The translations under genes were made by a program, and so were the position numbers. From IMG/VR virus record IMGVR_UViG_3300008116_008172, positions 1-57,738 of that record: a stretch of DNA of 57,738 nucleotides; one strand, 5' to 3'. Shown here in pieces: positions 1 to 57,738 of the stretch (the first letter of the stretch is position 1; each line of letters starts with the position of its first letter). Under the pieces are notes generated by a model. The model was given only the letters and a program-made list of their open reading frames with translations. It had not been told where the DNA came from and ran no database searches. This stretch comes from a virus.

Positions 1-657
1 AAGGGTGGAGAATTAAGTGAAGAAAATATTGTATTCAAAATTCTTCGCGCTATGGGTCATCTTGACAAACTCAAGGATGGCATCAATAAGATTTACGACA
101 AAAAGATGAGCGTGAAAGAAGGATTGTTTTCCAAAATGTTTGGATCTCAAGAAGTCATAAAATACGAAGTTCGATCATACGATGGTGGAAGAAAATACAC
201 CGCAACACAGGATGGAAAACAAATTGGAAGTGCAACTGTTGAAGATTCTGATGAAGGTGATTCAATACTTCTTGATATATGGGTCAACTCTTCACACAGA
301 AATCTTGGCATTGGCAAAAAATTAATGGCTATGATTTTGAAGAAAGAGAAAAAATCAATCAGGCTTGAGCCAGTCGATCAAAGGACAAAAGATTGGTATA
401 CAAGATTGGGATTTGTTCCTACTGGAGAGGGAGAATGGATGAAATTAAAAGAAATTGCCATAATACCAAGTGGATACAAAAAAGAGGTATTAAGAGTGGC
501 AAATTCAATTTACAATTATGAAATGAGAACTCAGAGTCAAATAGAACAGGCGGACTTGGAAAATATACTAAATTTGTTGTCTAAAAGATTTAATGTTAAT
601 ATAGACGATGTACACCATGACATTGCCAGAGCGTTGCATAACTTGAGAAAAAAATAA
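1..657 (+). CDS. GNAT-family N-acetyltransferase domain protein (5' end outside window)
   Basis: The frame is open from base 1, so the gene begins upstream; the first internal ATG is at 52. A GNAT fold is suggested by a central stretch with hydrophobic strands, then RNLGIGKKL (the acetyl-CoA pyrophosphate-binding loop, Q/RxxGxG/A), then the late-strand motif DWYTRLGFVPTG typical of these enzymes. The acetyl acceptor cannot be read. About 70 C-terminal residues follow the domain and look helical and charged. A strong hairpin terminator follows immediately. In phages such domains occur both as free enzymes and attached to virion proteins; the missing N-terminus prevents a choice. Confidence 0.7.
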   Translation, partial: KGGELSEENIVFKILRAMGHLDKLKDGINKIYDKKMSVKEGLFSKMFGSQEVIKYEVRSYDGGRKYTATQDGKQIGSATVEDSDEGDSILLDIWVNSSHRNLGIGKKLMAMILKKEKKSIRLEPVDQRTKDWYTRLGFVPTGEGEWMKLKEIAIIPSGYKKEVLRVANSIYNYEMRTQSQIEQADLENILNLLSKRFNVNIDDVHHDIARALHNLRKK

Positions 658-681
658 AACCCCGATTTCTCGGGGTTTTTT
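658..681. terminator. Bidirectional rho-independent terminator
   Basis: A 5-bp CCCCG/CGGGG stem with a 6-nt loop is followed by six T on the + strand and preceded by an A-rich run that gives a T-rich tail on the minus strand. It lies between two convergent genes (GNAT protein and EF-hand protein) and can end both transcripts. Confidence 0.85.
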
Positions 682-702
682 GTTATGTGAATTGTTTTTG
701 AA

Positions 703-927
703 TTATTGTTTCTTCTTTCTGTCTGGTGGCGGTGGTAGCTTTGCCTTGTCTTCTGGTGTCATCTTTTCTCTTTCTTCCTTGTCCAGTCTACCATTTTTGT
801 TTGTGTCATACTTGGCGATGATTGCCTTCTGCTCGTCAGTCAATACTGGCCCGCCTTTCTTTTCACCTTTTTCTGCGGCGAAAACTGATACTGCTGCTAA
901 CAATGCTATTGCGATATACTTCTTCAT
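703..927 (-). CDS. Small secreted EF-hand protein
   Basis: A 74-aa protein with a typical signal peptide (MKKYIAIALLAAVSVFA, cleavage probably before AEK) and one EF-hand loop, DTNKNGRLDKEE, with the Asp, Asn, Asn, Gly, Asp and Glu positions of a calcium-binding loop. The tail is rich in Pro and Lys. The product should be exported to the periplasm. The start is supported by AAAGGA a few bases upstream (minus strand of 933-938) and by a promoter-like pair further upstream. It is convergent with the GNAT gene and shares its terminator. A host-derived accessory gene is likely. Function beyond calcium binding is not evident. Confidence 0.75.
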   Translation of the reverse strand: MKKYIAIALLAAVSVFAAEKGEKKGGPVLTDEQKAIIAKYDTNKNGRLDKEEREKMTPEDKAKLPPPPDRKKKQ

Positions 928-972
928 GTTTATCCTTTTGTTGTTTCAACCATAATCGGTTGATACCATCTA

Positions 973-1000
973 TAACTATCACATAACATATTGCAGTCAA
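973..1000 (-). promoter_or_regulatory. Promoter for the EF-hand gene
   Basis: On the minus strand TTGACT (995-1000) and TAGTTA (973-978) are separated by 16 nt, the same spacing as the other promoters of this class here. The start codon is about 45 nt downstream. Confidence 0.45.
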
Positions 1001-1031
1001 TAACATTTACACAAGATTTACAAAATTGCAA

Positions 1032-1059
1032 TTGACATAATATATTGTTTATACATAAT
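1032..1059 (+). promoter_or_regulatory. Promoter, possibly leaderless
   Basis: TTGACA (1032-1037), a 16-nt spacer, then CATAAT (1054-1059). The expected transcription start near 1066 is only about two bases before the ATG at 1068, so the transcript would have essentially no leader. Confidence 0.55.
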
Positions 1060-1067
1060 ATTTTTGT

Positions 1068-1766
1068 ATGAAAATCAAGTTTGCAAGATTTGGTGGATTA
1101 AGTTCTGTCAATCAAAGAGGTTATAGCAGCGATGTTGGATATCATAGTCCTCCGTGTCGTCGTGGATTTTATGCATTTGTTTGGCCTCATTACGATTTCT
1201 TTCTTCTAAGTAACGGAAAGACTACAAGTTATCCGTGGGCAATCGGAACCAAGTTTAGTTATGTCAAAGATAGCAAGGGTAATGTCATTGATGACAAACA
1301 TCCAGAGCACGAAGAACTTTCCGAGGGTCACAAGTATTGGAGTGTTCCTACCAAGTCTTGGAGTAATCATATGGATGCTTGGTACGATATGGAAAAAGAT
1401 GTACCGTATCCAAGTTCGGAGTATAACAAGATGCGAGAGGAGTTTGATTCTAAATGGGAAGTTGAAAATCCAAATGTCGGAAAATATGTTCTTATTCAAA
1501 AACCTTCCCCGAAAATCTTTGAATATACTGGAAATATTTGGCATCACCTTGGCGAGTATCTTAGTCCAAGCGGTGTGATTAAGAAGAAAGGTGGATGGAC
1601 TCTTTCAGCTTTTGATGAATACAAACATGCGCTTGAGAAAGATATGCACGCCGCAATTAAACTTCAAACACACCAATATAACCAACGAAAGATTCCTTAC
1701 TCAACAAAAAATCCTTACAATGGAGTTTGTAAGGATCATTTGGAAGTTTTTATTGAAAAACTTTAG
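1068..1766 (+). CDS. Conserved-looking protein of unknown function, 232 aa
   Basis: No family recognised. The protein is rich in Trp, Tyr and His, with blocks such as GFYAFVWPHYDFF near residue 35 and FEYTGNIWHHLGEYL near residue 150 that look like a folded globular enzyme. No signal peptide or membrane segment. It has its own promoter-like element and its stop overlaps the stop of the convergent minus-strand gene by four bases (1763-1766). The start is the only ATG consistent with the promoter position. Base composition matches its neighbours. Confidence 0.7.
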   Translation: MKIKFARFGGLSSVNQRGYSSDVGYHSPPCRRGFYAFVWPHYDFFLLSNGKTTSYPWAIGTKFSYVKDSKGNVIDDKHPEHEELSEGHKYWSVPTKSWSNHMDAWYDMEKDVPYPSSEYNKMREEFDSKWEVENPNVGKYVLIQKPSPKIFEYTGNIWHHLGEYLSPSGVIKKKGGWTLSAFDEYKHALEKDMHAAIKLQTHQYNQRKIPYSTKNPYNGVCKDHLEVFIEKL

Positions 1767-2182
1767 ATTTCGTAGAATCCGTTTTTAATTTTTTCTTGAT
1801 ATTCTTTGTCCAAGCGAGCAATCATTTGATCCACGGGCTCATCTCTTGTTGCCATATTGTATCTTAGACGAAAATAATCTTCTTCACCTTTAATCTTATC
1901 CCACTCTACACTTGAGTCACTTGTGTAAGCGTACAACGTAGGTTGTTCTTCATTTTCTGGATCAAGTGGTACCACCTCATACGCCGTCGATCCTTCACGT
2001 TCGGCATCAACGTCTTCATAGTCAGAATTCACGCCAACTTCTTCTTGATGGTCATACAACCACTTAACAACTTGCTCTTCGTCCATTCCTTTTAGTTCTG
2101 GGAACTTGTCCGTATCAATTACATATTCTCCTTTTCCACAATATGTGACATAACTTTCTCCGTGCATAAATCTTAATTTCAT
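1763..2182 (-). CDS. Acidic protein of unknown function, 139 aa
   Basis: I place the start at 2182 (MKLRFMHG), because GGAG lies about nine bases upstream and the longer frame (to 2242) would run into the endonuclease gene. The protein is acidic, without Cys clusters, membrane segments or a recognisable motif. It begins four bases after the homing endonuclease stop and is probably co-transcribed with it. Its stop overlaps that of the gene at 1068-1766. It could be cargo carried along with the endonuclease. Confidence 0.65.
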   Translation of the reverse strand: MKLRFMHGESYVTYCGKGEYVIDTDKFPELKGMDEEQVVKWLYDHQEEVGVNSDYEDVDAEREGSTAYEVVPLDPENEEQPTLYAYTSDSSVEWDKIKGEEDYFRLRYNMATRDEPVDQMIARLDKEYQEKIKNGFYEI

Positions 2183-2186
2183 AATA

Positions 2187-3689
2187 TTATTTTCTCCAAA
2201 TCCATTTACTATGTCCACAGTCCCATATTCTGTCAAATCCATTATTTTTCATGTTTTCCCATTCAGACATTTCTGGGTCAAACTTCTCTAATCTTTCTGC
2301 CAACTTGTTTTTCTGAAACATTTGTCTGTTGAACAGTGCTTTATAGTCTGGCGAGATATAATAGTAACCTTGTGGAGTATAGCTTTCAAACTTCATTCCC
2401 AATTTACTGTATACATCACCTGAAAAATATCTTCTGTCAGAATAACTTACTATGTTATTTGGAGAATAGTCGTGTAGAAATACATTAAATAATTTGCTTG
2501 CACCACCATGTATCTTTGTATTTAGCGCGTTGCAAAATCTGGATATTTCCCATTCGCACTTTTTGTCAAATCTACTCTTGCAGAAAGTCATAATACTGAC
2601 AAGTGTGCCTTTGTAGAATAGTCCATATGCCACAGACGACTTGTCGTTGCCTTGAATGTGACAATTATTCAGAAAGTCTTTCTTGGTGTTAGAGTCTACT
2701 TTCTTGATATCACACTCTCTGCCATGAATCTTGGCAACAAATCCGCCAAGAGTTTGTCTAATAATGGATTTTACAATGTTTTGTTTTTGCAGCCATTCGT
2801 TTTCAAATATATGAATCAGTTTTATACCCTTCTCTTCACATGCTTGTGTTTTTTCCAAGTGATAATTTTTTGAAACTCGAACGCTTTCCTTGTGCCAATA
2901 CAGTCCATTATATTCAATAGCTATGTTCAGATCTGGAATATAGAAGTCTAATTCTTTTCCATTAAGAACTGTTCGGTTGTTTCTTGATATCAACTTGCCA
3001 TTAAGTTCACTGTTTAGAAAGTCTAGCAGCGATTTTTCTCCTGTGTTCTTTTTGTCTGGATAACACAGTTCACAGAATACATTGTTAGGAACATATACTG
3101 TAGAGTCGAATGTGTTGCTGCACTTATTGCACCTAAACTTGTATGATTTGGAAAAATGATATCCTTCATACTCATCTGGTTGTATTAGCCATGTAAGATT
3201 GTTAGCGGCAAACAATGCAGATAGATCGGTGTAATGATTTTCTTGTTTGCGCTTGCTTCTGCGAGATATAACTTCGTCGGCTTTGCCGGGATTGTCTACA
3301 CCATATTTGTCAATCCATGTTTGTTTTATCTGTTCTCTTAATGGACTGTTTGCAGATAATACATTTTCTACCCCATAGTTCTGTACAGTTGTTCTCTTAG
3401 CTTTGTCTTGTATAGACTTTACTTGCATGGCATATTCTTTGCCATACTTTTCAGACATAGAAGTCTTGTATCGTTCTTGTGTCTCTTTCGTCTTCATGGC
3501 GTGACCGCCATATTTTTCATTGAATGTATTTTCTACACCTTGTCTGTTTTTTTCCTTGACATCTGGTGAATTGGCAGAGCAAGACTTGCTACAATACTTC
3601 TTGGGCTTGTATTTCTTATATTCGAATACAATTTCACATGTTGGGCATGTAGATTTAATAATGGTGTCTGCGCTTCTAGGTCTGGCCAT
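2187..3689 (-). CDS. Vsr-like (EDxHD-type) homing endonuclease
   Basis: A 500-aa modular protein. Residues 14-36 form a CPTC...CSKSC zinc ribbon. Residues about 50-145 hold three or four repeats built on xKYGxxN/xNYGVEN, a DNA-binding repeat seen in phage homing enzymes. A second CNKC...CELC finger lies near residues 190-210. The nuclease core follows, ELDFYIPDLNIAIEYNGLYWH, matching the Vsr-type fold of the I-Bth0305I group, and the C-terminus ends FDRIWDCGHSKWIW. It sits on the opposite strand just upstream of the tail tube gene and interrupts no reading frame, so it is a free-standing mobile gene. The family assignment is from motif memory. Confidence 0.75.
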   Translation of the reverse strand: MARPRSADTIIKSTCPTCEIVFEYKKYKPKKYCSKSCSANSPDVKEKNRQGVENTFNEKYGGHAMKTKETQERYKTSMSEKYGKEYAMQVKSIQDKAKRTTVQNYGVENVLSANSPLREQIKQTWIDKYGVDNPGKADEVISRRSKRKQENHYTDLSALFAANNLTWLIQPDEYEGYHFSKSYKFRCNKCSNTFDSTVYVPNNVFCELCYPDKKNTGEKSLLDFLNSELNGKLISRNNRTVLNGKELDFYIPDLNIAIEYNGLYWHKESVRVSKNYHLEKTQACEEKGIKLIHIFENEWLQKQNIVKSIIRQTLGGFVAKIHGRECDIKKVDSNTKKDFLNNCHIQGNDKSSVAYGLFYKGTLVSIMTFCKSRFDKKCEWEISRFCNALNTKIHGGASKLFNVFLHDYSPNNIVSYSDRRYFSGDVYSKLGMKFESYTPQGYYYISPDYKALFNRQMFQKNKLAERLEKFDPEMSEWENMKNNGFDRIWDCGHSKWIWRK

Positions 3690-3751
3690 AATATGCTTTA
3701 AGTTTGTAAGTAGCTTATGATTATATATCTAAATAGTCAATAAAAAAATTA

Positions 3752-3779
3752 TTGACGTATATTTATTTATTAGTAGTGA
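3752..3779 (+). promoter_or_regulatory. Candidate promoter for the tail tube gene
   Basis: TTGACG (3752-3757), a 16-nt spacer, then TAGTGA (3774-3779). Between them lies TATTTATTTATTA (3760-3772), which resembles the TATTTATA elements ahead of other candidate late genes. Either could serve; neither is a perfect match. Confidence 0.35.
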
Positions 3780-3815
3780 AAATATACACTAAACAATCAT
3801 TAACCCAATAAGACT

Positions 3816-4310
3816 ATGGCAGAACTACTAGAATCAAACGAAATATTCTTCACGGCATTTGAACCAAAAGTTCAAAACCGTTTCATCGTAAACATTGACG
3901 GCGTACCTGCGTACCTAATCAAAGCAGCCGCTCGTCCTTCGATCACAAATGGAACAATTACGCTTGATCACATCAACCTAAAGCGCAAGCTTAAGGGTAA
4001 GAGTGAATGGCAAGACGTTTCAATCACTCTGTATGATCCAATTGTTCCTTCTGCTGCACAAGCTATGATGGAATGGGTGCGTCTTGCTCACGAATCTGTA
4101 ACAGGTCGTAACGGCTATGCTGACTTCTACAAGAAAGACATCACCATCAATGTTCTTGGACCTGTTGGTGACAAAGTTGAAGAATGGCAATTGAAGGGCG
4201 CATTCCCATCAACCGTTGACTTCAATGGTAGTGGTCTTGATTGGGCAAGCAACGAAGCATTGCTCATCAATGTCACACTAACTTACGACTACGCAATCTT
4301 GCAGTACTAA
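3816..4310 (+). CDS. gp19: Tail tube protein (T4 gp19 homologue)
   Basis: A 164-aa protein, the normal length of T4 gp19, which polymerises into the inner tube of the contractile tail. Recognisable tube-protein features are the early QNRFIVNIDGVPAYLIK strand, the central KSEWQDVSITLYDP strand-turn and the C-terminal NEALLINVTLTYDYA. It is a single-gene unit: the homing endonuclease lies upstream on the other strand and a strong terminator follows directly, as expected for a high-copy structural protein. Sheath (gp18) is not in the window and presumably lies upstream. Confidence 0.92.
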   Translation: MAELLESNEIFFTAFEPKVQNRFIVNIDGVPAYLIKAAARPSITNGTITLDHINLKRKLKGKSEWQDVSITLYDPIVPSAAQAMMEWVRLAHESVTGRNGYADFYKKDITINVLGPVGDKVEEWQLKGAFPSTVDFNGSGLDWASNEALLINVTLTYDYAILQY

Positions 4311-4332
4311 GATATTTTCGTCAAGATTACAC

Positions 4333-4361
4333 AAAAACCCAGCGTCAATGCTGGGTTTTTT
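4333..4361 (+). terminator. Rho-independent terminator after gp19
   Basis: AAAAACCCAGC and GCTGGGTTTTT form an 11-bp stem with a 6-nt loop, ending in a T run. It closes the tail tube transcript. Confidence 0.9.
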
Positions 4362-4392
4362 GTTGTAAAAATACATGTAAGAACTAATAAGC

Positions 4393-4421
4393 TTGACAAC
4401 TTTTATCGTCCCCCCTATAAC
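4393..4421 (+). promoter_or_regulatory. Promoter upstream of the MKKSEL gene block
   Basis: TTGACA (4393-4398), a 17-nt spacer with an unusual run of six C, then TATAAC (4416-4421). It gives a leader of about 90 nt to the ATG at 4520. Confidence 0.5.
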
Positions 4422-4478
4422 CCCTATATAACAATTTGTTTTACATAAGTTAATTATAATTTTTTATACAGTAGTTGA

Positions 4479-4490
4479 TATTTATATATA
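4479..4490 (+). promoter_or_regulatory. Late-type element TATTTATATATA
   Basis: AT-rich element 30 nt before the ATG at 4520, of the type recurring ahead of candidate virion genes (21427, 31752, 39831, 44789, 51597). The gene itself has AAGGAA at 4507-4512, a usable ribosome binding site. Confidence 0.4.
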
Positions 4491-4519
4491 CTCTGTACAA
4501 AACAACAAGGAAACACTCT

Positions 4520-4981
4520 ATGAAAAAATCAGAACTCAAAGCATTAATACGTGAAGCCGTGGAAGAAGTGATGAATGAATTTTCACCACTTGGTGTTGCT
4601 GAAACACAGCAACTACATGAAAAAGCACCACCCGATTTTCCAAAGGCATTGCACGATAAGCTGTTAAAGCAATATAAGGATGATGAAAGTAAAGCATATG
4701 CCACAATGTGGAAAATCTTCTATGCCAAGAAAGGCGGTAACAAGAGAGTTGATGAAATGTGGACAGCTTTTGAAAACAAGAGTTTGAATGAAGCAGAAGA
4801 AAAGGGTCAGGATGAAGAGCATGACGAAACTGATTTGAGTAATCCAGAAGAAAATCGTGAAGTTGAATTGGCAAACAAGATCAAAAAGCTTGCTGATGAA
4901 TTGTTGAGCATGCACGGAGTAAAAGACGAAGAGGGTGAAAAAGAAGAGAATGATAAAAAAGAATCAGATGAAAAAGTCTGA
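4520..4981 (+). CDS. MKKSEL-type protein 1, candidate internal virion protein
   Basis: 153 aa from the ATG at 4520, chosen because MKKSEL is shared by three downstream genes and AAGGA precedes it. The N-terminal helix MKKSELKALIREAVEEV contains I-R-E before A, fitting the [LI]xE cleavage site of the T4 prohead protease gp21 and the layout of T4 capsid-targeting peptides. A compact middle part (residues about 35-90) is followed by a very acidic Glu/Lys tail. No catalytic motif seen. Its stop overlaps the next gene by 14 bases. Packaging into the head is inferred. Confidence 0.75.
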   Translation: MKKSELKALIREAVEEVMNEFSPLGVAETQQLHEKAPPDFPKALHDKLLKQYKDDESKAYATMWKIFYAKKGGNKRVDEMWTAFENKSLNEAEEKGQDEEHDETDLSNPEENREVELANKIKKLADELLSMHGVKDEEGEKEENDKKESDEKV

Positions 4982-5528
4982 ACTTAAACAAGTCATTAGC
5001 GAGATTGTTCGCCGTAAGATGGGTGAAAAAACTTCATCTTACGGCTATGTTATGAAGCCAATGGCTGGTGACGATCCTAGTGATCCAAGATTACAGTTGA
5101 TTGGTTATGGAAATATGCCAAAGAGTTATTGGCAAAAAAAGCTAGAAAAGTATGCGGAAGAATTGCTACAAAGAGTTAAGGATGAAGATTGGAAAACAGC
5201 AGCATATTTCATGGAGAAAAACAGTGTGTTTAATCTTGCGGTCAACATGATGAAGGATATTTCATCAGACGATCTCAAGGAACAATTGGGTACAGACAAT
5301 GAAGAAACACAACAAGATCCAAAAGACATCAGAAAACAAAAGGAAATGGAATCCTTGAAAAAGAAACAAAGTGATTTGAATGACAAAATCAGACAAATTG
5401 ACGCAAACAAGCAAAAACTAGAAGATCCTATTCGCAGAAAAATTCAAGACTTGGAAAGAAGAAAAGCACCAGAAGTAAAAAAGCTTGGTGCAGTTACCAA
5501 ACAAATTCAAGATCTACAAGACACATGA
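4968..5528 (+). CDS. MKKSEL-type protein 2, coiled-coil
   Basis: 186 aa from the ATG at 4968; an upstream in-frame ATG at 4935 is rejected because the MKKSEL motif marks the start in the paralogous genes. The N-terminal helix MKKSELKQVISE carries I-S-E, a possible prohead protease site. Residues about 110-186 are a long charged coiled coil rich in Lys, Gln and Glu. It overlaps both neighbours, so the three genes are translationally coupled. Likely an internal head protein by analogy; no enzyme motif. Confidence 0.75.
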   Translation: MKKSELKQVISEIVRRKMGEKTSSYGYVMKPMAGDDPSDPRLQLIGYGNMPKSYWQKKLEKYAEELLQRVKDEDWKTAAYFMEKNSVFNLAVNMMKDISSDDLKEQLGTDNEETQQDPKDIRKQKEMESLKKKQSDLNDKIRQIDANKQKLEDPIRRKIQDLERRKAPEVKKLGAVTKQIQDLQDT

Positions 5529-6715
5529 AAAAATCAGAACTCAAGAAAATTATATCAGAAGCAGTGATGGAAGTAATGTATGAACAATCATTGCCAACCG
5601 GAGTTAGCTCAAAGGCAATTATTCCTATTAGTCAATTTGTGCAACGTGCAGATCAGGTTGATGAAGCAGAAGGTGATTTTCTTGGTGCCAGAACATCAAC
5701 AATGTCGCCAGAAGAAATGCAGGCATATTTGGCAAGAATCAAGTCTGGCGAAAAAGCAGTAACAGACAAATATAAGATGCCATATATTCATGGCGGCAAT
5801 ATTGAAATCAAGAATGAAGCTGGTCAAACATATGACTTGGACAAGCTCAAAGCGTCAATCATGACTCGTCCAAAGCAGATCTTGAAGCAAAATGCAAAGA
5901 TGGCAAAGAGTGCAGGTGAAGACACAATGTTCTTTGACATTGGACTACCTGCATTAAAAGGTTTGGCAGTAAATGAAAAAACAGGAGAATTTATCATTGT
6001 TGATACATGCCCCGGTGCAGGTGCATGCAAAGTATACTGCTATGCCAAAAAAGGCGGCTATGTTCAATGGAAAGATGCATCAATGTCTCAAACCAGACTG
6101 TTGAACTTTCTTGTTAACGATCCACAAGGATTCAAGACACAATTTGAAAACGAACTTCGCGCCAAAGCAACAAGTCTTATCAAAAGAGGTAAAAAAGTAA
6201 TTGTTCGTTGGCATGATGCGGGAGACTTTTTCAGTCCAGAATATCTTGATCTTGCTTATGGCATTGCCAAGGATTTTCCAGATGTTCTTTTCTATGCATA
6301 TACCAAGATGGCAAGTGTGGCAAAGAGTCAGAAGCCATCAAACTTTATCATCAATTTCTCAATGGGTGCAACGCCAGAACAAGAAAAGCAAATTGATTTT
6401 GGAAAAGATAAACATTCAACTGTTGTACCAAAACCAATGTTTGACAAATATGTGCTGAAAGATGAAAAGGGTAAAGCAATCAGAGATGAAAAGAATAGAA
6501 TTCAATTCAAAGATGAAGCGGCATTGCAATCATTCAAGAAAGACTTGGCAATGAAATACAATGTACCAGTTGAAAGCATTCTTACATATGACGAAATGAT
6601 CAAGACACCGCAGTCAAATGAAGAAGGTAAGTATAACATTATTGTTGTGCCGGGCGATGGCGACGTAAGTGCATCACGCAGAGATGTCAAAGGCACATAT
6701 CTATTAATTCATTGA
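5525..6715 (+). CDS. Gp88-like Cys-motif protein with MKKSEL leader
   Basis: 396 aa, starting in an ATGA overlap. The first 12 residues, MKKSELKKIISE, repeat the candidate capsid-targeting peptide. From about residue 135 it resembles the phage gene-product-88 family: CPGAGACKVYCYAKKGGY (a CxGxxxCxxxCYA cluster) followed by VIRWHDAGDFFSPEYL and a region reading like a beta/alpha barrel. The Cys cluster could bind a metal or an iron-sulfur group. The biochemical role of the family is not known to me. Possession of the leader suggests delivery with the virion. The family name is from motif memory. Confidence 0.65.
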   Translation: MKKSELKKIISEAVMEVMYEQSLPTGVSSKAIIPISQFVQRADQVDEAEGDFLGARTSTMSPEEMQAYLARIKSGEKAVTDKYKMPYIHGGNIEIKNEAGQTYDLDKLKASIMTRPKQILKQNAKMAKSAGEDTMFFDIGLPALKGLAVNEKTGEFIIVDTCPGAGACKVYCYAKKGGYVQWKDASMSQTRLLNFLVNDPQGFKTQFENELRAKATSLIKRGKKVIVRWHDAGDFFSPEYLDLAYGIAKDFPDVLFYAYTKMASVAKSQKPSNFIINFSMGATPEQEKQIDFGKDKHSTVVPKPMFDKYVLKDEKGKAIRDEKNRIQFKDEAALQSFKKDLAMKYNVPVESILTYDEMIKTPQSNEEGKYNIIVVPGDGDVSASRRDVKGTYLLIH

Positions 6716-6718
6716 TGT

Positions 6719-7897
6719 ATGAGCGAAGCTGAAGATCAATTGATTGATATTGAAGAAAATCTCCACAAATGGTTCAAGGAGAAATGGGTAAGGTTTGGGC
6801 CAGATGGAAAAATTCGTGGAGCATGTGCACGAGGAAAAGAAAGCGAAGGTAAACCAAAATGTCGTCCATTAAAGTCTGCACAAGCAATGGGCAAGAAAGC
6901 CAGAGCAAAAGCTGCACGCAGAAAGCGCCGTGAAGATCCAAATCCAGATCGTACAGGAAAAGCAAAGAACGTAAAAACCGAGGAAATTATGAACGAAAAT
7001 CACATTTGTCCAATTTGCGGCGGTGAACTTGTATCAGAAATGCTGATGAATGAAAAGAAAGATGCGTGCTATTACAAGGTCAAGTCACGCTACAAAGTTT
7101 GGCCAAGTGCATATGCATCTGGAGCACTTGTTAAGTGCCGCAAAAAAGGCGCAAAGAATTGGGGCAATAAATCAGAAGGATTTGAACCAGTTGATGAAGC
7201 ATGTTGGAAAGGCTACCACAAAGAAGGTAACAAAAAGATGTTTGGTAAAACATATCCAAACTGTGTAAAGAACACAAACGAACAAGAAGAATTGGATGAA
7301 AAATGGAGCGAGAAATACAAACGCAGTATAGATTGCAGCCATCCAAAAGGATTTAGTCAAAGAGCACATTGTCAAGGTCGCAAAAAAACCGAGGAAGAAA
7401 TTATGAAAGAACAACAACTTAAAGAAGCCATTAAGAAATTGGTCAAGGAAGTATATGAAGAACAGGCTCAACAGGATGAATGTTGGGAATGTTATGAAGC
7501 CGCTATGGAAGAAGGTACCAATGAAGCTTGGGAAGAATGCTATAAGAAAACAAATTGGAGTATGATTCCAGAAGGCGACGAACATACTTGCGAAGGTGAT
7601 GAATTCTATGAGATATACGGAGACATCAACGCAGATGCAAAAGAAAATCTTGAAGAAGCAGAATATCGTGGTCGCAAAGTACCACTCGGTAAACCAATGC
7701 GCGGAGATGTTAAAAAATTCAAAGTGTTTGTTCGCAATCCATCGACTGGAAAAGTAAAAAAGGTCAATTTTGGCGACAAGAACATGCGCATCAAAAAGAG
7801 CAATCCAAAGCGCCGCAAGAGTTTCAGAGCAAGACACAACTGTGCAAATCCGGGACCAAGAACAAAAGCACGCTATTGGTCGTGCCGCAAATGGTAA
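6719..7897 (+). CDS. Multi-module Cys-rich basic protein, candidate virion protein
   Basis: 392 aa built of modules that in other T4-like phages I know as separate short proteins. Residues 1-85 are a basic Lys/Arg-rich domain with GACARGKESEGKPKCRPLKS. From residue 94 a CPICGG half-finger leads into a domain with YYKVKSRYKVWPSAYASG (about 115-155). Residues about 195-225 contain CSHPKGFSQRAHCQGRKK. From Met229 a helix MKEQQLKEAIKKLVKEV resembles the leaders of neighbouring proteins. The C-terminus is basic and ends ARYWSCRKW. In-frame ATGs at 6989 and 7403 each follow GAGGA. A DNA-binding or head role is inferred; DUF5872-like for part of it is tentative. Confidence 0.65.
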   Translation: MSEAEDQLIDIEENLHKWFKEKWVRFGPDGKIRGACARGKESEGKPKCRPLKSAQAMGKKARAKAARRKRREDPNPDRTGKAKNVKTEEIMNENHICPICGGELVSEMLMNEKKDACYYKVKSRYKVWPSAYASGALVKCRKKGAKNWGNKSEGFEPVDEACWKGYHKEGNKKMFGKTYPNCVKNTNEQEELDEKWSEKYKRSIDCSHPKGFSQRAHCQGRKKTEEEIMKEQQLKEAIKKLVKEVYEEQAQQDECWECYEAAMEEGTNEAWEECYKKTNWSMIPEGDEHTCEGDEFYEIYGDINADAKENLEEAEYRGRKVPLGKPMRGDVKKFKVFVRNPSTGKVKKVNFGDKNMRIKKSNPKRRKSFRARHNCANPGPRTKARYWSCRKW

Positions 7898-7917
7898 TCT
7901 TTTAAAATCACACTATT

Positions 7918-8667
7918 ATGAAAAAATCAGAACTAAAATCACTACTTAAAATCATCGTTGAAGAAGTTCAATTTGCCACCAAAAAAGGAAAGTTGTCCGA
8001 AGGCAAAGGACTTTCTGGAATGAAGAAAGCACCAGAATCAACCGAACACACAGAGAAAGTTGCAGATTCAAAAGATCTTACGGGTGGCGCACCTGTTGAA
8101 AAAGAAGAAGGTAAAAAACTTCCCGTGGTCAAGAAGCCATCCAACCCACAAAAAGTTGGAGATCTTAAGGAAGAAATCTTAAAGATGATCCGCGAAGAAA
8201 TTGACGAAATGGCTCGGGTCAAAGGAGCGGTTGGATCAAAGTTCAAAGTTCAAGATTCAAATTCACCAACAGGATGGTCTGTTAAAGGACACAAAACAAT
8301 TCCAGATGGTACACCAACAGAAGCACCAAAAGGACCATATGTTCCAAAAGGAACAGGTATGGGTCGTCCATCAAAGACAGATACATCTGTAGGAGCAGAA
8401 CCAACCGAAGCAGCAAATTCAAAAATCGTTGTGATCTTTGATGGTGACAATCTTGGTGAACTTGACATGAACAGAGTAAAAGGTTCACTCATGGGATATG
8501 TAAAATCATTCTTGGGTGGAAACAATGTATTCTTGGACATATACAAAATTGATCCATCAGTTCAAGCAAAGCTTGATGAATTGAGCGACATGTACTCTGA
8601 TGGGAAATTGTCAGTTGGTACAGAACTAAATCTTATCGTTGATAAAGACACCGTAAAGGCGGTTTGA
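7918..8667 (+). CDS. MKKSEL-type protein 4
   Basis: 249 aa. The leader MKKSELKSLLKIIVEEV has I-V-E as a possible gp21-type cleavage site. A second amphipathic helix, EEILKMIREEIDEMARVKG, lies near residues 85-105 with its own I-R-E. The middle is Pro/Gly/Thr-rich and probably flexible. The last 80 residues (from about SKIVVIFDGDN) look like a small alpha/beta domain. No known family. It follows the Cys-rich gene by 20 nt and belongs to the same candidate internal-protein block. Confidence 0.7.
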   Translation: MKKSELKSLLKIIVEEVQFATKKGKLSEGKGLSGMKKAPESTEHTEKVADSKDLTGGAPVEKEEGKKLPVVKKPSNPQKVGDLKEEILKMIREEIDEMARVKGAVGSKFKVQDSNSPTGWSVKGHKTIPDGTPTEAPKGPYVPKGTGMGRPSKTDTSVGAEPTEAANSKIVVIFDGDNLGELDMNRVKGSLMGYVKSFLGGNNVFLDIYKIDPSVQAKLDELSDMYSDGKLSVGTELNLIVDKDTVKAV

Positions 8668-8678
8668 TATACAAACAT

Positions 8679-9659
8679 ATGAAGAAATTAGCCACATCAC
8701 TACTAACGGTTTTATTGGTTTCAGGATGCGCGTTGCCAAGTCTGCCAAAGATGCCAAGCATGCCAAGCATGCCAAGCTTTGGTAAAAAAGCAGAAGCAAC
8801 TGTCGCTCCTTCTCAGCCAAAAGAACCAGAAGTAAATGTGGCTGCTATGGTGGCTGCACAAGCTGCAAAAGAAGCAATGGAAAAAACTGCTTTGGTTGAA
8901 CAAAAAGCCGCTGAAGACAAAAAGAAAATGGAAGAAGAATATGCCAAGCTAAAAGCTGAAACTATCAAGGCATATGATGATCTGAAGAAAAAAGACCAAG
9001 AAAACTTCGATAAGATTGCTGAGTTGAACTATGGTGTATATCATGTTACACAAGAAAAGAAGAAAATAGATATCAACACAACTATTGCCCATTTGCGTTC
9101 AAAAGAAATAATGATGCGTACAGACAAATTGTCTGACGAGAAAAAAGCAGCAATTCAAAAAGAAATTCTTGAAGAAAAAGCAAAGACAGTAGATCAATTG
9201 TATATTCAATATAAGGCAACAATAGATCTTGCTGTAAATCAAAAAGCAGCACTTGATGAAGCAGATCAATTGATTCAACAAAAAGAAAAAGAAAAAACTG
9301 CTTTGAAGGAAGCAAATAGAATTGCGCTTGAAAAAGCAGAAGCAGAGAAAAAAGCAGAAGTTGAAAGAGTTAGAAAAGAAGCAGCAGATCAAGTTCGTTT
9401 GCTAAAAGAAGCACAACAAGCACAATTGATGCAAATGATGATTTATGGCCTTGGTGGATTAGGATTGATATTCTTGATACTTGGTGTTTTGATAAGAAGC
9501 ATATCGTTTATCATATCAGCAGTAATGTTCCTTGGTCTAGCATACTTCGCAGCAAGCGTTCCTATGTGGGTCATAGGTGCTGTAGCAGGAGTTTCAATAC
9601 TAGGGATGGGATTGGCTCAACTTCTATTTAAATCAAAGAAAAAAGAAGCGGCCAAATAA
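8679..9659 (+). CDS. Lipoprotein with periplasmic coiled coil and C-terminal membrane helices (spanin-like topology)
   Basis: 326 aa from the ATG at 8679; a TTG at 8664 would add five residues and spoil the signal peptide. The signal ends in the lipobox LVSG-Cys17, with Ala at +2, compatible with the outer membrane. A Met-Pro-Ser repeat follows, then a charged coiled coil (about 55-240), then about three hydrophobic segments (about 247-320) and a Lys-rich end. A lipid anchor at the N-terminus and a membrane anchor at the C-terminus is the layout of unimolecular spanins, which fuse inner and outer membranes at lysis. One helix is usual there, three are not, so function is uncertain. Confidence 0.7.
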   Translation: MKKLATSLLTVLLVSGCALPSLPKMPSMPSMPSFGKKAEATVAPSQPKEPEVNVAAMVAAQAAKEAMEKTALVEQKAAEDKKKMEEEYAKLKAETIKAYDDLKKKDQENFDKIAELNYGVYHVTQEKKKIDINTTIAHLRSKEIMMRTDKLSDEKKAAIQKEILEEKAKTVDQLYIQYKATIDLAVNQKAALDEADQLIQQKEKEKTALKEANRIALEKAEAEKKAEVERVRKEAADQVRLLKEAQQAQLMQMMIYGLGGLGLIFLILGVLIRSISFIISAVMFLGLAYFAASVPMWVIGAVAGVSILGMGLAQLLFKSKKKEAAK

Positions 9660-9716
9660 ATTGTTTTTATATATACGGAAAACTTTGTGTAATCCATATA
9701 TATGATAAACAACTGT

Positions 9717-9724
9717 TATAAATA
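9717..9724 (+). promoter_or_regulatory. TATAAATA element (T4 late promoter match)
   Basis: A perfect match to the T4 late promoter octamer, but it ends only two bases before the ATG at 9727. A T4-like start point would fall inside the gene, so either the transcript is leaderless or the match is fortuitous. Confidence 0.35.
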
Positions 9725-9726
9725 TT

Positions 9727-10578
9727 ATGTCAGACACAACTATTCCTATTGCCAAATCTCTTATACCCAATGCAGCAGTAAAGGCTGCATATGAGCAAAA
9801 TCAAGCAGAAGCATCAAAGCCAACTCTACCTACTCTAACAGTAGAGTTGCCATCCAAGGGACTATTCTATCCAACCAATCATCCATTGTCTAATGGTAAG
9901 ATTGAAATATATCAAGTTACTGCACGACATGAAGATATTCTTAGCAATACAAATTTGCTAAGAAAAGGAACAGTATTGGATGAATTTCTGAAGGCACTTA
10001 TTGCTACACCAAATGTAGGCATCAATGATCTTTTGATTGGAGACAAAAATGCATTGTTCATTGCTGCACGCCGTAGTGCATATGGTGATTCATACACAAC
10101 AAAAATCAAGTGCCCAGAATGTGGCGCTGAATCAAATGTAGATATTGATCTTGGTAAGATCGGACCAAAGCAGTTGGCAAATAATATTTCACCAGACAAA
10201 CTTGCATTCGAATTGCCAAATTCAAAGAAGACTGTTGTGTTCTCATTGCTCACACACAAGGATGAAGCAGACATTGATGCTGAAATCAAAGCGTTGGCAA
10301 AGTTTGGTGCCAAGAATACAACCACACCAGAAATCACCACACGATTGAAATATACCATCAAGGCAATTGATGGCAACGCTGACCGTGGTCGTATCAAGAA
10401 CTTTGTTGATAATGAACTCACCGCCAAGGACAGTCTTGCACTACGCAGACATGTTCGTGAAATTACACCAGATATGGACATGAACTTTGATTTCACATGT
10501 CCAGAATGCGGTCATCAAGCAAGAATCACAGTTCCATTGGGTGCTAATTTCTTTTGGCCTAATGTATCAGACAATTGA
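9727..10578 (+). CDS. gp26: Baseplate hub protein, T4 gp26-like (paralogue A)
   Basis: 283 aa of the T4 baseplate gp26 type. The family opening LPSKGLFYPTNHPLSNGKI is at about residues 43-61, followed by the helical part with DILSNTNLLRKG. Two Cys pairs, CPEC near residue 125 and CPEC with GHQAR near residue 259, probably form one zinc site. In T4 the gene belongs to the hub assembly block. It heads a run of tail genes here and is followed by a shorter paralogue. Function as a baseplate or assembly protein follows from family and context. Confidence 0.8.
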   Translation: MSDTTIPIAKSLIPNAAVKAAYEQNQAEASKPTLPTLTVELPSKGLFYPTNHPLSNGKIEIYQVTARHEDILSNTNLLRKGTVLDEFLKALIATPNVGINDLLIGDKNALFIAARRSAYGDSYTTKIKCPECGAESNVDIDLGKIGPKQLANNISPDKLAFELPNSKKTVVFSLLTHKDEADIDAEIKALAKFGAKNTTTPEITTRLKYTIKAIDGNADRGRIKNFVDNELTAKDSLALRRHVREITPDMDMNFDFTCPECGHQARITVPLGANFFWPNVSDN

Positions 10579-10586
10579 TATGAAAT

Positions 10587-11345
10587 GTGAATCTGCGTGC
10601 TGAGATAATAGATCTTGCATCAGAGGGATATTTTTATCCAAGCAGTTCAATATTGTCTTATGGAAAAGTTTCCATATTGCCCATAACGGGCGAGGTGGAA
10701 GAATTGCTTGCCAATGCTAATTTGGCCAAGCGAGGTTTGCTTGAAGACATATTTTTGAATGTGATTGTTGATGGCGGTGTCAACAAGGATGAATTGCTGC
10801 AATGTGACAAAGAGGCTATATTGCTTAATCTTAGAATTGCAAATTATGGCTCGCAGACAAAAATGAAAGCAGTGTGTAGTGATTGTGATAATGAATATGA
10901 GCAAAACATATCATTCGCTTTCAGATCAAAGCCATTTAACTTTTTGAAATGCGAGAAAGGAAATAACAAACTTGTATATACATTTCCAAAGTGCAAAAAG
11001 AATGTATACTTCAGATTGCCCACATGTTCAGAATATCAGATATACAAGAAAGAAGGTTGGCTATCTTTGGCAAAAAAGATAACAATAGAAATAGATGATG
11101 TAAGTGACATATCAAATTTCTATGAATATGAACTGAGTGCAACTGATAGCAAGTTGTTCAGAAAATATTTTGAAGAGAACACACCGGGGTATATAAGCAA
11201 AATAGCACTAACATGCCCACAATGTAATACATCATCAACTATGAACATGGACATAGATGTTGATATATTTGGCATAAAACCAGAAAGCAAGATGAACATT
11301 CATGCCGAAATATTTGATTATAATATAATAAACATTTGTATATAA
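10587..11345 (+). CDS. Baseplate protein, T4 gp26-like (paralogue B)
   Basis: 252 aa, homologous to the preceding gene: ASEGYFYPSSSILSYGKVSI matches the LPSKGLFYP opening, ANANLAKRGLLED matches SNTNLLRKG, and CSDC near residue 94 and CPQC near residue 207 match its Cys pairs. The start is taken as GTG at 10587, because the overlapping ATG at 10585 is followed at once by TGA and no other start precedes the conserved opening. It ends directly against the tape measure gene. Either a second hub component or a specialised chaperone. Confidence 0.75.
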   Translation: MNLRAEIIDLASEGYFYPSSSILSYGKVSILPITGEVEELLANANLAKRGLLEDIFLNVIVDGGVNKDELLQCDKEAILLNLRIANYGSQTKMKAVCSDCDNEYEQNISFAFRSKPFNFLKCEKGNNKLVYTFPKCKKNVYFRLPTCSEYQIYKKEGWLSLAKKITIEIDDVSDISNFYEYELSATDSKLFRKYFEENTPGYISKIALTCPQCNTSSTMNMDIDVDIFGIKPESKMNIHAEIFDYNIINICI

Positions 11346-13196
11346 ATGGCAGACGACGACATAAAGTCCAAACTGGAAGATTACGAAAAGTATCAACGTT
11401 CTATATCCAACCTATCTGGTGAATGGGCGGATGATTTAGATAGAATTGTCGATCTGAGCAATAAACTTGGAAGCAGAGTAAGAAGTACTTTCAGCGATCT
11501 TCAAAAATCAAAAGCGGAATATGCTCAATCGTTGGACAAAGTAAAGCAGTTGGAAGTTGCGTTGAAATCAAATGGAAGAGAAGTTGCGGCATTAATAGCC
11601 GCTCAAACCGAGAACAATAGAATTTTGGAAGAAAGACAAGTGCTTTTGAATGAAGAGGCTATGTCAAGAGAACAAATTGCTAAGATCGAAAGAGAGCAAA
11701 TGCGTAACTCAGGGGCTCAATTAGCAAACACGCAAGCTTTGATAGATGTAAGAAAACAGCAAATAGGAGTTCAAGATAAGTTTAAAAAATTGGAAGAAAT
11801 GATGGTTGAGGAACAACTTAATGGTATCACCAATCAAGAAAAATATAACGGACTGTTACAGCGCCATGCATATCTTTCAAAAAGAATAACTGAGCTTCAC
11901 CAAAAAGAAGTTAGCTATATAGGCGACGCCGCTAGGTTGGCTGATCGTGGTTTAGAATTAAGTAAGCAACAAGTGATGGTAAAAAGCAGACTTGGTGCAA
12001 TAGAAAAAAAACTTTCGGATGATGCATCAAAGTATGCAAAAGCTGACGAACGAAAAGTAGAAATTGAAAATCAGATAAATACATTGCTTCAAAAAGGAAA
12101 AGCAATGCGTCAAGAAAAGAATGAGCTTGATGAAAAGAATGCAAAACTTCTTGAAAAGATAAATGATCTCACAGCAAAATGGACATTGCTAAATTTGTTG
12201 AAGATGGGATATGACCGTTTTGTTCAACTGGATAAAGCCGCAGAAAATTTTAGAAGAACAACTGGATTCACAAATACGCAGATGGTAGAATTGCGTAAGA
12301 ATGTTGAATCAGTTAACAAAGACTTTGCTGCGCTTGGAGTCACTATCGAAAATGCATACAAAGCAGCACAAGCACTTACTGATGTATTTGGCAGAACATC
12401 TCTTGTTACAAAAGATGCCATAGAAAATATTGCATTGATGAGTGCAAATCTTGGTGTTGTTGAAGCCGATGCCGCCGAGGCATTGTCGATCTTCCAAGGA
12501 ATGGGTGGCGCAACGCAGGAAGTTGCAATGAATACCATGATGGCTGGAGCCGCATTGTCTGAAAAGACAGGTGTACCATTCAGTAAAGTGATGGGAGATA
12601 TTGCAAAATCGTCCGGTACTACTGCAATGCTTCTTGGAACTACGCCAAGTAAACTAATGAAGGCGGCGATTGCCGCCAGAGCACTTGGTACAGACCTTAA
12701 TACAATCGCAGCACAACAGGAAAAACTGTTGAATTATTCTGATAGCATCAACAGTGAACTTGAAGCAAGTGCATTACTGGGCAGAAGTATTTCATTCCAA
12801 AGAGCAAGACAACTTGCATATGAAGGTAAAGTTGAAGAATCAGCAAAAGCCACACTTGATATGGTCAAGCAAGCTGGTGACTTCAATGAAATGAACATAT
12901 ATCAACGCAAGGCACTTGCTGCTGCGTCTGGTATGGAATTGAAGGATTTGACCAAGATGATGGCGGTCGAAGTGCAAAAGAATGAGATTAGAATGAAAGG
13001 AACGGATGAACAAAAGGAACAGCTTAAGATGCAAGAAGCTGAACTTGAAAAGCTTCGCAAAACAAATGATCTCACAAAGGACAGCGTGTTGGAAGAAAAC
13101 AAGAAAGCAATTGCACAGGCAAAGAGTTGGTCAAAATACTTATACCAGCGTTCAAACTTCTTTCACTTGTTGTCAAAGGCATTGCACCAATCATAA
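11346..13196 (+). CDS. Tape measure protein, N-terminal part
   Basis: 616 aa. Residues 1-280 are a long coiled coil with little Pro. Residues about 290-560 are an Ala/Gly/Met-rich helical domain (TTGFTNTQMVELRKNV, then GGATQEVAMNTMMAGAAL) typical of phage tail tape measure proteins, which set tail length and occupy the tube. The frame ends in a non-homologous tail (YLYQRSNFFHLLSKALHQS). The natural hydrophobic continuation is in the -1 frame as the next open frame. Position after gp26-like genes and before a gp48-like gene matches T4 gp29. A single missing base near 13133-13136 would join the two. Confidence 0.75.
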   Translation: MADDDIKSKLEDYEKYQRSISNLSGEWADDLDRIVDLSNKLGSRVRSTFSDLQKSKAEYAQSLDKVKQLEVALKSNGREVAALIAAQTENNRILEERQVLLNEEAMSREQIAKIEREQMRNSGAQLANTQALIDVRKQQIGVQDKFKKLEEMMVEEQLNGITNQEKYNGLLQRHAYLSKRITELHQKEVSYIGDAARLADRGLELSKQQVMVKSRLGAIEKKLSDDASKYAKADERKVEIENQINTLLQKGKAMRQEKNELDEKNAKLLEKINDLTAKWTLLNLLKMGYDRFVQLDKAAENFRRTTGFTNTQMVELRKNVESVNKDFAALGVTIENAYKAAQALTDVFGRTSLVTKDAIENIALMSANLGVVEADAAEALSIFQGMGGATQEVAMNTMMAGAALSEKTGVPFSKVMGDIAKSSGTTAMLLGTTPSKLMKAAIAARALGTDLNTIAAQQEKLLNYSDSINSELEASALLGRSISFQRARQLAYEGKVEESAKATLDMVKQAGDFNEMNIYQRKALAAASGMELKDLTKMMAVEVQKNEIRMKGTDEQKEQLKMQEAELEKLRKTNDLTKDSVLEENKKAIAQAKSWSKYLYQRSNFFHLLSKALHQS

Positions 13197-14617
13197 AAGG
13201 AATGGTATATCCGTTCCAATATATAGCAGAGAAAATTTCAGAATGGACAGATGGTCTTGACGTTGCATTGAATACATCCAAAAAATTCAAAGAGTTTTTT
13301 GAAAACGATGTAGTAAAAGCTATATTAGGTATTGCTGGAGCCGGAATTTTATACAAGGTATTTTTTGGATCGGGCGGACCATTAAAATTGATGAGCATGT
13401 TGTCTACTCCATTCAAATATGCGAAAGACGCTATAAGTGGAATGATGGGCAAAGGTGCAGTAGATCCATCCAAAGGATTATCTGATATATCAAAGGGAGC
13501 GGAGAAAGTTCCATCAAAGTCTGGTGTTAAAGATTTTCTATCTGATCTTGCATCTGGCTTGAAAAAGATGGGAGATGGTAAAGTACTATTTGGTGCATTG
13601 AACTTGATACCTTCGTCAATTGGATTGATTGCAATGATACCAGCAGCAATTGGTATGGCGGCAATTGGTGTAACTGGAGGACTGTTTGCAGTTGGAGCCA
13701 AAGGATTGGCACAAGGTCTTTCTGCACTAGCAAATCCTAAAGTTCTACTTGGTACGCTTGCATTACTTGGAATTGGTGGAGCATTTGCACTGTTTGGTTT
13801 GGGTGCAAAACTTGTTGCCGATGCATTTGTATCAATCGCAGCAGTAATACCAGAAGCTATTGTTCCACTTACTCAACTTGCATTATTGTCTCCACTTCTT
13901 TATGTCGCGGCAGGTGGAATTGGAGCACTTGCTGTTGGATTGGGAGTTTTAGCAGCGGCAACAATTCCTGCAACAGTTGCTTCGGTGGGAATATACGTTA
14001 TTGCAAAGTCCGTAGAAAAACTTGGAAACAGTTTTGAACAAGTATCCAAGAACACAATTTCGTTGGCAAAATCAATTCCTACTGTAATCAATCCTATAAA
14101 GCAATTTGCTTCAATAAACATGAAGGAAACTGCGGAAGGAATGATGATGTTGAGTAATTCACTTGCTTCGTTTGGTGTTGGGTCTGCGGTTGCCGGTATA
14201 GGTTCATTTGTTGGAAATTTCTTGGGAGGCGATCCTATAGCAAAAATGGAAAAACTAGCATCCATCAGCGACAGACTTAAAGATGCAGCATCAGCAATAA
14301 GTTCAATTGCGTCAGCGACTAGTAGATTTAGTGCAGTAGATAGTTTTGCAAAATCGGTAGGAGTGTTGGCCGACTCATTAAATAAACTCACAGATTCACT
14401 TGGCGACATAAAAACAGAAGAACTTGCCAAACTTTCTACAATAGCAGGCGCAACGGGTGCAAGAACAGAAGCAGCACCAGCCGCAACAACAATGTCCACA
14501 GAAGGTATAGAAGCAAAATTGGATAAATTAACTGAATTATTGGTAGGTGGTGCAGTCAAAGTATACATTGATGGAAAGAATGTAAGTGCTGTAGTCGCCA
14601 ACACTGCGGGCAGATAA
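13127..14617 (+). CDS. Tape measure protein, C-terminal part (-1 frame)
   Basis: 496 aa if begun at TTG 13127, overlapping the preceding gene by 70 bases with no good ribosome binding site. It is strongly hydrophobic and Gly/Ala-rich (several predicted membrane-like segments between about residues 160 and 300), as usual for the middle and end of tape measure proteins, and starts LVKILIPAFKLLSLVVKG, a plausible continuation of the upstream protein. I interpret it as the second half of one 1,090-aa protein, separated by a frameshift (error, programmed or true split). Confidence 0.65.
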   Translation: MVKILIPAFKLLSLVVKGIAPIIKGMVYPFQYIAEKISEWTDGLDVALNTSKKFKEFFENDVVKAILGIAGAGILYKVFFGSGGPLKLMSMLSTPFKYAKDAISGMMGKGAVDPSKGLSDISKGAEKVPSKSGVKDFLSDLASGLKKMGDGKVLFGALNLIPSSIGLIAMIPAAIGMAAIGVTGGLFAVGAKGLAQGLSALANPKVLLGTLALLGIGGAFALFGLGAKLVADAFVSIAAVIPEAIVPLTQLALLSPLLYVAAGGIGALAVGLGVLAAATIPATVASVGIYVIAKSVEKLGNSFEQVSKNTISLAKSIPTVINPIKQFASINMKETAEGMMMLSNSLASFGVGSAVAGIGSFVGNFLGGDPIAKMEKLASISDRLKDAASAISSIASATSRFSAVDSFAKSVGVLADSLNKLTDSLGDIKTEELAKLSTIAGATGARTEAAPAATTMSTEGIEAKLDKLTELLVGGAVKVYIDGKNVSAVVANTAGR

Positions 14618-14629
14618 TACTTATATGAT

Positions 14630-16828
14630 ATGATACAAGATGCTCCAATACCAAAGCCATTAAGTCCGATCCAAAGAATTACAGCGGACGAGCGTCTTGC
14701 AACGTTTCAAGCACAATCCAACAGTATATACAACAAGTATACTCCGTTTACAACATATAGCATAGGTCCATCACAGCCATTCATATACACAAAGATCAGC
14801 GACTCTACAATATTAAAGAACTTTACAAAGTATGACACATATGCTGCGCCGATTGGTTCAACGGCGAGAGATGTTAAGCGTATTGGACAATATTCAATAT
14901 CAGGAAATGGAATACTATATCTTGGCAAACAGTTATATCTTCAGAAAGAAAATGCATTCAATGAAACCAGAATATACAATCCACTTAGTTTGCTAAAAGC
15001 AACAGCAAGACCTGCGTCACTTGGATTGATTGATTATCCACAAAGACATTTGGAAACAAGTGGTGGACTATTGAATTTCTTCAAGGACGCATTGCTAAGT
15101 ACAATTGGTTTTGAGAATAAGGATTCGAAAACACCAACAATAGAAGGAACCGCCACTGGAAGAAATGGTCAAACTCCATATGCTTCTTATGTTGGTGCAC
15201 ATGGCGGAGCAAGAGCGGGTTTGATGCGACTTGGAACAGCATCAGCAGCAAGTTCAATTTTTGAATCAACATGGGTTACAAATCCAAGTCAAGGTAGTAC
15301 AAATGGAGGATTTTTAGCAAACCTTGGAAGATCATTAGTTAACAAGCTTAAATCTCTTATACCAAGCACAAATCCACTAGGAGCATTTGGCGGAACAAGT
15401 TCAGAAGCATGGGAATTCAGACCAGAATACAAGAAGGGTAAAGATGGAATATATTACGCATTCTTGGCAGACAATTCTGGATTTATGACAGTGAATGCAC
15501 CAGCATCTCAGCTGTTCTATAACGATAGAACATTTGCTTCTGCAAATGCCGCGCAAAGATCAACAGTAAAAATAGCCAGTGATTTTCACAAATATTATCC
15601 ACAAAAACAAGCAGACGCAAGCAGCAGAGTTTGGTATGCGAACCCATCAAAAATTTCAGAAGACTCGGTTGGTATAACAGATGTTGATGGAAATAAGAAC
15701 AACTTAAAAAGTCTTCATGAAAGAATGGTTAAGTCAATCAGTGCGTTCCAAAACCCAACAGCAAATCAGTTCAGAAGATCCGCAGAAAGATACAGCGAAG
15801 TAAAAGACTCAAAAGGAAACAAGTATCCAACATACAATGATATTCCAACTTATGGTGAAGAAAATAAGTATGAATTGAGAATTGAAAATATCAAAGGAGC
15901 AATACCAATACGTAAGAGAGGATTTTCTGAGGCAACTTCATTCGCCAATATTAGCAACGGAAAAACAACAGGCGAAGATTCATATAATACGTTGGAAGCA
16001 ATAAGTGGAAAAAGAGACACCATACCAAAAGAACTACTTGATGCAGATCCAAATCAGTCGAAAGATTTGATATTTTTCTATTTCTATGATCTTATTAATG
16101 AAATGTATATTCCATTCAGAGCAACAATTAAAGGATTAAGCGACCAACATAATGCTGAATGGGAAGAAATTTCATATATTGGCAGAGCAGACAAGCTTTT
16201 CATGTACAAAGGATTTTCCAGAGATGTTAATTTTTCATTCACTGTATATGCAAACAGCGCCAAGGAAATGCTGCCAATGTGGGAAAGAATCAATTACTTG
16301 GTTGGATTAACAAGACCAAGCAAATACACTGCACTACCAAACAAGCCAATGACTGCAAAACAAAAACAAGAATTATTGGGTAATGCAACTGAAGCATTGA
16401 ATTTGGCCAACGAGGTAGGTGACGTTGGTGGACAGGAAGCAGCAAACACCAGAATAGAAGAGTTGAACAAAATAAACTCGAATGAGACAACTGGTAGAGA
16501 AGGAAAGTTCATATATCCTCCAATGACCACATTCAGACTTGGAGACATGTACGTTGATCAACCTTGCATATTAAGCAGTGTTGGTGTTAATATTTCAGAC
16601 GATGCAAATTGGGAATCTCTTCGCGCCGATGATTATTCATACATATACAAGCAATATAGCGATGACATAATTTCAAAGGGAACAAAGTCTCGCCAACTGC
16701 CATTGCAAGTTGATGTATCCGTCACATTAAAGATTCTTGAAAAGGCACTTTCACTAGGAAAGAATGCACACTTCGGAAAAACAGAATATGATTTCTCTGG
16801 AAATGAAACCAAGAGGTGGGTACTATGA
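14630..16828 (+). CDS. gp48: Baseplate tail-tube initiator, gp48-like
   Basis: 732 aa. The C-terminal third carries the pattern I associate with T4 gp48/gp54-type proteins that cap the baseplate and start tube assembly: MYIPFRATIKGLSDQ, AEWEEISYIGRADKLFMYKG, then FSFTVYANSAKEMLPMWERINYLVGL and a late VDVSVTLKIL strand resembling the tube fold. The first 430 residues are Gly/Ser/Asn-rich and larger than in T4 (gp48 is about 360 aa), so extra domains are present. It follows the tape measure gene and overlaps the gp53-like gene by four bases. Confidence 0.7.
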   Translation: MIQDAPIPKPLSPIQRITADERLATFQAQSNSIYNKYTPFTTYSIGPSQPFIYTKISDSTILKNFTKYDTYAAPIGSTARDVKRIGQYSISGNGILYLGKQLYLQKENAFNETRIYNPLSLLKATARPASLGLIDYPQRHLETSGGLLNFFKDALLSTIGFENKDSKTPTIEGTATGRNGQTPYASYVGAHGGARAGLMRLGTASAASSIFESTWVTNPSQGSTNGGFLANLGRSLVNKLKSLIPSTNPLGAFGGTSSEAWEFRPEYKKGKDGIYYAFLADNSGFMTVNAPASQLFYNDRTFASANAAQRSTVKIASDFHKYYPQKQADASSRVWYANPSKISEDSVGITDVDGNKNNLKSLHERMVKSISAFQNPTANQFRRSAERYSEVKDSKGNKYPTYNDIPTYGEENKYELRIENIKGAIPIRKRGFSEATSFANISNGKTTGEDSYNTLEAISGKRDTIPKELLDADPNQSKDLIFFYFYDLINEMYIPFRATIKGLSDQHNAEWEEISYIGRADKLFMYKGFSRDVNFSFTVYANSAKEMLPMWERINYLVGLTRPSKYTALPNKPMTAKQKQELLGNATEALNLANEVGDVGGQEAANTRIEELNKINSNETTGREGKFIYPPMTTFRLGDMYVDQPCILSSVGVNISDDANWESLRADDYSYIYKQYSDDIISKGTKSRQLPLQVDVSVTLKILEKALSLGKNAHFGKTEYDFSGNETKRWVL

Positions 16829-17127
16829 ACAGATATACTCCAACCAGCAACAATGTTTTCAATAGATATGATGGTAAAAGAGTGTTTAGAACTACTCGAT
16901 ATCCAAAAATACCATTCTACTACGACGACATATACATAATAGCAACAGAAACAGACTATTTAGATAGCATGGCACAGAAGTACTACAAAGATCCATCACT
17001 TTGGTGGATACTTGCTCAAGCCAATGGAATCAAAGGAACACTTAAAGCTCCAACAGGAAAACAAATGAGAGTACCACAGCGAGTGGATTTGATAGTCACA
17101 AATTTTACAAAAGCAAACGCAGTTTAA
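16825..17127 (+). CDS. gp53: Baseplate wedge protein gp53-like (LysM-type domain)
   Basis: 100 aa from the ATG at 16825 in an ATGA overlap; a GTG at 16816 is less likely. Residues about 37-88 are LysM-like: ETDYLDSMAQKYYKDPSLWWILAQANGI and a closing MRVPQ, as in T4 gp53, a wedge protein that binds near the hub. T4 gp53 is longer (about 196 aa), so this is a short version limited to the LysM-like core. Context within the baseplate block supports the call. Confidence 0.75.
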   Translation: MNRYTPTSNNVFNRYDGKRVFRTTRYPKIPFYYDDIYIIATETDYLDSMAQKYYKDPSLWWILAQANGIKGTLKAPTGKQMRVPQRVDLIVTNFTKANAV

Positions 17128-17143
17128 AATCGTTACATAATTT

Positions 17144-19639
17144 ATGCCAGAACCATATAAATTTCCTTGGGGTCTAAAACCATTGGATCCAATGGTAGAG
17201 AAAGAATTTCAAAGAAGAGTCAAGGATTACAATTTGAATCCAACATCTTCTCCATCAGATTCTGCTCCATATTCAGGACCAAGAACAGCATGGATACGTG
17301 TGTTCTCAAATGGAATATCAAAGGACGACGAGGAAAATGGCACACCGAACGGATTTGTTTTGGGAGGAACGGAAGGGTTTGACGAGAGTTATGGATTTGC
17401 TCCTTCTGCATATGATATGGAAGCAACAGATGGTAAGGTAACAATCGGCGTGGACTGTTGGGGAGATAAGCACGAAATATCAGCAACGCCTACCGACCCA
17501 TCGTTGGGAGTTGGTTCTGATACACCACACAGACCACCACCATCTGTCGTATCATTGGAAACAGAATTTTCTGGCGGAAACAACTCTGGTTTCAACGCCA
17601 CATGCAGAAAAACAAAAATTTCATGGAAGTGCTACTCGCTTTCACAACTTGAATATCTCACACCATATTTTCTTACACCAAGAATAACTATATTGGCAGA
17701 ATGGGGATGGAACAATTATGATCCTTCATCGCTTGTTGATCTTACATCCACAGAAACACTATACAAGATATTCAAGGGTGACAAAGAAGAAATAGATAAC
17801 AGAATAAGAAGATCGCATGGCAATTATGACTTGGCACTTGGATTCATAACTGATTATGGATATACCATGAATGACTTTGGTGGATTTGATGGATATACCA
17901 CAATAACTAATGCGAATTATTTGGTCGAAGGAAAATCTTATCAAAATCGCCAAGATTCAAAACAGGACAATACAAATCCATCTGCCTCATTAAAACTTAA
18001 AGACTTCAAGGAATTTGTGTTTGAGGACATGGACAATCTCACAATTAAGAACACAAACGCAAGAACAGTCCGAGTTGAGAATCCAAGATATTCTGGTCCA
18101 TATGGGGGAAACATCTACGGAGGAAACTATAGTCCAACATATACAGAAGAGCGAGATGCATCAACTGACATAAAAATAAACACAAAATACAAAGTATTTA
18201 AAAACGACGATGATCAATGGATGCGAATGGATTTGGTTGCGGAAATAATAAATCAATTTTTCTCAATCAAGTTTTTGGATTCAAACAACAAGGAAGTTGA
18301 TGTGGCGGCTGGAGTTCTTGATATAAGAGAAGTTCCAATATGCGCACACCCTGCCATAAAATCAACCAATAGAAACTTCATTATACCAAATAAATTTGCT
18401 CCAAGGTTTGTGTCAAAATCGGATAGTACAAAAGACGATTCGTTGGTTGATAAAGAAGCAAGAAGACTGAGCGACATAAAGCAGGTTGGGTCAATTTCAA
18501 CCACGCAAAATCCATCGCCAAATGGAGAGTATGCAAAACTATTCCCAGATATATTAAAAGTAATAGAGGAAAATAAATTGGATGACACGTTTGACAATTT
18601 GGTTTCCGCGCTCAACACGGGAGGAGCCAGAACAAAATATGGATCATTCCCACAGTTCAAGGACTATGAGGACAATGTAAATAACAAAGGATATCCAAAA
18701 GCTGGATATTGGGGATATTTGGAAGATGTGTTTGTTTCAGTAAAATACTTCAAAGGTTTGGTTGAAAAGCACGAAACAGTCCTTCGACTGATTGAAGAGT
18801 TGTTACAAGGTATATCCGAGTGCATGTGCAATATAGCACAGCTACAATTGAAGCCAGATACAGTGGGCAATGTGAGAAAGTTTGTCATTGATAACAATTT
18901 TACTCCAATTGGTGACGACAGAAGCGCGGAAAAACTTCCAAGATTTGTATTGAATGCAACAAACAATGCATTCATGAAGAGCAATTCCATCACCATAAAG
19001 ATCAGCACGGATATGATGAATCAGATGGTGATGCAAAGCGCAAATCAAAAACAAATACCATCAGAATATGGCACAGCCACATACGATCCAAAGAGCATGA
19101 AATATAGCGTGTTTCAACGCGGAGATAGAATGTTTAACTGTGGTGTATTTACTCCAAAACAAATACAAGATTCAAATTCTTCCACAGACAATGGTAAAGG
19201 AAAATTCACCAGAATGTTTACAGAACAAAACCCAGATTTATATGTGTATATTTACAACCCGACCAAGAAAGGACAAAACTTTTTGGAAAGAACAGTGGGA
19301 ACAGGAACAGATTCTGATGAAGCAAATCAGGTGTATATACTCACGGAAACAAATTCAAATTTCTTGAAAACTATTTTGCTTGATATGAAGAATGCAAGTA
19401 AAGCTGTTTATACCAACAATGGAATCATGCCGGGCACAGATTTCAAGATGGAATTTTTGGGATTGTCGGGTATAACATTTCTTTCGCAGTTCACATTAGA
19501 TCATGTGCCAAGAACATACAGCTACAAAAATGCCGTGTGGCAAATATCAGATGTAAGACATAGAGTGGAAAATAAGATATGGACAACCAGCATAACCGCT
19601 CAAGCCAGACCGTTCATAACAATAAATGAAAAGGTATGA
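17144..19639 (+). CDS. Large baseplate or hub structural protein (putative)
   Basis: 831 aa, no signal peptide, no membrane segment, few Cys. Segments such as LTPYFLTPRITILAEWGWNNY (about residues 176-196) and a C-terminal region ending YSYKNAVWQISDVRHRVENKIW followed by TTSITAQARPF resemble large virion proteins I know from marine T4-like phages. The position after gp53 and the coupled downstream gene suggest a hub or wedge role, but no enzymatic or T4-named domain is identified. It may contain gp27-like hub barrels; a structure search would tell. Confidence 0.6.
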   Translation: MPEPYKFPWGLKPLDPMVEKEFQRRVKDYNLNPTSSPSDSAPYSGPRTAWIRVFSNGISKDDEENGTPNGFVLGGTEGFDESYGFAPSAYDMEATDGKVTIGVDCWGDKHEISATPTDPSLGVGSDTPHRPPPSVVSLETEFSGGNNSGFNATCRKTKISWKCYSLSQLEYLTPYFLTPRITILAEWGWNNYDPSSLVDLTSTETLYKIFKGDKEEIDNRIRRSHGNYDLALGFITDYGYTMNDFGGFDGYTTITNANYLVEGKSYQNRQDSKQDNTNPSASLKLKDFKEFVFEDMDNLTIKNTNARTVRVENPRYSGPYGGNIYGGNYSPTYTEERDASTDIKINTKYKVFKNDDDQWMRMDLVAEIINQFFSIKFLDSNNKEVDVAAGVLDIREVPICAHPAIKSTNRNFIIPNKFAPRFVSKSDSTKDDSLVDKEARRLSDIKQVGSISTTQNPSPNGEYAKLFPDILKVIEENKLDDTFDNLVSALNTGGARTKYGSFPQFKDYEDNVNNKGYPKAGYWGYLEDVFVSVKYFKGLVEKHETVLRLIEELLQGISECMCNIAQLQLKPDTVGNVRKFVIDNNFTPIGDDRSAEKLPRFVLNATNNAFMKSNSITIKISTDMMNQMVMQSANQKQIPSEYGTATYDPKSMKYSVFQRGDRMFNCGVFTPKQIQDSNSSTDNGKGKFTRMFTEQNPDLYVYIYNPTKKGQNFLERTVGTGTDSDEANQVYILTETNSNFLKTILLDMKNASKAVYTNNGIMPGTDFKMEFLGLSGITFLSQFTLDHVPRTYSYKNAVWQISDVRHRVENKIWTTSITAQARPFITINEKV

Positions 19640-20019
19640 AATATAACGACAAAATAGTTGGAGAATATGGAACGTTTGTTGATTTGAATGGAGAATATCC
19701 ACTCCCATCAAAACCTTTGCCAAACAAAAATGATTATGACAAGGGTATATTTATGCGAGCATTTTCAAAAAGAATAAATGGCAACATCATAAATGAAGTG
19801 AGTATGGAACAGGCAAATCGTTTGAACTCTGAACTTTACAAAGTAGTGGTGGCAAAATGGACCATATCAGGACCAAGAGAAAATAGAATTATAAATGGAA
19901 TACTTGAATATGGTGTAAAACAATCAAACAAATACGAGATTGAGCGCATAATAAAAGAAGAAGAAATTGATCTTTCAAAAGTGCTTAATAATCATCTTGA
20001 ATATTGGCGAGGACATTGA
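19636..20019 (+). CDS. Unknown protein, 127 aa, end of tail operon
   Basis: It starts in an ATGA overlap with the large structural gene, so it is translated with it and is probably a tail or assembly protein. The sequence is mixed alpha/beta and charged (GPRENRIINGILEYGVKQSN near residue 78), with no Cys, no membrane segment and no recognised family. The next gene lies 33 bases downstream behind a promoter-like TTGACT. Confidence 0.65.
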   Translation: MKYNDKIVGEYGTFVDLNGEYPLPSKPLPNKNDYDKGIFMRAFSKRINGNIINEVSMEQANRLNSELYKVVVAKWTISGPRENRIINGILEYGVKQSNKYEIERIIKEEEIDLSKVLNNHLEYWRGH

Positions 20020-20052
20020 GTTCTTGACTTTTTAGGAAGTGTTCATCAATAT

Positions 20053-21426
20053 GTGAACGTGCATATTGTAGAAACACAAGACGAGCTTATTTTGATGTGT
20101 AGTCACATTGGCAGCGATGCTTTTGTGATGGATGCTGTTTGTGTTGATCATGAAAAGCATGCCCAAAACAACAATATAAGTTTATTGATGTTTTACTTCA
20201 TGTCTTCCAAGAGTTTATGGTGTTTACCACTTCATCACAACGAGACACTTCCTATTGCCAATTCACTGAGCAAGGTCAAGGATCATCTCAAATTCTCTAT
20301 TCACAACAAGTTTGTTTTTGACAAGAAATCAGTCATACAACTATTTGATGATGACTATGATTTCATTGATATAAGCATTCTCAAGTATCTTGATGAGGGA
20401 ATTATTGACCAAAAGCAACACGAAACAAACGCGCATATTTTTATTCGATCAAACTTTAGAAATGTATCAAATATAAATGCTTGCACTCCAATCTACAAGC
20501 ATATCAGAGCATTCAGTGAAAAGATAAACAACCTTGGTAAGATAAACAATGAAATGATTCGCGACGATGGTTTCAAGTTTGTCAATAACACCATGACAAA
20601 GTGCTTTGCCAAATTGGAGAATGTTGGACTGTGCGTGAATGAAAACTTCACTGAAGAATTTGGAAATGATCAGACCAAACATATCAAAAACAATCTTGTG
20701 TTCTCTCAATATAATCTTCTCACCAGCACTGGCAGACCAAGTAATAGATTTGGTGGAGTAAATTATGCGGCGCTGAATAAGAATGATGGCAGCAGAGAAT
20801 GTTTTATCAGCAGACACAAAAGCAACGGCATGCTTGTGATGATGGATTATAATGCATTTCATCCAAGACTAATTGCTCATCTTGTTAATTTCAACATGAG
20901 TGCCGAGGAAAATCCATATGCATACTTGGCCAAATATTTCTTCAACAAGAAAGAAGCAAATGATGAAGATATTGCCGTTGCCAAAGGATTTACATTCACA
21001 CAGCTATACGGCGGCATAGACAAGAAATGGCTGCATATTCCATACTTCTCAAAGATCCAAGAATATATTGATCATCGTTGGAAATTCTTTGAGCAAAATG
21101 GATATATTGAGACGCCAAAATACAAGAGAAAAATCAAGGAATGTCATATTCCAGACGCCAATCCAAGCAAGCTGTTCAATTATATTCTACAGGCATTTGA
21201 AACAGAAACAGCCGTGGAAGTTCTTGGAGACATTCTGTCTGAACTAAATGGCAAGAAAACACAGCCAATATTGTACACATATGACAGCATCCTTTTTGAC
21301 GCTCACAAAGCAGACAAGATGGATACAATCAAAAAGCTGAAAAACATAATGGAACGAGGCAAGTTTCCTGTCAAAATATATGTAGGAAACAACTACAAGG
21401 ATATGAAGCAAATATCCATACCTTAA
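20053..21426 (+). CDS. Family A DNA polymerase-like protein
   Basis: 457 aa with the order of a polymerase I core. A degenerate 3'-5' exonuclease-like domain lies at the N-terminus (VMDAVCVDHEK, later HNKFVFDKKSV) with changed acidic residues. The polymerase part has TSTGRPSNRFGGVNY, motif A as MDYNAFHPRL (Asp near residue 266), motif B as AKGFTFTQLYGG and motif C as TYDSILFD (Asp kept; the usual following Glu is Ser). Both metal-binding Asp are present, so activity is possible. This is in addition to the family B replicative polymerase at 45995. The start is GTG 20053, since the overlapping ATG at 20051 meets TGA at once. Confidence 0.75.
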   Translation: MNVHIVETQDELILMCSHIGSDAFVMDAVCVDHEKHAQNNNISLLMFYFMSSKSLWCLPLHHNETLPIANSLSKVKDHLKFSIHNKFVFDKKSVIQLFDDDYDFIDISILKYLDEGIIDQKQHETNAHIFIRSNFRNVSNINACTPIYKHIRAFSEKINNLGKINNEMIRDDGFKFVNNTMTKCFAKLENVGLCVNENFTEEFGNDQTKHIKNNLVFSQYNLLTSTGRPSNRFGGVNYAALNKNDGSRECFISRHKSNGMLVMMDYNAFHPRLIAHLVNFNMSAEENPYAYLAKYFFNKKEANDEDIAVAKGFTFTQLYGGIDKKWLHIPYFSKIQEYIDHRWKFFEQNGYIETPKYKRKIKECHIPDANPSKLFNYILQAFETETAVEVLGDILSELNGKKTQPILYTYDSILFDAHKADKMDTIKKLKNIMERGKFPVKIYVGNNYKDMKQISIP

Positions 21427-21437
21427 TATTTATAATA
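21427..21437 (+). promoter_or_regulatory. Late-type element TATTTATAATA
   Basis: AT-rich element 50 nt ahead of the ATG at 21487; a second copy, TATTTATATATT (21475-21486), abuts that ATG. A 9-bp hairpin lies between them. Confidence 0.4.
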
Positions 21438-21442
21438 AGCAT

Positions 21443-21469
21443 ATATATCACTGTAGGTTTGTGATATAT
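21443..21469 (+). other. Intergenic hairpin
   Basis: ATATATCAC (21443-21451) and GTGATATAT (21461-21469) form a perfect 9-bp stem with a 9-nt loop. There is no T run, so it is not a standard terminator; it may be a 5' leader structure. Confidence 0.5.
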
Positions 21470-21486
21470 GATGATATTTATATATT

Positions 21487-23076
21487 ATGGATAAAAGCAA
21501 GATTATAGATGAAATATTAATGGAGTGGGCGATGCGTTCGCCAGATGGTCTTGTGGGTGGGCATGACACGCCAGAAAACATGGCGGTGCTGAATGAGATA
21601 TTGGCCGAAAAGGGTGCATTGAGTGCCGCCGAAAAAAATATAACAGGTATAAATCCTTTTCAAAGCAATTTAGAAAAAAGTACAATGTCGCTGTCTCAAC
21701 AAGAAAAAGATACACTAAATCCATTGGATATAAAGTATTTTGAAAAAGTTGGACCGAGATATATTGCAAGAAAAGATCATCCCATAAAAAATTATGCGGG
21801 ATCAGCAAGATACAGCGACTTGGCGCAAATGGAAAAAGTACTTAAAAAAGTATTTCCAAACACAAAAGTTGAGCCAGCAATTGAAAAATTTGAATTAAAA
21901 AACAAATATAGCAAACCCGAGTGGTCATTGGAGTATTTAGAGAATGTAAAAAGTTTCAATAGACCATCTGCGATAGGAATTTTAAGCGCGTTGGACCAAT
22001 TAAGTAAAGAAGATAAAGAAGAATTTTTAGATTTAAAATTTGATAGACTTGATGCAAATGAAGCAGTTACATTTTTAAATAGAAAAGGCCCAAGTTATAC
22101 GAAATTTTTAAAAGCACTGGATGCCTCTAGAAAAGCCAAAGCGAAAGACGGCGATCCAGATGAGGGAGAGGCAAGCGGTTCAAAGGCAGGACGAGGAGAA
22201 TTCATTATGACACTCTTGATAAAAGGAGCGGAGTCGGCGGGAATTGCCTCCGGTGATATTATTTTAAATGACGGTAGAAGTATAGAAGTCAAAGAAACCG
22301 ATGATGTGGGAGAATCATTTAGAGCAACCCGTGCATCGTTTGGTGGACAATTTAATAATATTCCTTATGTCGCTGCGGTGAGCGAACTCATTGCTTTTTG
22401 TTCTGGAAATAAAGAGAGAGCAGATGCACTGATTGAACTCACAGAAAAAGCCGGTATAGTTGATGGTACTGGATCTGGAACTGGTAAGAAAAGAAAAGAG
22501 CTTAGTTATTTAAAAATATTTTTCACAAACCCTAGTATAGAATCTATCAATACTTCTATTGTTTATGGTCTCGAAAAGCTTGGTGCGCATATTCGCAATA
22601 TTAACAAAGAAGAAGCAGAAAACCAAATAATGGCACCCGACAAAGTGGAGTTTGATGTAAAAAACCAAACCAACGTACTGAAGGTAACAGATGTTGATCC
22701 TAATTTAATAGATAAAGTACAAAACCCACCGGCAAAACCAGAAACAGTCACTATAAAAGTTTCTTCTATAGAAAAAGAAAAAAAGAGAGCAGAATTGATA
22801 ATACCGCAAATAAAAAAACTTAAATTTTTTAAATATGAAAAAACTTCTATGAAAGAAGTCTTTACTCCCGAAAATATTGCAAAAAGCATGTTTGAGGCAA
22901 TGAGTAAGCCACCGGGACACTATACGGGTGGTATTATATTTTACAATAGTAATAATGGAAAATTTACATACGAAGAAGACCTCACGAACTTTAAACACGG
23001 TCAATATTATTTTCAAAGCTATCAACAAACGGGTCCAAAGTTCACAAAGAAGGAACCGGATAAAATTAAATCATGA
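21487..23076 (+). CDS. Candidate internal virion protein with PD-(D/E)xK-like motif
   Basis: 529 aa. The N-terminal helix MDKSKIIDEILMEW holds L-M-E, a possible prohead protease site, followed by the DGLVGGHDTPENMAVLNEIL block that also occurs in the next gene. Near residues 237-269, a GRGEF helix is followed by GDIILNDGRSIEVKE, which fits the Asp...Glu-x-Lys core of restriction-type nucleases. The C-terminal part is Lys-rich and partly beta. Nuclease activity is inferred from a short motif only. It overlaps the next gene by four bases. Confidence 0.6.
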   Translation: MDKSKIIDEILMEWAMRSPDGLVGGHDTPENMAVLNEILAEKGALSAAEKNITGINPFQSNLEKSTMSLSQQEKDTLNPLDIKYFEKVGPRYIARKDHPIKNYAGSARYSDLAQMEKVLKKVFPNTKVEPAIEKFELKNKYSKPEWSLEYLENVKSFNRPSAIGILSALDQLSKEDKEEFLDLKFDRLDANEAVTFLNRKGPSYTKFLKALDASRKAKAKDGDPDEGEASGSKAGRGEFIMTLLIKGAESAGIASGDIILNDGRSIEVKETDDVGESFRATRASFGGQFNNIPYVAAVSELIAFCSGNKERADALIELTEKAGIVDGTGSGTGKKRKELSYLKIFFTNPSIESINTSIVYGLEKLGAHIRNINKEEAENQIMAPDKVEFDVKNQTNVLKVTDVDPNLIDKVQNPPAKPETVTIKVSSIEKEKKRAELIIPQIKKLKFFKYEKTSMKEVFTPENIAKSMFEAMSKPPGHYTGGIIFYNSNNGKFTYEEDLTNFKHGQYYFQSYQQTGPKFTKKEPDKIKS

Positions 23077-23939
23077 AAAGAACATTATTTGAAACAATAA
23101 TAGAAGATTTAGAATGCACAAAAATTGAATCGGGAGTTTTTGATGCATACAATCCAGATCATCTCGCTATGCTTGTAGAAAGCATGGTTAATTTGGGAGT
23201 ATCCGAGGAGCAGGTGGAGGAGCAATTGCAATCTGCAATGGAAGAAGGAAAATACCCGGAGCGCCAAGCATACAATAAAGAAGGATGGCTTGTTACGTTT
23301 CCATCTAAAGAATATCGCGATGCTGCAATCAAGAAAAGAACACATTTTAGTTCAGACCCAACACATGGAAAAGGTGGAATGAATTTGTATTATAAGAAAA
23401 AAGGAAAGCAAAAGCGCCAAAAAGCACAAGTTACAACAACAACGCAATCACAGGGCGAAAAACCAACAGCAGCGGCTCCACAACAAAAGACTCAAGTACA
23501 GCCACAAGCAGTAAAACAAACAGAACCGACAAAAAGTACAGCAACACCACAACAAAAAGAACCAGAAGACACAGAAGATCTTGATTTTGATTCAAGAGAT
23601 GATGATTTGGAAAGATATATCGCCGCAAAGTCTGGTGGCAAATTCAAATCAAAGTATTCACAGCCTACACAAACAACACAACCTTCTACGGAACCATCAA
23701 AACCAGCCACAGCACCCGCAATCGACGTTCCTGTTGTAACTGCTCCACCGAAACAATATTCTGAAGTATCGAAGAAGTTTGCATCACAAAAGCGTTGGGT
23801 TCCTACTCCATATGATGAATATCATGATGCTGAAGGAAATGTTGTTGCTGTGGTTGGATTGAGTGGAGAAATTGTTCCTGTCAAAAACACTGACAGAGAA
23901 GAGTACAAAATTTTTGCTGAAAAGAATATGCCACTATGA
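23073..23939 (+). CDS. Candidate internal virion protein, Gln/Thr/Pro-rich
   Basis: 288 aa. The leader MKRTLFETIIEDLE contains I-I-E, then the block FDAYNPDHLAMLVESM, parallel to the one in the upstream gene. Residues about 63-115 contain RQAYNKEGWLVTFPSKEYRDAA followed by a THFSSDPTHGKGG turn, a small domain I know from other T4-like phage proteins. Residues about 120-235 are low-complexity Gln/Thr/Pro/Lys. The end (WVPTPYDEYHDAEGNVVAVVG) looks folded. No enzyme motif. Translationally coupled to the upstream gene. Confidence 0.7.
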   Translation: MKRTLFETIIEDLECTKIESGVFDAYNPDHLAMLVESMVNLGVSEEQVEEQLQSAMEEGKYPERQAYNKEGWLVTFPSKEYRDAAIKKRTHFSSDPTHGKGGMNLYYKKKGKQKRQKAQVTTTTQSQGEKPTAAAPQQKTQVQPQAVKQTEPTKSTATPQQKEPEDTEDLDFDSRDDDLERYIAAKSGGKFKSKYSQPTQTTQPSTEPSKPATAPAIDVPVVTAPPKQYSEVSKKFASQKRWVPTPYDEYHDAEGNVVAVVGLSGEIVPVKNTDREEYKIFAEKNMPL

Positions 23940-23942
23940 TTT

Positions 23943-24341
23943 ATGGTTGAGCATAATACACAGTTGTTATGTACTTTTTCAAAAAAGGACATGTATCAGG
24001 AAGAGATAGAATCCATCTCTGATTATTATCAGATTGTTGATGGAAAAGTGTATGTGCTTGAAAGCAAATCAAATTCATATGACATATTTCTTACCTATAA
24101 TGTGGTAAAGAATGGCGGACAATTTTATCCCAACACAATTTCAGTTCATCGTAAAAAAGAGTTTAACATCATATACAGCATAAATGCATTGAATGGACTG
24201 ATACTGCACGAGAATAATGGAGTACAATCATCAACTCATAAGATAGCTTGGGAAAATTACAGCAATTGTTTTATATCAGCAAGAGATGGTAAAGTGAAAA
24301 TCACGCCAACAAAATTGCTGAAAATATATCGTATAAATTAG
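23943..24341 (+). CDS. Unknown protein, 132 aa
   Basis: It starts three bases after the previous stop (ATG 23943). The sequence is mostly beta-prone with Tyr, Ser and Asn-rich segments, two Cys, no membrane segment and no recognised family. It is the last gene before the long promoter and leader region of the single-strand binding protein gene, so it probably ends the upstream transcript, although no hairpin terminator is seen. Confidence 0.6.
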   Translation: MVEHNTQLLCTFSKKDMYQEEIESISDYYQIVDGKVYVLESKSNSYDIFLTYNVVKNGGQFYPNTISVHRKKEFNIIYSINALNGLILHENNGVQSSTHKIAWENYSNCFISARDGKVKITPTKLLKIYRIN

Positions 24342-24350
24342 CATATATAC

Positions 24351-24378
24351 TTGACGGATTGTTTGTGGTCGTTATAGT
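24351..24378 (+). promoter_or_regulatory. Promoter of the gp32 gene
   Basis: TTGACG (24351-24356), a 16-nt spacer and TATAGT (24373-24378). It gives a leader of about 155 nt, the longest of the replication genes here. Confidence 0.65.
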
Positions 24379-24384
24379 TATATC

Positions 24385-24539
24385 CGAATTAACGAATGAC
24401 TAATTAACGATTGAAAAATGAACATCACGTTTATTATAGATTGACGATTAGCATTTTTTGGTTCATAGTATTCAACATTGACCGAGTTGAGTACTTTCAA
24501 ATTGGTCAAACAACATTAAACATTAACGAATAAAAAATT
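24385..24539 (+). promoter_or_regulatory. Long 5' leader of the gp32 gene
   Basis: About 155 nt without a gene. TTAACGA occurs at three places, and short inverted segments are present (for example GACCGAGT/ACTTTC region near 24480). T4 gp32 represses its own translation by binding its leader, so autoregulation is plausible. I do not resolve a specific pseudoknot. Confidence 0.35.
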
Positions 24540-25358
24540 ATGCCATTAGATCTAAACAAAATTAAGAGTCGTCTTGATACACTCAAGAACAACACTACCA
24601 AGTCCACTGCTCTGTGGAAACCGCAAGGCAAACAAACGATCCGTATTGTTCCTTACGCTCACAATCCTGAAAATCCGTTCATTGAACTGCTTTTCCATTA
24701 TAACATGAACGGAAAGACATATTTGTCCCCGTCTTCATTTGGTCGTCCTGATCCTATTGTTGAGTTTGCCAACAAACTTAAGAAGAGTGGATCCAAGGAT
24801 GATTGGAAGCAAGGTCGTGCGCTAGAGCCCAAGCTTCGCACATATGTTCCTATTCTTGTTCGCGGACAAGAATCCGAGGGTGTGAAGTTCTGGGGCATGG
24901 GCAAGCAGGTCTATCAGGAACTGCTCGCAATCATCGCTGATCCCGATTACGGTGATATCACTGATCTAAAGACTGGACGCGACATCACTGTCGAGTTCAA
25001 GACTGCGGAGGAAACTGGAAAGAGCTTTCCTGAGACCACAATCCGCGTCAAGCCCAACACCAGCATTGCATTCGATCCGAGTGACAACGCGGTGAAGGAA
25101 AAGGTCAAGAATCAGAAGAACGTTACGGAACTGTTCCCTGAATTGACTTACGAGGAACTTGCTGCCGTGATGGATACTTGGCTGAATGCATCTGAAGCAA
25201 ATCCCGACGGTGAAGCTGCTCCAGAAACTACTGAGACAACTGAAACTGCCGAGGAAACAGCAAAGCCTGTTCAGAGCGCAACGGCAAAGGCGGCTATCAA
25301 GCCAGCCAACTCCAGCAAGGCAATTGCTGACGAATTCAACGACTTATTCAACTCGTAA
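24540..25358 (+). CDS. gp32: Single-stranded DNA-binding protein (T4 gp32-like)
   Basis: 272 aa, close to the length of T4 gp32 (301). The N-terminal part is basic (KIKSRLDTLKNN), the core has the OB-fold strands with KQTIRIVPYAHNPENPFIELLFHYN, and the C-terminus is acidic and Thr/Glu/Ala-rich, ending ADEFNDLFNS, the typical protein-interaction tail. The T4 zinc site is absent: there are no Cys residues. It sits directly ahead of uvsX, as expected for the recombination-replication set, and has its own strong promoter and long leader. Confidence 0.88.
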   Translation: MPLDLNKIKSRLDTLKNNTTKSTALWKPQGKQTIRIVPYAHNPENPFIELLFHYNMNGKTYLSPSSFGRPDPIVEFANKLKKSGSKDDWKQGRALEPKLRTYVPILVRGQESEGVKFWGMGKQVYQELLAIIADPDYGDITDLKTGRDITVEFKTAEETGKSFPETTIRVKPNTSIAFDPSDNAVKEKVKNQKNVTELFPELTYEELAAVMDTWLNASEANPDGEAAPETTETTETAEETAKPVQSATAKAAIKPANSSKAIADEFNDLFNS

Positions 25359-25388
25359 GAGTTGGATGTTGGTGAAATGATTAAGTGG

Positions 25389-25416
25389 GGTGTGCCGCGT
25401 GGGTGCGCGGCACACC
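25389..25416 (+). terminator. GC-rich hairpin between gp32 and uvsX
   Basis: GGTGTGCCGCG and CGCGGCACACC form a perfect 11-bp stem with a 6-nt loop. Only TTTAATCT follows, so termination would be partial; it may limit uvsX expression relative to gp32 or protect an mRNA end. Confidence 0.6.
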
Positions 25417-25438
25417 TTTAATCTCAACTATAAACATT

Positions 25439-26668
25439 ATGGAAAAAGAAAAAAAGAAAAAGTCTGTTGAAGTAGAATTGACTTCTGGTAGAGATGAATT
25501 GGCGGAATCTATTGCTGAATCACTGAATAAAAACAGCGATGGCAAGGTTGCGTTTTTTCTTGATGCCGAAGATGATCCTTCACAAATCACTGATTGGGTT
25601 TCAACTGGCAATAGCTTGGTTGATCTTACAATCGCCAATCGTCCTAATGGAGGATTGCCTGTTGGTCGTATCACCGAACTAACTGGACTAGAAGCATCTG
25701 GTAAAAGCCTTATGGGCGCACATCTTCTTGCTGAAACACAACGTAAAGGAGGGTTGGCGGTATTTATTGACACTGAAACATCTGTGTCTACTGACTTCCT
25801 TACTGCGATTGGAGTTGATGTACCAAAGATGATGTATATCAATGTGGACACGGTCGAGGATGTCTTTGACAAAGTTGAAGAGATCATTGCTCTTGTTCGC
25901 AAAGCAAACAAGAATCGTCTTGTTACAATTCTTGTTGACTCTGTTGCTGCCGCTTCTACAAAGAAGGAATTGGCCAGCGATCATGGTGCCGATGGTTATG
26001 CCACAGGCAAAGCAATCGCCATCAGCAAGGCGATGAGAAAAGTCACAGGCTTGATTGCAAAACAGCGCATTTGCTTGTGCTTTACCAATCAGCTTCGTCA
26101 AAAGGTTGGATTCGTTGGCTTGGGTGACCCTTGGACCACCAGTGGCGGAAAGGCAATTGCATTTCACGCATCACTACGTCTACGTCTACAGCAAATGAAT
26201 CAAATCAAGAACGCGGACAAGCAGACGGTTGGTATTCGTACAAAGTGCAAGGTTGTTAAGAATCGTATGGGACCACCTATGCGCTCTGTTGAATTCGATA
26301 TCTACTTTGATCGTGGTATCGACAACTATAGCAATTGGTTGGAACATCTGATTGAGTGGGACATTGTAACCAACGCCAAGAAGGTCAAGAGTGACTCCAA
26401 GAAGACAAAGAAGCAGTTGGAAGATGAAAAAGAAGAGGATAAGAAGGCAAAGAGTCTTCAATTCATCATGCCTGTTGAGGGTAAAGAACCCGAAACAATC
26501 GTGTTTGAAAAGAGGGATCTGCCTAAGTTACTGAAGGATCGTCCTGAGTGCCGTGAATATCTTTATGGCAAACTGTGTGAAAACTTCGTAATGAAATACA
26601 AGGCTCCAGACTCCGAGATTGCGGACGACATTGAATATGACGACGCATCCGAAGGCTCTGACGAATAA
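25439..26668 (+). CDS. uvsX: UvsX recombinase (RecA/Rad51 family)
   Basis: 409 aa from the ATG at 25439; the upstream in-frame ATG at 25385 lies before the hairpin and is rejected. The Walker A loop is ELTGLEASGKSL (about residues 80-91), Walker B is the hydrophobic LVTILVDSVAA segment (about 161-171), and the DNA-binding loop region follows around ATGKAIAISKAMRK. It forms filaments on gp32-coated DNA for strand exchange and replication restart. The acidic C-terminus (DDIEYDDASEGSDE) is typical. It lies between gp32 and the RNase H gene. Confidence 0.92.
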   Translation: MEKEKKKKSVEVELTSGRDELAESIAESLNKNSDGKVAFFLDAEDDPSQITDWVSTGNSLVDLTIANRPNGGLPVGRITELTGLEASGKSLMGAHLLAETQRKGGLAVFIDTETSVSTDFLTAIGVDVPKMMYINVDTVEDVFDKVEEIIALVRKANKNRLVTILVDSVAAASTKKELASDHGADGYATGKAIAISKAMRKVTGLIAKQRICLCFTNQLRQKVGFVGLGDPWTTSGGKAIAFHASLRLRLQQMNQIKNADKQTVGIRTKCKVVKNRMGPPMRSVEFDIYFDRGIDNYSNWLEHLIEWDIVTNAKKVKSDSKKTKKQLEDEKEEDKKAKSLQFIMPVEGKEPETIVFEKRDLPKLLKDRPECREYLYGKLCENFVMKYKAPDSEIADDIEYDDASEGSDE

Positions 26669-26676
26669 AAAATGAT

Positions 26677-26702
26677 CGTGTGGAGTGAAATACCTCCACA
26701 CG
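26677..26702 (+). other. Hairpin between uvsX and the RNase H gene
   Basis: CGTGTGGAG and CTCCACACG form a 9-bp stem with an 8-nt loop, 12 nt before the ATG at 26715. No T run follows. It overlaps the expected ribosome-binding region and could control translation or processing. Confidence 0.55.
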
Positions 26703-26714
26703 GTTATCATATAC

Positions 26715-27779
26715 ATGCAAGAAGAAACCAAAAAGAAATTTTCATCTATATTTTCGCAGATTAAAGCGGAGCATGCTTCCTTGCCTGTGAATACAAAGAA
26801 GGACAAAAACAGTGATGTTCTTGTTGTTGATGGAACAAATAATTTCATTCGTTGTTGGACTGTGGTTCCAACATTGAGTGATAATGGTGATCATGTTGGT
26901 GGAGTTTCTGGTTTCTTGAGTAGTCTTGGTTATGCAATAAAATTATTGCGTCCAACCAGAGTCATTATTGTATTTGATGGCAAGGGTGGTAGTGAGAGAC
27001 GCAGAAAATTATATCCACAATACAAGGAAGGACGCAAGGTGATGAAGCGTCTTAATCGTGCATACGAAGAAATGTCTGACACTGAAACAGAGCAAAAATC
27101 AGTGGTTGAACAAATGGGTAAACTTGTATCATTCCTACAAGAACTTCCTGTGAGTGTAATTTCAATTGATCATATTGAAGCCGACGATGCTATTGCATAT
27201 ATTGCCACACAAATGTATAAAGATGGCCGAGTTACCATTATGAGTGGCGATAAAGATTTCATGCAGCTAGTAAATGACCGTGTTCAGATTTGGAGTCCAA
27301 TCAAGAAGAAGGTGTATGGAATTGCTGATGTAATCAACGAGTATGGTATTCATCCTACCAATTTCATATACTATCGTATCCTTGAAGGCGATTCTTCGGA
27401 TAATATTGATGGTGTAAAAGGAATTGGATTAAAGACTGCGATCAAGAATTTTCCTATGCTTACTGAAGCAGAAGAAACATCTGTGGAAAAAATATTGTTG
27501 CGTGCAAAGGATTGTGTAAATGAAAAGAAGGCATATGCATCTGTTGTTGAACATGCCGAGATTGTTCAAAGAAATTATACACTAATGCAACTGAAGAACC
27601 CAGATTTTTCTCCTTCTCTTCAATTGAAGATACAAGAAAACACAGAGCATATTTATGCTTTCAATAAATTTCATTTCATCCAGAAACTGACCACACATGG
27701 AATGCACTCCAGTATTCCTAATTTTCATGTATGGCTTCAGGAGGTATTTTATCCGTTGTCGGTTTTTGCAGCATCTTAA
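26715..27779 (+). CDS. rnh: 5'-3' exonuclease / flap nuclease (T4 RNase H-like)
   Basis: 354 aa from the ATG at 26715; the longer frame from 26685 would start inside the hairpin. The FEN/PIN nuclease motifs are in order: VVDGTNNFIR (about 37-46), VFDGKGGSERRRKLYPQYK (about 88-106), IEADDAIAYIA, IMSGDKDFMQLV and EGDSSDNIDGVKGIGLKTA (helix-hairpin-helix). These supply the metal-binding Asp residues. In T4 the enzyme removes RNA primers from lagging-strand fragments. Length is slightly above T4 RNase H (305 aa). Confidence 0.9.
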   Translation: MQEETKKKFSSIFSQIKAEHASLPVNTKKDKNSDVLVVDGTNNFIRCWTVVPTLSDNGDHVGGVSGFLSSLGYAIKLLRPTRVIIVFDGKGGSERRRKLYPQYKEGRKVMKRLNRAYEEMSDTETEQKSVVEQMGKLVSFLQELPVSVISIDHIEADDAIAYIATQMYKDGRVTIMSGDKDFMQLVNDRVQIWSPIKKKVYGIADVINEYGIHPTNFIYYRILEGDSSDNIDGVKGIGLKTAIKNFPMLTEAEETSVEKILLRAKDCVNEKKAYASVVEHAEIVQRNYTLMQLKNPDFSPSLQLKIQENTEHIYAFNKFHFIQKLTTHGMHSSIPNFHVWLQEVFYPLSVFAAS

Positions 27780-27798
27780 ATGTTTCAATATTTAATCG

Positions 27799-27827
27799 TT
27801 GACGGAACGACAACAGTCGTGTAACTT
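27799..27827 (+). promoter_or_regulatory. Candidate promoter of the helicase gene
   Basis: TTGACG (27799-27804), a 17-nt spacer and TAACTT (27822-27827), with the ATG 18 nt downstream. The -35 box is good, the -10 box is weak. Confidence 0.4.
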
Positions 27828-27844
27828 CTTATTCACTTAATCAT

Positions 27845-28687
27845 ATGGCACCAGTAATCATAGACAACTTACATAAGTTTGGCTTGGATTTTCAAGTCAA
27901 AATCATCGCGAGCATTCTCACGGATAAATCATTCCTTGAGCGTGTGGTAGATATCATTGAAGTGGAGGCATTTGAAAATTCCGCCCATCAATGGATCCTC
28001 AAAGAAATCATTCATTACCAGAATGATTATAAGGAGTTGCCTACCATGCAAGTGTTCAAGGTTCGCGTGGACACCATTGAAAATGCCGAATTAAAGGAAT
28101 CTGTAACTGAACAACTTCGTCGTGTATACAACAAGGTCAGTGAAACAGATCTTCAGTTTGTACGCGAACAGTTCCTTGAATTTTGCAAAAATCAAAAGCT
28201 CAAGGGTGCCATTATGGAGTCAGTTGACCATCTTCAGTCTGGTCAATATGATAGAATTAAAGCACTGATTGATCGTGCTATGAAAGCTGGTATGGAACGC
28301 AATCTTGGCCACAACTATCACAAAGAGGTTGCTGGACGCATGAGTGAAATGTGCCGCAAAACAATTTCGACTGGGTGGGAAGTTGTTGATTCGCTCATGG
28401 ACGGAGGTCTTGGGCCGGGAGAACTTGGAATTGTTGTTGCTCCTGCTGGTATCGGCAAGTCTTGGCTACTTTGCAGTCTTGGTGCAAAAGCAATGAAGCA
28501 GGGCAAAAATATTGCTCATTTTACACTTGAGCTTAATGAAAATTATGTTGGTCTACGCTATGACTGCTGCTTTACTGGAATTGATTTTCAGGAAATCAAA
28601 CATCGTCAAAATGATGTTGAAGAAGCAATCAAGAAGATGACAAGAAGATGTTGTTCAAGCTCACAACATCGCAGATTCATATCGTAA
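27845..28687 (+). CDS. gp41: Replicative helicase gp41-like, N-terminal part of a disrupted gene
   Basis: 280 aa of a DnaB-family helicase: an N-terminal helical domain, then TGWEVVDSLMDGGLGPGELGIVVAPAGIGKSWLL broken by none of its key residues (Walker A APAGIGKS near residue 198) and the H1a motif HFTLELNENYVGLRYD. The frame leaves the family at about residue 270 (AIKKM) and ends in an unrelated tail. The continuation resumes in another frame after 28650, but about 100 residues containing Walker B and the H3 motif are missing. T4 gp41 is 475 aa. As read, this product could not be an active helicase. Confidence 0.75.
   Translation: MAPVIIDNLHKFGLDFQVKIIASILTDKSFLERVVDIIEVEAFENSAHQWILKEIIHYQNDYKELPTMQVFKVRVDTIENAELKESVTEQLRRVYNKVSETDLQFVREQFLEFCKNQKLKGAIMESVDHLQSGQYDRIKALIDRAMKAGMERNLGHNYHKEVAGRMSEMCRKTISTGWEVVDSLMDGGLGPGELGIVVAPAGIGKSWLLCSLGAKAMKQGKNIAHFTLELNENYVGLRYDCCFTGIDFQEIKHRQNDVEEAIKKMTRRCCSSSQHRRFIS
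28630..28650 (+). repeat. Direct repeat at the helicase deletion point
   Basis: CAAGAAGATG occurs twice (28630-28639 and 28641-28650), separated by one base, exactly where the helicase coding frame breaks and the internal segment is lost. It is a natural place for slippage, recombination or misassembly. Confidence 0.7.
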
Positions 28688-28691
28688 GATC

Positions 28692-28976
28692 ATGACTGCT
28701 GATTTTGTTATCAGTGTTTCTCGTAATACAAATGACAAAGCGAACAATACTGCTCGCTGTCATGTGATCAAGAACAGATTTGGTCCAGATGGTATCACTT
28801 TGTATGCACGAATGGACACCAGTAAGGGTCAAATTGAATTGTATGATTCAAAATCTTCAGAGTCGATGCAAATTCAAGCAGAAATGCAGGACTCAGACAA
28901 CAGTGTGAAGAATACATTAAGAAGTAAATGGAATGCTAGTCGCCAAAAGGAAAATGGCGAAAACGCATATTTGTGA
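28692..28976 (+). CDS. gp41: Replicative helicase gp41-like, C-terminal fragment
   Basis: 94 aa from ATG 28692, but homology extends upstream in this frame to about 28644 (EDVVQAHNIADSYRKI). MTADFVISVSRNTNDK and HVIKNRFGPDGITLYARMD are the C-terminal DnaB/gp41 motifs, including the H4-type region and arginine-finger neighbourhood. It is in frame 0, unlike the upstream part. Alone it lacks the ATPase site. Either a remnant of a deleted gene or evidence of an assembly gap. Confidence 0.75.
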   Translation: MTADFVISVSRNTNDKANNTARCHVIKNRFGPDGITLYARMDTSKGQIELYDSKSSESMQIQAEMQDSDNSVKNTLRSKWNASRQKENGENAYL

Positions 28977-28995
28977 GAAAATTTTCTAAAATTTT

Positions 28996-29023
28996 TTTAC
29001 AAGATTTATTTTTTATATAAAGT
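28996..29023 (+). promoter_or_regulatory. Promoter of nrdB
   Basis: TTTACA (28996-29001), a 16-nt spacer, TAAAGT (29018-29023). A leader of about 34 nt contains GGGAG (29051-29055), one of the few strong ribosome binding sites in the window, nine bases before the ATG. Confidence 0.5.
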
Positions 29024-29063
29024 ATTTATTCGTCACACAACTAACCGAACGGGAGAGACTTTT

Positions 29064-30038
29064 ATGACCATATTTGATGAGCAAATTGCCAGAAAACCAA
29101 ATCGCTATCCTTGGGCACAAGAATATATTGATGCTATGTGGGCTGGACATTGGACTCCAAACGAGTTTACATTCACGAGCGATCTTCAGCAATATAAAAC
29201 AGAGCTATCTCCACAAGAGCAAGTCATCATCAAGAATGCATTAAGCGCGATTGGTCAAATTGAAATCTCAGTAAAGAAGTTTTGGACTAAACTTGGTGAC
29301 ACTTTGCCACATCCTGCACTCAGTGATCTTGGAATCACTATGGGAAACATTGAAGTGATTCACAACAATGCGTATGAAAAACTTCTTGATGTGCTTCAAA
29401 TGCAGGATGTGTTTGAAGAAAATCTTAAGTTGGATATTATTCAAGGCCGTGTAAAGTATCTTCGTAAATATTTGGATAAGGTATATACGGACAATCGTAA
29501 GCAGTATATATACTCGCTTATTCTTTTTACACTATACGTCGAGAATGTGTCTCTATTCAGCCAATTTTACATTATTAATTGGTTTAATCGTTACAAGGGG
29601 CTATTAAAGGATACAGCACAGCAAGTCGCATATACAGCTAAAGAAGAAACATTGCATGGTCTTGCTGGTGTAAAAATCGTAAATACTATTCGTGAAGAAC
29701 TACCAGAACTATTTGATGAAGAACTTGAGGCAAAAATTATTCACGAGGCTGCTGAATCATACAAAGCAGAATGCAAATTGATTGATTGGATGATTGGCGA
29801 CTATTCTGACGAAAAAATCAATGCAGATATTCTCAAGGGATATGTACAGCGTCGTCTAAATGATTCGCTTGAAATGATCGGATTCAAGAAAATTTTTGAT
29901 GTTGATCCATCAATTATTGAGTTGACTACTTGGATGGATGAAGATGTAATGGGTAATACTATGACAGATTTCTTTCACAAGAGACCTGTTGAATATGCTA
30001 AAAAGACACAATCAATTCAAGCCGACGATCTATTTTAA
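29064..30038 (+). CDS. nrdB: Ribonucleotide reductase class I, beta subunit
   Basis: 324 aa, the usual length for NrdB/NrdF. It houses the di-iron centre and tyrosyl radical. The E-x-x-H-x3-Y signature is EVIHNNAY (about residues 97-104), so the radical Tyr is kept; VENVSLFSQF and KEETLHGLAGV supply the second set of Glu/His ligands. The C-terminal tail (IQADDLF) is the part that docks on the alpha subunit. The nrdA gene follows three bases later. Together they make deoxynucleotides for phage replication. Confidence 0.9.
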   Translation: MTIFDEQIARKPNRYPWAQEYIDAMWAGHWTPNEFTFTSDLQQYKTELSPQEQVIIKNALSAIGQIEISVKKFWTKLGDTLPHPALSDLGITMGNIEVIHNNAYEKLLDVLQMQDVFEENLKLDIIQGRVKYLRKYLDKVYTDNRKQYIYSLILFTLYVENVSLFSQFYIINWFNRYKGLLKDTAQQVAYTAKEETLHGLAGVKIVNTIREELPELFDEELEAKIIHEAAESYKAECKLIDWMIGDYSDEKINADILKGYVQRRLNDSLEMIGFKKIFDVDPSIIELTTWMDEDVMGNTMTDFFHKRPVEYAKKTQSIQADDLF

Positions 30039-30041
30039 ATT

Positions 30042-31691
30042 ATGAGCAAGGATATATACTGGTTAAACAAGGACAGCATTACTTTCTTGGAAAGAGGTTA
30101 TCTTCCCAAGGGTCAAACTGCTATTGAAAGAATTCATGAAATTGCCAAAGCTGCGGAAAAAATCTTAAAGAAAAAAGGATTTGCCGAAAAGTTTGAAGCT
30201 TATATGCACAAGGGGTGGTATAGTTTGTCATCTCCCGTATGGGCAAACTTTGGTAATGGGCGTGGTTTATCTATCTCTTGCAATGGTTCGTATATATCGG
30301 ACACAATGAATAGTATTTTGGAAAAGACTGCCGAAGTTGGCATGCTTACCAAGTATGGAGCAGGAACATCTGGTTATTTTGGCGATCTTCGTGCCCGTGG
30401 AACTCCGATCAGTGTGGGTGGAACAAGTTCTGGTCCTGTTCATTTCATGGAAATGTTTGATAGTGTTACCCGTGTCGTATCACAATCAAATGTTCGTCGT
30501 GGAAGTTTTGCTGCATATCTTCCTATTGACCATCCTGATATCATGGAGTTTCTTGGAATACGTGAAGAAGGTCATGCTATTCAAGACTTGAGTATTGGCG
30601 TGTGTGTCAATAACAAGTTCATGAAGAAGATGATTGACGGCGACAAGGATGCTCGCGCTGTTTGGGCAAAGGTATTAAAGAAGCGGTTTGAATCTGGCTA
30701 TCCATACATTTTCTTCAGCGACAATGTAAATGATAATTCTCCTCAAGCATACAAGGACAAGAAGATGAAGATACATGCTTCCAATCTTTGCTCTGAAATC
30801 TGCTTGAGTTCATCGCCAGATGAAACATTTGTGTGTAACCTATCATCTATGAATCTTCTTCATTATGATGATTGGAAGACAACAGACGCTGTTGAGACAC
30901 TTACATACTTTCTTGATGCAGTAATGGAAGATTATATTCACGCAACTGAGAGTATTCCATTCTTAAAGGCTGCTCATAATTTCGCCAAGAATCAAAGAGC
31001 ACTTGGTATTGGAGTATTGGGCTGGCATTCATATCTACAAAGCAAGATGATTGCTTTTGAAAGTATGGAAGCCAAGATGCTTAATACACAAATTCATCGC
31101 ACCATCCGCGATAAGAGTTATGCAGCAAGTAAGGAAATGGCAAAGGAATATGGCGAGCCAGCACTGCTAAAGGGATATGGTATGAGAAATGTAACTACAA
31201 TGGCCATTGCTCCCACAACAAGTAGTTCATTTATTCTTGGTCAAGTATCTCCAAGTGTTGAACCACTTAACAGCAATTATTACACGAAGGATCTTGCCAA
31301 AGGAAAATTCACATATCGCAATCCATATCTTGAAGCTGTATTGGAAAAACATAACAAGAACAATCAAGAAGTATGGAAGAGCATTCTTATCAAGGGAGGC
31401 TCTGTTCAACATCTTGAATTCCTAAGTGATCACGAGAAAGAAGTGTTCAAGACCTTTGGTGAAATTTCTCAAAAGGAAATCATCATTCAAGCGGCTGCAC
31501 GCCAGAAATATATTGATCAAGGCCAATCTATCAACCTTATGATTCATCCAAAGGTTCCCGTCAAAGATGTAAATCAACTCCTAATATTCGCATGGGAACA
31601 GGGCGTAAAGTGTCTCTATTATCAGCGCGGAACAAATCCAGCCCAAGAACTAGGACGTAGTATTCTTGAGTGCAAGAGTTGTGAAGCATAA
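30042..31691 (+). CDS. nrdA: Ribonucleotide reductase class I, alpha subunit
   Basis: 549 aa, shorter than E. coli NrdA (761) because the N-terminal ATP cone is missing, so dATP feedback through a cone is not expected. The substrate-site Cys in LSISCNGSY, the radical Cys with its partners in NLCSEICLSS (about 248-257), the second redox Cys in TFVCNLSSMNLL, and NVTTMAIAPTTSSS (phosphate binding) are present. The C-terminus ends ECKSCEA, the CxxC pair re-reduced by thioredoxin or glutaredoxin. Co-transcribed with nrdB and ended by a terminator. Confidence 0.92.
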   Translation: MSKDIYWLNKDSITFLERGYLPKGQTAIERIHEIAKAAEKILKKKGFAEKFEAYMHKGWYSLSSPVWANFGNGRGLSISCNGSYISDTMNSILEKTAEVGMLTKYGAGTSGYFGDLRARGTPISVGGTSSGPVHFMEMFDSVTRVVSQSNVRRGSFAAYLPIDHPDIMEFLGIREEGHAIQDLSIGVCVNNKFMKKMIDGDKDARAVWAKVLKKRFESGYPYIFFSDNVNDNSPQAYKDKKMKIHASNLCSEICLSSSPDETFVCNLSSMNLLHYDDWKTTDAVETLTYFLDAVMEDYIHATESIPFLKAAHNFAKNQRALGIGVLGWHSYLQSKMIAFESMEAKMLNTQIHRTIRDKSYAASKEMAKEYGEPALLKGYGMRNVTTMAIAPTTSSSFILGQVSPSVEPLNSNYYTKDLAKGKFTYRNPYLEAVLEKHNKNNQEVWKSILIKGGSVQHLEFLSDHEKEVFKTFGEISQKEIIIQAAARQKYIDQGQSINLMIHPKVPVKDVNQLLIFAWEQGVKCLYYQRGTNPAQELGRSILECKSCEA

Positions 31692-31712
31692 GACAACTTA
31701 TAAAAACAAAAC

Positions 31713-31740
31713 AAACCACCGATAATACGGTGGTTTTTTA
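31713..31740 (+). terminator. Rho-independent terminator after nrdA
   Basis: AAACCACCG and CGGTGGTTT form a 9-bp stem with a 6-nt loop and a T-rich end. Confidence 0.9.
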
Positions 31741-31751
31741 TTGCCGTTTAC

Positions 31752-31764
31752 TATTTATATATTA
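31752..31764 (+). promoter_or_regulatory. Late-type element TATTTATATATTA
   Basis: It lies directly after the nrdA terminator and 18 nt ahead of the ATG at 31783, a spacing compatible with a promoter -10 element and a short leader. Confidence 0.45.
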
Positions 31765-31782
31765 AAGCGTATATACACCATT

Positions 31783-32496
31783 ATGAATAGAGAAAATCTT
31801 AAAAAAGCTATCAAGAAAATTGTACTGCAAGAAATCACCAATAACCAACTTGGTGTTCCTACTCAAATAGACAAGAAGGATCCTATTGGAGAAAAAGAAT
31901 TGGCCAAAGCATTGGGAAAAGATGCTCATGTAAGTAAAATACATGGAACAGGAAAAACAGCAGGAATCACAGATAAACAAGTTGTTCAGCTGAGTAAAAA
32001 TTGCGATCATTGCTATGATGTTGTATCAGTAACAAATGAGTCTGAACGTAAAATTGCCCGTGGAGTTTCGTTGGAAGACGCGATGGAACTTGTTAAGCAA
32101 CACGCAGAAAGTTCTGAAAAAACATATGTTCAAAAAGCATATGACAAGACATCACAAGGACATGGATTGAAAGCGGAAAAGAAAGAAGAAAAATCAGAAG
32201 CAGATAAAATGGATGACGCAGACGAAGAAAAACAAGTCGATATTGCTGATGATACAACAGTAAAAGCTGACGAAAAATCAGATAAAGAAAATGCCCCAAT
32301 CAACAAAGATGTTGCTCCATCAATGGGTGGAGATCTTGTTGACAAAATTGAAAAGATTATTGACAAAGTACTTAAAGATAAAACAAAAGCTGATGCAAAG
32401 TCTGCATATCTAAAACACGATACAGACACAGAAAGTCCAAATAAATTGATAACAAAGCTAAAAGATACTCCTGCTTTGAAAGAAAAAAAGTCATAA
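31783..32496 (+). CDS. Candidate internal virion protein, acidic/lysine-rich
   Basis: 237 aa from ATG 31783; a TTG frame start at 31741 lies upstream of the late-type element and is rejected. The leader MNRENLKKAIKKIVLQEI has L-Q-E as a possible prohead protease site. A small folded part near residues 50-110 includes KNCDHCYDVVSV. The rest is highly charged, Lys/Glu/Asp-rich and likely disordered or helical. No enzyme motif. It overlaps the next gene by one base (TAATG). Confidence 0.7.
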   Translation: MNRENLKKAIKKIVLQEITNNQLGVPTQIDKKDPIGEKELAKALGKDAHVSKIHGTGKTAGITDKQVVQLSKNCDHCYDVVSVTNESERKIARGVSLEDAMELVKQHAESSEKTYVQKAYDKTSQGHGLKAEKKEEKSEADKMDDADEEKQVDIADDTTVKADEKSDKENAPINKDVAPSMGGDLVDKIEKIIDKVLKDKTKADAKSAYLKHDTDTESPNKLITKLKDTPALKEKKS

Positions 32497-32933
32497 TGAA
32501 ACCCATCAAACTAAAGGACATTCTTGCTGAAGTATATAGCAGAAGACCACGCGGGGGGTACCAAGTAGATGCGGAGTTCACAACAGAGGTCAGTATAGAT
32601 CTAACCAAACTGGATAAGAGTAAAGTTCAAGTTGATGTATCTACTTTAGGATATACAATACAAGAAGATGTTGATGTCGAAGTATTTGTACAAGGATCAT
32701 ATGACGACGCCAGATTTGATTATGAATATGGAAGTGAACGCGGAACTTACGACCCCGGAAGCGGTTACGTTGCAGAAAAATTTGAAATTGTTGTAGCATC
32801 CGACAGTACAGATGATGGTGAAAAAACCGGTCAACTTGTGTTAAAAGCAGGTACAATTATTCCCGAGGAAGCTGTTGTAAATATACAGCGTTTATATGAT
32901 ACTGCCGACAGTGAATTAAATTCTCAAAATTGA
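32496..32933 (+). CDS. Small protein with MKPIKLKDILAE leader, unknown
   Basis: 145 aa. The first 12 residues fit the same candidate capsid-targeting pattern (L-A-E before V). The rest is acidic and beta-prone (VDVEVFVQGSYDDARFDYEYG near residue 60) with repeated Tyr/Asp/Gly, no Cys and no membrane segment. It is translationally coupled to the gene before it and closed by a terminator. Confidence 0.7.
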   Translation: MKPIKLKDILAEVYSRRPRGGYQVDAEFTTEVSIDLTKLDKSKVQVDVSTLGYTIQEDVDVEVFVQGSYDDARFDYEYGSERGTYDPGSGYVAEKFEIVVASDSTDDGEKTGQLVLKAGTIIPEEAVVNIQRLYDTADSELNSQN

Positions 32934-32944
32934 TTTGCTAAACA

Positions 32945-32970
32945 AACCCCGCAAAAAAGCGGGGTTTTTT
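32945..32970 (+). terminator. Rho-independent terminator
   Basis: AACCCCGC and GCGGGGTT form an 8-bp stem with a six-A loop, followed by T. It ends the two-gene unit 31783-32933. Confidence 0.9.
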
Positions 32971-32971
32971 A

Positions 32972-32999
32972 TTGACTTTGTATAAAAAGTGTTCATATT
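32972..32999 (+). promoter_or_regulatory. Promoter of the MoxR-VWA pair, possibly leaderless
   Basis: TTGACT (32972-32977), a 16-nt spacer and CATATT (32994-32999). The predicted start near 33006 is two bases from the ATG at 33008. Confidence 0.5.
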
Positions 33000-33007
33000 G
33001 AGTACAT

Positions 33008-33964
33008 ATGAATAAGACCAAAAAGATTTATATGACCACTGATATCAAGAATACAGTCGATACTGCGGCTCAGATCAAGCCCAAGAAGTTGTTTCTTAAA
33101 GATCTGAAGTGGCGATATCTTGTTCGTAGCGCATTGCGCGGAAAGAATATCATCATCATTGGTCCATCTGGATCTGGAAAAACATTTGCTGTACAATCGC
33201 TTGTAGATGCGTTGGATATTCGCGACAAATATTTCTATATCAATATGGGTGCGACGCAAGACCCACGCGCTGCACTTATTGGTAATACTCATTTCAATAA
33301 AGAATCTGGTACACTGTTTGATGAATCTCCTTTTGTAAAAGCACTTCGTACTCCAAATAGCATCATTCACTTAGATGAACTTTCTCGTGCTCACCCTGAT
33401 GCTTGGAATATTCTTCTTACTCCCCTTGATTATATTCAACGATATCTTCGTCTCGATGAAAAGCTTGGCAGTGAAAAAGTTCAAGTGGCGGAAGGAGTTT
33501 GTTTTGTTGCCACTGCAAATGTGGGTAATGAATATACTGCAACTCGCGTGATGGACAAAGCTTTGCTTGATCGTTTCACCGTTAAGATTGAAATGGATAT
33601 CTTGAATCAAAATTCCGAGATAGAATTCATCAAGGAGCACTGTCCCGACGCTGACATGAATATTATGTTGTCGATTATTGAAATCGCAGCGGCCACAAGA
33701 GAATTTACCCATCAGGGTAAGCTTTCCAAATTCTTGTCTACACGCAGTGTAAAAGAAATGGCGGAACTTACCATTGATGGATTCAATCTTATTGAACTTG
33801 CCGAGATGATCATCTATCCTGATTATCCAGATGACGGTGGAATTGATAGCGAGAGAACAATGGTTAAACAAATTGTTCAGAAATATGTTGCAGCCGAAGG
33901 AAAGTCTGATGCACTGTATGGTAATCAAAACGCCAATCGATATGCCGATCAACCTCCGTTCTAA
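33008..33964 (+). CDS. MoxR/CobS-type AAA+ ATPase
   Basis: 318 aa. Walker A is IIGPSGSGKTF (about 49-59), Walker B is IIHLDELSRAHPD (about 117-129), followed by a sensor FVATANVGNEYTATRVMDKALLDRF with an arginine-finger position, broken into short motifs as in MoxR, RavA and CobS proteins. These ATPases work with VWA-domain partners to remodel proteins or insert metals. The partner gene follows three bases downstream. T4-like marine phages often carry a cobS-like gene, so a relationship is likely. The substrate is unknown. Confidence 0.8.
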   Translation: MNKTKKIYMTTDIKNTVDTAAQIKPKKLFLKDLKWRYLVRSALRGKNIIIIGPSGSGKTFAVQSLVDALDIRDKYFYINMGATQDPRAALIGNTHFNKESGTLFDESPFVKALRTPNSIIHLDELSRAHPDAWNILLTPLDYIQRYLRLDEKLGSEKVQVAEGVCFVATANVGNEYTATRVMDKALLDRFTVKIEMDILNQNSEIEFIKEHCPDADMNIMLSIIEIAAATREFTHQGKLSKFLSTRSVKEMAELTIDGFNLIELAEMIIYPDYPDDGGIDSERTMVKQIVQKYVAAEGKSDALYGNQNANRYADQPPF

Positions 33965-33967
33965 TAC

Positions 33968-35968
33968 ATGAAGGAAAAATACACAGAATATTCCAAGTTT
34001 TGGCTTGGAGAAGAATTTGCTTCGGAGAAGCTTGATGCGGACGATACATACGGTCTACTTAAGCTATCTGCATATCGTAGAGCGATTGGAAATTTTGTGT
34101 ATATTCTTACGGGGAAAAATATTCCTGTAAGATTTGCCGAGAAGTCAACTTCTATGACCGACGGTAAGGTTGTTTATATCGGCGGAGAACTGGCTAAGGG
34201 ACAGTTTGATCCTACAGTGGGTCTTGCTTTGCATGAAGCATCTCATATTGTAAAGTCCGATTTTAGTCTGATCAAAACTATTTGGGGCAAGCTTCCGAAG
34301 AAAATTAATGAAGCTGCAAATGGAAAATTAACATATAATGAACTTTCTGAACTTTGCAAATTTGTTCTCAATGTAGTGGAAGATCGATATATTGATGCTT
34401 GGGCATATTCTACTGCGCCGGGATATCGTGGATACTACGATGCATTATATGATCGCTATTTTAATATTCCTGATATTGGTCATGGACTGAAGTCCCAGTC
34501 ATACCGCACACCAACAATAAAAAACTACAAGTTTCGTTTCACAAACCTTGTAAATAAGAATACTGATTTAGATGCACTTCCGAGATTGCGAAAGATCGCA
34601 GATATGCTCGACCTACAAAACATTCTTCGCAACGAAATGTCTACACCTCAAAAACGTTTAGACATTTCGTTCGATATTGCCTGTGAAATTATTTCAAGTG
34701 TGGTTAATGATAAACAGGAACAAAAAGAAGATAATACTTCCGAAGAAAAGTCATCTGATAATAGTGATTCTTCCGACGATCAATCTAATACTGAAAGCAC
34801 GGACAATGATTCTGTGGACGACATCTTGGGTGGAAAAGAAGGGTCGTCTGTTCAAAAAGAAGAATCCAAGGAAGAAAATTTAGAGGATGAAGATTCTGAC
34901 TTGTCCAAGAACAAGAAAGATAAAATTGAAAAACTGATCAAGAAACAGGAAGATCTGATTAATAGAACCAATATCAAGGCTCCGTTTGATATCAAAACTC
35001 TGAACAAGTTACAAGCTTTGGAAAAGAGTGGAGTCAATCTTGTTCCTGTTGGTAGAGAAGAAGGTGTGCCTTCCGTCGATTGCATTGTAGTGAATAATCT
35101 TACCAAGGAACTCATGGAAAGCACAGACTTTCCATACAAGTCAGATTTCAAGATTACTGCTGAAAATCCTCTTTCGTCAAGAGGCGTCCGCGAAGGAGTT
35201 GTGCTGGGATCAATGCTTGGTCGTCGTCTGCAAATCAGGTCCGAAGTCAAGACTACAAAATTCACTCGTTTGGATAAAGGAAAAATTGATCGTCGTATTA
35301 TTTCTGCACTTGGATATGAGAGTGAAAATCTTTTTTACCAAACTCATGTGGACAAATACAAGAATGCGCATTTACATATTTCAGTGGATGCTTCTTCTTC
35401 CATGCAAGTCAAATGGGAAAAGACTATGACTACATTAGTCGCAATTGCCAAAGCCGCATCCATGATTAATAATTTGAGTGTAAGTATTTCATTCAGAAGT
35501 GGAGTTTGTATTTCCAAAAATAAAAATTCTGAAATTCCATATGTTGTTATCGCTTATGATTCTAGGAAGGACAAATTCAGCAAGATTACACAACTGTTTC
35601 CGTTACTTTACCCTAATGGGTCAACACCAGAAGGTCTTGCTTTTCAAGCAATTATGGGTCATATTCCACACTCCAATTACGAAATGGATAGCTATTTTGT
35701 AAATTTGTCTGATGGTGAACCTTTTTTTAATCCGGGTTATTTTGGAGAAATTGCTGCAAGACATACTCGCAAACAAGTATCCAAGATGACTGAAAATGGT
35801 ATAGAAGTAATCAGCTATTATTTGGAAAATGATCGCATGCAATCGCCTGTCAATTCTAAACTTTTTAAGATGATGTATGGTAAAGATGCACAATTCATTG
35901 ATGTTAAGAATGTTGTGAAAATTGCGCACACTCTCAATTCCAAGTTCCTATCAAAGGAAAATATTTGA
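33968..35968 (+). CDS. HExxH metallopeptidase-like and VWA-domain protein (MoxR partner)
   Basis: 666 aa. The N-terminal part has ALHEASHIVKSDF, a zinc-type HExxH motif (His89, His93), with EDRYIDAW about 55 residues later as a candidate third ligand. Residues about 240-320 are an acidic Ser/Asp/Glu-rich linker. The C-terminal VWA domain has the MIDAS motif HISVDASSSM (near residue 473), the Thr position in NGSTPEG and LSDGEPF. This combination resembles CobT and DUF2201-like proteins that pair with MoxR ATPases. A two-gene machine is inferred; its target is not evident. Confidence 0.75.
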   Translation: MKEKYTEYSKFWLGEEFASEKLDADDTYGLLKLSAYRRAIGNFVYILTGKNIPVRFAEKSTSMTDGKVVYIGGELAKGQFDPTVGLALHEASHIVKSDFSLIKTIWGKLPKKINEAANGKLTYNELSELCKFVLNVVEDRYIDAWAYSTAPGYRGYYDALYDRYFNIPDIGHGLKSQSYRTPTIKNYKFRFTNLVNKNTDLDALPRLRKIADMLDLQNILRNEMSTPQKRLDISFDIACEIISSVVNDKQEQKEDNTSEEKSSDNSDSSDDQSNTESTDNDSVDDILGGKEGSSVQKEESKEENLEDEDSDLSKNKKDKIEKLIKKQEDLINRTNIKAPFDIKTLNKLQALEKSGVNLVPVGREEGVPSVDCIVVNNLTKELMESTDFPYKSDFKITAENPLSSRGVREGVVLGSMLGRRLQIRSEVKTTKFTRLDKGKIDRRIISALGYESENLFYQTHVDKYKNAHLHISVDASSSMQVKWEKTMTTLVAIAKAASMINNLSVSISFRSGVCISKNKNSEIPYVVIAYDSRKDKFSKITQLFPLLYPNGSTPEGLAFQAIMGHIPHSNYEMDSYFVNLSDGEPFFNPGYFGEIAARHTRKQVSKMTENGIEVISYYLENDRMQSPVNSKLFKMMYGKDAQFIDVKNVVKIAHTLNSKFLSKENI

Positions 35969-35987
35969 GGTTTTTGATAAAAAGTAG

Positions 35988-36015
35988 TTGACATATTATA
36001 TACTTCGTGTATAGT
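35988..36015 (+). promoter_or_regulatory. Promoter of rIIA
   Basis: TTGACA (35988-35993), a 16-nt spacer, TATAGT (36010-36015). The leader contains ATCTTAATCAA (36022-36032), which recurs in the rIIB leader. Confidence 0.7.
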
Positions 36016-36040
36016 GGTCGTATCTTAATCAAGACCATAT

Positions 36041-38236
36041 ATGATCATCGCTGAAAATACATCCTCCTCCGTGATTAGCAACGTTCTTGCTGCTCCTACC
36101 AAGTTCAAGATCAAGGCTAGTGCCAAAGCATTCAAGATTTTGTCTGGTTTCTATAGCGAGCCTATTCTTGCTATTCCGCGTGAGCTTGGTGCCAACGCTT
36201 GGGATAGTCATGTAAAGGCTGGCAATACCAAGCAGATGTTTGAGGTTCACGCTCCAAACACACTTGAACCTTGGTTTGCTATCCGCGATTTTGGCACTGG
36301 TCTTTCGCCCGAGGCTATTGATACCATCTATACCACTTACTTCGAAAGTACTAAAACTTCCGATAATGACAGCGATGGCTGCATGGGCCTTGGAAGCAAG
36401 ACACCGTTCAATTATACTGACAATTTCAATGTCACATCTTTCCAAAATGGAAAGAAGTATGTTTATAATTGCTTTATTGACGACACTGGTTCTCCAAACA
36501 TCATGCAGATTGCTTCCGTCAATACTGATGAACCCAACGGTTTGGAGATCAAGTTTGGCGTGAAGATTTCCGACATTAGCATGTGGATTGAAAAGATTTC
36601 TCGTGCATATGAGCCGTTCCGCTATCGTCCCATTATCAAGGGTGCCAGCATCAAATATCCCGAGCGCAAGTATATCTATCAGGGTACTAATTGGGCCATG
36701 CGCGAAAACAAGGATTATAATACCCGTGTATCTTATGCCTTCATGGGAAATTATTGCTATCCTATTTCAAGTGGCATCGTCACAAATATACTTTATAGGA
36801 ACGACGATGATCACAAGTTTGCATCATTGCTGAACTATGGTAGTTTTGACTTTTTCTTTAATATTGGAGATCTTGAAGTTGCTCCCAACAAAGAACAGCT
36901 TCAGTATGACGACACCAACAATAAGACCTCCAACGCGATTATTGCAGCACTCAAAGTTGCTCGTAATGAACTTGATTTGTCAGTAAAGAAGAATATTGAA
37001 ATTCCCAAGACACGTTGGGATGCTATGGGTTTGTATCTCAAGTATAATTCTCATAATAGTCCTCATCATGCTATTCGTAGTATTCTTGGAGACATTCCGA
37101 TTTTCTTCAATGGTACCAGAGTTGATTCCAGTGGATTTAGCTTTGCACCATCTCTCAACACTGCAAATCTTTTTGTAAACAAAAACACTGAACCTCATGT
37201 TTTTGACGTACTTCATCTTGAAGGTCGTGTAGTCAAGAAGTTTAAGAAAATTTATTCTTTGCACACCAGTATCGACAAGGAAGTCTTGGTATATTACACC
37301 AACGAACCCTCCATCAAGAAAGCTAGAGTTATGCACCATATTCGCAGCAACGGCTTTGCTGAAAAGCGCAATATTTTTGTTTTCATTGACACTTCTTCTG
37401 GTGCAAAAAATATTCATGCACTGATCAACCATTTTGGTTGGAGCAAGTCTCAGGTGATTAATATTGAATCTTTGCCAAAGCCTCCTCCCACTCCCCGTGA
37501 AAAGAAGGTTGTGGCGACCAATGAAATTCATGTTCATTCATTGGAACAGATGAGAAATTATGTCAATTCAGTGAAAAATGTTCGTTACTCAGTTCCGAAT
37601 GTTGATTGGAGACGCACCTCTGGCACATTCAATGGTGCCGAAACATATTATTATGTTGATTTTCTATACAACGATCCGATTTGGAATGGTAATCCAATTG
37701 GCGAACAGTTGACAGAGATTGTGCGCATGTTTGTCAAAGCCAATCTTCATGGAGCCGCAGATCAAATTTATGGTATCAACAAGAAGAATCAACATCTTCT
37801 CAAGGTTGGAAATTGGGTCAATGTCATTGACCTTGTTAAATCCAAGGTTATTGACACCAATAAGTCTCAGCATGAGAATTATGTTTATATGGTAAATGAG
37901 TTTGAAAAGTTCAAAACTTGCAGTTATCTTCATAACAAGCTGCATGTCAACAAGGATATTATCCGTGGTATTAAATCTAATGATACCAAGAAGTTCTTCA
38001 GCGATTTTGTTGAGACATATAACTTTCTGAGCAACAATGCAAACTCTGCTTGTTCTGATGTTATGCGACTCTTTAATGTGTCTCCTGTTTGTCACATCGC
38101 ACTTAACTGTGATCTCAATAAATTCAAGGAAATCATGTCCAAGAAATATATGAACATCCTTGAATTGGGAACTGGATATGGCGAGACTGCTTCAATTTAT
38201 TATAATATCATCAACTATATTGATGAAACATCCTAA
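36041..38236 (+). CDS. rIIA: RIIA-like protein (GHKL ATPase)
   Basis: 731 aa, near T4 RIIA (725). The GHKL ATP-binding motifs are ELGANAWDSHV (N-box, about 48-58), IRDFGTGLSPE (G1) and GCMGLGSKTPF (G2). T4 RIIA is a membrane-associated protein that blocks exclusion by lambda Rex and delays lysis. No signal peptide or clear membrane helix is seen. The gene has its own promoter and is followed by rIIB with another promoter. Confidence 0.88.
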   Translation: MIIAENTSSSVISNVLAAPTKFKIKASAKAFKILSGFYSEPILAIPRELGANAWDSHVKAGNTKQMFEVHAPNTLEPWFAIRDFGTGLSPEAIDTIYTTYFESTKTSDNDSDGCMGLGSKTPFNYTDNFNVTSFQNGKKYVYNCFIDDTGSPNIMQIASVNTDEPNGLEIKFGVKISDISMWIEKISRAYEPFRYRPIIKGASIKYPERKYIYQGTNWAMRENKDYNTRVSYAFMGNYCYPISSGIVTNILYRNDDDHKFASLLNYGSFDFFFNIGDLEVAPNKEQLQYDDTNNKTSNAIIAALKVARNELDLSVKKNIEIPKTRWDAMGLYLKYNSHNSPHHAIRSILGDIPIFFNGTRVDSSGFSFAPSLNTANLFVNKNTEPHVFDVLHLEGRVVKKFKKIYSLHTSIDKEVLVYYTNEPSIKKARVMHHIRSNGFAEKRNIFVFIDTSSGAKNIHALINHFGWSKSQVINIESLPKPPPTPREKKVVATNEIHVHSLEQMRNYVNSVKNVRYSVPNVDWRRTSGTFNGAETYYYVDFLYNDPIWNGNPIGEQLTEIVRMFVKANLHGAADQIYGINKKNQHLLKVGNWVNVIDLVKSKVIDTNKSQHENYVYMVNEFEKFKTCSYLHNKLHVNKDIIRGIKSNDTKKFFSDFVETYNFLSNNANSACSDVMRLFNVSPVCHIALNCDLNKFKEIMSKKYMNILELGTGYGETASIYYNIINYIDETS

Positions 38237-38245
38237 AATATATTG

Positions 38246-38273
38246 TTGACAAAACATAAAATATCTGCATAGT
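38246..38273 (+). promoter_or_regulatory. Promoter of rIIB
   Basis: TTGACA (38246-38251), a 16-nt spacer, CATAGT (38268-38273), then the shared leader sequence ATCTTAATCAA at 38282-38292 and the ATG at 38307. Confidence 0.65.
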
Positions 38274-38306
38274 ATATAACCATCTTAATCAAACTAATCA
38301 AAGCTT

Positions 38307-39356
38307 ATGAGTAATACACAAAACATCCCGTATGTCATCAAGACAAATGGTTCCGTAACACTCTATCTAAATAATGAGTGTCTTACTGTGGCTACTGACC
38401 ACCCCAACTACAATAAGATCATTGACGCCATCAAAAACAATGATTTTAGTGATATTGAAAATCTTGTGAATGTAGCCAAGGCGGTAACCCAATATACCTC
38501 TGGTCGCGTCAAAATTGTGAATGGTGAGATTTTTTATGGTGATTTTGCCGTACACAATACTCTTACTGATCGAATCATCAAAATGATGAGTGAAGGTTTC
38601 AAGTTTGATCATATGATCAAGTTTCTTGAAAATCTGATGCAGAACAGCAGCAAGCGTGCTGTTGACGAGACATATTGGTTTCTTGAAAACTATGGCCTAC
38701 CTATTACCGATGACGGATGTTTCCTCGCATATAAGGCTGTGCGTAATAACTATACCGACATTTATAGCGGCAAGTTTAATAACAGCGTTGGTAGCGTTGT
38801 GACTATGGCTCGCAACCAAGTCGATGACAATTATGGTGTCGATTGTAGTCATGGTCTTCATGTCGGTGCGCTTGATTATGTTGTTGGATATGGTCATTTT
38901 ACGAAGGGCCAACCTATCGCTGAAGGTGGCAATCGCCTTCTACTAGTTAAGGTAAATCCCAAGGATGTTGTAAGCGTCCCGAAGTATGAGGGACACACCA
39001 AGATGCGAGTGTGTGAATACACCGTCGTATCCGAAATCAAGGATGTGGTCAAGGAACTGGACAAGGTTGTTTATACCAGTAATGCTGGAAATCTTGATCC
39101 CGATTACGATGGTTCTGATTGGGATGCTGCGGCCAATGATGGCGAGTTTGAATACGACGAATCAAACGAGGATTGGGAAAATGAGAATTATTCCGATGAT
39201 TCTCTAAGCGACGATGAGCGCGAAGATGAATATGAGCAAGGTTATGACCAAGGTTCTCATGACCGAAACTTTGGCTTGGAATATCAAACAAATCTTTATT
39301 CTGACGCTACCGATGCGTATAAGAACGGATACGACGATGGGTTCAATGACATCTAA
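38307..39356 (+). CDS. rIIB: RIIB-like protein
   Basis: 349 aa, close to T4 RIIB (312). Family features: the N-terminal IKTNGSVTLYLNNECLTV, then GRVKIVNGEIFYGDFAVHNTLTDRI and the central GLPITDDGCFLAYKAVR followed by CSHGLHVGALDYV. The last 75 residues are acidic and Tyr/Asp/Gly-rich and are not part of the core. It acts with RIIA in T4. In this phage the genes are adjacent and separately promoted. Confidence 0.85.
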   Translation: MSNTQNIPYVIKTNGSVTLYLNNECLTVATDHPNYNKIIDAIKNNDFSDIENLVNVAKAVTQYTSGRVKIVNGEIFYGDFAVHNTLTDRIIKMMSEGFKFDHMIKFLENLMQNSSKRAVDETYWFLENYGLPITDDGCFLAYKAVRNNYTDIYSGKFNNSVGSVVTMARNQVDDNYGVDCSHGLHVGALDYVVGYGHFTKGQPIAEGGNRLLLVKVNPKDVVSVPKYEGHTKMRVCEYTVVSEIKDVVKELDKVVYTSNAGNLDPDYDGSDWDAAANDGEFEYDESNEDWENENYSDDSLSDDEREDEYEQGYDQGSHDRNFGLEYQTNLYSDATDAYKNGYDDGFNDI

Positions 39357-39407
39357 TAATTTGGTTAAAGAATAAGTTAAACATTAACAAATAAACAAAT
39401 AAAACAT

Positions 39408-39776
39408 ATGAGTAATAATAAAACAAATAAGAAAAATGCACTGACTATTGATTGGCCCACAAGCCATTTTACCATCGATGATGTGCAAGGTAAGTATCCC
39501 GATGTTGTAAACATCACACTTCGCTTTCGAGTAAAGAAGGCGGTGGAAAGTAAGGAGATTGTACCTATTGGCAAAATCAAGCCCGCTATTGGTCGTCCGA
39601 AGTTGGTATTTGCTCGCGTAAATCCATCTAAGGAATTACTTGATGCTGCCAAGGCTGCTGGCGTATTGTTCAGCGATGAACCCAAGGCCGCGATCACCGT
39701 GGCAGAAGTCAAGTCAGACAAAAAAGTCAAGACTGTGATTCCCGCAGAGCATACCACAACTGCCGCTGCTTCCTAA
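39408..39776 (+). CDS. Unknown protein, 122 aa, downstream of rIIB
   Basis: Begins after an A-rich leader (ATG 39408, CATATG context). The N-terminal half is basic and beta-prone (NITLRFRVKKAVE), the C-terminal half Lys/Ala/Val-rich and ending in Thr/Ala. No Cys, membrane segment or known motif. It is closed by a strong terminator and probably shares the rIIB transcript. Confidence 0.65.
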   Translation: MSNNKTNKKNALTIDWPTSHFTIDDVQGKYPDVVNITLRFRVKKAVESKEIVPIGKIKPAIGRPKLVFARVNPSKELLDAAKAAGVLFSDEPKAAITVAEVKSDKKVKTVIPAEHTTTAAAS

Positions 39777-39797
39777 AACATAAGGGATACTTATGCA

Positions 39798-39829
39798 AAA
39801 ACCGTTGGGACAAAAATCCCAACGGTTTT
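39798..39829 (+). terminator. Rho-independent terminator after the rII region
   Basis: AAAACCGTTGGGA and TCCCAACGGTTTT form a perfect 13-bp stem with a 6-nt loop. An in-frame ATG at 39793 of the following gene lies within its foot and is rejected as a start. Confidence 0.92.
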
Positions 39830-39830
39830 C

Positions 39831-39842
39831 TATTTATATATA
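39831..39842 (+). promoter_or_regulatory. Late-type element TATTTATATATA
   Basis: Placed between the terminator and the ATG at 39844, one base from the start codon. No other leader is available for this gene. Confidence 0.4.
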
Positions 39843-39843
39843 T

Positions 39844-40503
39844 ATGGATCAAAGACCAACTGTATACAAGAAAGTTTCGAGTACTGACACAATATTTTTT
39901 GTGTTTGAAATAGGTGCATCTAAGTTTGTATTATATGATTCTGGGTTGGGCGATCCTATTCAATATGGCAGTCAAAGGTTAATTCTTGGCGAACTGGATA
40001 AGCAGATAAAAGATGCACAAAATAGATCAAGGAATACATTCAAAGTATATTGGATGGTGCGAGATGCAGTAAAAGGATGGAAGGAAAGTAGCCAGAGACC
40101 AAAAGGATACTCGGCTAATGGAATTGTGGATAAATTTCAAAAACCAAACGTGAATTCATCAAACATAAAAACACCAAAATTAAAGAAAATTTCACTCAAG
40201 GAAAAACAATTTTATTGGTTTGAATACAATGCAGGACAGCATGTTGTATATGACTCTGACATGGGGTCACCAGTTTCATATGGAAATTCTGGATTTGTAA
40301 ATAAAACATTTAATAATATAGACAAGTATGTACGAGATGGTGTCCAATCAAAATATGTACTTTGGTACTTTAAAAGAAGCGGAGACAATGGTATGTGGGA
40401 ACATAAACAACCACCAAGAATCCCAAATTGGAAAGTAGAATCAACAGATAAAAAAGACTTGGACAATGAAAAGAAAGGCGAAAAAGAAGAAGATAGAAAA
40501 TAA
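39844..40503 (+). CDS. Tandem-duplicated domain protein, unknown
   Basis: 219 aa from ATG 39844. It contains two copies of a domain of about 65 residues: first TIFFVFEIGASKFVLYDSGLG followed by DPIQYGSQ (about 15-82), second QFYWFEYNAGQHVVYDSDMG followed by SPVSYGNS (about 120-185). Shared features are the aromatic strand, VxYDSxxGxPxxYG and a helix with K/Q. The tail is charged. No known family. Immediate placement behind a terminator and a late-type element suggests a separately expressed late gene. Confidence 0.7.
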   Translation: MDQRPTVYKKVSSTDTIFFVFEIGASKFVLYDSGLGDPIQYGSQRLILGELDKQIKDAQNRSRNTFKVYWMVRDAVKGWKESSQRPKGYSANGIVDKFQKPNVNSSNIKTPKLKKISLKEKQFYWFEYNAGQHVVYDSDMGSPVSYGNSGFVNKTFNNIDKYVRDGVQSKYVLWYFKRSGDNGMWEHKQPPRIPNWKVESTDKKDLDNEKKGEKEEDRK

Positions 40504-40556
40504 TTTTTGTTGATTGATTTCTAAAAATCATTTATATTGGTTGTATTACGAATATT

Positions 40557-42860
40557 ATGCCTAGTCCACAAGATGTTACATTTGTAATTCCTGTTTTTAA
40601 TCTAAAAAGCAACAGGCTTAAGAATTTAAAATTCATTATTCCGTATATTAAAAAGACGGGATGCAGAATACTTGTAGTCGAACAAATTGATAAAGATGTT
40701 TCTGATTTGAGTGAGTTTATTAGTAAATTTGAGGGAGTAGAACATATCTTATTTAAGACTTCGGAAAAAAGATTGCACAAGACTGGTATAATAAATTACG
40801 CCGTATTTAACCATGTAACGACCAAATATGTTTGGGTAAACGATGTTGATTTTTACATGCGTTTTGATCGTGTGTTTGAAATGGAGTGGACATCAAATTT
40901 TATACAACCATACGAAATCGCTAAGAAGTTGAATGACGAGCATTCAAAAATGATCTTGGCTGGTAAAAAGCTTGATGTCGATTTTGCAGACAGGTCGGTT
41001 AGATATATTTCATTGTATGGGGCACTGTCATTCATATTCGAAGTAAACGACTTCATATCGATTGGAGCAATGGATGAGTCAATTTACGGTTGGGGATATG
41101 AAGACGTAGAATTGGCAAGAAGAGTAGGTGACAGTCGAGTAATACAAAAAATAGAATTAAGGGGAATTCATTTGTGGCATCCTATGTCCATAGTCGCCGC
41201 TAAACAAGAAAGCATGGTAGAAAAACCACAAGACCTCGCGGTTGTGACTTGTCATTTTAATTGGGGAGGATTTATAAATCCAATAAGAAATTTGCATCGG
41301 TTTATAAACCAAATGCAGTTGGATGAAATTCCTTTATTTGGTGTAGAATTATCACTCACTGGAAACTTTGAAACATCTGGGATGGACGGTTGGATGCAAA
41401 TAGAAGTTTCAAAAGAAAATGTATTCTTTCAAAAAGAAGCGTGTATAAATTTAGCCGTTGAAAAATTAGTTCCAAAAAAATATACCAAGATTGCGTGGAT
41501 AGATTCTGATTTACATTTCACAAACAAAAATTGGTACACGGATGCTTCTGAGAAATTGAATGAATATAAAGTTATTCAACTATATTCACATGGAATCAAA
41601 ACCGATAGGTATGGAAGATTTCTAAGTAAAGAGCCAAGCGCAATATTTTCATACACAAATATCCCACCGGAAAAAAGAAGAGATTGGATATTGAGTGCAG
41701 GGGAAATTGGATACCCCGGTGGAGCAATGGCTGCAAGAAGAGAGTTGTGGGAGCATGGAGGATTGTATCCATATAGAATTTTGGGTGGCGGAGACACCGC
41801 ATTTGTAATGGCGATGTTGAAATACAAAATAGGTTGGCCAACAAATGAGCTTTTCATAGAGAGACACAATAATTGGAAAAGAAAAATATTTGAATATGTT
41901 GGCGAGAATGTGACATATATTGAGGGAGATTTTATCCACGAATGGCACGGTGATGCAGTGGATAGAAGATATGCCGATAGATACTCTATATTAAAAAACG
42001 TAAATGTTATTCATATACAACTTAATGACGATGGTATCGTCCACAACTATGGAAATAGGAACATAAATGATGCAGTTTTGGAATATTTCAAAAATAGAAA
42101 CGAGGATGGTGATGGAAAAGTTGACACAAAGAAATCGCCAAGAAGAGTAGTTTATACTTGCATAACTGGAAACTATGATGCGCTGAGAGAGGTAGTTAAT
42201 CCAGACAAAGGTGTTGATTATATTTGTTTCAGCGACGATATATCAGAAAGTCAAACTTGGAAAATAAAACCGATTCCAAAATGTTTGAAATACCTTGACA
42301 CAACGAAAATAGCGAGATGTATGAAAATACTACCTCACCTATTTTTGTCAGAATATGACATATCAGTTTGGGTGGATGGAAACATTCAAGTGGTTGGTAA
42401 TATAAATCAATTCATAGACAAGAATTTGCTAAATTATTTTGCAATTCCAAAACATCCAGATAGAATATGCGTTTATGATGAAGCAAATGCCGTGATTAAT
42501 CTTGGAAAAGATAATGTTGACATAGTAAATAGTCAGATAATGGAGTATATGGGTAAAAATTATCCAGAAAACAATGGAATGGTTCAAAGTGGCATTATGA
42601 TCAGAAAACATAATGATAAGAGATGCATAGCAATTTCCAACCTTTGGTGGAACGAAGTTAGACAATTCTCAAAACGAGATCAGCTATCATTCAATTATTC
42701 AATTTGGAAGAAAAATGTTACTGTAGACATACTAAATCCAAATATAATAGTTAGCGAATATTTTCAAATATGGGCACATCCTAAAAAGGGTGGCGGAAAA
42801 GTATCGCTGAGAAAAAACTATGGAAATATGAAAAACTATGTAAATGGAGTAGAAGTATGA
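40557..42860 (+). CDS. Three-domain glycosyltransferase
   Basis: 767 aa. Domain 1 (about 1-215) is a GT-A type transferase: FVIPVFNLKSNRL, a DVDFYMRF metal-binding DxD-like site, and GWGYEDVELARRV typical of galactosyltransferase C-termini. Domain 2 (about 220-490) repeats the GT-A plan: AVVTCHFNWGGF, IAWIDSDLHF with DSD, and GGGDTAFVMAML. Domain 3 (about 525-767) looks like DUF616-type transferases: RVVYTCITGNYDALRE, FSDD and VWVDGNIQV. It heads a glycan gene cluster and overlaps the next gene by four bases. Donor and acceptor are unknown. Confidence 0.8.
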   Translation: MPSPQDVTFVIPVFNLKSNRLKNLKFIIPYIKKTGCRILVVEQIDKDVSDLSEFISKFEGVEHILFKTSEKRLHKTGIINYAVFNHVTTKYVWVNDVDFYMRFDRVFEMEWTSNFIQPYEIAKKLNDEHSKMILAGKKLDVDFADRSVRYISLYGALSFIFEVNDFISIGAMDESIYGWGYEDVELARRVGDSRVIQKIELRGIHLWHPMSIVAAKQESMVEKPQDLAVVTCHFNWGGFINPIRNLHRFINQMQLDEIPLFGVELSLTGNFETSGMDGWMQIEVSKENVFFQKEACINLAVEKLVPKKYTKIAWIDSDLHFTNKNWYTDASEKLNEYKVIQLYSHGIKTDRYGRFLSKEPSAIFSYTNIPPEKRRDWILSAGEIGYPGGAMAARRELWEHGGLYPYRILGGGDTAFVMAMLKYKIGWPTNELFIERHNNWKRKIFEYVGENVTYIEGDFIHEWHGDAVDRRYADRYSILKNVNVIHIQLNDDGIVHNYGNRNINDAVLEYFKNRNEDGDGKVDTKKSPRRVVYTCITGNYDALREVVNPDKGVDYICFSDDISESQTWKIKPIPKCLKYLDTTKIARCMKILPHLFLSEYDISVWVDGNIQVVGNINQFIDKNLLNYFAIPKHPDRICVYDEANAVINLGKDNVDIVNSQIMEYMGKNYPENNGMVQSGIMIRKHNDKRCIAISNLWWNEVRQFSKRDQLSFNYSIWKKNVTVDILNPNIIVSEYFQIWAHPKKGGGKVSLRKNYGNMKNYVNGVEV

Positions 42861-43420
42861 TATACTACAATATACCATATAGCGTAGAAAAAAATCTAGC
42901 GGCGGCATATAATAGTTTTGTAGAAATACTACCAAACGACGATGATTATGCATGCTTTGTTGATGGTGACACCATATTTACCACTTCTGATTATGGCCAT
43001 ACCATACATAATGCAGTAAAGACATATCCAAATGTCGGATGTTTTACCTGCTATACCAACAGAGTATATAACAGAACTCAAGTGGTGGAAGGAATTGATT
43101 ATGATTCCAATGATGTTATATACCACAGAAAAATAGGAAACATGCTGCAAACAATATATGGTTCTTCGTGTGAAGATATCACTGAACCAGTGTTGTTGAG
43201 AGGAAAACCAATGTATCTGAGTGGCTGTTTAATACTGATCAAAAAATCCTTGTGGAAAAAAATTGGAGGATTTAAAGATTTAAATGCAATGTTAGGTGTT
43301 GACAATGAACTACACAAAGATATTATTGCGGCGAATGAAAAATTATACCTTATGAAAGGCGTGTATATCTACCACTGGTATAGATGGCCAGACATAAAAA
43401 ACGTTTCACACTTATTATGA
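42857..43420 (+). CDS. Glycosyltransferase, short GT-A type
   Basis: 187 aa beginning in an ATGA overlap. YACFVDGDTIFTTSDYG gives the DxD-type metal site (DGD near residue 37), CFTCYTNRVYN and the SGCLILIKKSLWKKIGGF motif are usual in family 2 transferases, with an acidic residue (VDNELHKDI) as catalytic-base candidate. The N-terminal nucleotide-binding strand is short, so it may act together with the preceding enzyme. Coupled at both ends. Confidence 0.75.
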   Translation: MIYYNIPYSVEKNLAAAYNSFVEILPNDDDYACFVDGDTIFTTSDYGHTIHNAVKTYPNVGCFTCYTNRVYNRTQVVEGIDYDSNDVIYHRKIGNMLQTIYGSSCEDITEPVLLRGKPMYLSGCLILIKKSLWKKIGGFKDLNAMLGVDNELHKDIIAANEKLYLMKGVYIYHWYRWPDIKNVSHLL

Positions 43421-44031
43421 TACATTATAAATTCTTAGATGTGGGTTGCAAGAATGGTTCTAAAAATGGAGGATCGTTCATAGGCGTATCCAAAAGATAC
43501 AAATATACCCCAGATCAAGGTATTGGAATTGATATTAACAAACGACATGTTAATGAATTTATCAAAACTGGAAATCATGCACTTATTGCGAGCGCGGAAG
43601 AAATACCATTTCCAGACAACTCATTTGAGTTGGTAATATTCAACCATGTATTGGAACACATGCCAAATGAAGAGATTGGATTCAAGGCTCTTTCGGAATG
43701 TATTAGAGTGTCATCCAAACATATATTTTTGGGACTACCTTTCTTTGATGAAGATGAATACTTGAGAAGTTTAAAGTTTAAAACTTTTTATTCTGACTGG
43801 TCTGGTCACAGCAATAAGGTACATCTTAAAAAGATATTGGAGTTTATTTCTGGAAAGCAATTCAGTCTATCAATGAAGAAAAAAATCAGCGATAGTTTTG
43901 CAGTTGAAATTTTACCGATCAATGCTCCAAGAAATTCTATAGAATATAATCAAGAAATTCATGGAATAAAAGATTTTGTTGAATTTGATCGAGAAATATG
44001 GAGAGAATATGAAATGTTGATAATCAAGTGA
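43417..44031 (+). CDS. SAM-dependent methyltransferase
   Basis: 204 aa from ATG 43417 in an ATGA overlap; the frame start at 43384 is within the previous gene. Class I motifs: FLDVGCKNG (motif I), IGIDINKRHV (acidic residue binding the ribose), AEEIPFPDNSFELVIFNHVLEHM (methyltransferase type 11 pattern) and HIFLGLPFFD. In a glycan cluster it may methylate a sugar, but the acceptor cannot be read. Confidence 0.8.
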   Translation: MIHYKFLDVGCKNGSKNGGSFIGVSKRYKYTPDQGIGIDINKRHVNEFIKTGNHALIASAEEIPFPDNSFELVIFNHVLEHMPNEEIGFKALSECIRVSSKHIFLGLPFFDEDEYLRSLKFKTFYSDWSGHSNKVHLKKILEFISGKQFSLSMKKKISDSFAVEILPINAPRNSIEYNQEIHGIKDFVEFDREIWREYEMLIIK

Positions 44032-44041
44032 TCAAACGTTT

Positions 44042-44731
44042 ATGAAAACATTGATTGTTGGATACGGTGAAATTGGAAAAGCCCTTTATTCAGTTTTGAA
44101 TAATGCAGGATATGATGTAAAGTATAGAGATATAGAGTCTAGTGAAAAAATTGAAAATATAGATGTAATGCATGTATGTTTTCCATACTCAAAAACGTTT
44201 GTAAAATCAGTTGCTAAATATAAGAAAATATATAAACCAAAATACACTGTAATACATTCAACCGTTCCTGTTGGAACATCTGAAAAATGCAAGTCATATT
44301 ATTCTCCTGTAAGAGGAATACATCCTCATTTGGAAAAAAGTCTTCTTACATTTGTAAAATATTTGGCACCAAATAATGATGTTTTGAAATCATATTTTGA
44401 AAAAGCAGGAATAAGCATAGAAGAGAGTGAAAAGACACAAACATTAGAAGCAATGAAGCTATATTGTACTACAATATATGCATTAAATGTTATTGCTGAA
44501 AAAGAAATTTGGGATTTTTGCAAAAAACATAATCTAGATTTTGAAACCGTATATACGAAATGTAATCAAACATATAATGATGGTTATGAGAAACTGGGGT
44601 TTCCTCAATTTTCAAAGTACATATTGAGTCACAAAGATGGAAAGATTGGTGGGCATTGTTTAATACCAAACTGCAAACTATTGAAGACAGATATTTCCAA
44701 GTTTATATTGAAGCAAAATAACAAGTTATAG
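44042..44731 (+). CDS. NDP-sugar dehydrogenase-like NAD-binding protein
   Basis: 229 aa. The NAD-binding start is MKTLIVGYGEIGKALYSVL, then HVCFPYS, VIHSTVPVGTSEK and GGHCLIPNCKLL, matching the Rossmann fold, the STVPxGT turn and the catalytic-Cys GGxCxPxD region of UDP-glucose/GDP-mannose dehydrogenases. It is about half the usual length, with no third UDP-binding domain, and PKD is replaced by PNC. It may be a reduced dehydrogenase or a related decarboxylating enzyme. It follows the methyltransferase by 10 bases. Confidence 0.7.
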   Translation: MKTLIVGYGEIGKALYSVLNNAGYDVKYRDIESSEKIENIDVMHVCFPYSKTFVKSVAKYKKIYKPKYTVIHSTVPVGTSEKCKSYYSPVRGIHPHLEKSLLTFVKYLAPNNDVLKSYFEKAGISIEESEKTQTLEAMKLYCTTIYALNVIAEKEIWDFCKKHNLDFETVYTKCNQTYNDGYEKLGFPQFSKYILSHKDGKIGGHCLIPNCKLLKTDISKFILKQNNKL

Positions 44732-44788
44732 AGCATTAGTTATATCCAATCGTTGACTTTTTTCAAAACTAAACCACGTGATGCGAGA

Positions 44789-44799
44789 TATTTATAATA
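44789..44799 (+). promoter_or_regulatory. Late-type element TATTTATAATA
   Basis: One base ahead of the ATG at 44801. A TTGACT (44753-44758) is also present, but no matching -10 lies 16-18 nt away. Confidence 0.4.
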
Positions 44800-44800
44800 G

Positions 44801-45469
44801 ATGAGTATTATAATAAATCGCAGTTTGGATGCGTATGGAAACCCAAACGGTGTCATAGATGCACCAAAAGCTGCGCTATTTTACAAAACTGGAAGCTTTT
44901 ACAAAATAAACTATAGTGGCTCCAACTCAACAAATTGGGAGCAAGTGTATGTAAAAACTATAGGCTATCCACAATTCGCAATATCAGAGCAAGATTTAAA
45001 ATTCCAATCAATTCAGTCTGGTTCATTTTTGTATTTAAAAACAACAAATATTGGAAATTTATATGGTTGGGTATTAATCACAACTAAAACTCCATTTGTT
45101 CCTACTACACCAACGCCAACACCGACGCCCACTTTAACGCTCACTCCCACACCAACACCCACTGCAACACTTACACCCACACCTAGTCCCACACCGACTT
45201 CTTCTCCAAGTCCAACTCCAACAAATACACCAACCGCTACTCCTACAAACACACCAAGACCAACTAGAACACCTACACCAACATCGGCACCTACATCTAC
45301 ACCTACACCAACATCGGCACCTACATCTACACCTACACCAACAGCGGCACCAACATCTACACCTACGCCAACGCCAACAGCGGCACCAACATCTACACCT
45401 ACACCTACGCCAACCATTTATGTTGGGTTTGCAATAAATAAGTCAAGCGAAGTTCAATCTTTCCCATAA
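44801..45469 (+). CDS. Pro/Thr-repeat (mucin-like) protein, candidate virion surface protein
   Basis: 222 aa. Residues 1-95 form a small folded domain with repeated Tyr/Gly/Ser ([14 protein letters not shown]). Residues about 98-205 are almost wholly Pro, Thr, Ser and Ala in PTPT and PTSAPTST units, an extended stalk and a typical acceptor for O-linked sugars. A short hydrophobic end (IYVGFAINK) follows. No signal peptide. It stands next to four sugar-related genes. A glycosylated fibre or head decoration is inferred. Confidence 0.7.
45277..45417 (+). repeat. Tandem repeat coding for the Pro/Thr stalk
   Basis: Near-identical 30-nt units reading ACACCAACATCGGCACCTAC (first 20 bases) recur at about 45279, 45309 and, diverged, at 45339 and 45372. 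Codon-level variation between units shows both recent duplication and drift. Confidence 0.75.
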
Positions 45470-45473
45470 AGAT

Positions 45474-45501
45474 TTGACAATATCATAAATTCATATAACT
45501 G
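45474..45501 (+). promoter_or_regulatory. Candidate promoter of the kinase gene
   Basis: TTGACA (45474-45479) with TAACTG 16 nt later (45496-45501). TATAAACA just before the ATG at 45510 is an alternative late-type element. Confidence 0.35.
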
Positions 45502-45509
45502 TTATAAAC

Positions 45510-45959
45510 ATGAACAACCCTATATTGGCAGTAATGATTGGTATAAGTGGATCTGGAAAAAGCACATATGCGAATGGGTTAAAAACATCTTTGAATGCAC
45601 AACTTGTTGAAACAGATGCTATTAGAATTGAACTAACTGGAAATGCGGAAGATCAAAGTCAAAATTCAAAAGTTTTTGAGGTTGCGCGTAAACGTGTAAA
45701 TGATTATTTATCACAAGGTAAAAACACAATCATCGACGCCACCAGTCTTACCGTGAGAGATAGAAAAGATTGGATAGATATTGCAAAACAAAATAACGCC
45801 GAGGCTCGTGCATATTTCATTGATACTCCGATTGATATATGCAAATCTCAAAATAGAAAACGTGAAAGAAAAGTTCCTGAATTTGTAATTGATAGACAGG
45901 CGAGTAAACTACAATCTCCCACAAAGAATGAGGGGTTTGATAGCGTTACTGTGATATGA
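45510..45959 (+). CDS. P-loop polynucleotide kinase-like protein
   Basis: 149 aa. The P-loop is MIGISGSGKSTYAN (about 9-22), followed by VETDAIRIELTG (base for the 5'-OH acceptor site in PseT-type kinases), NTIIDATSLTVRDRKDW and a lid-like CKSQNRKRERKVPEFVI with clustered Arg. It matches the kinase half of T4 Pnk (PseT) without the phosphatase half. It may phosphorylate RNA or DNA 5' ends in repair; a small-molecule kinase is possible. An RNA ligase and a 2H phosphoesterase lie nearby. Confidence 0.75.
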   Translation: MNNPILAVMIGISGSGKSTYANGLKTSLNAQLVETDAIRIELTGNAEDQSQNSKVFEVARKRVNDYLSQGKNTIIDATSLTVRDRKDWIDIAKQNNAEARAYFIDTPIDICKSQNRKRERKVPEFVIDRQASKLQSPTKNEGFDSVTVI

Positions 45960-45960
45960 G

Positions 45961-45988
45961 TTGACAACGCGGTTGTTCGTGCTAGTAT
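45961..45988 (+). promoter_or_regulatory. Promoter of the DNA polymerase gene, leaderless
   Basis: TTGACA (45961-45966), a 16-nt spacer, TAGTAT (45983-45988). The predicted transcription start coincides with the ATG at 45995. Confidence 0.55.
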
Positions 45989-45994
45989 ATCTGC

Positions 45995-48505
45995 ATGTAT
46001 CAAGCGATTTATTGTGATAAGAAAACAAGCATCGTTCATTTGTGGGACGATGAGCACGGCTACACAAATTTCAAATATCGTCCACATGCATACAAGAAAT
46101 CAAGGGATGGAAAATATACTTCCATTTATGGCGACAAGCTTGAGCGCATAGAGAAGTTTAATCCACGCGATCCAAAGCTATTTGAAGCTGATGTGCCTTG
46201 GGATACAAAAGTATTAATTGATGCATATTCAGACAGCGATGATGCATCCAAAAATCACAGACTAGCGGTGCTTGACATCGAAGTCGATTCTACGGGTGGG
46301 TATCCCAACGTTGCTGATCCAAAGCAGAAAATCACCGCCATTGCACTATATGATGGTACAAAAAATGTATATCATTGCTTTGTTCTTGACGAGGACGGTG
46401 TGGTAAAGAATGAGACCAAGGATGATCAGATAATAACTGCATATCTTGCAGAAGAAGATTTGCTTAATGCATTTTTGGAAAAGTGGGACCAGATCAAGCC
46501 CACTATCTGTACTGGTTGGAACATCGACGGCTTTGACTTTCCATATTTACATGCTCGTCTTGTAAAAGTTGTTGGTGAAGAAACAGCCAACAAACTCAGT
46601 TCGATTGGTATTTGTTATTGGAACAAGTACAAGAACAAGATGACCATTGCCGGTGTTAACTGCCTTGACTATCTACTTCTTTACAAGAAATATAGCGGCA
46701 AGAGTCTTCCCAACTATCGATTGGACACTGTTGCCAAGGAAGAGCTAAAGATTGGTAAGGTGGAATTTGAGGGTTCGCTTGATGATCTAAAGAAGAATGA
46801 CATCAACAAGTTCATTGAGTATAACTTGCATGACGTTATTCTTGTGAAGAAAATGAATGACTTGCTACAGTTCGTTGAACTGGCACAGAGCATATGTCAC
46901 GTTTGCCATACGGGATATGAAGAGTTTAGTGTGTCTAGTAAGATTCTTGAAGGAGCACTACTTACATATCTTCGCAGAAAGAAGCTCGTTGCTCCAAACA
47001 AAAAAGCACCAGAAGAAGATGCGGACAAAGATGATGATTTGGATGATGACGTTGGATTTGAAGGTGCGTATGTAAAAGATCCAATTCCCGGACGATATGA
47101 TTGGGTTTGCTCCGCTGATATCAACTCACTGTATCCCAGTGTGATCATGAGTCTAAACATCAGCCCTGAGACAAAACTCGGTGTGATCAAAAATTGGGAA
47201 CCAGAAAATCTTGTTAAGAAGTGTGACGAAAAGATTCATTTTGATAATGAAGTTTACACCTATGAGGATTTTTCCCAATTTATCATAGACAATAACTTGG
47301 CAGTAAGTGCTAATGGGGTTGTATATGACCAAAAGAAACTAGGTTGCGTACCAGACATTCTAAAGAAATGGTTTGCAGAGCGCAAAGAATTTCAAGGAAA
47401 GATGCGAGATGCTGACAAGGCGGGAGACAAAGCTGGTTATGCATTTTGGAAACGCCGCCAACAAGTGCAAAAGATTCTTCTTAATTCTTTGTATGGTGTA
47501 CTCGGCCTCCCTATCTTCAGATTCTATGATTTGGATAATGCCGCCGCTGTAACATTAACTGGTCAGGAAATCATCAAAACAAGCGCCAGATATGTAAATA
47601 ACAAGTTCAACAAGCGTTGTAATACCAAAGATAAAGATTATGTGGTATATATCGACACAGACTCTCTATATCTTGATATTAATTCTCTTGCCATCTACGA
47701 GAAAATCGCAGATGTAAAGCCATTTGCCATCAAGACCATTGGTGAAGTATCTGAAGATCTCAATAACTTCTATAAGGTCATGATGGTGAAGTTCTTCAAC
47801 TCCACTGACAATCGAATCAAAATCGCATCTGATGTAGTTGCACAATCTGCATTTTGGGTTGTAAAGAAGAGATATGCCATGTTGAAGGTATACAACATGG
47901 AACTTAACAAGGACATTAATGATATTGAAATTAAAGGTCTTGACGTTGTTCGCTCAAGTTATCCCAAGAAGTTCAGAGACTTCATGAAGGGCATTCTTAC
48001 AGATATTCTCAAAGGTGTGTCAAACGACGAAGTAAATAAGAAGATTATTGAATTCAAAAGCAAGATGAATGAGTTTGCTATCGAAGATATCGCCAAGAAT
48101 ACTTCAGTAAAATTTATCAGTAACACAGAAGCACAGACAAACTTCAATCCTACCAACCGAGAACTATTTCAATTTGTAGATGGATCAACCGCACAATGTA
48201 AGGCAGCACTGGCATACAATGATATGCTCAAGAAATATAATCTATCTGAAACAGAGCCTATTATGCATGGTGGTAAGATCAAATGGGTGTATCTTAAAAA
48301 CAATCCATATGGTCTTGATGGTATGGCATTTAAGGATGATGGAAAAGATCCAAAGGAGATCATGAACTTTATCAACAACAATATTGATAGAAATCGTATT
48401 TGGGATGCCGAACTAGAAAAGAAAATTGCAGATTTCTACACAGCAATGAGATGGCAAATGTATAGTGAAAATGCCGCCGCCATTGATGAGTTCTTCAGTT
48501 TCTGA
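45995..48505 (+). CDS. gp43: DNA polymerase, family B (T4 gp43-like)
   Basis: 836 aa, near T4 gp43 (898). Proofreading motifs: VLDIEVDSTGGYP (Exo I), TGWNIDGFDFPYL (Exo II) and YNLHDVILVKK (Exo III). Polymerase motifs: DINSLYPSVIMSLN (A, near 373), KILLNSLYGVLG (B) and YIDTDSLYLD (C, near 551). All catalytic acids are present. The start at 45995 fits the family opening (YQAIYCDKK...). It heads the clamp and clamp-loader genes, each separately promoted or coupled. Confidence 0.95.
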   Translation: MYQAIYCDKKTSIVHLWDDEHGYTNFKYRPHAYKKSRDGKYTSIYGDKLERIEKFNPRDPKLFEADVPWDTKVLIDAYSDSDDASKNHRLAVLDIEVDSTGGYPNVADPKQKITAIALYDGTKNVYHCFVLDEDGVVKNETKDDQIITAYLAEEDLLNAFLEKWDQIKPTICTGWNIDGFDFPYLHARLVKVVGEETANKLSSIGICYWNKYKNKMTIAGVNCLDYLLLYKKYSGKSLPNYRLDTVAKEELKIGKVEFEGSLDDLKKNDINKFIEYNLHDVILVKKMNDLLQFVELAQSICHVCHTGYEEFSVSSKILEGALLTYLRRKKLVAPNKKAPEEDADKDDDLDDDVGFEGAYVKDPIPGRYDWVCSADINSLYPSVIMSLNISPETKLGVIKNWEPENLVKKCDEKIHFDNEVYTYEDFSQFIIDNNLAVSANGVVYDQKKLGCVPDILKKWFAERKEFQGKMRDADKAGDKAGYAFWKRRQQVQKILLNSLYGVLGLPIFRFYDLDNAAAVTLTGQEIIKTSARYVNNKFNKRCNTKDKDYVVYIDTDSLYLDINSLAIYEKIADVKPFAIKTIGEVSEDLNNFYKVMMVKFFNSTDNRIKIASDVVAQSAFWVVKKRYAMLKVYNMELNKDINDIEIKGLDVVRSSYPKKFRDFMKGILTDILKGVSNDEVNKKIIEFKSKMNEFAIEDIAKNTSVKFISNTEAQTNFNPTNRELFQFVDGSTAQCKAALAYNDMLKKYNLSETEPIMHGGKIKWVYLKNNPYGLDGMAFKDDGKDPKEIMNFINNNIDRNRIWDAELEKKIADFYTAMRWQMYSENAAAIDEFFSF

Positions 48506-48506
48506 T

Positions 48507-48535
48507 TTGACAGATCCATACTTTTCTGCCAATAT
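48507..48535 (+). promoter_or_regulatory. Promoter of the clamp gene
   Basis: TTGACA (48507-48512) with CAATAT (48530-48535) after 17 nt; TATTAT at 48533-48538 is an alternative. The ATG at 48545 is within about three bases of the predicted start point. Confidence 0.45.
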
Positions 48536-48544
48536 TATAAGCAT

Positions 48545-49273
48545 ATGAATAAAACAAATCTGTTAAAGTTCATTGAACTATATAACCTCAATGGCACCGT
48601 TGAACGTGTCAAACTTGAGTCTGATGGTAAAAATCTCAAGACTGGGATTATTGCCGATGATCGCACAATGGCTGGTAATGTAAAATTCAATGGACTTGAA
48701 ATTGAAAAGGGTGAATATTGTATCCACGATACACAGCAGTTCAAAAAAATGCTAAGTATCTTGGACGAAGAAATCCAAGTTTCTGTTAACAAGATGGATG
48801 ATACTAGGGCAGTTAGCTTGTCTGTATCAGACAATAATACAGAATCACTCGTTATTCTTGCAGACAGTTCTGTTATTCCCAAGGTTCCCACGGTGAAGAA
48901 TGACAATAACTTTGACCTTGAAATTGAACTGACCGAGGAATTTGTTGAACGATTTGTCAAAGCCAAGAATGCACTTCCAGATGTGACTGCGTTCACACTT
49001 GGCATGAACAAGAAGGGAGACAAGGTCGAATTGGTGATCGGAGACGGAGACACGAACACAAATCGTGTGAGAATGGAAATCAAGCCCATTGATGGAAAAG
49101 ACAAGCCAGCCAATTCAATTAGCTTCAATGCCAATTACTTTAAGGAAATTCTACTCAAGAATCGTGGATCAAATGGTTCTGTTCTCAAGGTGAATTCAAA
49201 TGGACTTGCGTCTGTGAACTTCAAGACGCCTGAATACGAGGCCAATTATTATCTCGTCAAGATCAACAAATAA
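48545..49273 (+). CDS. gp45: Sliding clamp (T4 gp45-like)
   Basis: 242 aa, close to T4 gp45 (228). It has the clamp layout of two similar beta/alpha domains without catalytic motifs, with the N-terminal helix NKTNLLKFIELYNLNG, an acidic surface, and the C-terminal FKTPEYEANYYLVKINK. Position between polymerase and gp44 supports the call. It forms the ring that tethers polymerase and, in T4, activates late transcription. Confidence 0.85.
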   Translation: MNKTNLLKFIELYNLNGTVERVKLESDGKNLKTGIIADDRTMAGNVKFNGLEIEKGEYCIHDTQQFKKMLSILDEEIQVSVNKMDDTRAVSLSVSDNNTESLVILADSSVIPKVPTVKNDNNFDLEIELTEEFVERFVKAKNALPDVTAFTLGMNKKGDKVELVIGDGDTNTNRVRMEIKPIDGKDKPANSISFNANYFKEILLKNRGSNGSVLKVNSNGLASVNFKTPEYEANYYLVKINK

Positions 49274-49280
49274 GAAACAT

Positions 49281-50234
49281 ATGAGCTTTTTAGTTGAAGA
49301 ACAAACTGAGCAAGAAGTTCGCCATCACACTATTTGGGCTGAAAAATATCGTCCAAGCAAATTGGAGGATTATGTCGGCAACGACACTCTTAAGGCCAAG
49401 GTAAATCAATATATTGAAACCAATGATATTCCACACTTGCTTTTGTATGGAAGCGCGGGAACAGGTAAGACCACACTTGCCAAGCTAATCACAAACAGCA
49501 TCAAGTGTGATGTATTGTATATCAATGCGTCTGATGAGAATGGAATCGAAACCATACGAGTAAAGATCAAGAACTTTGCTTGCAACATTGGATTCAATCC
49601 GCTCAAGGTTATCATTCTTGATGAGGCTGATTATTTCACTCCCGCCGCTCAAGCTGGACTAAGAAACATGATGGAGACATTCAGCGAGCATACAAGATTC
49701 ATTCTTACATGCAATTTTCATGAGAGAATAATTGAGCCGATTCATTCTCGCTGCCAATCATTTGGAGTTACTCCTCCAAGCAAGAAGGATGTCGCCGCCA
49801 ACCTTGTAAACATTCTCAAGAATGAAAATGTATCCTTTGACAAGGAAGGTGTAGTATTACTTGTCAATACTCACTATCCAGATATTCGCGCCGTGATTAA
49901 TACCGCTCAACGCAATGTTGTGAATGGTGAATTGAAGTTGGCCAAAGAAGATATTCTTGAAGGTGATGTAAAAGCAAAGATCATTGAAATGCTCAAGATT
50001 GAGGATATACACGAAGCATTTACTTCAATCCGCCAACTTCTTGCGGACAACAACATCAGAAACTTTGCAGACTTCTACACAGTGTTGTTTGAAAAAGTGG
50101 ACGACTATGCACCAAATAAGGCTGCGGAAGTTATAGTTATACTTGCAGACGGACAATTTCAGGACGCTTCTGTGGTGGACAAGGAGATCTGCTTCATGTC
50201 CACAATAATCAAGATCCTAAAATCAATCAAATAA
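49281..50234 (+). CDS. gp44: Clamp loader large subunit (T4 gp44-like AAA+ ATPase)
   Basis: 317 aa, the T4 gp44 length (319). WAEKYRPSKLEDYVGN is the standard clamp-loader opening. Walker A is YGSAGTGKTTLAK (about 56-68), Walker B is VIILDEADYF, and the sensor and arginine-finger region includes RFILTCNFHERIIEPIHSRC with the SRC motif. It loads gp45 with a small subunit. No gp62 gene is recognisable next to it. Confidence 0.93.
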   Translation: MSFLVEEQTEQEVRHHTIWAEKYRPSKLEDYVGNDTLKAKVNQYIETNDIPHLLLYGSAGTGKTTLAKLITNSIKCDVLYINASDENGIETIRVKIKNFACNIGFNPLKVIILDEADYFTPAAQAGLRNMMETFSEHTRFILTCNFHERIIEPIHSRCQSFGVTPPSKKDVAANLVNILKNENVSFDKEGVVLLVNTHYPDIRAVINTAQRNVVNGELKLAKEDILEGDVKAKIIEMLKIEDIHEAFTSIRQLLADNNIRNFADFYTVLFEKVDDYAPNKAAEVIVILADGQFQDASVVDKEICFMSTIIKILKSIK

Positions 50235-50237
50235 CAT

Positions 50238-50636
50238 ATGTACTCAGCAATTGTATTGGATGAAGCTTCACAGTTGAAGCTAGAAAAACTGGCAGAGGAT
50301 GTGAAAGTCAACGGTGTAAAACTCTCATTGCTGGTAAGAGACAGTGGATGGAAGGTATATAATCATCATATGACAATAAACATGGGCGAGTTGCCGAATT
50401 ACTTGAAACAGTATTTGGGAACAAAGCAAAAGCTTGAAGCAACACATGTAGGAACTAGTCCAATGGCAGTTGCGGTTCGTGTAACTGGATTTGAAAGCAA
50501 AAATAAAATTCCACACATTACTATGGCTGTGAATATCAATTCAGGTGGCAAACCAGTAATGAGCAACGATATTAAAGATTGGAAGATGCTTGAAACACCA
50601 ATCAAGTTACGTGGAGAAGTAAAAGAGCTTGTATGA
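50238..50636 (+). CDS. 2H phosphoesterase-like RNA-repair protein
   Basis: 132 aa in the place where T4 has gp62, but the sequence fits 2H phosphoesterases: two HxT motifs, HHMTINMG (about 43-50) and PHITMAVN (about 92-99), with VTGFESKN before the second. Such enzymes open 2',3'-cyclic phosphates or act as RNA end healers (LigT, Swiss-army-knife type). The kinase at 45510 and the RNA ligase at 52593 would complete a repair set. Assigned by motif; gp62 and RegA do not show these motifs. Confidence 0.75.
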   Translation: MYSAIVLDEASQLKLEKLAEDVKVNGVKLSLLVRDSGWKVYNHHMTINMGELPNYLKQYLGTKQKLEATHVGTSPMAVAVRVTGFESKNKIPHITMAVNINSGGKPVMSNDIKDWKMLETPIKLRGEVKELV

Positions 50637-50851
50637 AAATAACAGATGCGGTATTATTCACTGATAATACAACCATTCGGTTGGAAGTGGGTGACAAAAG
50701 ATATTATCTCACCGAGAAAAGCAAGATATACAATATGCATCCCATAAATGTAATGGCGGAAGAAATCAAAGGTGATGAGCTAAAACAAATCAAAGATGCT
50801 GCAAAAAAGGGTGGATACAAAAACGACAATGAAGTAAAGAAGTGGTTATAA
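50633..50851 (+). CDS. Small unknown protein, 72 aa
   Basis: Begins in an ATGA overlap with the 2H gene. Mixed charge, beta-prone first half (TTIRLEVGDKRYYLTEKS) and helical Lys-rich end (ELKQIKDAAKKGGY). No Cys. It ends directly at the stop of the convergent sulfotransferase gene (50851/50852). No family recognised. Confidence 0.6.
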   Translation: MKITDAVLFTDNTTIRLEVGDKRYYLTEKSKIYNMHPINVMAEEIKGDELKQIKDAAKKGGYKNDNEVKKWL

Positions 50852-51556
50852 TCAACCACGTTTTCTTTTACCAAGAACAAAAGAAATACCAGATTCAGTG
50901 GGATAGAGCGACCACTCTATATTGTTCTTGTATAAACTTGCCAATCGTTTGTTTATATTTAATGTTCTTCTTTGGTCTTCCGTATATCTCAATTCTTTGA
51001 ATGTATTATCCAATACAGTCTTCGCTTCAATTAGTTTTTTATTATTTTTTTCTACGGAAGAAACATTGGTTTTAAAATACTCACTGTATTCAAATCCAAT
51101 ATGATTAGCCACAAATTCTATCCAATTATTACAATCTGTATTTACTACTAATAACTTTTCTGTTTTATCTTGGAAATGATTCAATACATTGTTATGATGA
51201 TATATTCTTTTGGATATCCATGATTTATATTCTTGATTGGTGGGTGGCCATTCAAATATACTGTTTTTTCTCATCACCCACATCCCATGTTTAGCTCTGC
51301 TCAATAACCAAGATTCTAATTCTCTGGTGTTTAGTATGAACAAGGATTTTGGATATTGCTTTTCAAGATTTTTAAAACTTATTGGATGGTTTTCTTTTAT
51401 GTGATTATCCCCATCACTTAGACATTGAACGGTTTCTATTTTGTTTTCCCAATCTGTAGAGTGGTATGAACTCAATCCCACTTTCATAAAGAGATGGTGA
51501 AAAGTGGTTGTGGCAGTCTTGTTGAATCCTATAACAAAAATTTTGCTGTACTTCAT
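50852..51556 (-). CDS. Sulfotransferase-like protein
   Basis: 234 aa from the start at 51556 (MKYSKIF); the longer frame to 51589 adds an unlikely hydrophobic piece. The PAPS 5'-phosphate loop is FVIGFNKTATTTFHHLF (about 6-22), matching the GxPKTGTT pattern, and FILNTRELESWLLSR fits the 3'-phosphate site (Arg and Ser). It probably transfers sulfate to a carbohydrate. It is on the opposite strand from its neighbours, as an isolated accessory gene, with TATAAATA (minus strand, 51597-51604) about 40 nt upstream. Confidence 0.7.
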   Translation of the reverse strand: MKYSKIFVIGFNKTATTTFHHLFMKVGLSSYHSTDWENKIETVQCLSDGDNHIKENHPISFKNLEKQYPKSLFILNTRELESWLLSRAKHGMWVMRKNSIFEWPPTNQEYKSWISKRIYHHNNVLNHFQDKTEKLLVVNTDCNNWIEFVANHIGFEYSEYFKTNVSSVEKNNKKLIEAKTVLDNTFKELRYTEDQRRTLNINKRLASLYKNNIEWSLYPTESGISFVLGKRKRG

Positions 51557-51596
51557 ATAACCATGTATACATAGTATCAAATACAACAAGTACAGT

Positions 51597-51605
51597 TATT
51601 TATAA
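51597..51605 (-). promoter_or_regulatory. TATAAATA element between divergent genes
   Basis: On the minus strand it is a perfect T4 late octamer 40 nt ahead of the sulfotransferase start. On the + strand it reads TATTTATAA, like the elements ahead of several + strand genes, so it may serve both directions. Confidence 0.45.
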
Positions 51606-51626
51606 CGATGTTAAATGTATTATGAC

Positions 51627-51678
51627 TTCTATTTATTTGTTGAAGTCCGCATGGTGCGGCTAGAAAACTAAAATAGAA
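51627..51678 (+). other. Nested hairpin in the leader of the 51690 gene
   Basis: An outer 8-bp stem TTCTATTT (51627-51634) with AAATAGAA (51671-51678) encloses CCGCA/TGCGG (51647-51651 and 51655-51659). The outer 3' strand abuts AAAGG, the likely ribosome binding site, so folding could control translation. Not a known riboswitch to me. Confidence 0.45.
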
Positions 51679-51689
51679 AGGTTTGATAT

Positions 51690-52550
51690 ATGCAAAACAA
51701 CGGCATTGAAATGACCGTCCATGTAAATGGACGTAGTGTAAAGGAATACACTCATCAAGGAATGAGTTTTATCGAAGCAAGAGATGGTACCAACTATACC
51801 ATAAAACTGAAAAATAATCTGGGACAACGGGCAATGGCTGTTGTATCAGTTGATGGATTGGATGTAGTAAGCGGTAAAAACGCCGCCGAAACAGATACAG
51901 GATATATCATTGATGCACACGACTCCATTGAGATCAAGGGATATAGAATCAGCGACAATGACTCTGCTGCATTTGTGTTTACAAATAAAGGCAAGAGTTA
52001 TGTACAAAATGTAAAAGGAGATGCACGAAATTGCGGCGTGATTGGTGTACGAGCATTTAGCGAAAAAGTAAATTGGATCATAAACACAGTGGGAACAACT
52101 ACACTTGGTTATAAAGATCCTATACCATATACGGTATATTGTAATTCATATACACCAACGAACACAATGGTTCCATTAACTGCAACTACTACTATTGGAA
52201 ACTCATCAACGTTTTTCAATAACGCAGTAAATGCATATAATTCACACACAATCAATTTATCAACGACGAGCGCAGCGCCGAGCGGCGTCTTTCGCAGCGT
52301 AACATCCGACAATACTAAAACCATAAATGTTTCAAACTTTGATACAGGAACGGGTTGGGGTAAAAAACAAGAAGATAAAATAACAAGAGTGAGTTTTGAA
52401 AAAGGAATACTTATATGTGAAATGACAATCTATTATGCGAGTAAAATTGCTCTTATGGAAATGGGAGTAGATATGTCATCAAAAAAGCAAGTGGGAATGC
52501 CAAAAGCTTTTGGTGATTATTGCAAACCACCCAAAGGTTGGGTAGGATGA
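51690..52550 (+). CDS. Unknown protein, 286 aa, probable beta-rich virion protein
   Basis: Starts after AAAGG. The first 110 residues are a beta-rich domain (VHVNGRSVKEYTHQG, MAVVSVDGLDVVSGK, IDAHDSIEIKGYRISD) that I also associate with uncharacterised bacterial proteins. Residues about 140-220 are Thr/Asn/Ser-rich. The last 60 residues include a Trp/Lys segment and end in KPPKGWVG. No signal peptide or catalytic motif. A structured leader and late-type element precede it, which favours a late structural role. Confidence 0.65.
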   Translation: MQNNGIEMTVHVNGRSVKEYTHQGMSFIEARDGTNYTIKLKNNLGQRAMAVVSVDGLDVVSGKNAAETDTGYIIDAHDSIEIKGYRISDNDSAAFVFTNKGKSYVQNVKGDARNCGVIGVRAFSEKVNWIINTVGTTTLGYKDPIPYTVYCNSYTPTNTMVPLTATTTIGNSSTFFNNAVNAYNSHTINLSTTSAAPSGVFRSVTSDNTKTINVSNFDTGTGWGKKQEDKITRVSFEKGILICEMTIYYASKIALMEMGVDMSSKKQVGMPKAFGDYCKPPKGWVG

Positions 52551-52558
52551 AAATATAG

Positions 52559-52586
52559 TTGACAATGGTCCATGACAGTATAAAGT
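52559..52586 (+). promoter_or_regulatory. Promoter of the RNA ligase gene, leaderless
   Basis: TTGACA (52559-52564), a 16-nt spacer, TAAAGT (52581-52586). The predicted start falls on the ATG at 52593. Confidence 0.55.
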
Positions 52587-52592
52587 GCTGTT

Positions 52593-53621
52593 ATGGACCG
52601 TAAACTAGCCTCAATCCAACTTATCAAGGAACTGACTCCAATATCTGGAGCAGACGCCATTCTTTGCGCCAAAGTACTTGGTTGGGAATGTGTTGTAAAG
52701 AAAAGTGAGTTTGCTGTTGGAGATAAGTGTGTATACTTTGAAATTGATAGTGTACTACCCATTGCAAGTTGGAATGATCATCTACGTAAGGAACCTGACA
52801 AGAAGCTGCGTGTAAAGACAATCCGTCTACGTGGTCAACTTTCTCAAGGTCTTGCTATGCCGCTTTCTATTCTTCCATCTGGTCAATATGAAGTCGGTAT
52901 GGATGTAACATCGTTGTTGGGTGTCGAGAAATACGAGCCCATTGTTCCTTCGCATTTAAGCGGAATGGTCAAAGGAAATTTTCCATCATTCTTACACAAA
53001 ACTGATGAAATCCGTTTACAGTCTGTACCTGAAGTATTGGATGAAATTGTGTCAAATAAAATTCCTATGGTTGCTACACTCAAAATGGATGGCACAAGTT
53101 TTACTGCGTACAGAAGAGACGTTGATTTTGGCGTGTGTTCTCGTAACCTTGACTTAAAGGAAACAGAAGGCAATGCTCATTGGAGAATGGCTCGCAAGCT
53201 CAAGCTTGAAGAAATTCTTCGTAGCGAAGATCGCAATCTTTGTATTCAAGGTGAAATCTGTGGCCCATCTATTCAAGCAAATCGTCTTGGATTGAAAGAG
53301 CCCGAATTGTACATATTCAATCTATTTGACATTGATACTGGAAAATATCTTGGATATGACGATATGAAGAACTTTGCTATCAAGCATCATCTTCGTACCG
53401 TTCCATTTCTTCATGTTGGTTGGTTCAATGAAATAGATGGTACCAAACGTTGGTCTGTAAATGACCTTTTGAATTTTGCCAATGAACAAAACTATGACAA
53501 CGGCACTCCCGCCGAAGGCATTGTTTGGCGTGCTGTAAATGAAACATACAGCGAAGTTCTCAAAGGTCGTCTAAGTTTCAAGACTATCAGCAATCGCTTC
53601 TTGGAGAAGTATAAGGAATGA
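52593..53621 (+). CDS. RNA ligase, Deinococcus Rnl (Rnl5)-like
   Basis: 342 aa, the length of the DraRnl family. An N-terminal OB-like domain (ASIQLIKELTPISGADAI, CVYFEIDSVLP) precedes the nucleotidyltransferase: motif I TLKMDGTSFTAY (Lys near 165), motif Ia/III-like CSRNLDLKET and QGEICGPSIQANR, motif IV EGIVWRA and motif V LSFKTISNRF. The catalytic Lys and the EG/KxS pairs are present. The DraRnl group seals 3'-OH/5'-phosphate nicks with RNA on the 3'-OH side. With the kinase and 2H protein it makes a repair set. Confidence 0.88.
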   Translation: MDRKLASIQLIKELTPISGADAILCAKVLGWECVVKKSEFAVGDKCVYFEIDSVLPIASWNDHLRKEPDKKLRVKTIRLRGQLSQGLAMPLSILPSGQYEVGMDVTSLLGVEKYEPIVPSHLSGMVKGNFPSFLHKTDEIRLQSVPEVLDEIVSNKIPMVATLKMDGTSFTAYRRDVDFGVCSRNLDLKETEGNAHWRMARKLKLEEILRSEDRNLCIQGEICGPSIQANRLGLKEPELYIFNLFDIDTGKYLGYDDMKNFAIKHHLRTVPFLHVGWFNEIDGTKRWSVNDLLNFANEQNYDNGTPAEGIVWRAVNETYSEVLKGRLSFKTISNRFLEKYKE

Positions 53622-53627
53622 TGTCTC

Positions 53628-54323
53628 ATGCCCATCATTATTTTCAAGTTTGATGACTTTACGCAACCAAATGAATATTGGGAATGTCTAATGGAATATG
53701 GTATAAAAAACAACATAAAATTTAGTATAGGAATAATTGGAAAATATCTAGAAAAAGAAAACCAAAAAACATTTGATTGGGTAAAACGATTTCATAATAC
53801 TGGTAATGTTGAATTCTGGAATCATGGGTATAATCACGAAAAAAATAATAAAGGACTTGAATTTTTTGGTACATCTGTTGATGAACAATATTCGAGCTTA
53901 GAAAAAACACAAAGATTGGGAAAAGAAAAACTTGGAATAACATTTTCAACCTTTGGTGCGCCTTGGAATACAACCGATGAAAATACAATTTTAGCATTGG
54001 AAAAAATACCCGACATAAAAGTTTGGCTGCACGGCGACGAGAGATGCAAAAGTAAAATATGCCTACAACCGTCCAGAATAGCGTGTGAATCTTTCAAAGA
54101 GGGAAATAAATTTTTTGTTGACTTTGAAACTTTCAAAATAAAATACAACACAGTTAAATCCAGAGAGTATTTGATACTTCAATTCCACCCAGCAACTTGG
54201 AAGAAAATGAAGGCGGTCAGAGAATTTTACAATATCGCTGATTACTTGAGTAGCAATACAGATATTAAATTTATGCTTCCTAGTCAATTTGCTGAGTTTA
54301 AATACAAGCCCAACATAGCATAG
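53628..54323 (+). CDS. Polysaccharide deacetylase-like (NodB-type) protein
   Basis: 231 aa, cytoplasmic (no signal). The NodB plan is kept: FKFDDF (Asp9, Asp10: base and metal ligand), FWNHGYNH (His66 and His70: metal ligands), TFGAPWNTTDE, and LILQFHPATW with the late catalytic His. It would remove N- or O-acetyl groups from a sugar. It follows the RNA ligase by six bases but fits the glycan functions of the 40-45 kb block. Some family members act on other substrates. Confidence 0.78.
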   Translation: MPIIIFKFDDFTQPNEYWECLMEYGIKNNIKFSIGIIGKYLEKENQKTFDWVKRFHNTGNVEFWNHGYNHEKNNKGLEFFGTSVDEQYSSLEKTQRLGKEKLGITFSTFGAPWNTTDENTILALEKIPDIKVWLHGDERCKSKICLQPSRIACESFKEGNKFFVDFETFKIKYNTVKSREYLILQFHPATWKKMKAVREFYNIADYLSSNTDIKFMLPSQFAEFKYKPNIA

Positions 54324-54388
54324 TAGTGCGAAATAGACTCAGAAGCAAGACATAGTTATATAATAATTGTTTAAAAGTATTATTAGTT

Positions 54389-54416
54389 TTTATAAATTGT
54401 TCACGAACTTTATAGT
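54389..54416 (+). promoter_or_regulatory. Promoter of the curli-type operon
   Basis: TTTATA (54389-54394), a 16-nt spacer and TATAGT (54411-54416), matching the phage promoter class by spacing and -10 box. The predicted leader is about 27 nt. The rest of 54324-54449 is AT-rich with nothing else recognisable. Confidence 0.5.
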
Positions 54417-54449
54417 ATTATTAATCATATATATTATATCTATTATATA

Positions 54450-54923
54450 ATGAAAAGTCATATAATATATAATGTAATGCTGATAATGATACTGAGTATC
54501 ACTGGGCTTAAAGCAAGTGATATGGTATTTGGATTTAAGTCTGCAACATTTAGTGGCGCAGGATTTTCTGCCACGGCAATGACGATTGAAAATTTGGCAA
54601 GAACGCGCAAGCAATCCATAAAAGATACTGCTAAAAATGAAGCACAACAACAATTACTGATGGCACAAAATACGCCGTTAAACACGTTTATAAACAATTT
54701 ACAGGCCAGAATATATTCTCAACTAGCATCACAAGTCACAGATCAAATATTCAATTCTTCTGGTCAATCTTTTGGCGTAATTAATCTACAGGGCGGCGCA
54801 ACAGTAACTTGGCAACGCAATGGTGACTTTGCCACCCTTTACATAGTCGATCCAGTAAGTGGAAATACAACTCAAATAACCGTACCAGTCGGTTCGCTAA
54901 CACCACCACCACCAAACGGATGA
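54450..54923 (+). CDS. csgF: Curli assembly factor CsgF-like
   Basis: 157 aa (E. coli CsgF 138). A signal peptide (MKSHIIYNVMLIMILSITGLKA) is followed by SDMVFGFKSATFSGAGF, matching the mature CsgF start that plugs into the CsgG pore, then LNTFINNLQARIYSQLASQV and the C-terminal strands VTWQRNGDFATLYIVDPVSG with TTQITVPVG. In E. coli it couples the CsgG channel to surface nucleation of curli. The end is Pro-rich. It overlaps csgG by four bases. Confidence 0.88.
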   Translation: MKSHIIYNVMLIMILSITGLKASDMVFGFKSATFSGAGFSATAMTIENLARTRKQSIKDTAKNEAQQQLLMAQNTPLNTFINNLQARIYSQLASQVTDQIFNSSGQSFGVINLQGGATVTWQRNGDFATLYIVDPVSGNTTQITVPVGSLTPPPPNG

Positions 54924-55723
54924 AGAATTATGCAATTATCACCCTATCAATGTTACTTCTTTCAGGGTGTGCATCAATCAAGAGCAAACCTGATATACTA
55001 GAAGTACCAAAATCCCAAACATCTCCGATGGAGAAAGAGTTGGTTGGTATTCCACCAATTGATGGTCCAAGAATAACCATAGGAATTTATGCATTTGCTG
55101 ACAAGACTGGGGCAAGAAAAACCACAGACAATTATGCATCATTTAGTTCAGCGGTGACACAGGGAGCAGAAAGTTGGCTAATCGATGCATTTAGAATGGC
55201 GGGTAGTGGAAAATGGTTTCAAGTTCTTGAAAGAGTTGGTTTGGATAATGTAATCAAGGAACGACAACTCATAGCACAGACCAGAGAAAGTTTCCAAGGA
55301 AGAAATTCTGAAAAATTAGCTCCTATGATTTTTGCTGGAATAATAGCAGAAGGTGGTATCATAGGATATGATTCAAATATTTTGACAGGTGGCGCAGGAG
55401 CAAGTGTTCTTGGCATATCAGGAAACACACAATATCGTAAAGATGTTGTTACTGTATCACTTCGTCTCGTCAGTGTACAAACAGGAGAAATACTTGTAAG
55501 CACCGCAGTAACAAAAACAATTTCCAGTGTTGCCCTATCGGGCAATTTATTCAAGTTCTATGAACACGGCGTATTGCCCATAGAATCTGAGTTGGGTTTA
55601 ACCGCCAACGAACCAAACACAATTGCGGTTCGCAGTGCGATAGAAAAAGCCGTGATAGACATTGTTTATCAGGGCGAAAAACTAAATCTCTGGAAATTCA
55701 AAAAGGAAAGTACAACACCATGA
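54920..55723 (+). CDS. csgG: Curli secretion channel CsgG-like lipoprotein
   Basis: 267 aa (E. coli CsgG 277). Lipobox LLLSG-Cys17 with Ala at +2 fits the outer membrane. Hallmarks follow: IYAFADKTGARK, YASFSSAVTQGAESWL, FQVLERVGLDNVIKERQLI, AGIIAEGGIIGYDSN, the transmembrane hairpin segments around NILTGGAGASVLGISGN and TVSLRLVSVQTGEILVST, and ELGLTANEP. CsgG forms a nine-subunit outer-membrane pore that exports curlins. Overlaps at both ends show translational coupling with csgF and the curlin-like gene. Confidence 0.93.
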   Translation: MKNYAIITLSMLLLSGCASIKSKPDILEVPKSQTSPMEKELVGIPPIDGPRITIGIYAFADKTGARKTTDNYASFSSAVTQGAESWLIDAFRMAGSGKWFQVLERVGLDNVIKERQLIAQTRESFQGRNSEKLAPMIFAGIIAEGGIIGYDSNILTGGAGASVLGISGNTQYRKDVVTVSLRLVSVQTGEILVSTAVTKTISSVALSGNLFKFYEHGVLPIESELGLTANEPNTIAVRSAIEKAVIDIVYQGEKLNLWKFKKESTTP

Positions 55724-56580
55724 AAACCATAAACATAGTAAAGTTTATATTCTTTACGGCAGTTCTAGGACTGCTTTCAAATACATTGGCTCAAACACCG
55801 GGAGCCTTGGGTGCCATCGCAGGAAACTCGTCTGGAAACCAAATATATGTAAATCAAATAACAACGGGTGGTGATACCACGTTCATTCAAAATGGCGCAT
55901 CAAACAGAATTGGATCTTTTGCTCTTCCAAGTAACATAACTGGAGACAATATCTTTTTCGAAATGCGCCAAATTGGAGATGGAAATAGCACAGACTTTTC
56001 CATCATTGGAGCAAACAACCTAAAGCTATTGTCTGCGTTCGCTGGTGATAACAACGAACAAAGAATATACTTCAACGGTGCTAATAACAATATGAATTTT
56101 CGTTTCGATGGAAACGGGAATAAATTGTGGATAAGCAACGATGTAACAGTATATCGCGATGGTGGTGAAAATACCGCAGCAGACAAAGCCACATTGGCAT
56201 CATCGGATATGCAGATCAAATTTGCTGGAAATAGCAACACTTTTGCTTACGCCACCACAAATGGTCTGAACAATTATCTGAAATATGATGTCACTGGAAA
56301 TACCAATGTCATCAAAACCACTCAAATTGGAAGTGCTGGTACAGGCACACGCCAATCAGGTCATTATCAAGATTTGACTATTCTTGGTGGAGGCAATGAT
56401 GTTATGATATACCAACAAGGCACTGTTCAACAATATTTTCAATATAGTTTGACGGGTAGCAATAACATTGTTCGTGTATCACAAACTGCAACTGCCGCTC
56501 CTACATTCACAATTAACAATAATAATCAACTGGCTCCACAAGGACCAGCGAGTGGTACAACTACCATAAGCAATCCATAA
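55720..56580 (+). CDS. Curlin-like secreted beta-repeat protein
   Basis: 286 aa, with a signal peptide ending SNTLA before QTPG. The mature part is Asn/Gly/Gln-rich with about eleven turns of the NGASN, GDGNS, AGDNN, TGNTN type spaced roughly 20-25 residues, each flanked by short beta strands containing Gln (NQIYVNQIT, IFFEMRQIG, VMIYQQG). This is the pattern of curlin (CsgA/CsgB) or a related beta-solenoid, more diverged than E. coli CsgA. Only one Met-rich or Cys feature is absent: there is no Cys. Predicted substrate of the adjacent CsgG/F. It overlaps csgG by four bases. Confidence 0.75.
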   Translation: MKTINIVKFIFFTAVLGLLSNTLAQTPGALGAIAGNSSGNQIYVNQITTGGDTTFIQNGASNRIGSFALPSNITGDNIFFEMRQIGDGNSTDFSIIGANNLKLLSAFAGDNNEQRIYFNGANNNMNFRFDGNGNKLWISNDVTVYRDGGENTAADKATLASSDMQIKFAGNSNTFAYATTNGLNNYLKYDVTGNTNVIKTTQIGSAGTGTRQSGHYQDLTILGGGNDVMIYQQGTVQQYFQYSLTGSNNIVRVSQTATAAPTFTINNNNQLAPQGPASGTTTISNP

Positions 56581-56583
56581 AGA

Positions 56584-57738
56584 ATGAACAAAATTGTTAC
56601 AGTCGCATTGATGTTCTTTTTATGGCATGATGTTTATGGTATTGCGGGTAAATTGACCGAGGTGACTGGCCCTACGCAGGTGAGTAGGGCCAGCACTAAA
56701 ATAGAAGGCAAGGTCAATGTTCCGATAGAAATGGATGATACCATTGAAACATTAAAAGCACGAGCGGGTATAACATTTGAAGATGGAACCCGAGTCCAGT
56801 GCACCGAATTTAGCAAATTGGTTATTGATACATTTGTATATGATCCAAGTACGGGAAAAGGAAAACTTGGAATGAAGGCAACAATGGGAACGGTGAGATA
56901 TGCATCTGGTCTTATTGCAAAAAATAACAAAGAAGAAGTCAGAGTTAAAACTCCTACTGCATCCATATCAGTTCGCGGTACAGACTTTTCAATGACAGTG
57001 GATGAGCTTGGAAGAAGCTTGGTAATTCTGTTACCATCCCAACCTCAATTTGGTCCACCTGTTGTTGGATCGATTGTGGTTGATAACGGAATGGGTACAG
57101 TTGTATTGACAAAACCATTTCAAGCAACATTTGTTGCATCAACATCGGTGGTACCATCATCGCCAGTATTATTGAATTTTGAAGATGAAACCAAAGTAAA
57201 TAACATGCTTATAATTGACACACCAAAGAATGTTACTCAAGCTGCCAAAGAAGCAAAGAAGGCATCTGTAACGGCGACTAAAGAAGATGATGGTAGCAAA
57301 GATAAGAAAGAAACAAAATCCGAAAGCAAATCAAGTAATACAACTATTGCACAGGCGGACAAACCAACCGAAGAAACTCAAGTGGCAACAAAAGAACCAG
57401 AACCAGTTCAAGCTGAAATTGTTACAAAACTTGACATAGAAAAAATTGATCCATCTGTTAATTCTTCTATTATGGATTCTATGTCCAAACAACCAAACGC
57501 CGCCAATACAAATTTATCAAACATACCTACTATATCCGTGCCATCTTCAACAGTAAATAATGGATTTACTACAAATGGAACACATGCCATTCTATATATA
57601 ACTAATAACAATAATGTAATATGGTATACTATGAAGTTTGACGCCAATGCAACTTTCAACATAACAACCAGAGATGGCAGTAAAGAATATCCGCTTAACT
57701 TTGGTTCAAAATTAAAAGTCAACATCACACAAAAATGA
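56584..57738 (+). CDS. Exported FecR-domain protein
   Basis: 384 aa, complete; the stop is the last codon of the window. A signal peptide (MNKIVTVALMFFLWHDVYG) precedes a FecR domain (about 20-150): GKLTEVTGPTQVSR, AGITFEDGTRVQCTEFSKLVID, KATMGTVRYASG and VRVKTPTASISVRGTDFSMTV. Residues about 205-290 are Lys/Glu/Thr-rich and probably disordered. The C-terminal 70 residues are beta-prone (AILYITNNNNVIWYTMKFD). It starts three bases after the curlin-like stop and is part of the operon. It may anchor or organise the fibre in the periplasm or at the wall. Confidence 0.82.
   Translation: MNKIVTVALMFFLWHDVYGIAGKLTEVTGPTQVSRASTKIEGKVNVPIEMDDTIETLKARAGITFEDGTRVQCTEFSKLVIDTFVYDPSTGKGKLGMKATMGTVRYASGLIAKNNKEEVRVKTPTASISVRGTDFSMTVDELGRSLVILLPSQPQFGPPVVGSIVVDNGMGTVVLTKPFQATFVASTSVVPSSPVLLNFEDETKVNNMLIIDTPKNVTQAAKEAKKASVTATKEDDGSKDKKETKSESKSSNTTIAQADKPTEETQVATKEPEPVQAEIVTKLDIEKIDPSVNSSIMDSMSKQPNAANTNLSNIPTISVPSSTVNNGFTTNGTHAILYITNNNNVIWYTMKFDANATFNITTRDGSKEYPLNFGSKLKVNITQK

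Follow-up and report, generated by a model that had tools for sequence, protein, structure and literature searches.

Here, we report a curli-type (type VIII) secretion operon at the end of a T4-like phage contig, IMG/VR virus record IMGVR_UViG_3300008116_008172 (positions 1 to 57,738; this whole 57,738-nucleotide stretch is called the window). Four open reading frames (ORFs) on the same strand follow gp43-gp45-gp44-gp62 and an RNA ligase gene, and the contig ends in what is predicted to be a fifth gene. The features were as follows.

53628-54323: DUF2334 gene (polysaccharide-deacetylase-like), between the RNA ligase gene and csgF
54389..54416, + strand: previously proposed promoter, TTTATA-16-TATAGT (9/12 match; not supported)
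54428..54443, + strand: AT-rich block TATATATTATATCTAT, immediately ahead of csgF (candidate promoter or leader element)
54450..54923, + strand: csgF-like gene (157 aa, signal peptide; Pfam CsgF)
54920..55723, + strand: csgG-like lipoprotein pore gene (267 aa; Pfam CsgG, solved-structure match, phage tree)
55720..56580, + strand: curlin-like repeat gene (286 aa, signal peptide; G-x-x-N repeats, profile link)
56584..57738, + strand: gene for an exported FecR-domain protein (384 aa; signal peptide, Pfam FecR)
57735..57738, + strand: ATGA on which the contig ends; a fifth gene (CHASE2 adenylate cyclase), cut by the window, is predicted to start here

The csgF/csgG, csgG/curlin, and curlin/fecR junctions were −4, −4, and +3 nt. 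The strongest hydrophobic stretch of each of the four proteins lay at its N terminus, and CsgG carried an LSGC lipobox, in agreement with a preliminary description of this DNA that had assigned export signals to all four. The same description had counted four genes; the four ORFs and their junctions stood, and the count was changed by the contig end. There, the last bases are the FecR stop codon, and the ATGA could double as the start of the next gene. The same gene order was common to 62 IMG/VR loci, of which 52 were long enough to show the gene after fecR (the other 10 end at the contig end); in 52/52 this was a CHASE2 adenylate cyclase gene, overlapping fecR by 4 nt in most relatives (range, −4 to +2 nt). 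With this spacing, a second curlin gene could not fit between the two, and none was found in these 52 loci. Because the cyclase came next in every relative reading further, the operon is counted as five predicted genes, with the first four in the window. No locus of sufficient length lacked the curlin-like gene, which always adjoined csgG. No CsgE or CsgC partner was seen with the module; the earlier label of a reduced system (without csgE, csgC, and csgD) fits this. Such absence is normal for phage modules, according to PMC9599517.

Proteins encoded by the module

The csgF product matched Pfam CsgF (2.7e-15; 57.1 bits versus a cut-off of 25.8; profile positions 4-132/132), and the csgG and fecR products matched Pfam CsgG (1.3e-45) and FecR (4.2e-9), both above the curated cut-offs. 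A phage CsgG profile matched solved E. coli CsgG structures (2e-60) over nearly the whole length. Together, these matches uphold the initial identification of a curli-type operon in a T4-like phage. A PDB sequence search with CsgF gave nothing significant; in the N-terminal region of CsgF, F29, F34, and G36 were invariant among 23 phage sequences. The aromatic CsgG residues Y72 and F75 fall in the loop that aligns with the constriction of E. coli CsgG and were nearly invariant in the window clade; in the two cultured phages, the aligned Phe is Leu.

In the CsgG tree (rooted for drawing only), the window clade (20 rows) was monophyletic with 100/99 support, and phage-type CsgG, including copies binned into metagenome-assembled genomes (MAGs), was split from 32 bacterial CsgG at 100/99. 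Scanning bacterial genomes with phage CsgG returned MAG contigs only, and at least one of these is a phage (L090, with a terminase on the same contig). The Rhodobacteraceae MAG Water_Bin34 held four csgF copies on short contigs (L087, L106, and L107) with phage-like modules; the small set of genes tested on these contigs included no phage hallmark. At only 1499 bases, the “Salmonella phage” record OR851715.1 encodes a CsgG with 36.7% identity to that of the window and looks like host DNA.

The 286-aa curlin-like protein had no significant Pfam match, Curlin_rpt included, and its best PHROG match (0.0013) was to a PHROG of unknown function; PDB sequence and solved-structure fold searches returned nothing significant. 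It contained 12 G-x-x-N motifs at intervals mostly of 11-12 or 22-23 residues, a count as high being reached in 1/5000 shuffles. A profile built solely from the window clade matched 9 ORFs among 32 bacterial csgFG loci, whereas reversed and shuffled control sets gave no match, and all bacterial matches checked for a broader phage curlin profile (6/6) were Pfam Curlin_rpt proteins. An AlphaFold2 model (22 sequences; pTM 0.70, mean pLDDT 71) gave strand-turn-strand repeats, for which the top BFVD matches were viral models named “Curlin associated”; weak fold matches included tailspike and pectate-lyase-like solenoids. The curlin-like assignment made at first sight thus gains from the clade-only profile, which retrieves curlin-repeat proteins, but a Pfam curlin match of the protein's own is absent.

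The FecR protein consisted of a signal peptide (N-terminal helix 2-17) running directly into the FecR beta domain, a low-confidence linker (about 210-325), and a C-terminal beta domain. Its model matched the periplasmic halves of the anti-sigma proteins BDI_1681 and PupR, and the N-terminal cytoplasmic anti-sigma domain that precedes the transmembrane helix was not present. This layout, a periplasmic half plus a signal peptide only, argues against a FecR-type anti-sigma regulator. FecR of the pelagiphage module has been read as an iron-dependent regulator in PMC9599517; with a signal peptide and without the cytoplasmic anti-sigma part, that reading does not follow from the architecture.

The cyclase of a relative (L005) matched Pfam CHASE2 (9.9e-41) and Guanylate_cyc (2e-20), a class III cyclase domain, and the metal Asp, Lys, and Asn/Arg residues were kept in most of the relatives aligned. 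In the 297-kb relative of the window (L012, about 12848-14623), the cyclase ORF ends early (591 aa) and is followed by a 267-aa ORF, possibly through an insertion or frameshift. Phage FecR and cyclase profiles gave no match in the stretches around 32 bacterial csgFG loci, a comparison in which divergent homologues could be missed. Elsewhere in bacteria, FecR lay just upstream of a CHASE2 cyclase in 3/40 sampled loci with no curli nearby; since these carry it outside curli, the FecR/CHASE2-cyclase pair exists on its own.

Genomic setting and published relatives

A gp44 scan, independent of curli genes, found 53 loci. Among close relatives (at least 80% identical), the module stood at the same site in 8/8 that reach past the RNA ligase gene, from several metagenomes; one of these (L142) ends inside csgF, and a ninth close relative (L137) ends before the site. 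The module was not found in gp44-scan loci at 57% identity or less within the stretches examined. With the junction shared by all eight in independent assemblies, a chimeric contig, which the preliminary description had feared as a join between 53.6 and 54.5 kb, is ruled out. The DUF2334 gene falls outside the shared order and was not noticed at that place in relatives. On the − strand at 50852-51589, a 245-aa ORF with a P-loop-like motif at its start (FVIGFNKTATTTFHHLF) appeared sulfotransferase-like by eye.

The TATAGT promoter with a 16-nt spacer, formerly placed before csgF, is not supported; it is a 9/12 match that is not conserved in relatives, and promoter-like sites in the surrounding region were at chance level (41 found versus 46.8 expected). 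Sites of the TTGACA type were present ahead of gp43, gp45, and the RNA ligase gene but not ahead of csgF. In most of the 16 relatives examined, an AT-rich block, TATATATDATATNTAT, lay about 6-12 nt upstream of the csgF start codon (ATG), and the 297-kb relative (L070-L084) held 58 copies versus 7-17 in Markov sequences (up to 2 mismatches, both strands); judged from sequence, it is possibly a phage promoter class.

The window was colinear with the 297-kb contig, which encodes 36 tRNAs and a tmRNA and carries a divergent gp23. The window gp43 was nearest to that of Microcystis phage Mel-JY01 (41.3% identity) and 28.5% identical to that of HTVC008M. Because of this gp43 affinity and the size of the colinear relative, the carrier is classed, on sequence grounds, as not a pelagimyophage. 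No psbA-type match, sought as a photosystem-gene clue to the host, was found in four long carrier contigs. Other carriers included a contig with gp23 and gp32 (L054) and siphovirus-like contigs (L033-L052; e.g., L043:895-5573) whose minor tail and tail assembly genes are siphovirus-type, some with rIIA/rIIB adjoining the module; siphovirus-like carriers are not described in the accessible portions of published phage curli reports.

That phage curli genes might already have been reported, as the preliminary description allowed, proved correct; reports date from 2020 (PMC7029224, PMC9004378, and PMC9599517). In pelagiphages, csgF/csgG were reported in 2020 (PMC7029224), followed in 2022 by the full module csgF-csgG-csgA/B-fecR-(csgA/B)-cyclase, also in pelagiphages (PMC9599517), and a csgGF module in an OM43 phage (PMC9004378); csgGF is also mentioned in sediment viruses (PMC9636769). 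By its published description, the T4-like Bacteroidetes virus contig TARA_ERS488589_N000003 carries three curli genes next to one another (PMC7198788).

The pelagiphage module (Myoviridae and HTVC023P-type Podoviridae; PMC9599517) and that of HTVC008M share with the window the order csgF-csgG-csgA/B-fecR-...-adenylate cyclase and the absence of csgE, csgC, and csgD. They differ in a second curlin between fecR and the cyclase gene (frequent, not universal, in the pelagiphage module), which the window clade lacks, and in position, between gp32 and baseplate genes; the carrier phages are distant and CsgG is 47% identical. Methylophilales phage Melnitz has the same module (CsgG 45% identical to that of the window); its paper describes only csgGF and states that csgA/B are lacking (PMC9004378), whereas the record holds two annotated curlin-repeat genes, FecR, and the cyclase. 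Bacterial curli operons (Pseudomonadota) share CsgG and CsgF homologues, with curlin repeats nearby in some, but FecR and the CHASE2 cyclase were absent from the stretches around the 32 csgFG loci and CsgG forms a separate clade. The window module is thus not the first of its kind; it is new in its carrier lineage, and its novelty is modest.

Proposed function and alternatives

We consider it rather likely that infected cells export a curli-like fibre via a CsgG-CsgF pore while a FecR/CHASE2-cyclase arm reports envelope state by cAMP. During infection, CsgG would form an outer-membrane pore with CsgF as its cap or anchor, and the curlin-like protein would reach the periplasm via its signal peptide, pass through the pore, and form a beta-solenoid fibre at the surface of the infected cell. 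Envelope sensing would fall to the exported FecR-domain protein together with an inner-membrane CHASE2 adenylate cyclase, an arm reporting fibre or pore state as cAMP. The sequences establish the genes with their order and families, the retention of cyclase catalytic residues in most of the aligned relatives, and the constant position of the module in this lineage; expression, fibre assembly, and FecR-cyclase contact are inferred. The benefit would most likely be a changed cell surface that excludes competing phages or makes neighbouring cells aggregate. Phage curli papers have proposed sibling capture, exclusion, lysis control, and uptake, with no experimental demonstration given in their accessible text; no clumping was observed upon infection with a phage that has a related module (PMC9004378). 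This observation counts against the fibre reading, as do the absence of a CsgE or CsgC partner and the lack of a Pfam curlin or solved-structure match for the window curlin-like protein. A more specific version, tentative and rather doubtful, is that the exported half-FecR responds to the state of the CsgG pore or of the fibre and regulates the CHASE2 cyclase, so that fibre display would set cAMP and hence host physiology; none of the sampled bacterial curli loci showed such secretion-sensor coupling (curli with a FecR/CHASE2 cyclase).

It is unlikely that the pore has been repurposed, with CsgG/CsgF a gated channel that aids lysis or the uptake of nutrients and only a secondary part for the fibre gene, as suggested in PMC9004378 and PMC7029224. 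Published AlphaFold models of OM43 and SAR11 phage proteins have an altered barrel neck and a divergent CsgF (PMC9004378), which would suit such a channel. Phages with rIIA may also control lysis timing. A bare pore would not need the curlin-like gene present in every locus long enough, however, and the near invariance of Y72 and F75 in the window clade likewise speaks against repurposing. Moreover, depolarisation of the inner membrane would not be expected from a CsgG pore alone, since such a pore lies in the outer membrane.

The module might instead mainly manipulate host signalling, the CHASE2 cyclase raising cAMP with FecR and the fibre as sensor input. The cyclase gene in every locus long enough, the retention of its catalytic residues in most aligned relatives, and the FecR/CHASE2-cyclase neighbours in curli-free bacterial loci agree with this, but the conserved CsgF-CsgG-curlin genes would go unexplained unless fibre state is the signal, and the cyclase gene lies outside the window; we regard this as distinctly unlikely. 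That the curlin-like protein serves as a fibre of the virion or its tail, with the pore genes assisting assembly, is very improbable; it is a phage-coded beta-repeat protein with weak tailspike and pectate-lyase-like matches, but virion proteins assemble in the cytoplasm, and the signal peptides of this protein and of the csgF, csgG, and fecR products, together with the constant adjacency to csgG, disfavour that role. An assembly artefact joining bacterial curli genes to a phage contig, which the position at the contig end might suggest, is almost certainly wrong given the junction common to 8/8 close relatives and the split of phage from bacterial CsgG.

Export of a curli-like fibre, coupled to envelope sensing, remains our preferred reading. 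Phage curli modules have been known mainly from SAR11 and OM43 phages. Because the module keeps a constant position within an unrelated T4-like lineage (that of the 297-kb relative) and is present in siphovirus-like contigs, the trait is broader than known and probably maintained by selection, and the FecR architecture suggests that FecR and the cyclase act as a sensor pair, an idea open to testing.

Follow-up and report, generated by a model that had tools for sequence, protein, structure and literature searches.

A diverged curlin-repeat protein in a phage curli-type secretion module

Described phage curli modules and the locus in the window

Phage csgF and csgG genes with unidentified neighbours have been described (PMC7029224), as have full modules with CsgA/B, FecR and a cyclase in podo- and myophages (PMC9599517), a module in an OM43 phage (PMC9004378) and curli genes in a T4-like virus of marine Bacteroidetes (PMC7198788); modules of the type described here were published in 2020 and 2022. 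As far as the accessible text of these four papers goes, the functions that they propose (sibling capture, superinfection exclusion, solute uptake and lysis control) are hypotheses. Such modules occur widely among phages (a CsgG query had at least 598 viral matches), and their function is still hypothetical in the literature searched. That search, with subscription papers and preprints outside its scope, found no description of a single-curlin clade in a ~300-kb phage. The module that we describe is of an already known kind; what is modestly new is a clade of curlins invisible to Pfam, one relative being a contig of 297 kb, together with evidence for a pairing of FecR and the cyclase.

We analysed a stretch of 57,738 nucleotides (the window). 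The contig is viral: its record is that of a virus, its DNA polymerase matches those of T4-like phages, and it encodes a UvsX-like recombinase (PHROGs). The nearest DNA polymerase of a named phage, Microcystis phage Mel-JY01, is at 41%, too distant for host assignment. A 297,258-base contig encodes a DNA polymerase 76% identical to that of the window; within the 80 kb compared, blastn matched 30,521 of the 57,738 window bases, with the order roughly kept and at least one piece moved. This relative also carries a tail-sheath gene. Together, the polymerase, the shared bases and the tail-sheath gene of the relative indicate that the window is probably part of the genome of a large phage with a contractile tail. 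Elsewhere in the window is a homing endonuclease gene (2187-3689, minus strand; PHROGs 3.8e-125).

The curlin gene is third in the row csgF-csgG-curlin-fecR (Table 1), with 4-base ATGA overlaps at the csgF/csgG and csgG/curlin junctions and a 3-base gap between curlin and fecR. The coordinates given for it in an earlier note on this DNA match an ATG-to-TAA open reading frame exactly. With CsgF, CsgG, a CsgA/B-like protein and FecR in one phage genome, the window carries the set by which PMC9599517 defines a phage type VIII secretion system (T8SS). The csgG product matched the profile of solved CsgG at E = 5e-61. The fecR stop codon is the final codon of the contig, and the cyclase gene of relatives would fall beyond its end. 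CsgE is absent, and a separate CsgB-like nucleator was not found in the window clade. No histidine kinase gene precedes the module, unlike in the podophage subtype of PMC9599517, which excludes that subtype only. Upstream of csgF lie genes for a DUF2334 protein and an RNA ligase; the DUF2334 gene (53628-54323, plus strand; Pfam 1e-9) is directly 5' of csgF, and phmmer found no relative of it in 76 other loci. A sulfotransferase-like gene (50852-51589; Pfam Sulfotransfer_4, 5.9e-7) lies near the module on the opposite, minus strand. There were no tail genes among the neighbours examined. T4-type late-promoter octamers occurred 8 times in the window compared with 3.6 expected, with none near csgF, and a promoter scan of the window gave chance-level results.

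Table 1. Coordinates of the module's genes and of the curlin's parts in the window
Feature	Position	Strand	Basis
csgF, extracellular pore partner/chaperone	54450-54923	+	Pfam CsgF 2.7e-15
csgG, outer-membrane secretion channel lipoprotein	54920-55723	+	Pfam CsgG 1.3e-45; LSGC lipobox by eye
Curlin-repeat (CsgA/B-like) subunit	55720-56580	+	ATG-to-TAA ORF, 286 aa; repeat statistics, alignment, hhalign, AF2
Putative Sec signal peptide, residues 1-24	55720-55791	+	Cleavage before Gln25 by eye
Predicted beta-solenoid region, residues 40-257, 17 half-repeats	55837-56490	+	AF2 strands ~11 residues apart; N/Q columns
Insertion loop, residues 142-153, with twelfth G-x-x-N	56143-56178	+	pLDDT <50; variable in alignment
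fecR-domain protein, putatively exported	56584-57738	+	Pfam FecR 4.2e-9, residues 52-143; family alignment

Repeats, homology and predicted fold of the curlin

The curlin begins with signs of a signal peptide: a basic start, a hydrophobic stretch, the sequence TLA-Q and an AF2 helix at residues 3-18. Its mature part (residues 25-286) contains 12 G-x-x-N motifs, compared with a mean of 4.3 (sd 1.8) in 5000 composition-preserving shuffles (p = 0.0004). The autocorrelation of G and N had maxima at 11 and 22-23 residues, and six pairs of motifs were spaced 11 or 12 residues apart, compared with 0.14 expected. We aligned the window curlin with 27 of the 29 non-redundant curlins of its clade, omitting L048 (truncated start) and L060. 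Among these 28 relatives, both G and N are invariant in nine of the 12 motifs; the motif at residues 148-151 lies in a variable loop with low model confidence. With a register that we placed manually, guided by model and motif, we counted 17 half-repeats, i.e. ~8.5 curlin repeats, compared with five in E. coli CsgA, and each G-x-x-N turn closes one half-repeat (one strand). Repeat detection, which the earlier note had named as a check, thus supported its claim of G-x-x-N turns. Its count of about eleven turns stands, since one of the 12 motifs is in the loop and about eleven remain on the scaffold, but the turns mark half-repeats of ~8.5 repeats, and we rejected an array of eleven repeats on that ground.

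The published curlin kernel is N-$-psi-$-psi-$-Q-X-G-X-X (PMC10192328). Counted from the N of the G-x-x-N motifs, with the loop motif excluded, mean hydropathy in our curlin was +1.96 at N+2 and +2.09 at N+4, and between -0.8 and -1.6 at N+1, N+3 and N+5; N-x-psi-x-psi-x3-G occurred 7 times compared with 1.2 expected (p = 0.0002). Two of the published patterns were enriched (NX5QXG twice, p = 0.038; a longer pattern three times, p = 0.011). No excess over chance was found for QX10Q (once), for the classical Q-x4-N spacing alone (3 compared with 2.4 expected, p = 0.45) or for N-x5-Q (5 compared with 2.4, p = 0.08). The N is invariant at 12 of the 17 half-repeats among the 28 relatives. By contrast with a regular E. 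coli-type CsgA, which has a Q in each strand, the Q is invariant at only five of 17 (half-repeats 1, 2, 13, 15 and 17); in half-repeat 4, Q84 is shifted by one residue. At the remaining half-repeats other residues take the place of Q, chiefly I, V, F, L or A in the middle, where K, N and R occur as well, among others. The strand positions follow the published kernel and the Q column is partly kept, which places the protein in the degenerate class of curlins. According to the accessible part of PMC11414021, contacts between subunits in E. coli are made by R1 and R5, the repeats at the two ends. Retention of the kernel near the ends of our curlin, as at these contacts, is the pattern that would be expected of a fibre subunit.

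Family membership was assessed by profile comparison. With hhalign, the 28 clade curlins matched 27 curlins of other phages with a score of 130 (probability 99.2, 198 columns); controls scored at most 24.3 over 60 column shuffles, 14.4 for the reversed profile and 18.2 for the FecR family. The other-phage alignment included 27 of 30 first curlins, and an alignment of second curlins included 10 of 15. Pfam Curlin_rpt recognised 26 of the 27 other-phage curlins at E≤0.1, with a best value of 9e-10. Among solved structures, the profile of the 27 found curlin 8c50 (5.4e-6) and 8enq, the major curlin subunit (0.047). The window protein itself does not match Pfam Curlin_rpt (PF07012; cut-off 20.7 bits), and two of the 28 clade members do so at E≤1 (best 0.18); given the homology to phage curlins that Pfam recognises, we attribute this miss to the limit of the model's reach. 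Searches of the curlin against NCBIfam (CsgA, E = 0.93) and PHROGs (PHROG_23620, function not annotated, E = 0.0013) were not useful, and a PDB sequence search with the clade profile returned no matches. Characters of the curlin superfamily found here are the repeats and kernel, homology, csgG and csgF as neighbours and, in AF2 models only, a beta-solenoid. The hhalign comparison and the half-repeat table together uphold the description of this protein as a diverged curlin, longer and less regular than E. coli CsgA.

AF2 gave a pLDDT of 72.3 and a pTM of 0.71 with 28 sequences, and 86.6 and 0.85 for residues 38-260 with 50 sequences. The models predict a beta-solenoid with strands recurring about every 11 residues; the non-repetitive globular fold that would have spoken against the earlier proposal did not appear. 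On shallow alignments, AF2 can give the wrong handedness (PMC10192328). Among viral predicted structures, there were only three matches at E≤0.001, all to phage proteins annotated 'Curlin associated', one with a TM score of 0.75 and an rmsd of 2.9 Å. Foldseek against the PDB found nothing at E≤0.001 with either model, and curli entries were absent among the matches listed. VIA-align superposed SufB/SufD-type beta-helices with Z scores of 16.4 (rmsd 3.1-3.3 Å, 189-192 residues) and of 18.0-18.4 (rmsd 2.3-2.5 Å, 190-193 residues); as far as the models go, these matches reflect a solenoid, not kinship. The earlier note had set a beta-solenoid against a classic amyloid. This is a false choice, the curli amyloid being itself a beta-solenoid and long and degenerate curlins having been described (PMC10192328), and we discarded the argument 'not amyloid because solenoid' accordingly.

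The module in relatives, selection and the FecR gene

We collected viral relatives in three scans (15 loci, 62 loci, and 80 kept of the at least 598 matches) and counted gene order on 137 distinct contigs, setting aside L016, which lacks csgG, and L072, L083, L106, L107 and L134, in which csgG is cut off. A fecR gene was present in 113 of 113 testable loci, csgF in 125 of 127 (missing in L137 and L150) and the cyclase in 75 of 84 (missing despite room in L114, L119, L121, L126, L127, L128, L129, L130 and L132). By an automatic rule, 105 of 116 loci have a curlin ORF following csgG, and all 11 misses show a curlin-like or repeat-rich ORF. Within the window clade (L004-L077), the module was complete wherever it could be scored (csgF 59/59, curlin 55/55, fecR 55/55, cyclase 46/46). 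In 53 of 53 loci of this clade, no gene separates fecR from the cyclase, which combines CHASE2 with a class III cyclase; this indicates that window-clade phages have one curlin.

The slot between fecR and the cyclase varies among phage clades, and some slots hold large exported-looking proteins (L142:9128-11173, L131:8782-11142 and L002:3311-4633; also L114, L120, L127, L133, L135, L140 and L132), one with an autotransporter beta-domain (Pfam 9.8e-12) and one with an F5/8 type C domain (2.4e-8). In HTVC008M, the slot protein fuses a PA14 domain to curlin repeats. The cyclase frame of the 297-kb relative (L018:8009-10584) is cut short to 591 aa; the next ORF matches DUF723 and T5orf172, and a homing endonuclease has possibly inserted into the cyclase gene. 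Scanning bacterial and archaeal genomes with CsgG gave five loci (L155-L159) with 43-46% identity. All five come from draft bins or MAGs labelled Pelagibacter, Rhodobacteraceae and Flavobacteriaceae, and these may be phage contigs binned with their hosts. CHASE2 genes were present in three of the three draft-bin genomes searched.

Curlin dN/dS (NG86) against three relatives was 0.042, 0.053 and 0.061, compared with 0.067-0.101 for csgG, 0.079-0.146 for fecR, and 0.094 and 0.153 for csgF (infinite dS against L012). Only three pairs were compared, and their synonymous sites are close to saturation; in every comparison that yielded a ratio, that of the curlin was the lowest of the four genes. Such strong purifying selection suggests that the curlin is very probably functional. 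To judge from these substitution rates, there is no sign of an arms race; an arms race at the surface usually leaves a different mark.

FecR in phage modules has been read as an iron-related regulator (PMC9599517). In the window protein, a signal-like N-terminus precedes the FecR domain, which begins at residue 52 and so leaves little space for an anti-sigma domain. Classical FecR has an N-terminal cytoplasmic anti-sigma domain before its membrane span. A FecR domain just behind an export signal points to an exported partner of the cyclase rather than an iron regulator. We examined three alphaproteobacterial plasmid loci, from Ensifer, Paracoccus and Shinella, and in each a CHASE2 cyclase gene has a FecR-domain gene beside it or close by (in Ensifer on the other strand, with one gene in between). 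As in the phages, the FecR domain of these bacterial proteins lies within residues 52-156. Unlike in the phages, where the pair is joined to curli genes, no curli genes are listed at these cyclase loci; conversely, no FecR or cyclase gene is listed at the four annotated bacterial curli loci examined (Azospirillum, Limimaricola, Sphingomonas and Bosea), the PLSDB gene tables being incomplete in both cases. A fifth bacterial curli locus, from Sphingobium, has mostly hypothetical proteins. This mutual absence suggests, in a small sample, that phages brought together a curli cassette and a FecR-CHASE2-cyclase cassette, both of bacterial origin. Taken together, these data suggest that FecR belongs to a cyclase sensor, not to iron regulation of curli. 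The earlier note had also raised a phage-specific function for the curlin, and this is possible, since phage modules carry fecR and cyclase genes and the annotated bacterial curli loci examined do not.

Proposed function and comparison with known systems

We favour, as probable with considerable room for doubt, the reading that the curlin is the fibre subunit of a phage type VIII (curli) secretion module that alters the surface of the infected cell. During infection, the signal peptide would send the curlin to the periplasm, where it would be kept unfolded; it would then leave the cell by way of the phage CsgG channel, on whose outer side CsgF sits, and adopt its beta-solenoid fold of 8.5 repeats once at the surface. 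End repeats with the full N/Q kernel would stack head to tail into curli-like fibres, and these would change the infected-cell surface, making the cell adhere to siblings or particles and/or impeding other phages. Exported FecR and the CHASE2 adenylate cyclase would probably act as a sensor pair that raises cAMP on an envelope signal. A fuller circuit is rather unlikely as a whole: curlin exported via CsgG would build a surface fibre, exported FecR would report the state of fibre or envelope to the cyclase, and cAMP would tune the infected cell, e.g. by delaying lysis once cells are clustered, the two bacterial cassettes having been joined as a five-gene unit.

Most of the middle of the protein lacks the Q ladder, and polymerisation could therefore be weak or lost; Melnitz-infected cells showed no clumping (PMC9004378). 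A secreted, non-polymerising beta-solenoid, acting as a monomeric surface adhesin or mask and close to the earlier note's idea of receptor masking, is a doubtful but credible alternative. The absence of Q from most middle half-repeats across the 28 aligned members fits it, as do the surface adhesins and antifreeze proteins among the solved beta-solenoids matched and the report that beta-solenoids outside curli did not polymerise (PMC10192328). However, the terminal half-repeats keep invariant N and Q at the stacking contacts, csgF, the fibre tether/nucleator, is retained in 59 of the 59 clade loci with room for it, and degenerate curlins are treated as curli subunits in the same paper. About equally tentative is superinfection exclusion, in which a fibre or solenoid covers receptors and blocks adsorption of competing phages. 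It has been proposed for pelagiphages (PMC9599517) and the gene set fits a product of the infected-cell surface, but the three pairs gave no sign of diversifying selection on the curlin (dN/dS 0.042-0.061).

It is less probable still that the CsgG/CsgF pore is the working part, in lysis timing or solute uptake, with the repeat protein as a plug or passenger. The CsgE gate is absent, and the authors of the Melnitz study propose a pinholin or secretin and modelled the pore as such (PMC9004378). The accessible text of that paper takes csgA/B as absent, yet the Melnitz GenBank record (MZ577097.1; L003) annotates two curlin-associated repeat proteins in the operon, and constraint is stronger on the curlin than on csgG. 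A virion protein, with the solenoid in a tail fibre or baseplate, is very improbable: tailspikes of phages, which are beta-solenoids, do occur among the structural matches, but the export signal, the translational overlap with csgG and the lack of a tail gene among the neighbours examined speak against it. With a single curlin and no second repeat gene, the window clade is the simplest form in which to ask whether phage curlins make fibres, and the FecR-CHASE2-cyclase link makes a cyclase-sensor role for FecR testable.

The curlin resembles E. coli CsgA in its two-strand rungs of ~22-23 residues, its conserved end repeats and its proposed secretion by CsgG with CsgF. By contrast, E. coli CsgA has five repeats with Q at each strand of the classical motif, whereas the window protein has ~8.5 repeats with few Q, and neither CsgE nor a separate CsgB was seen. 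With the degenerate class of CsgA, as described in the accessible text of PMC10192328, it shares a kernel with missing N or Q, insertions in the arcs and an odd strand number ending in a half repeat; it differs in being phage-encoded and in that the loss of Q spans most middle half-repeats and spares the ends. The closest systems are the T8SS modules of the pelagiphage HTVC008M and the OM43 phage Melnitz (PMC7029224, PMC9599517, PMC9004378), which have the same csgF-csgG-curlin-fecR order with an adenylate cyclase last, shown in HTVC008M to carry CHASE2 as in the window clade, and whose CsgG proteins are 45-47% identical to that of the window. In both of these modules a second curlin lies downstream of fecR and ahead of the cyclase; window-clade phages encode only one, which is longer (238-286 aa) and misses the Pfam model. 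The closest long relative of the window is 297 kb, compared with 141-147 kb for HTVC008M and Melnitz.
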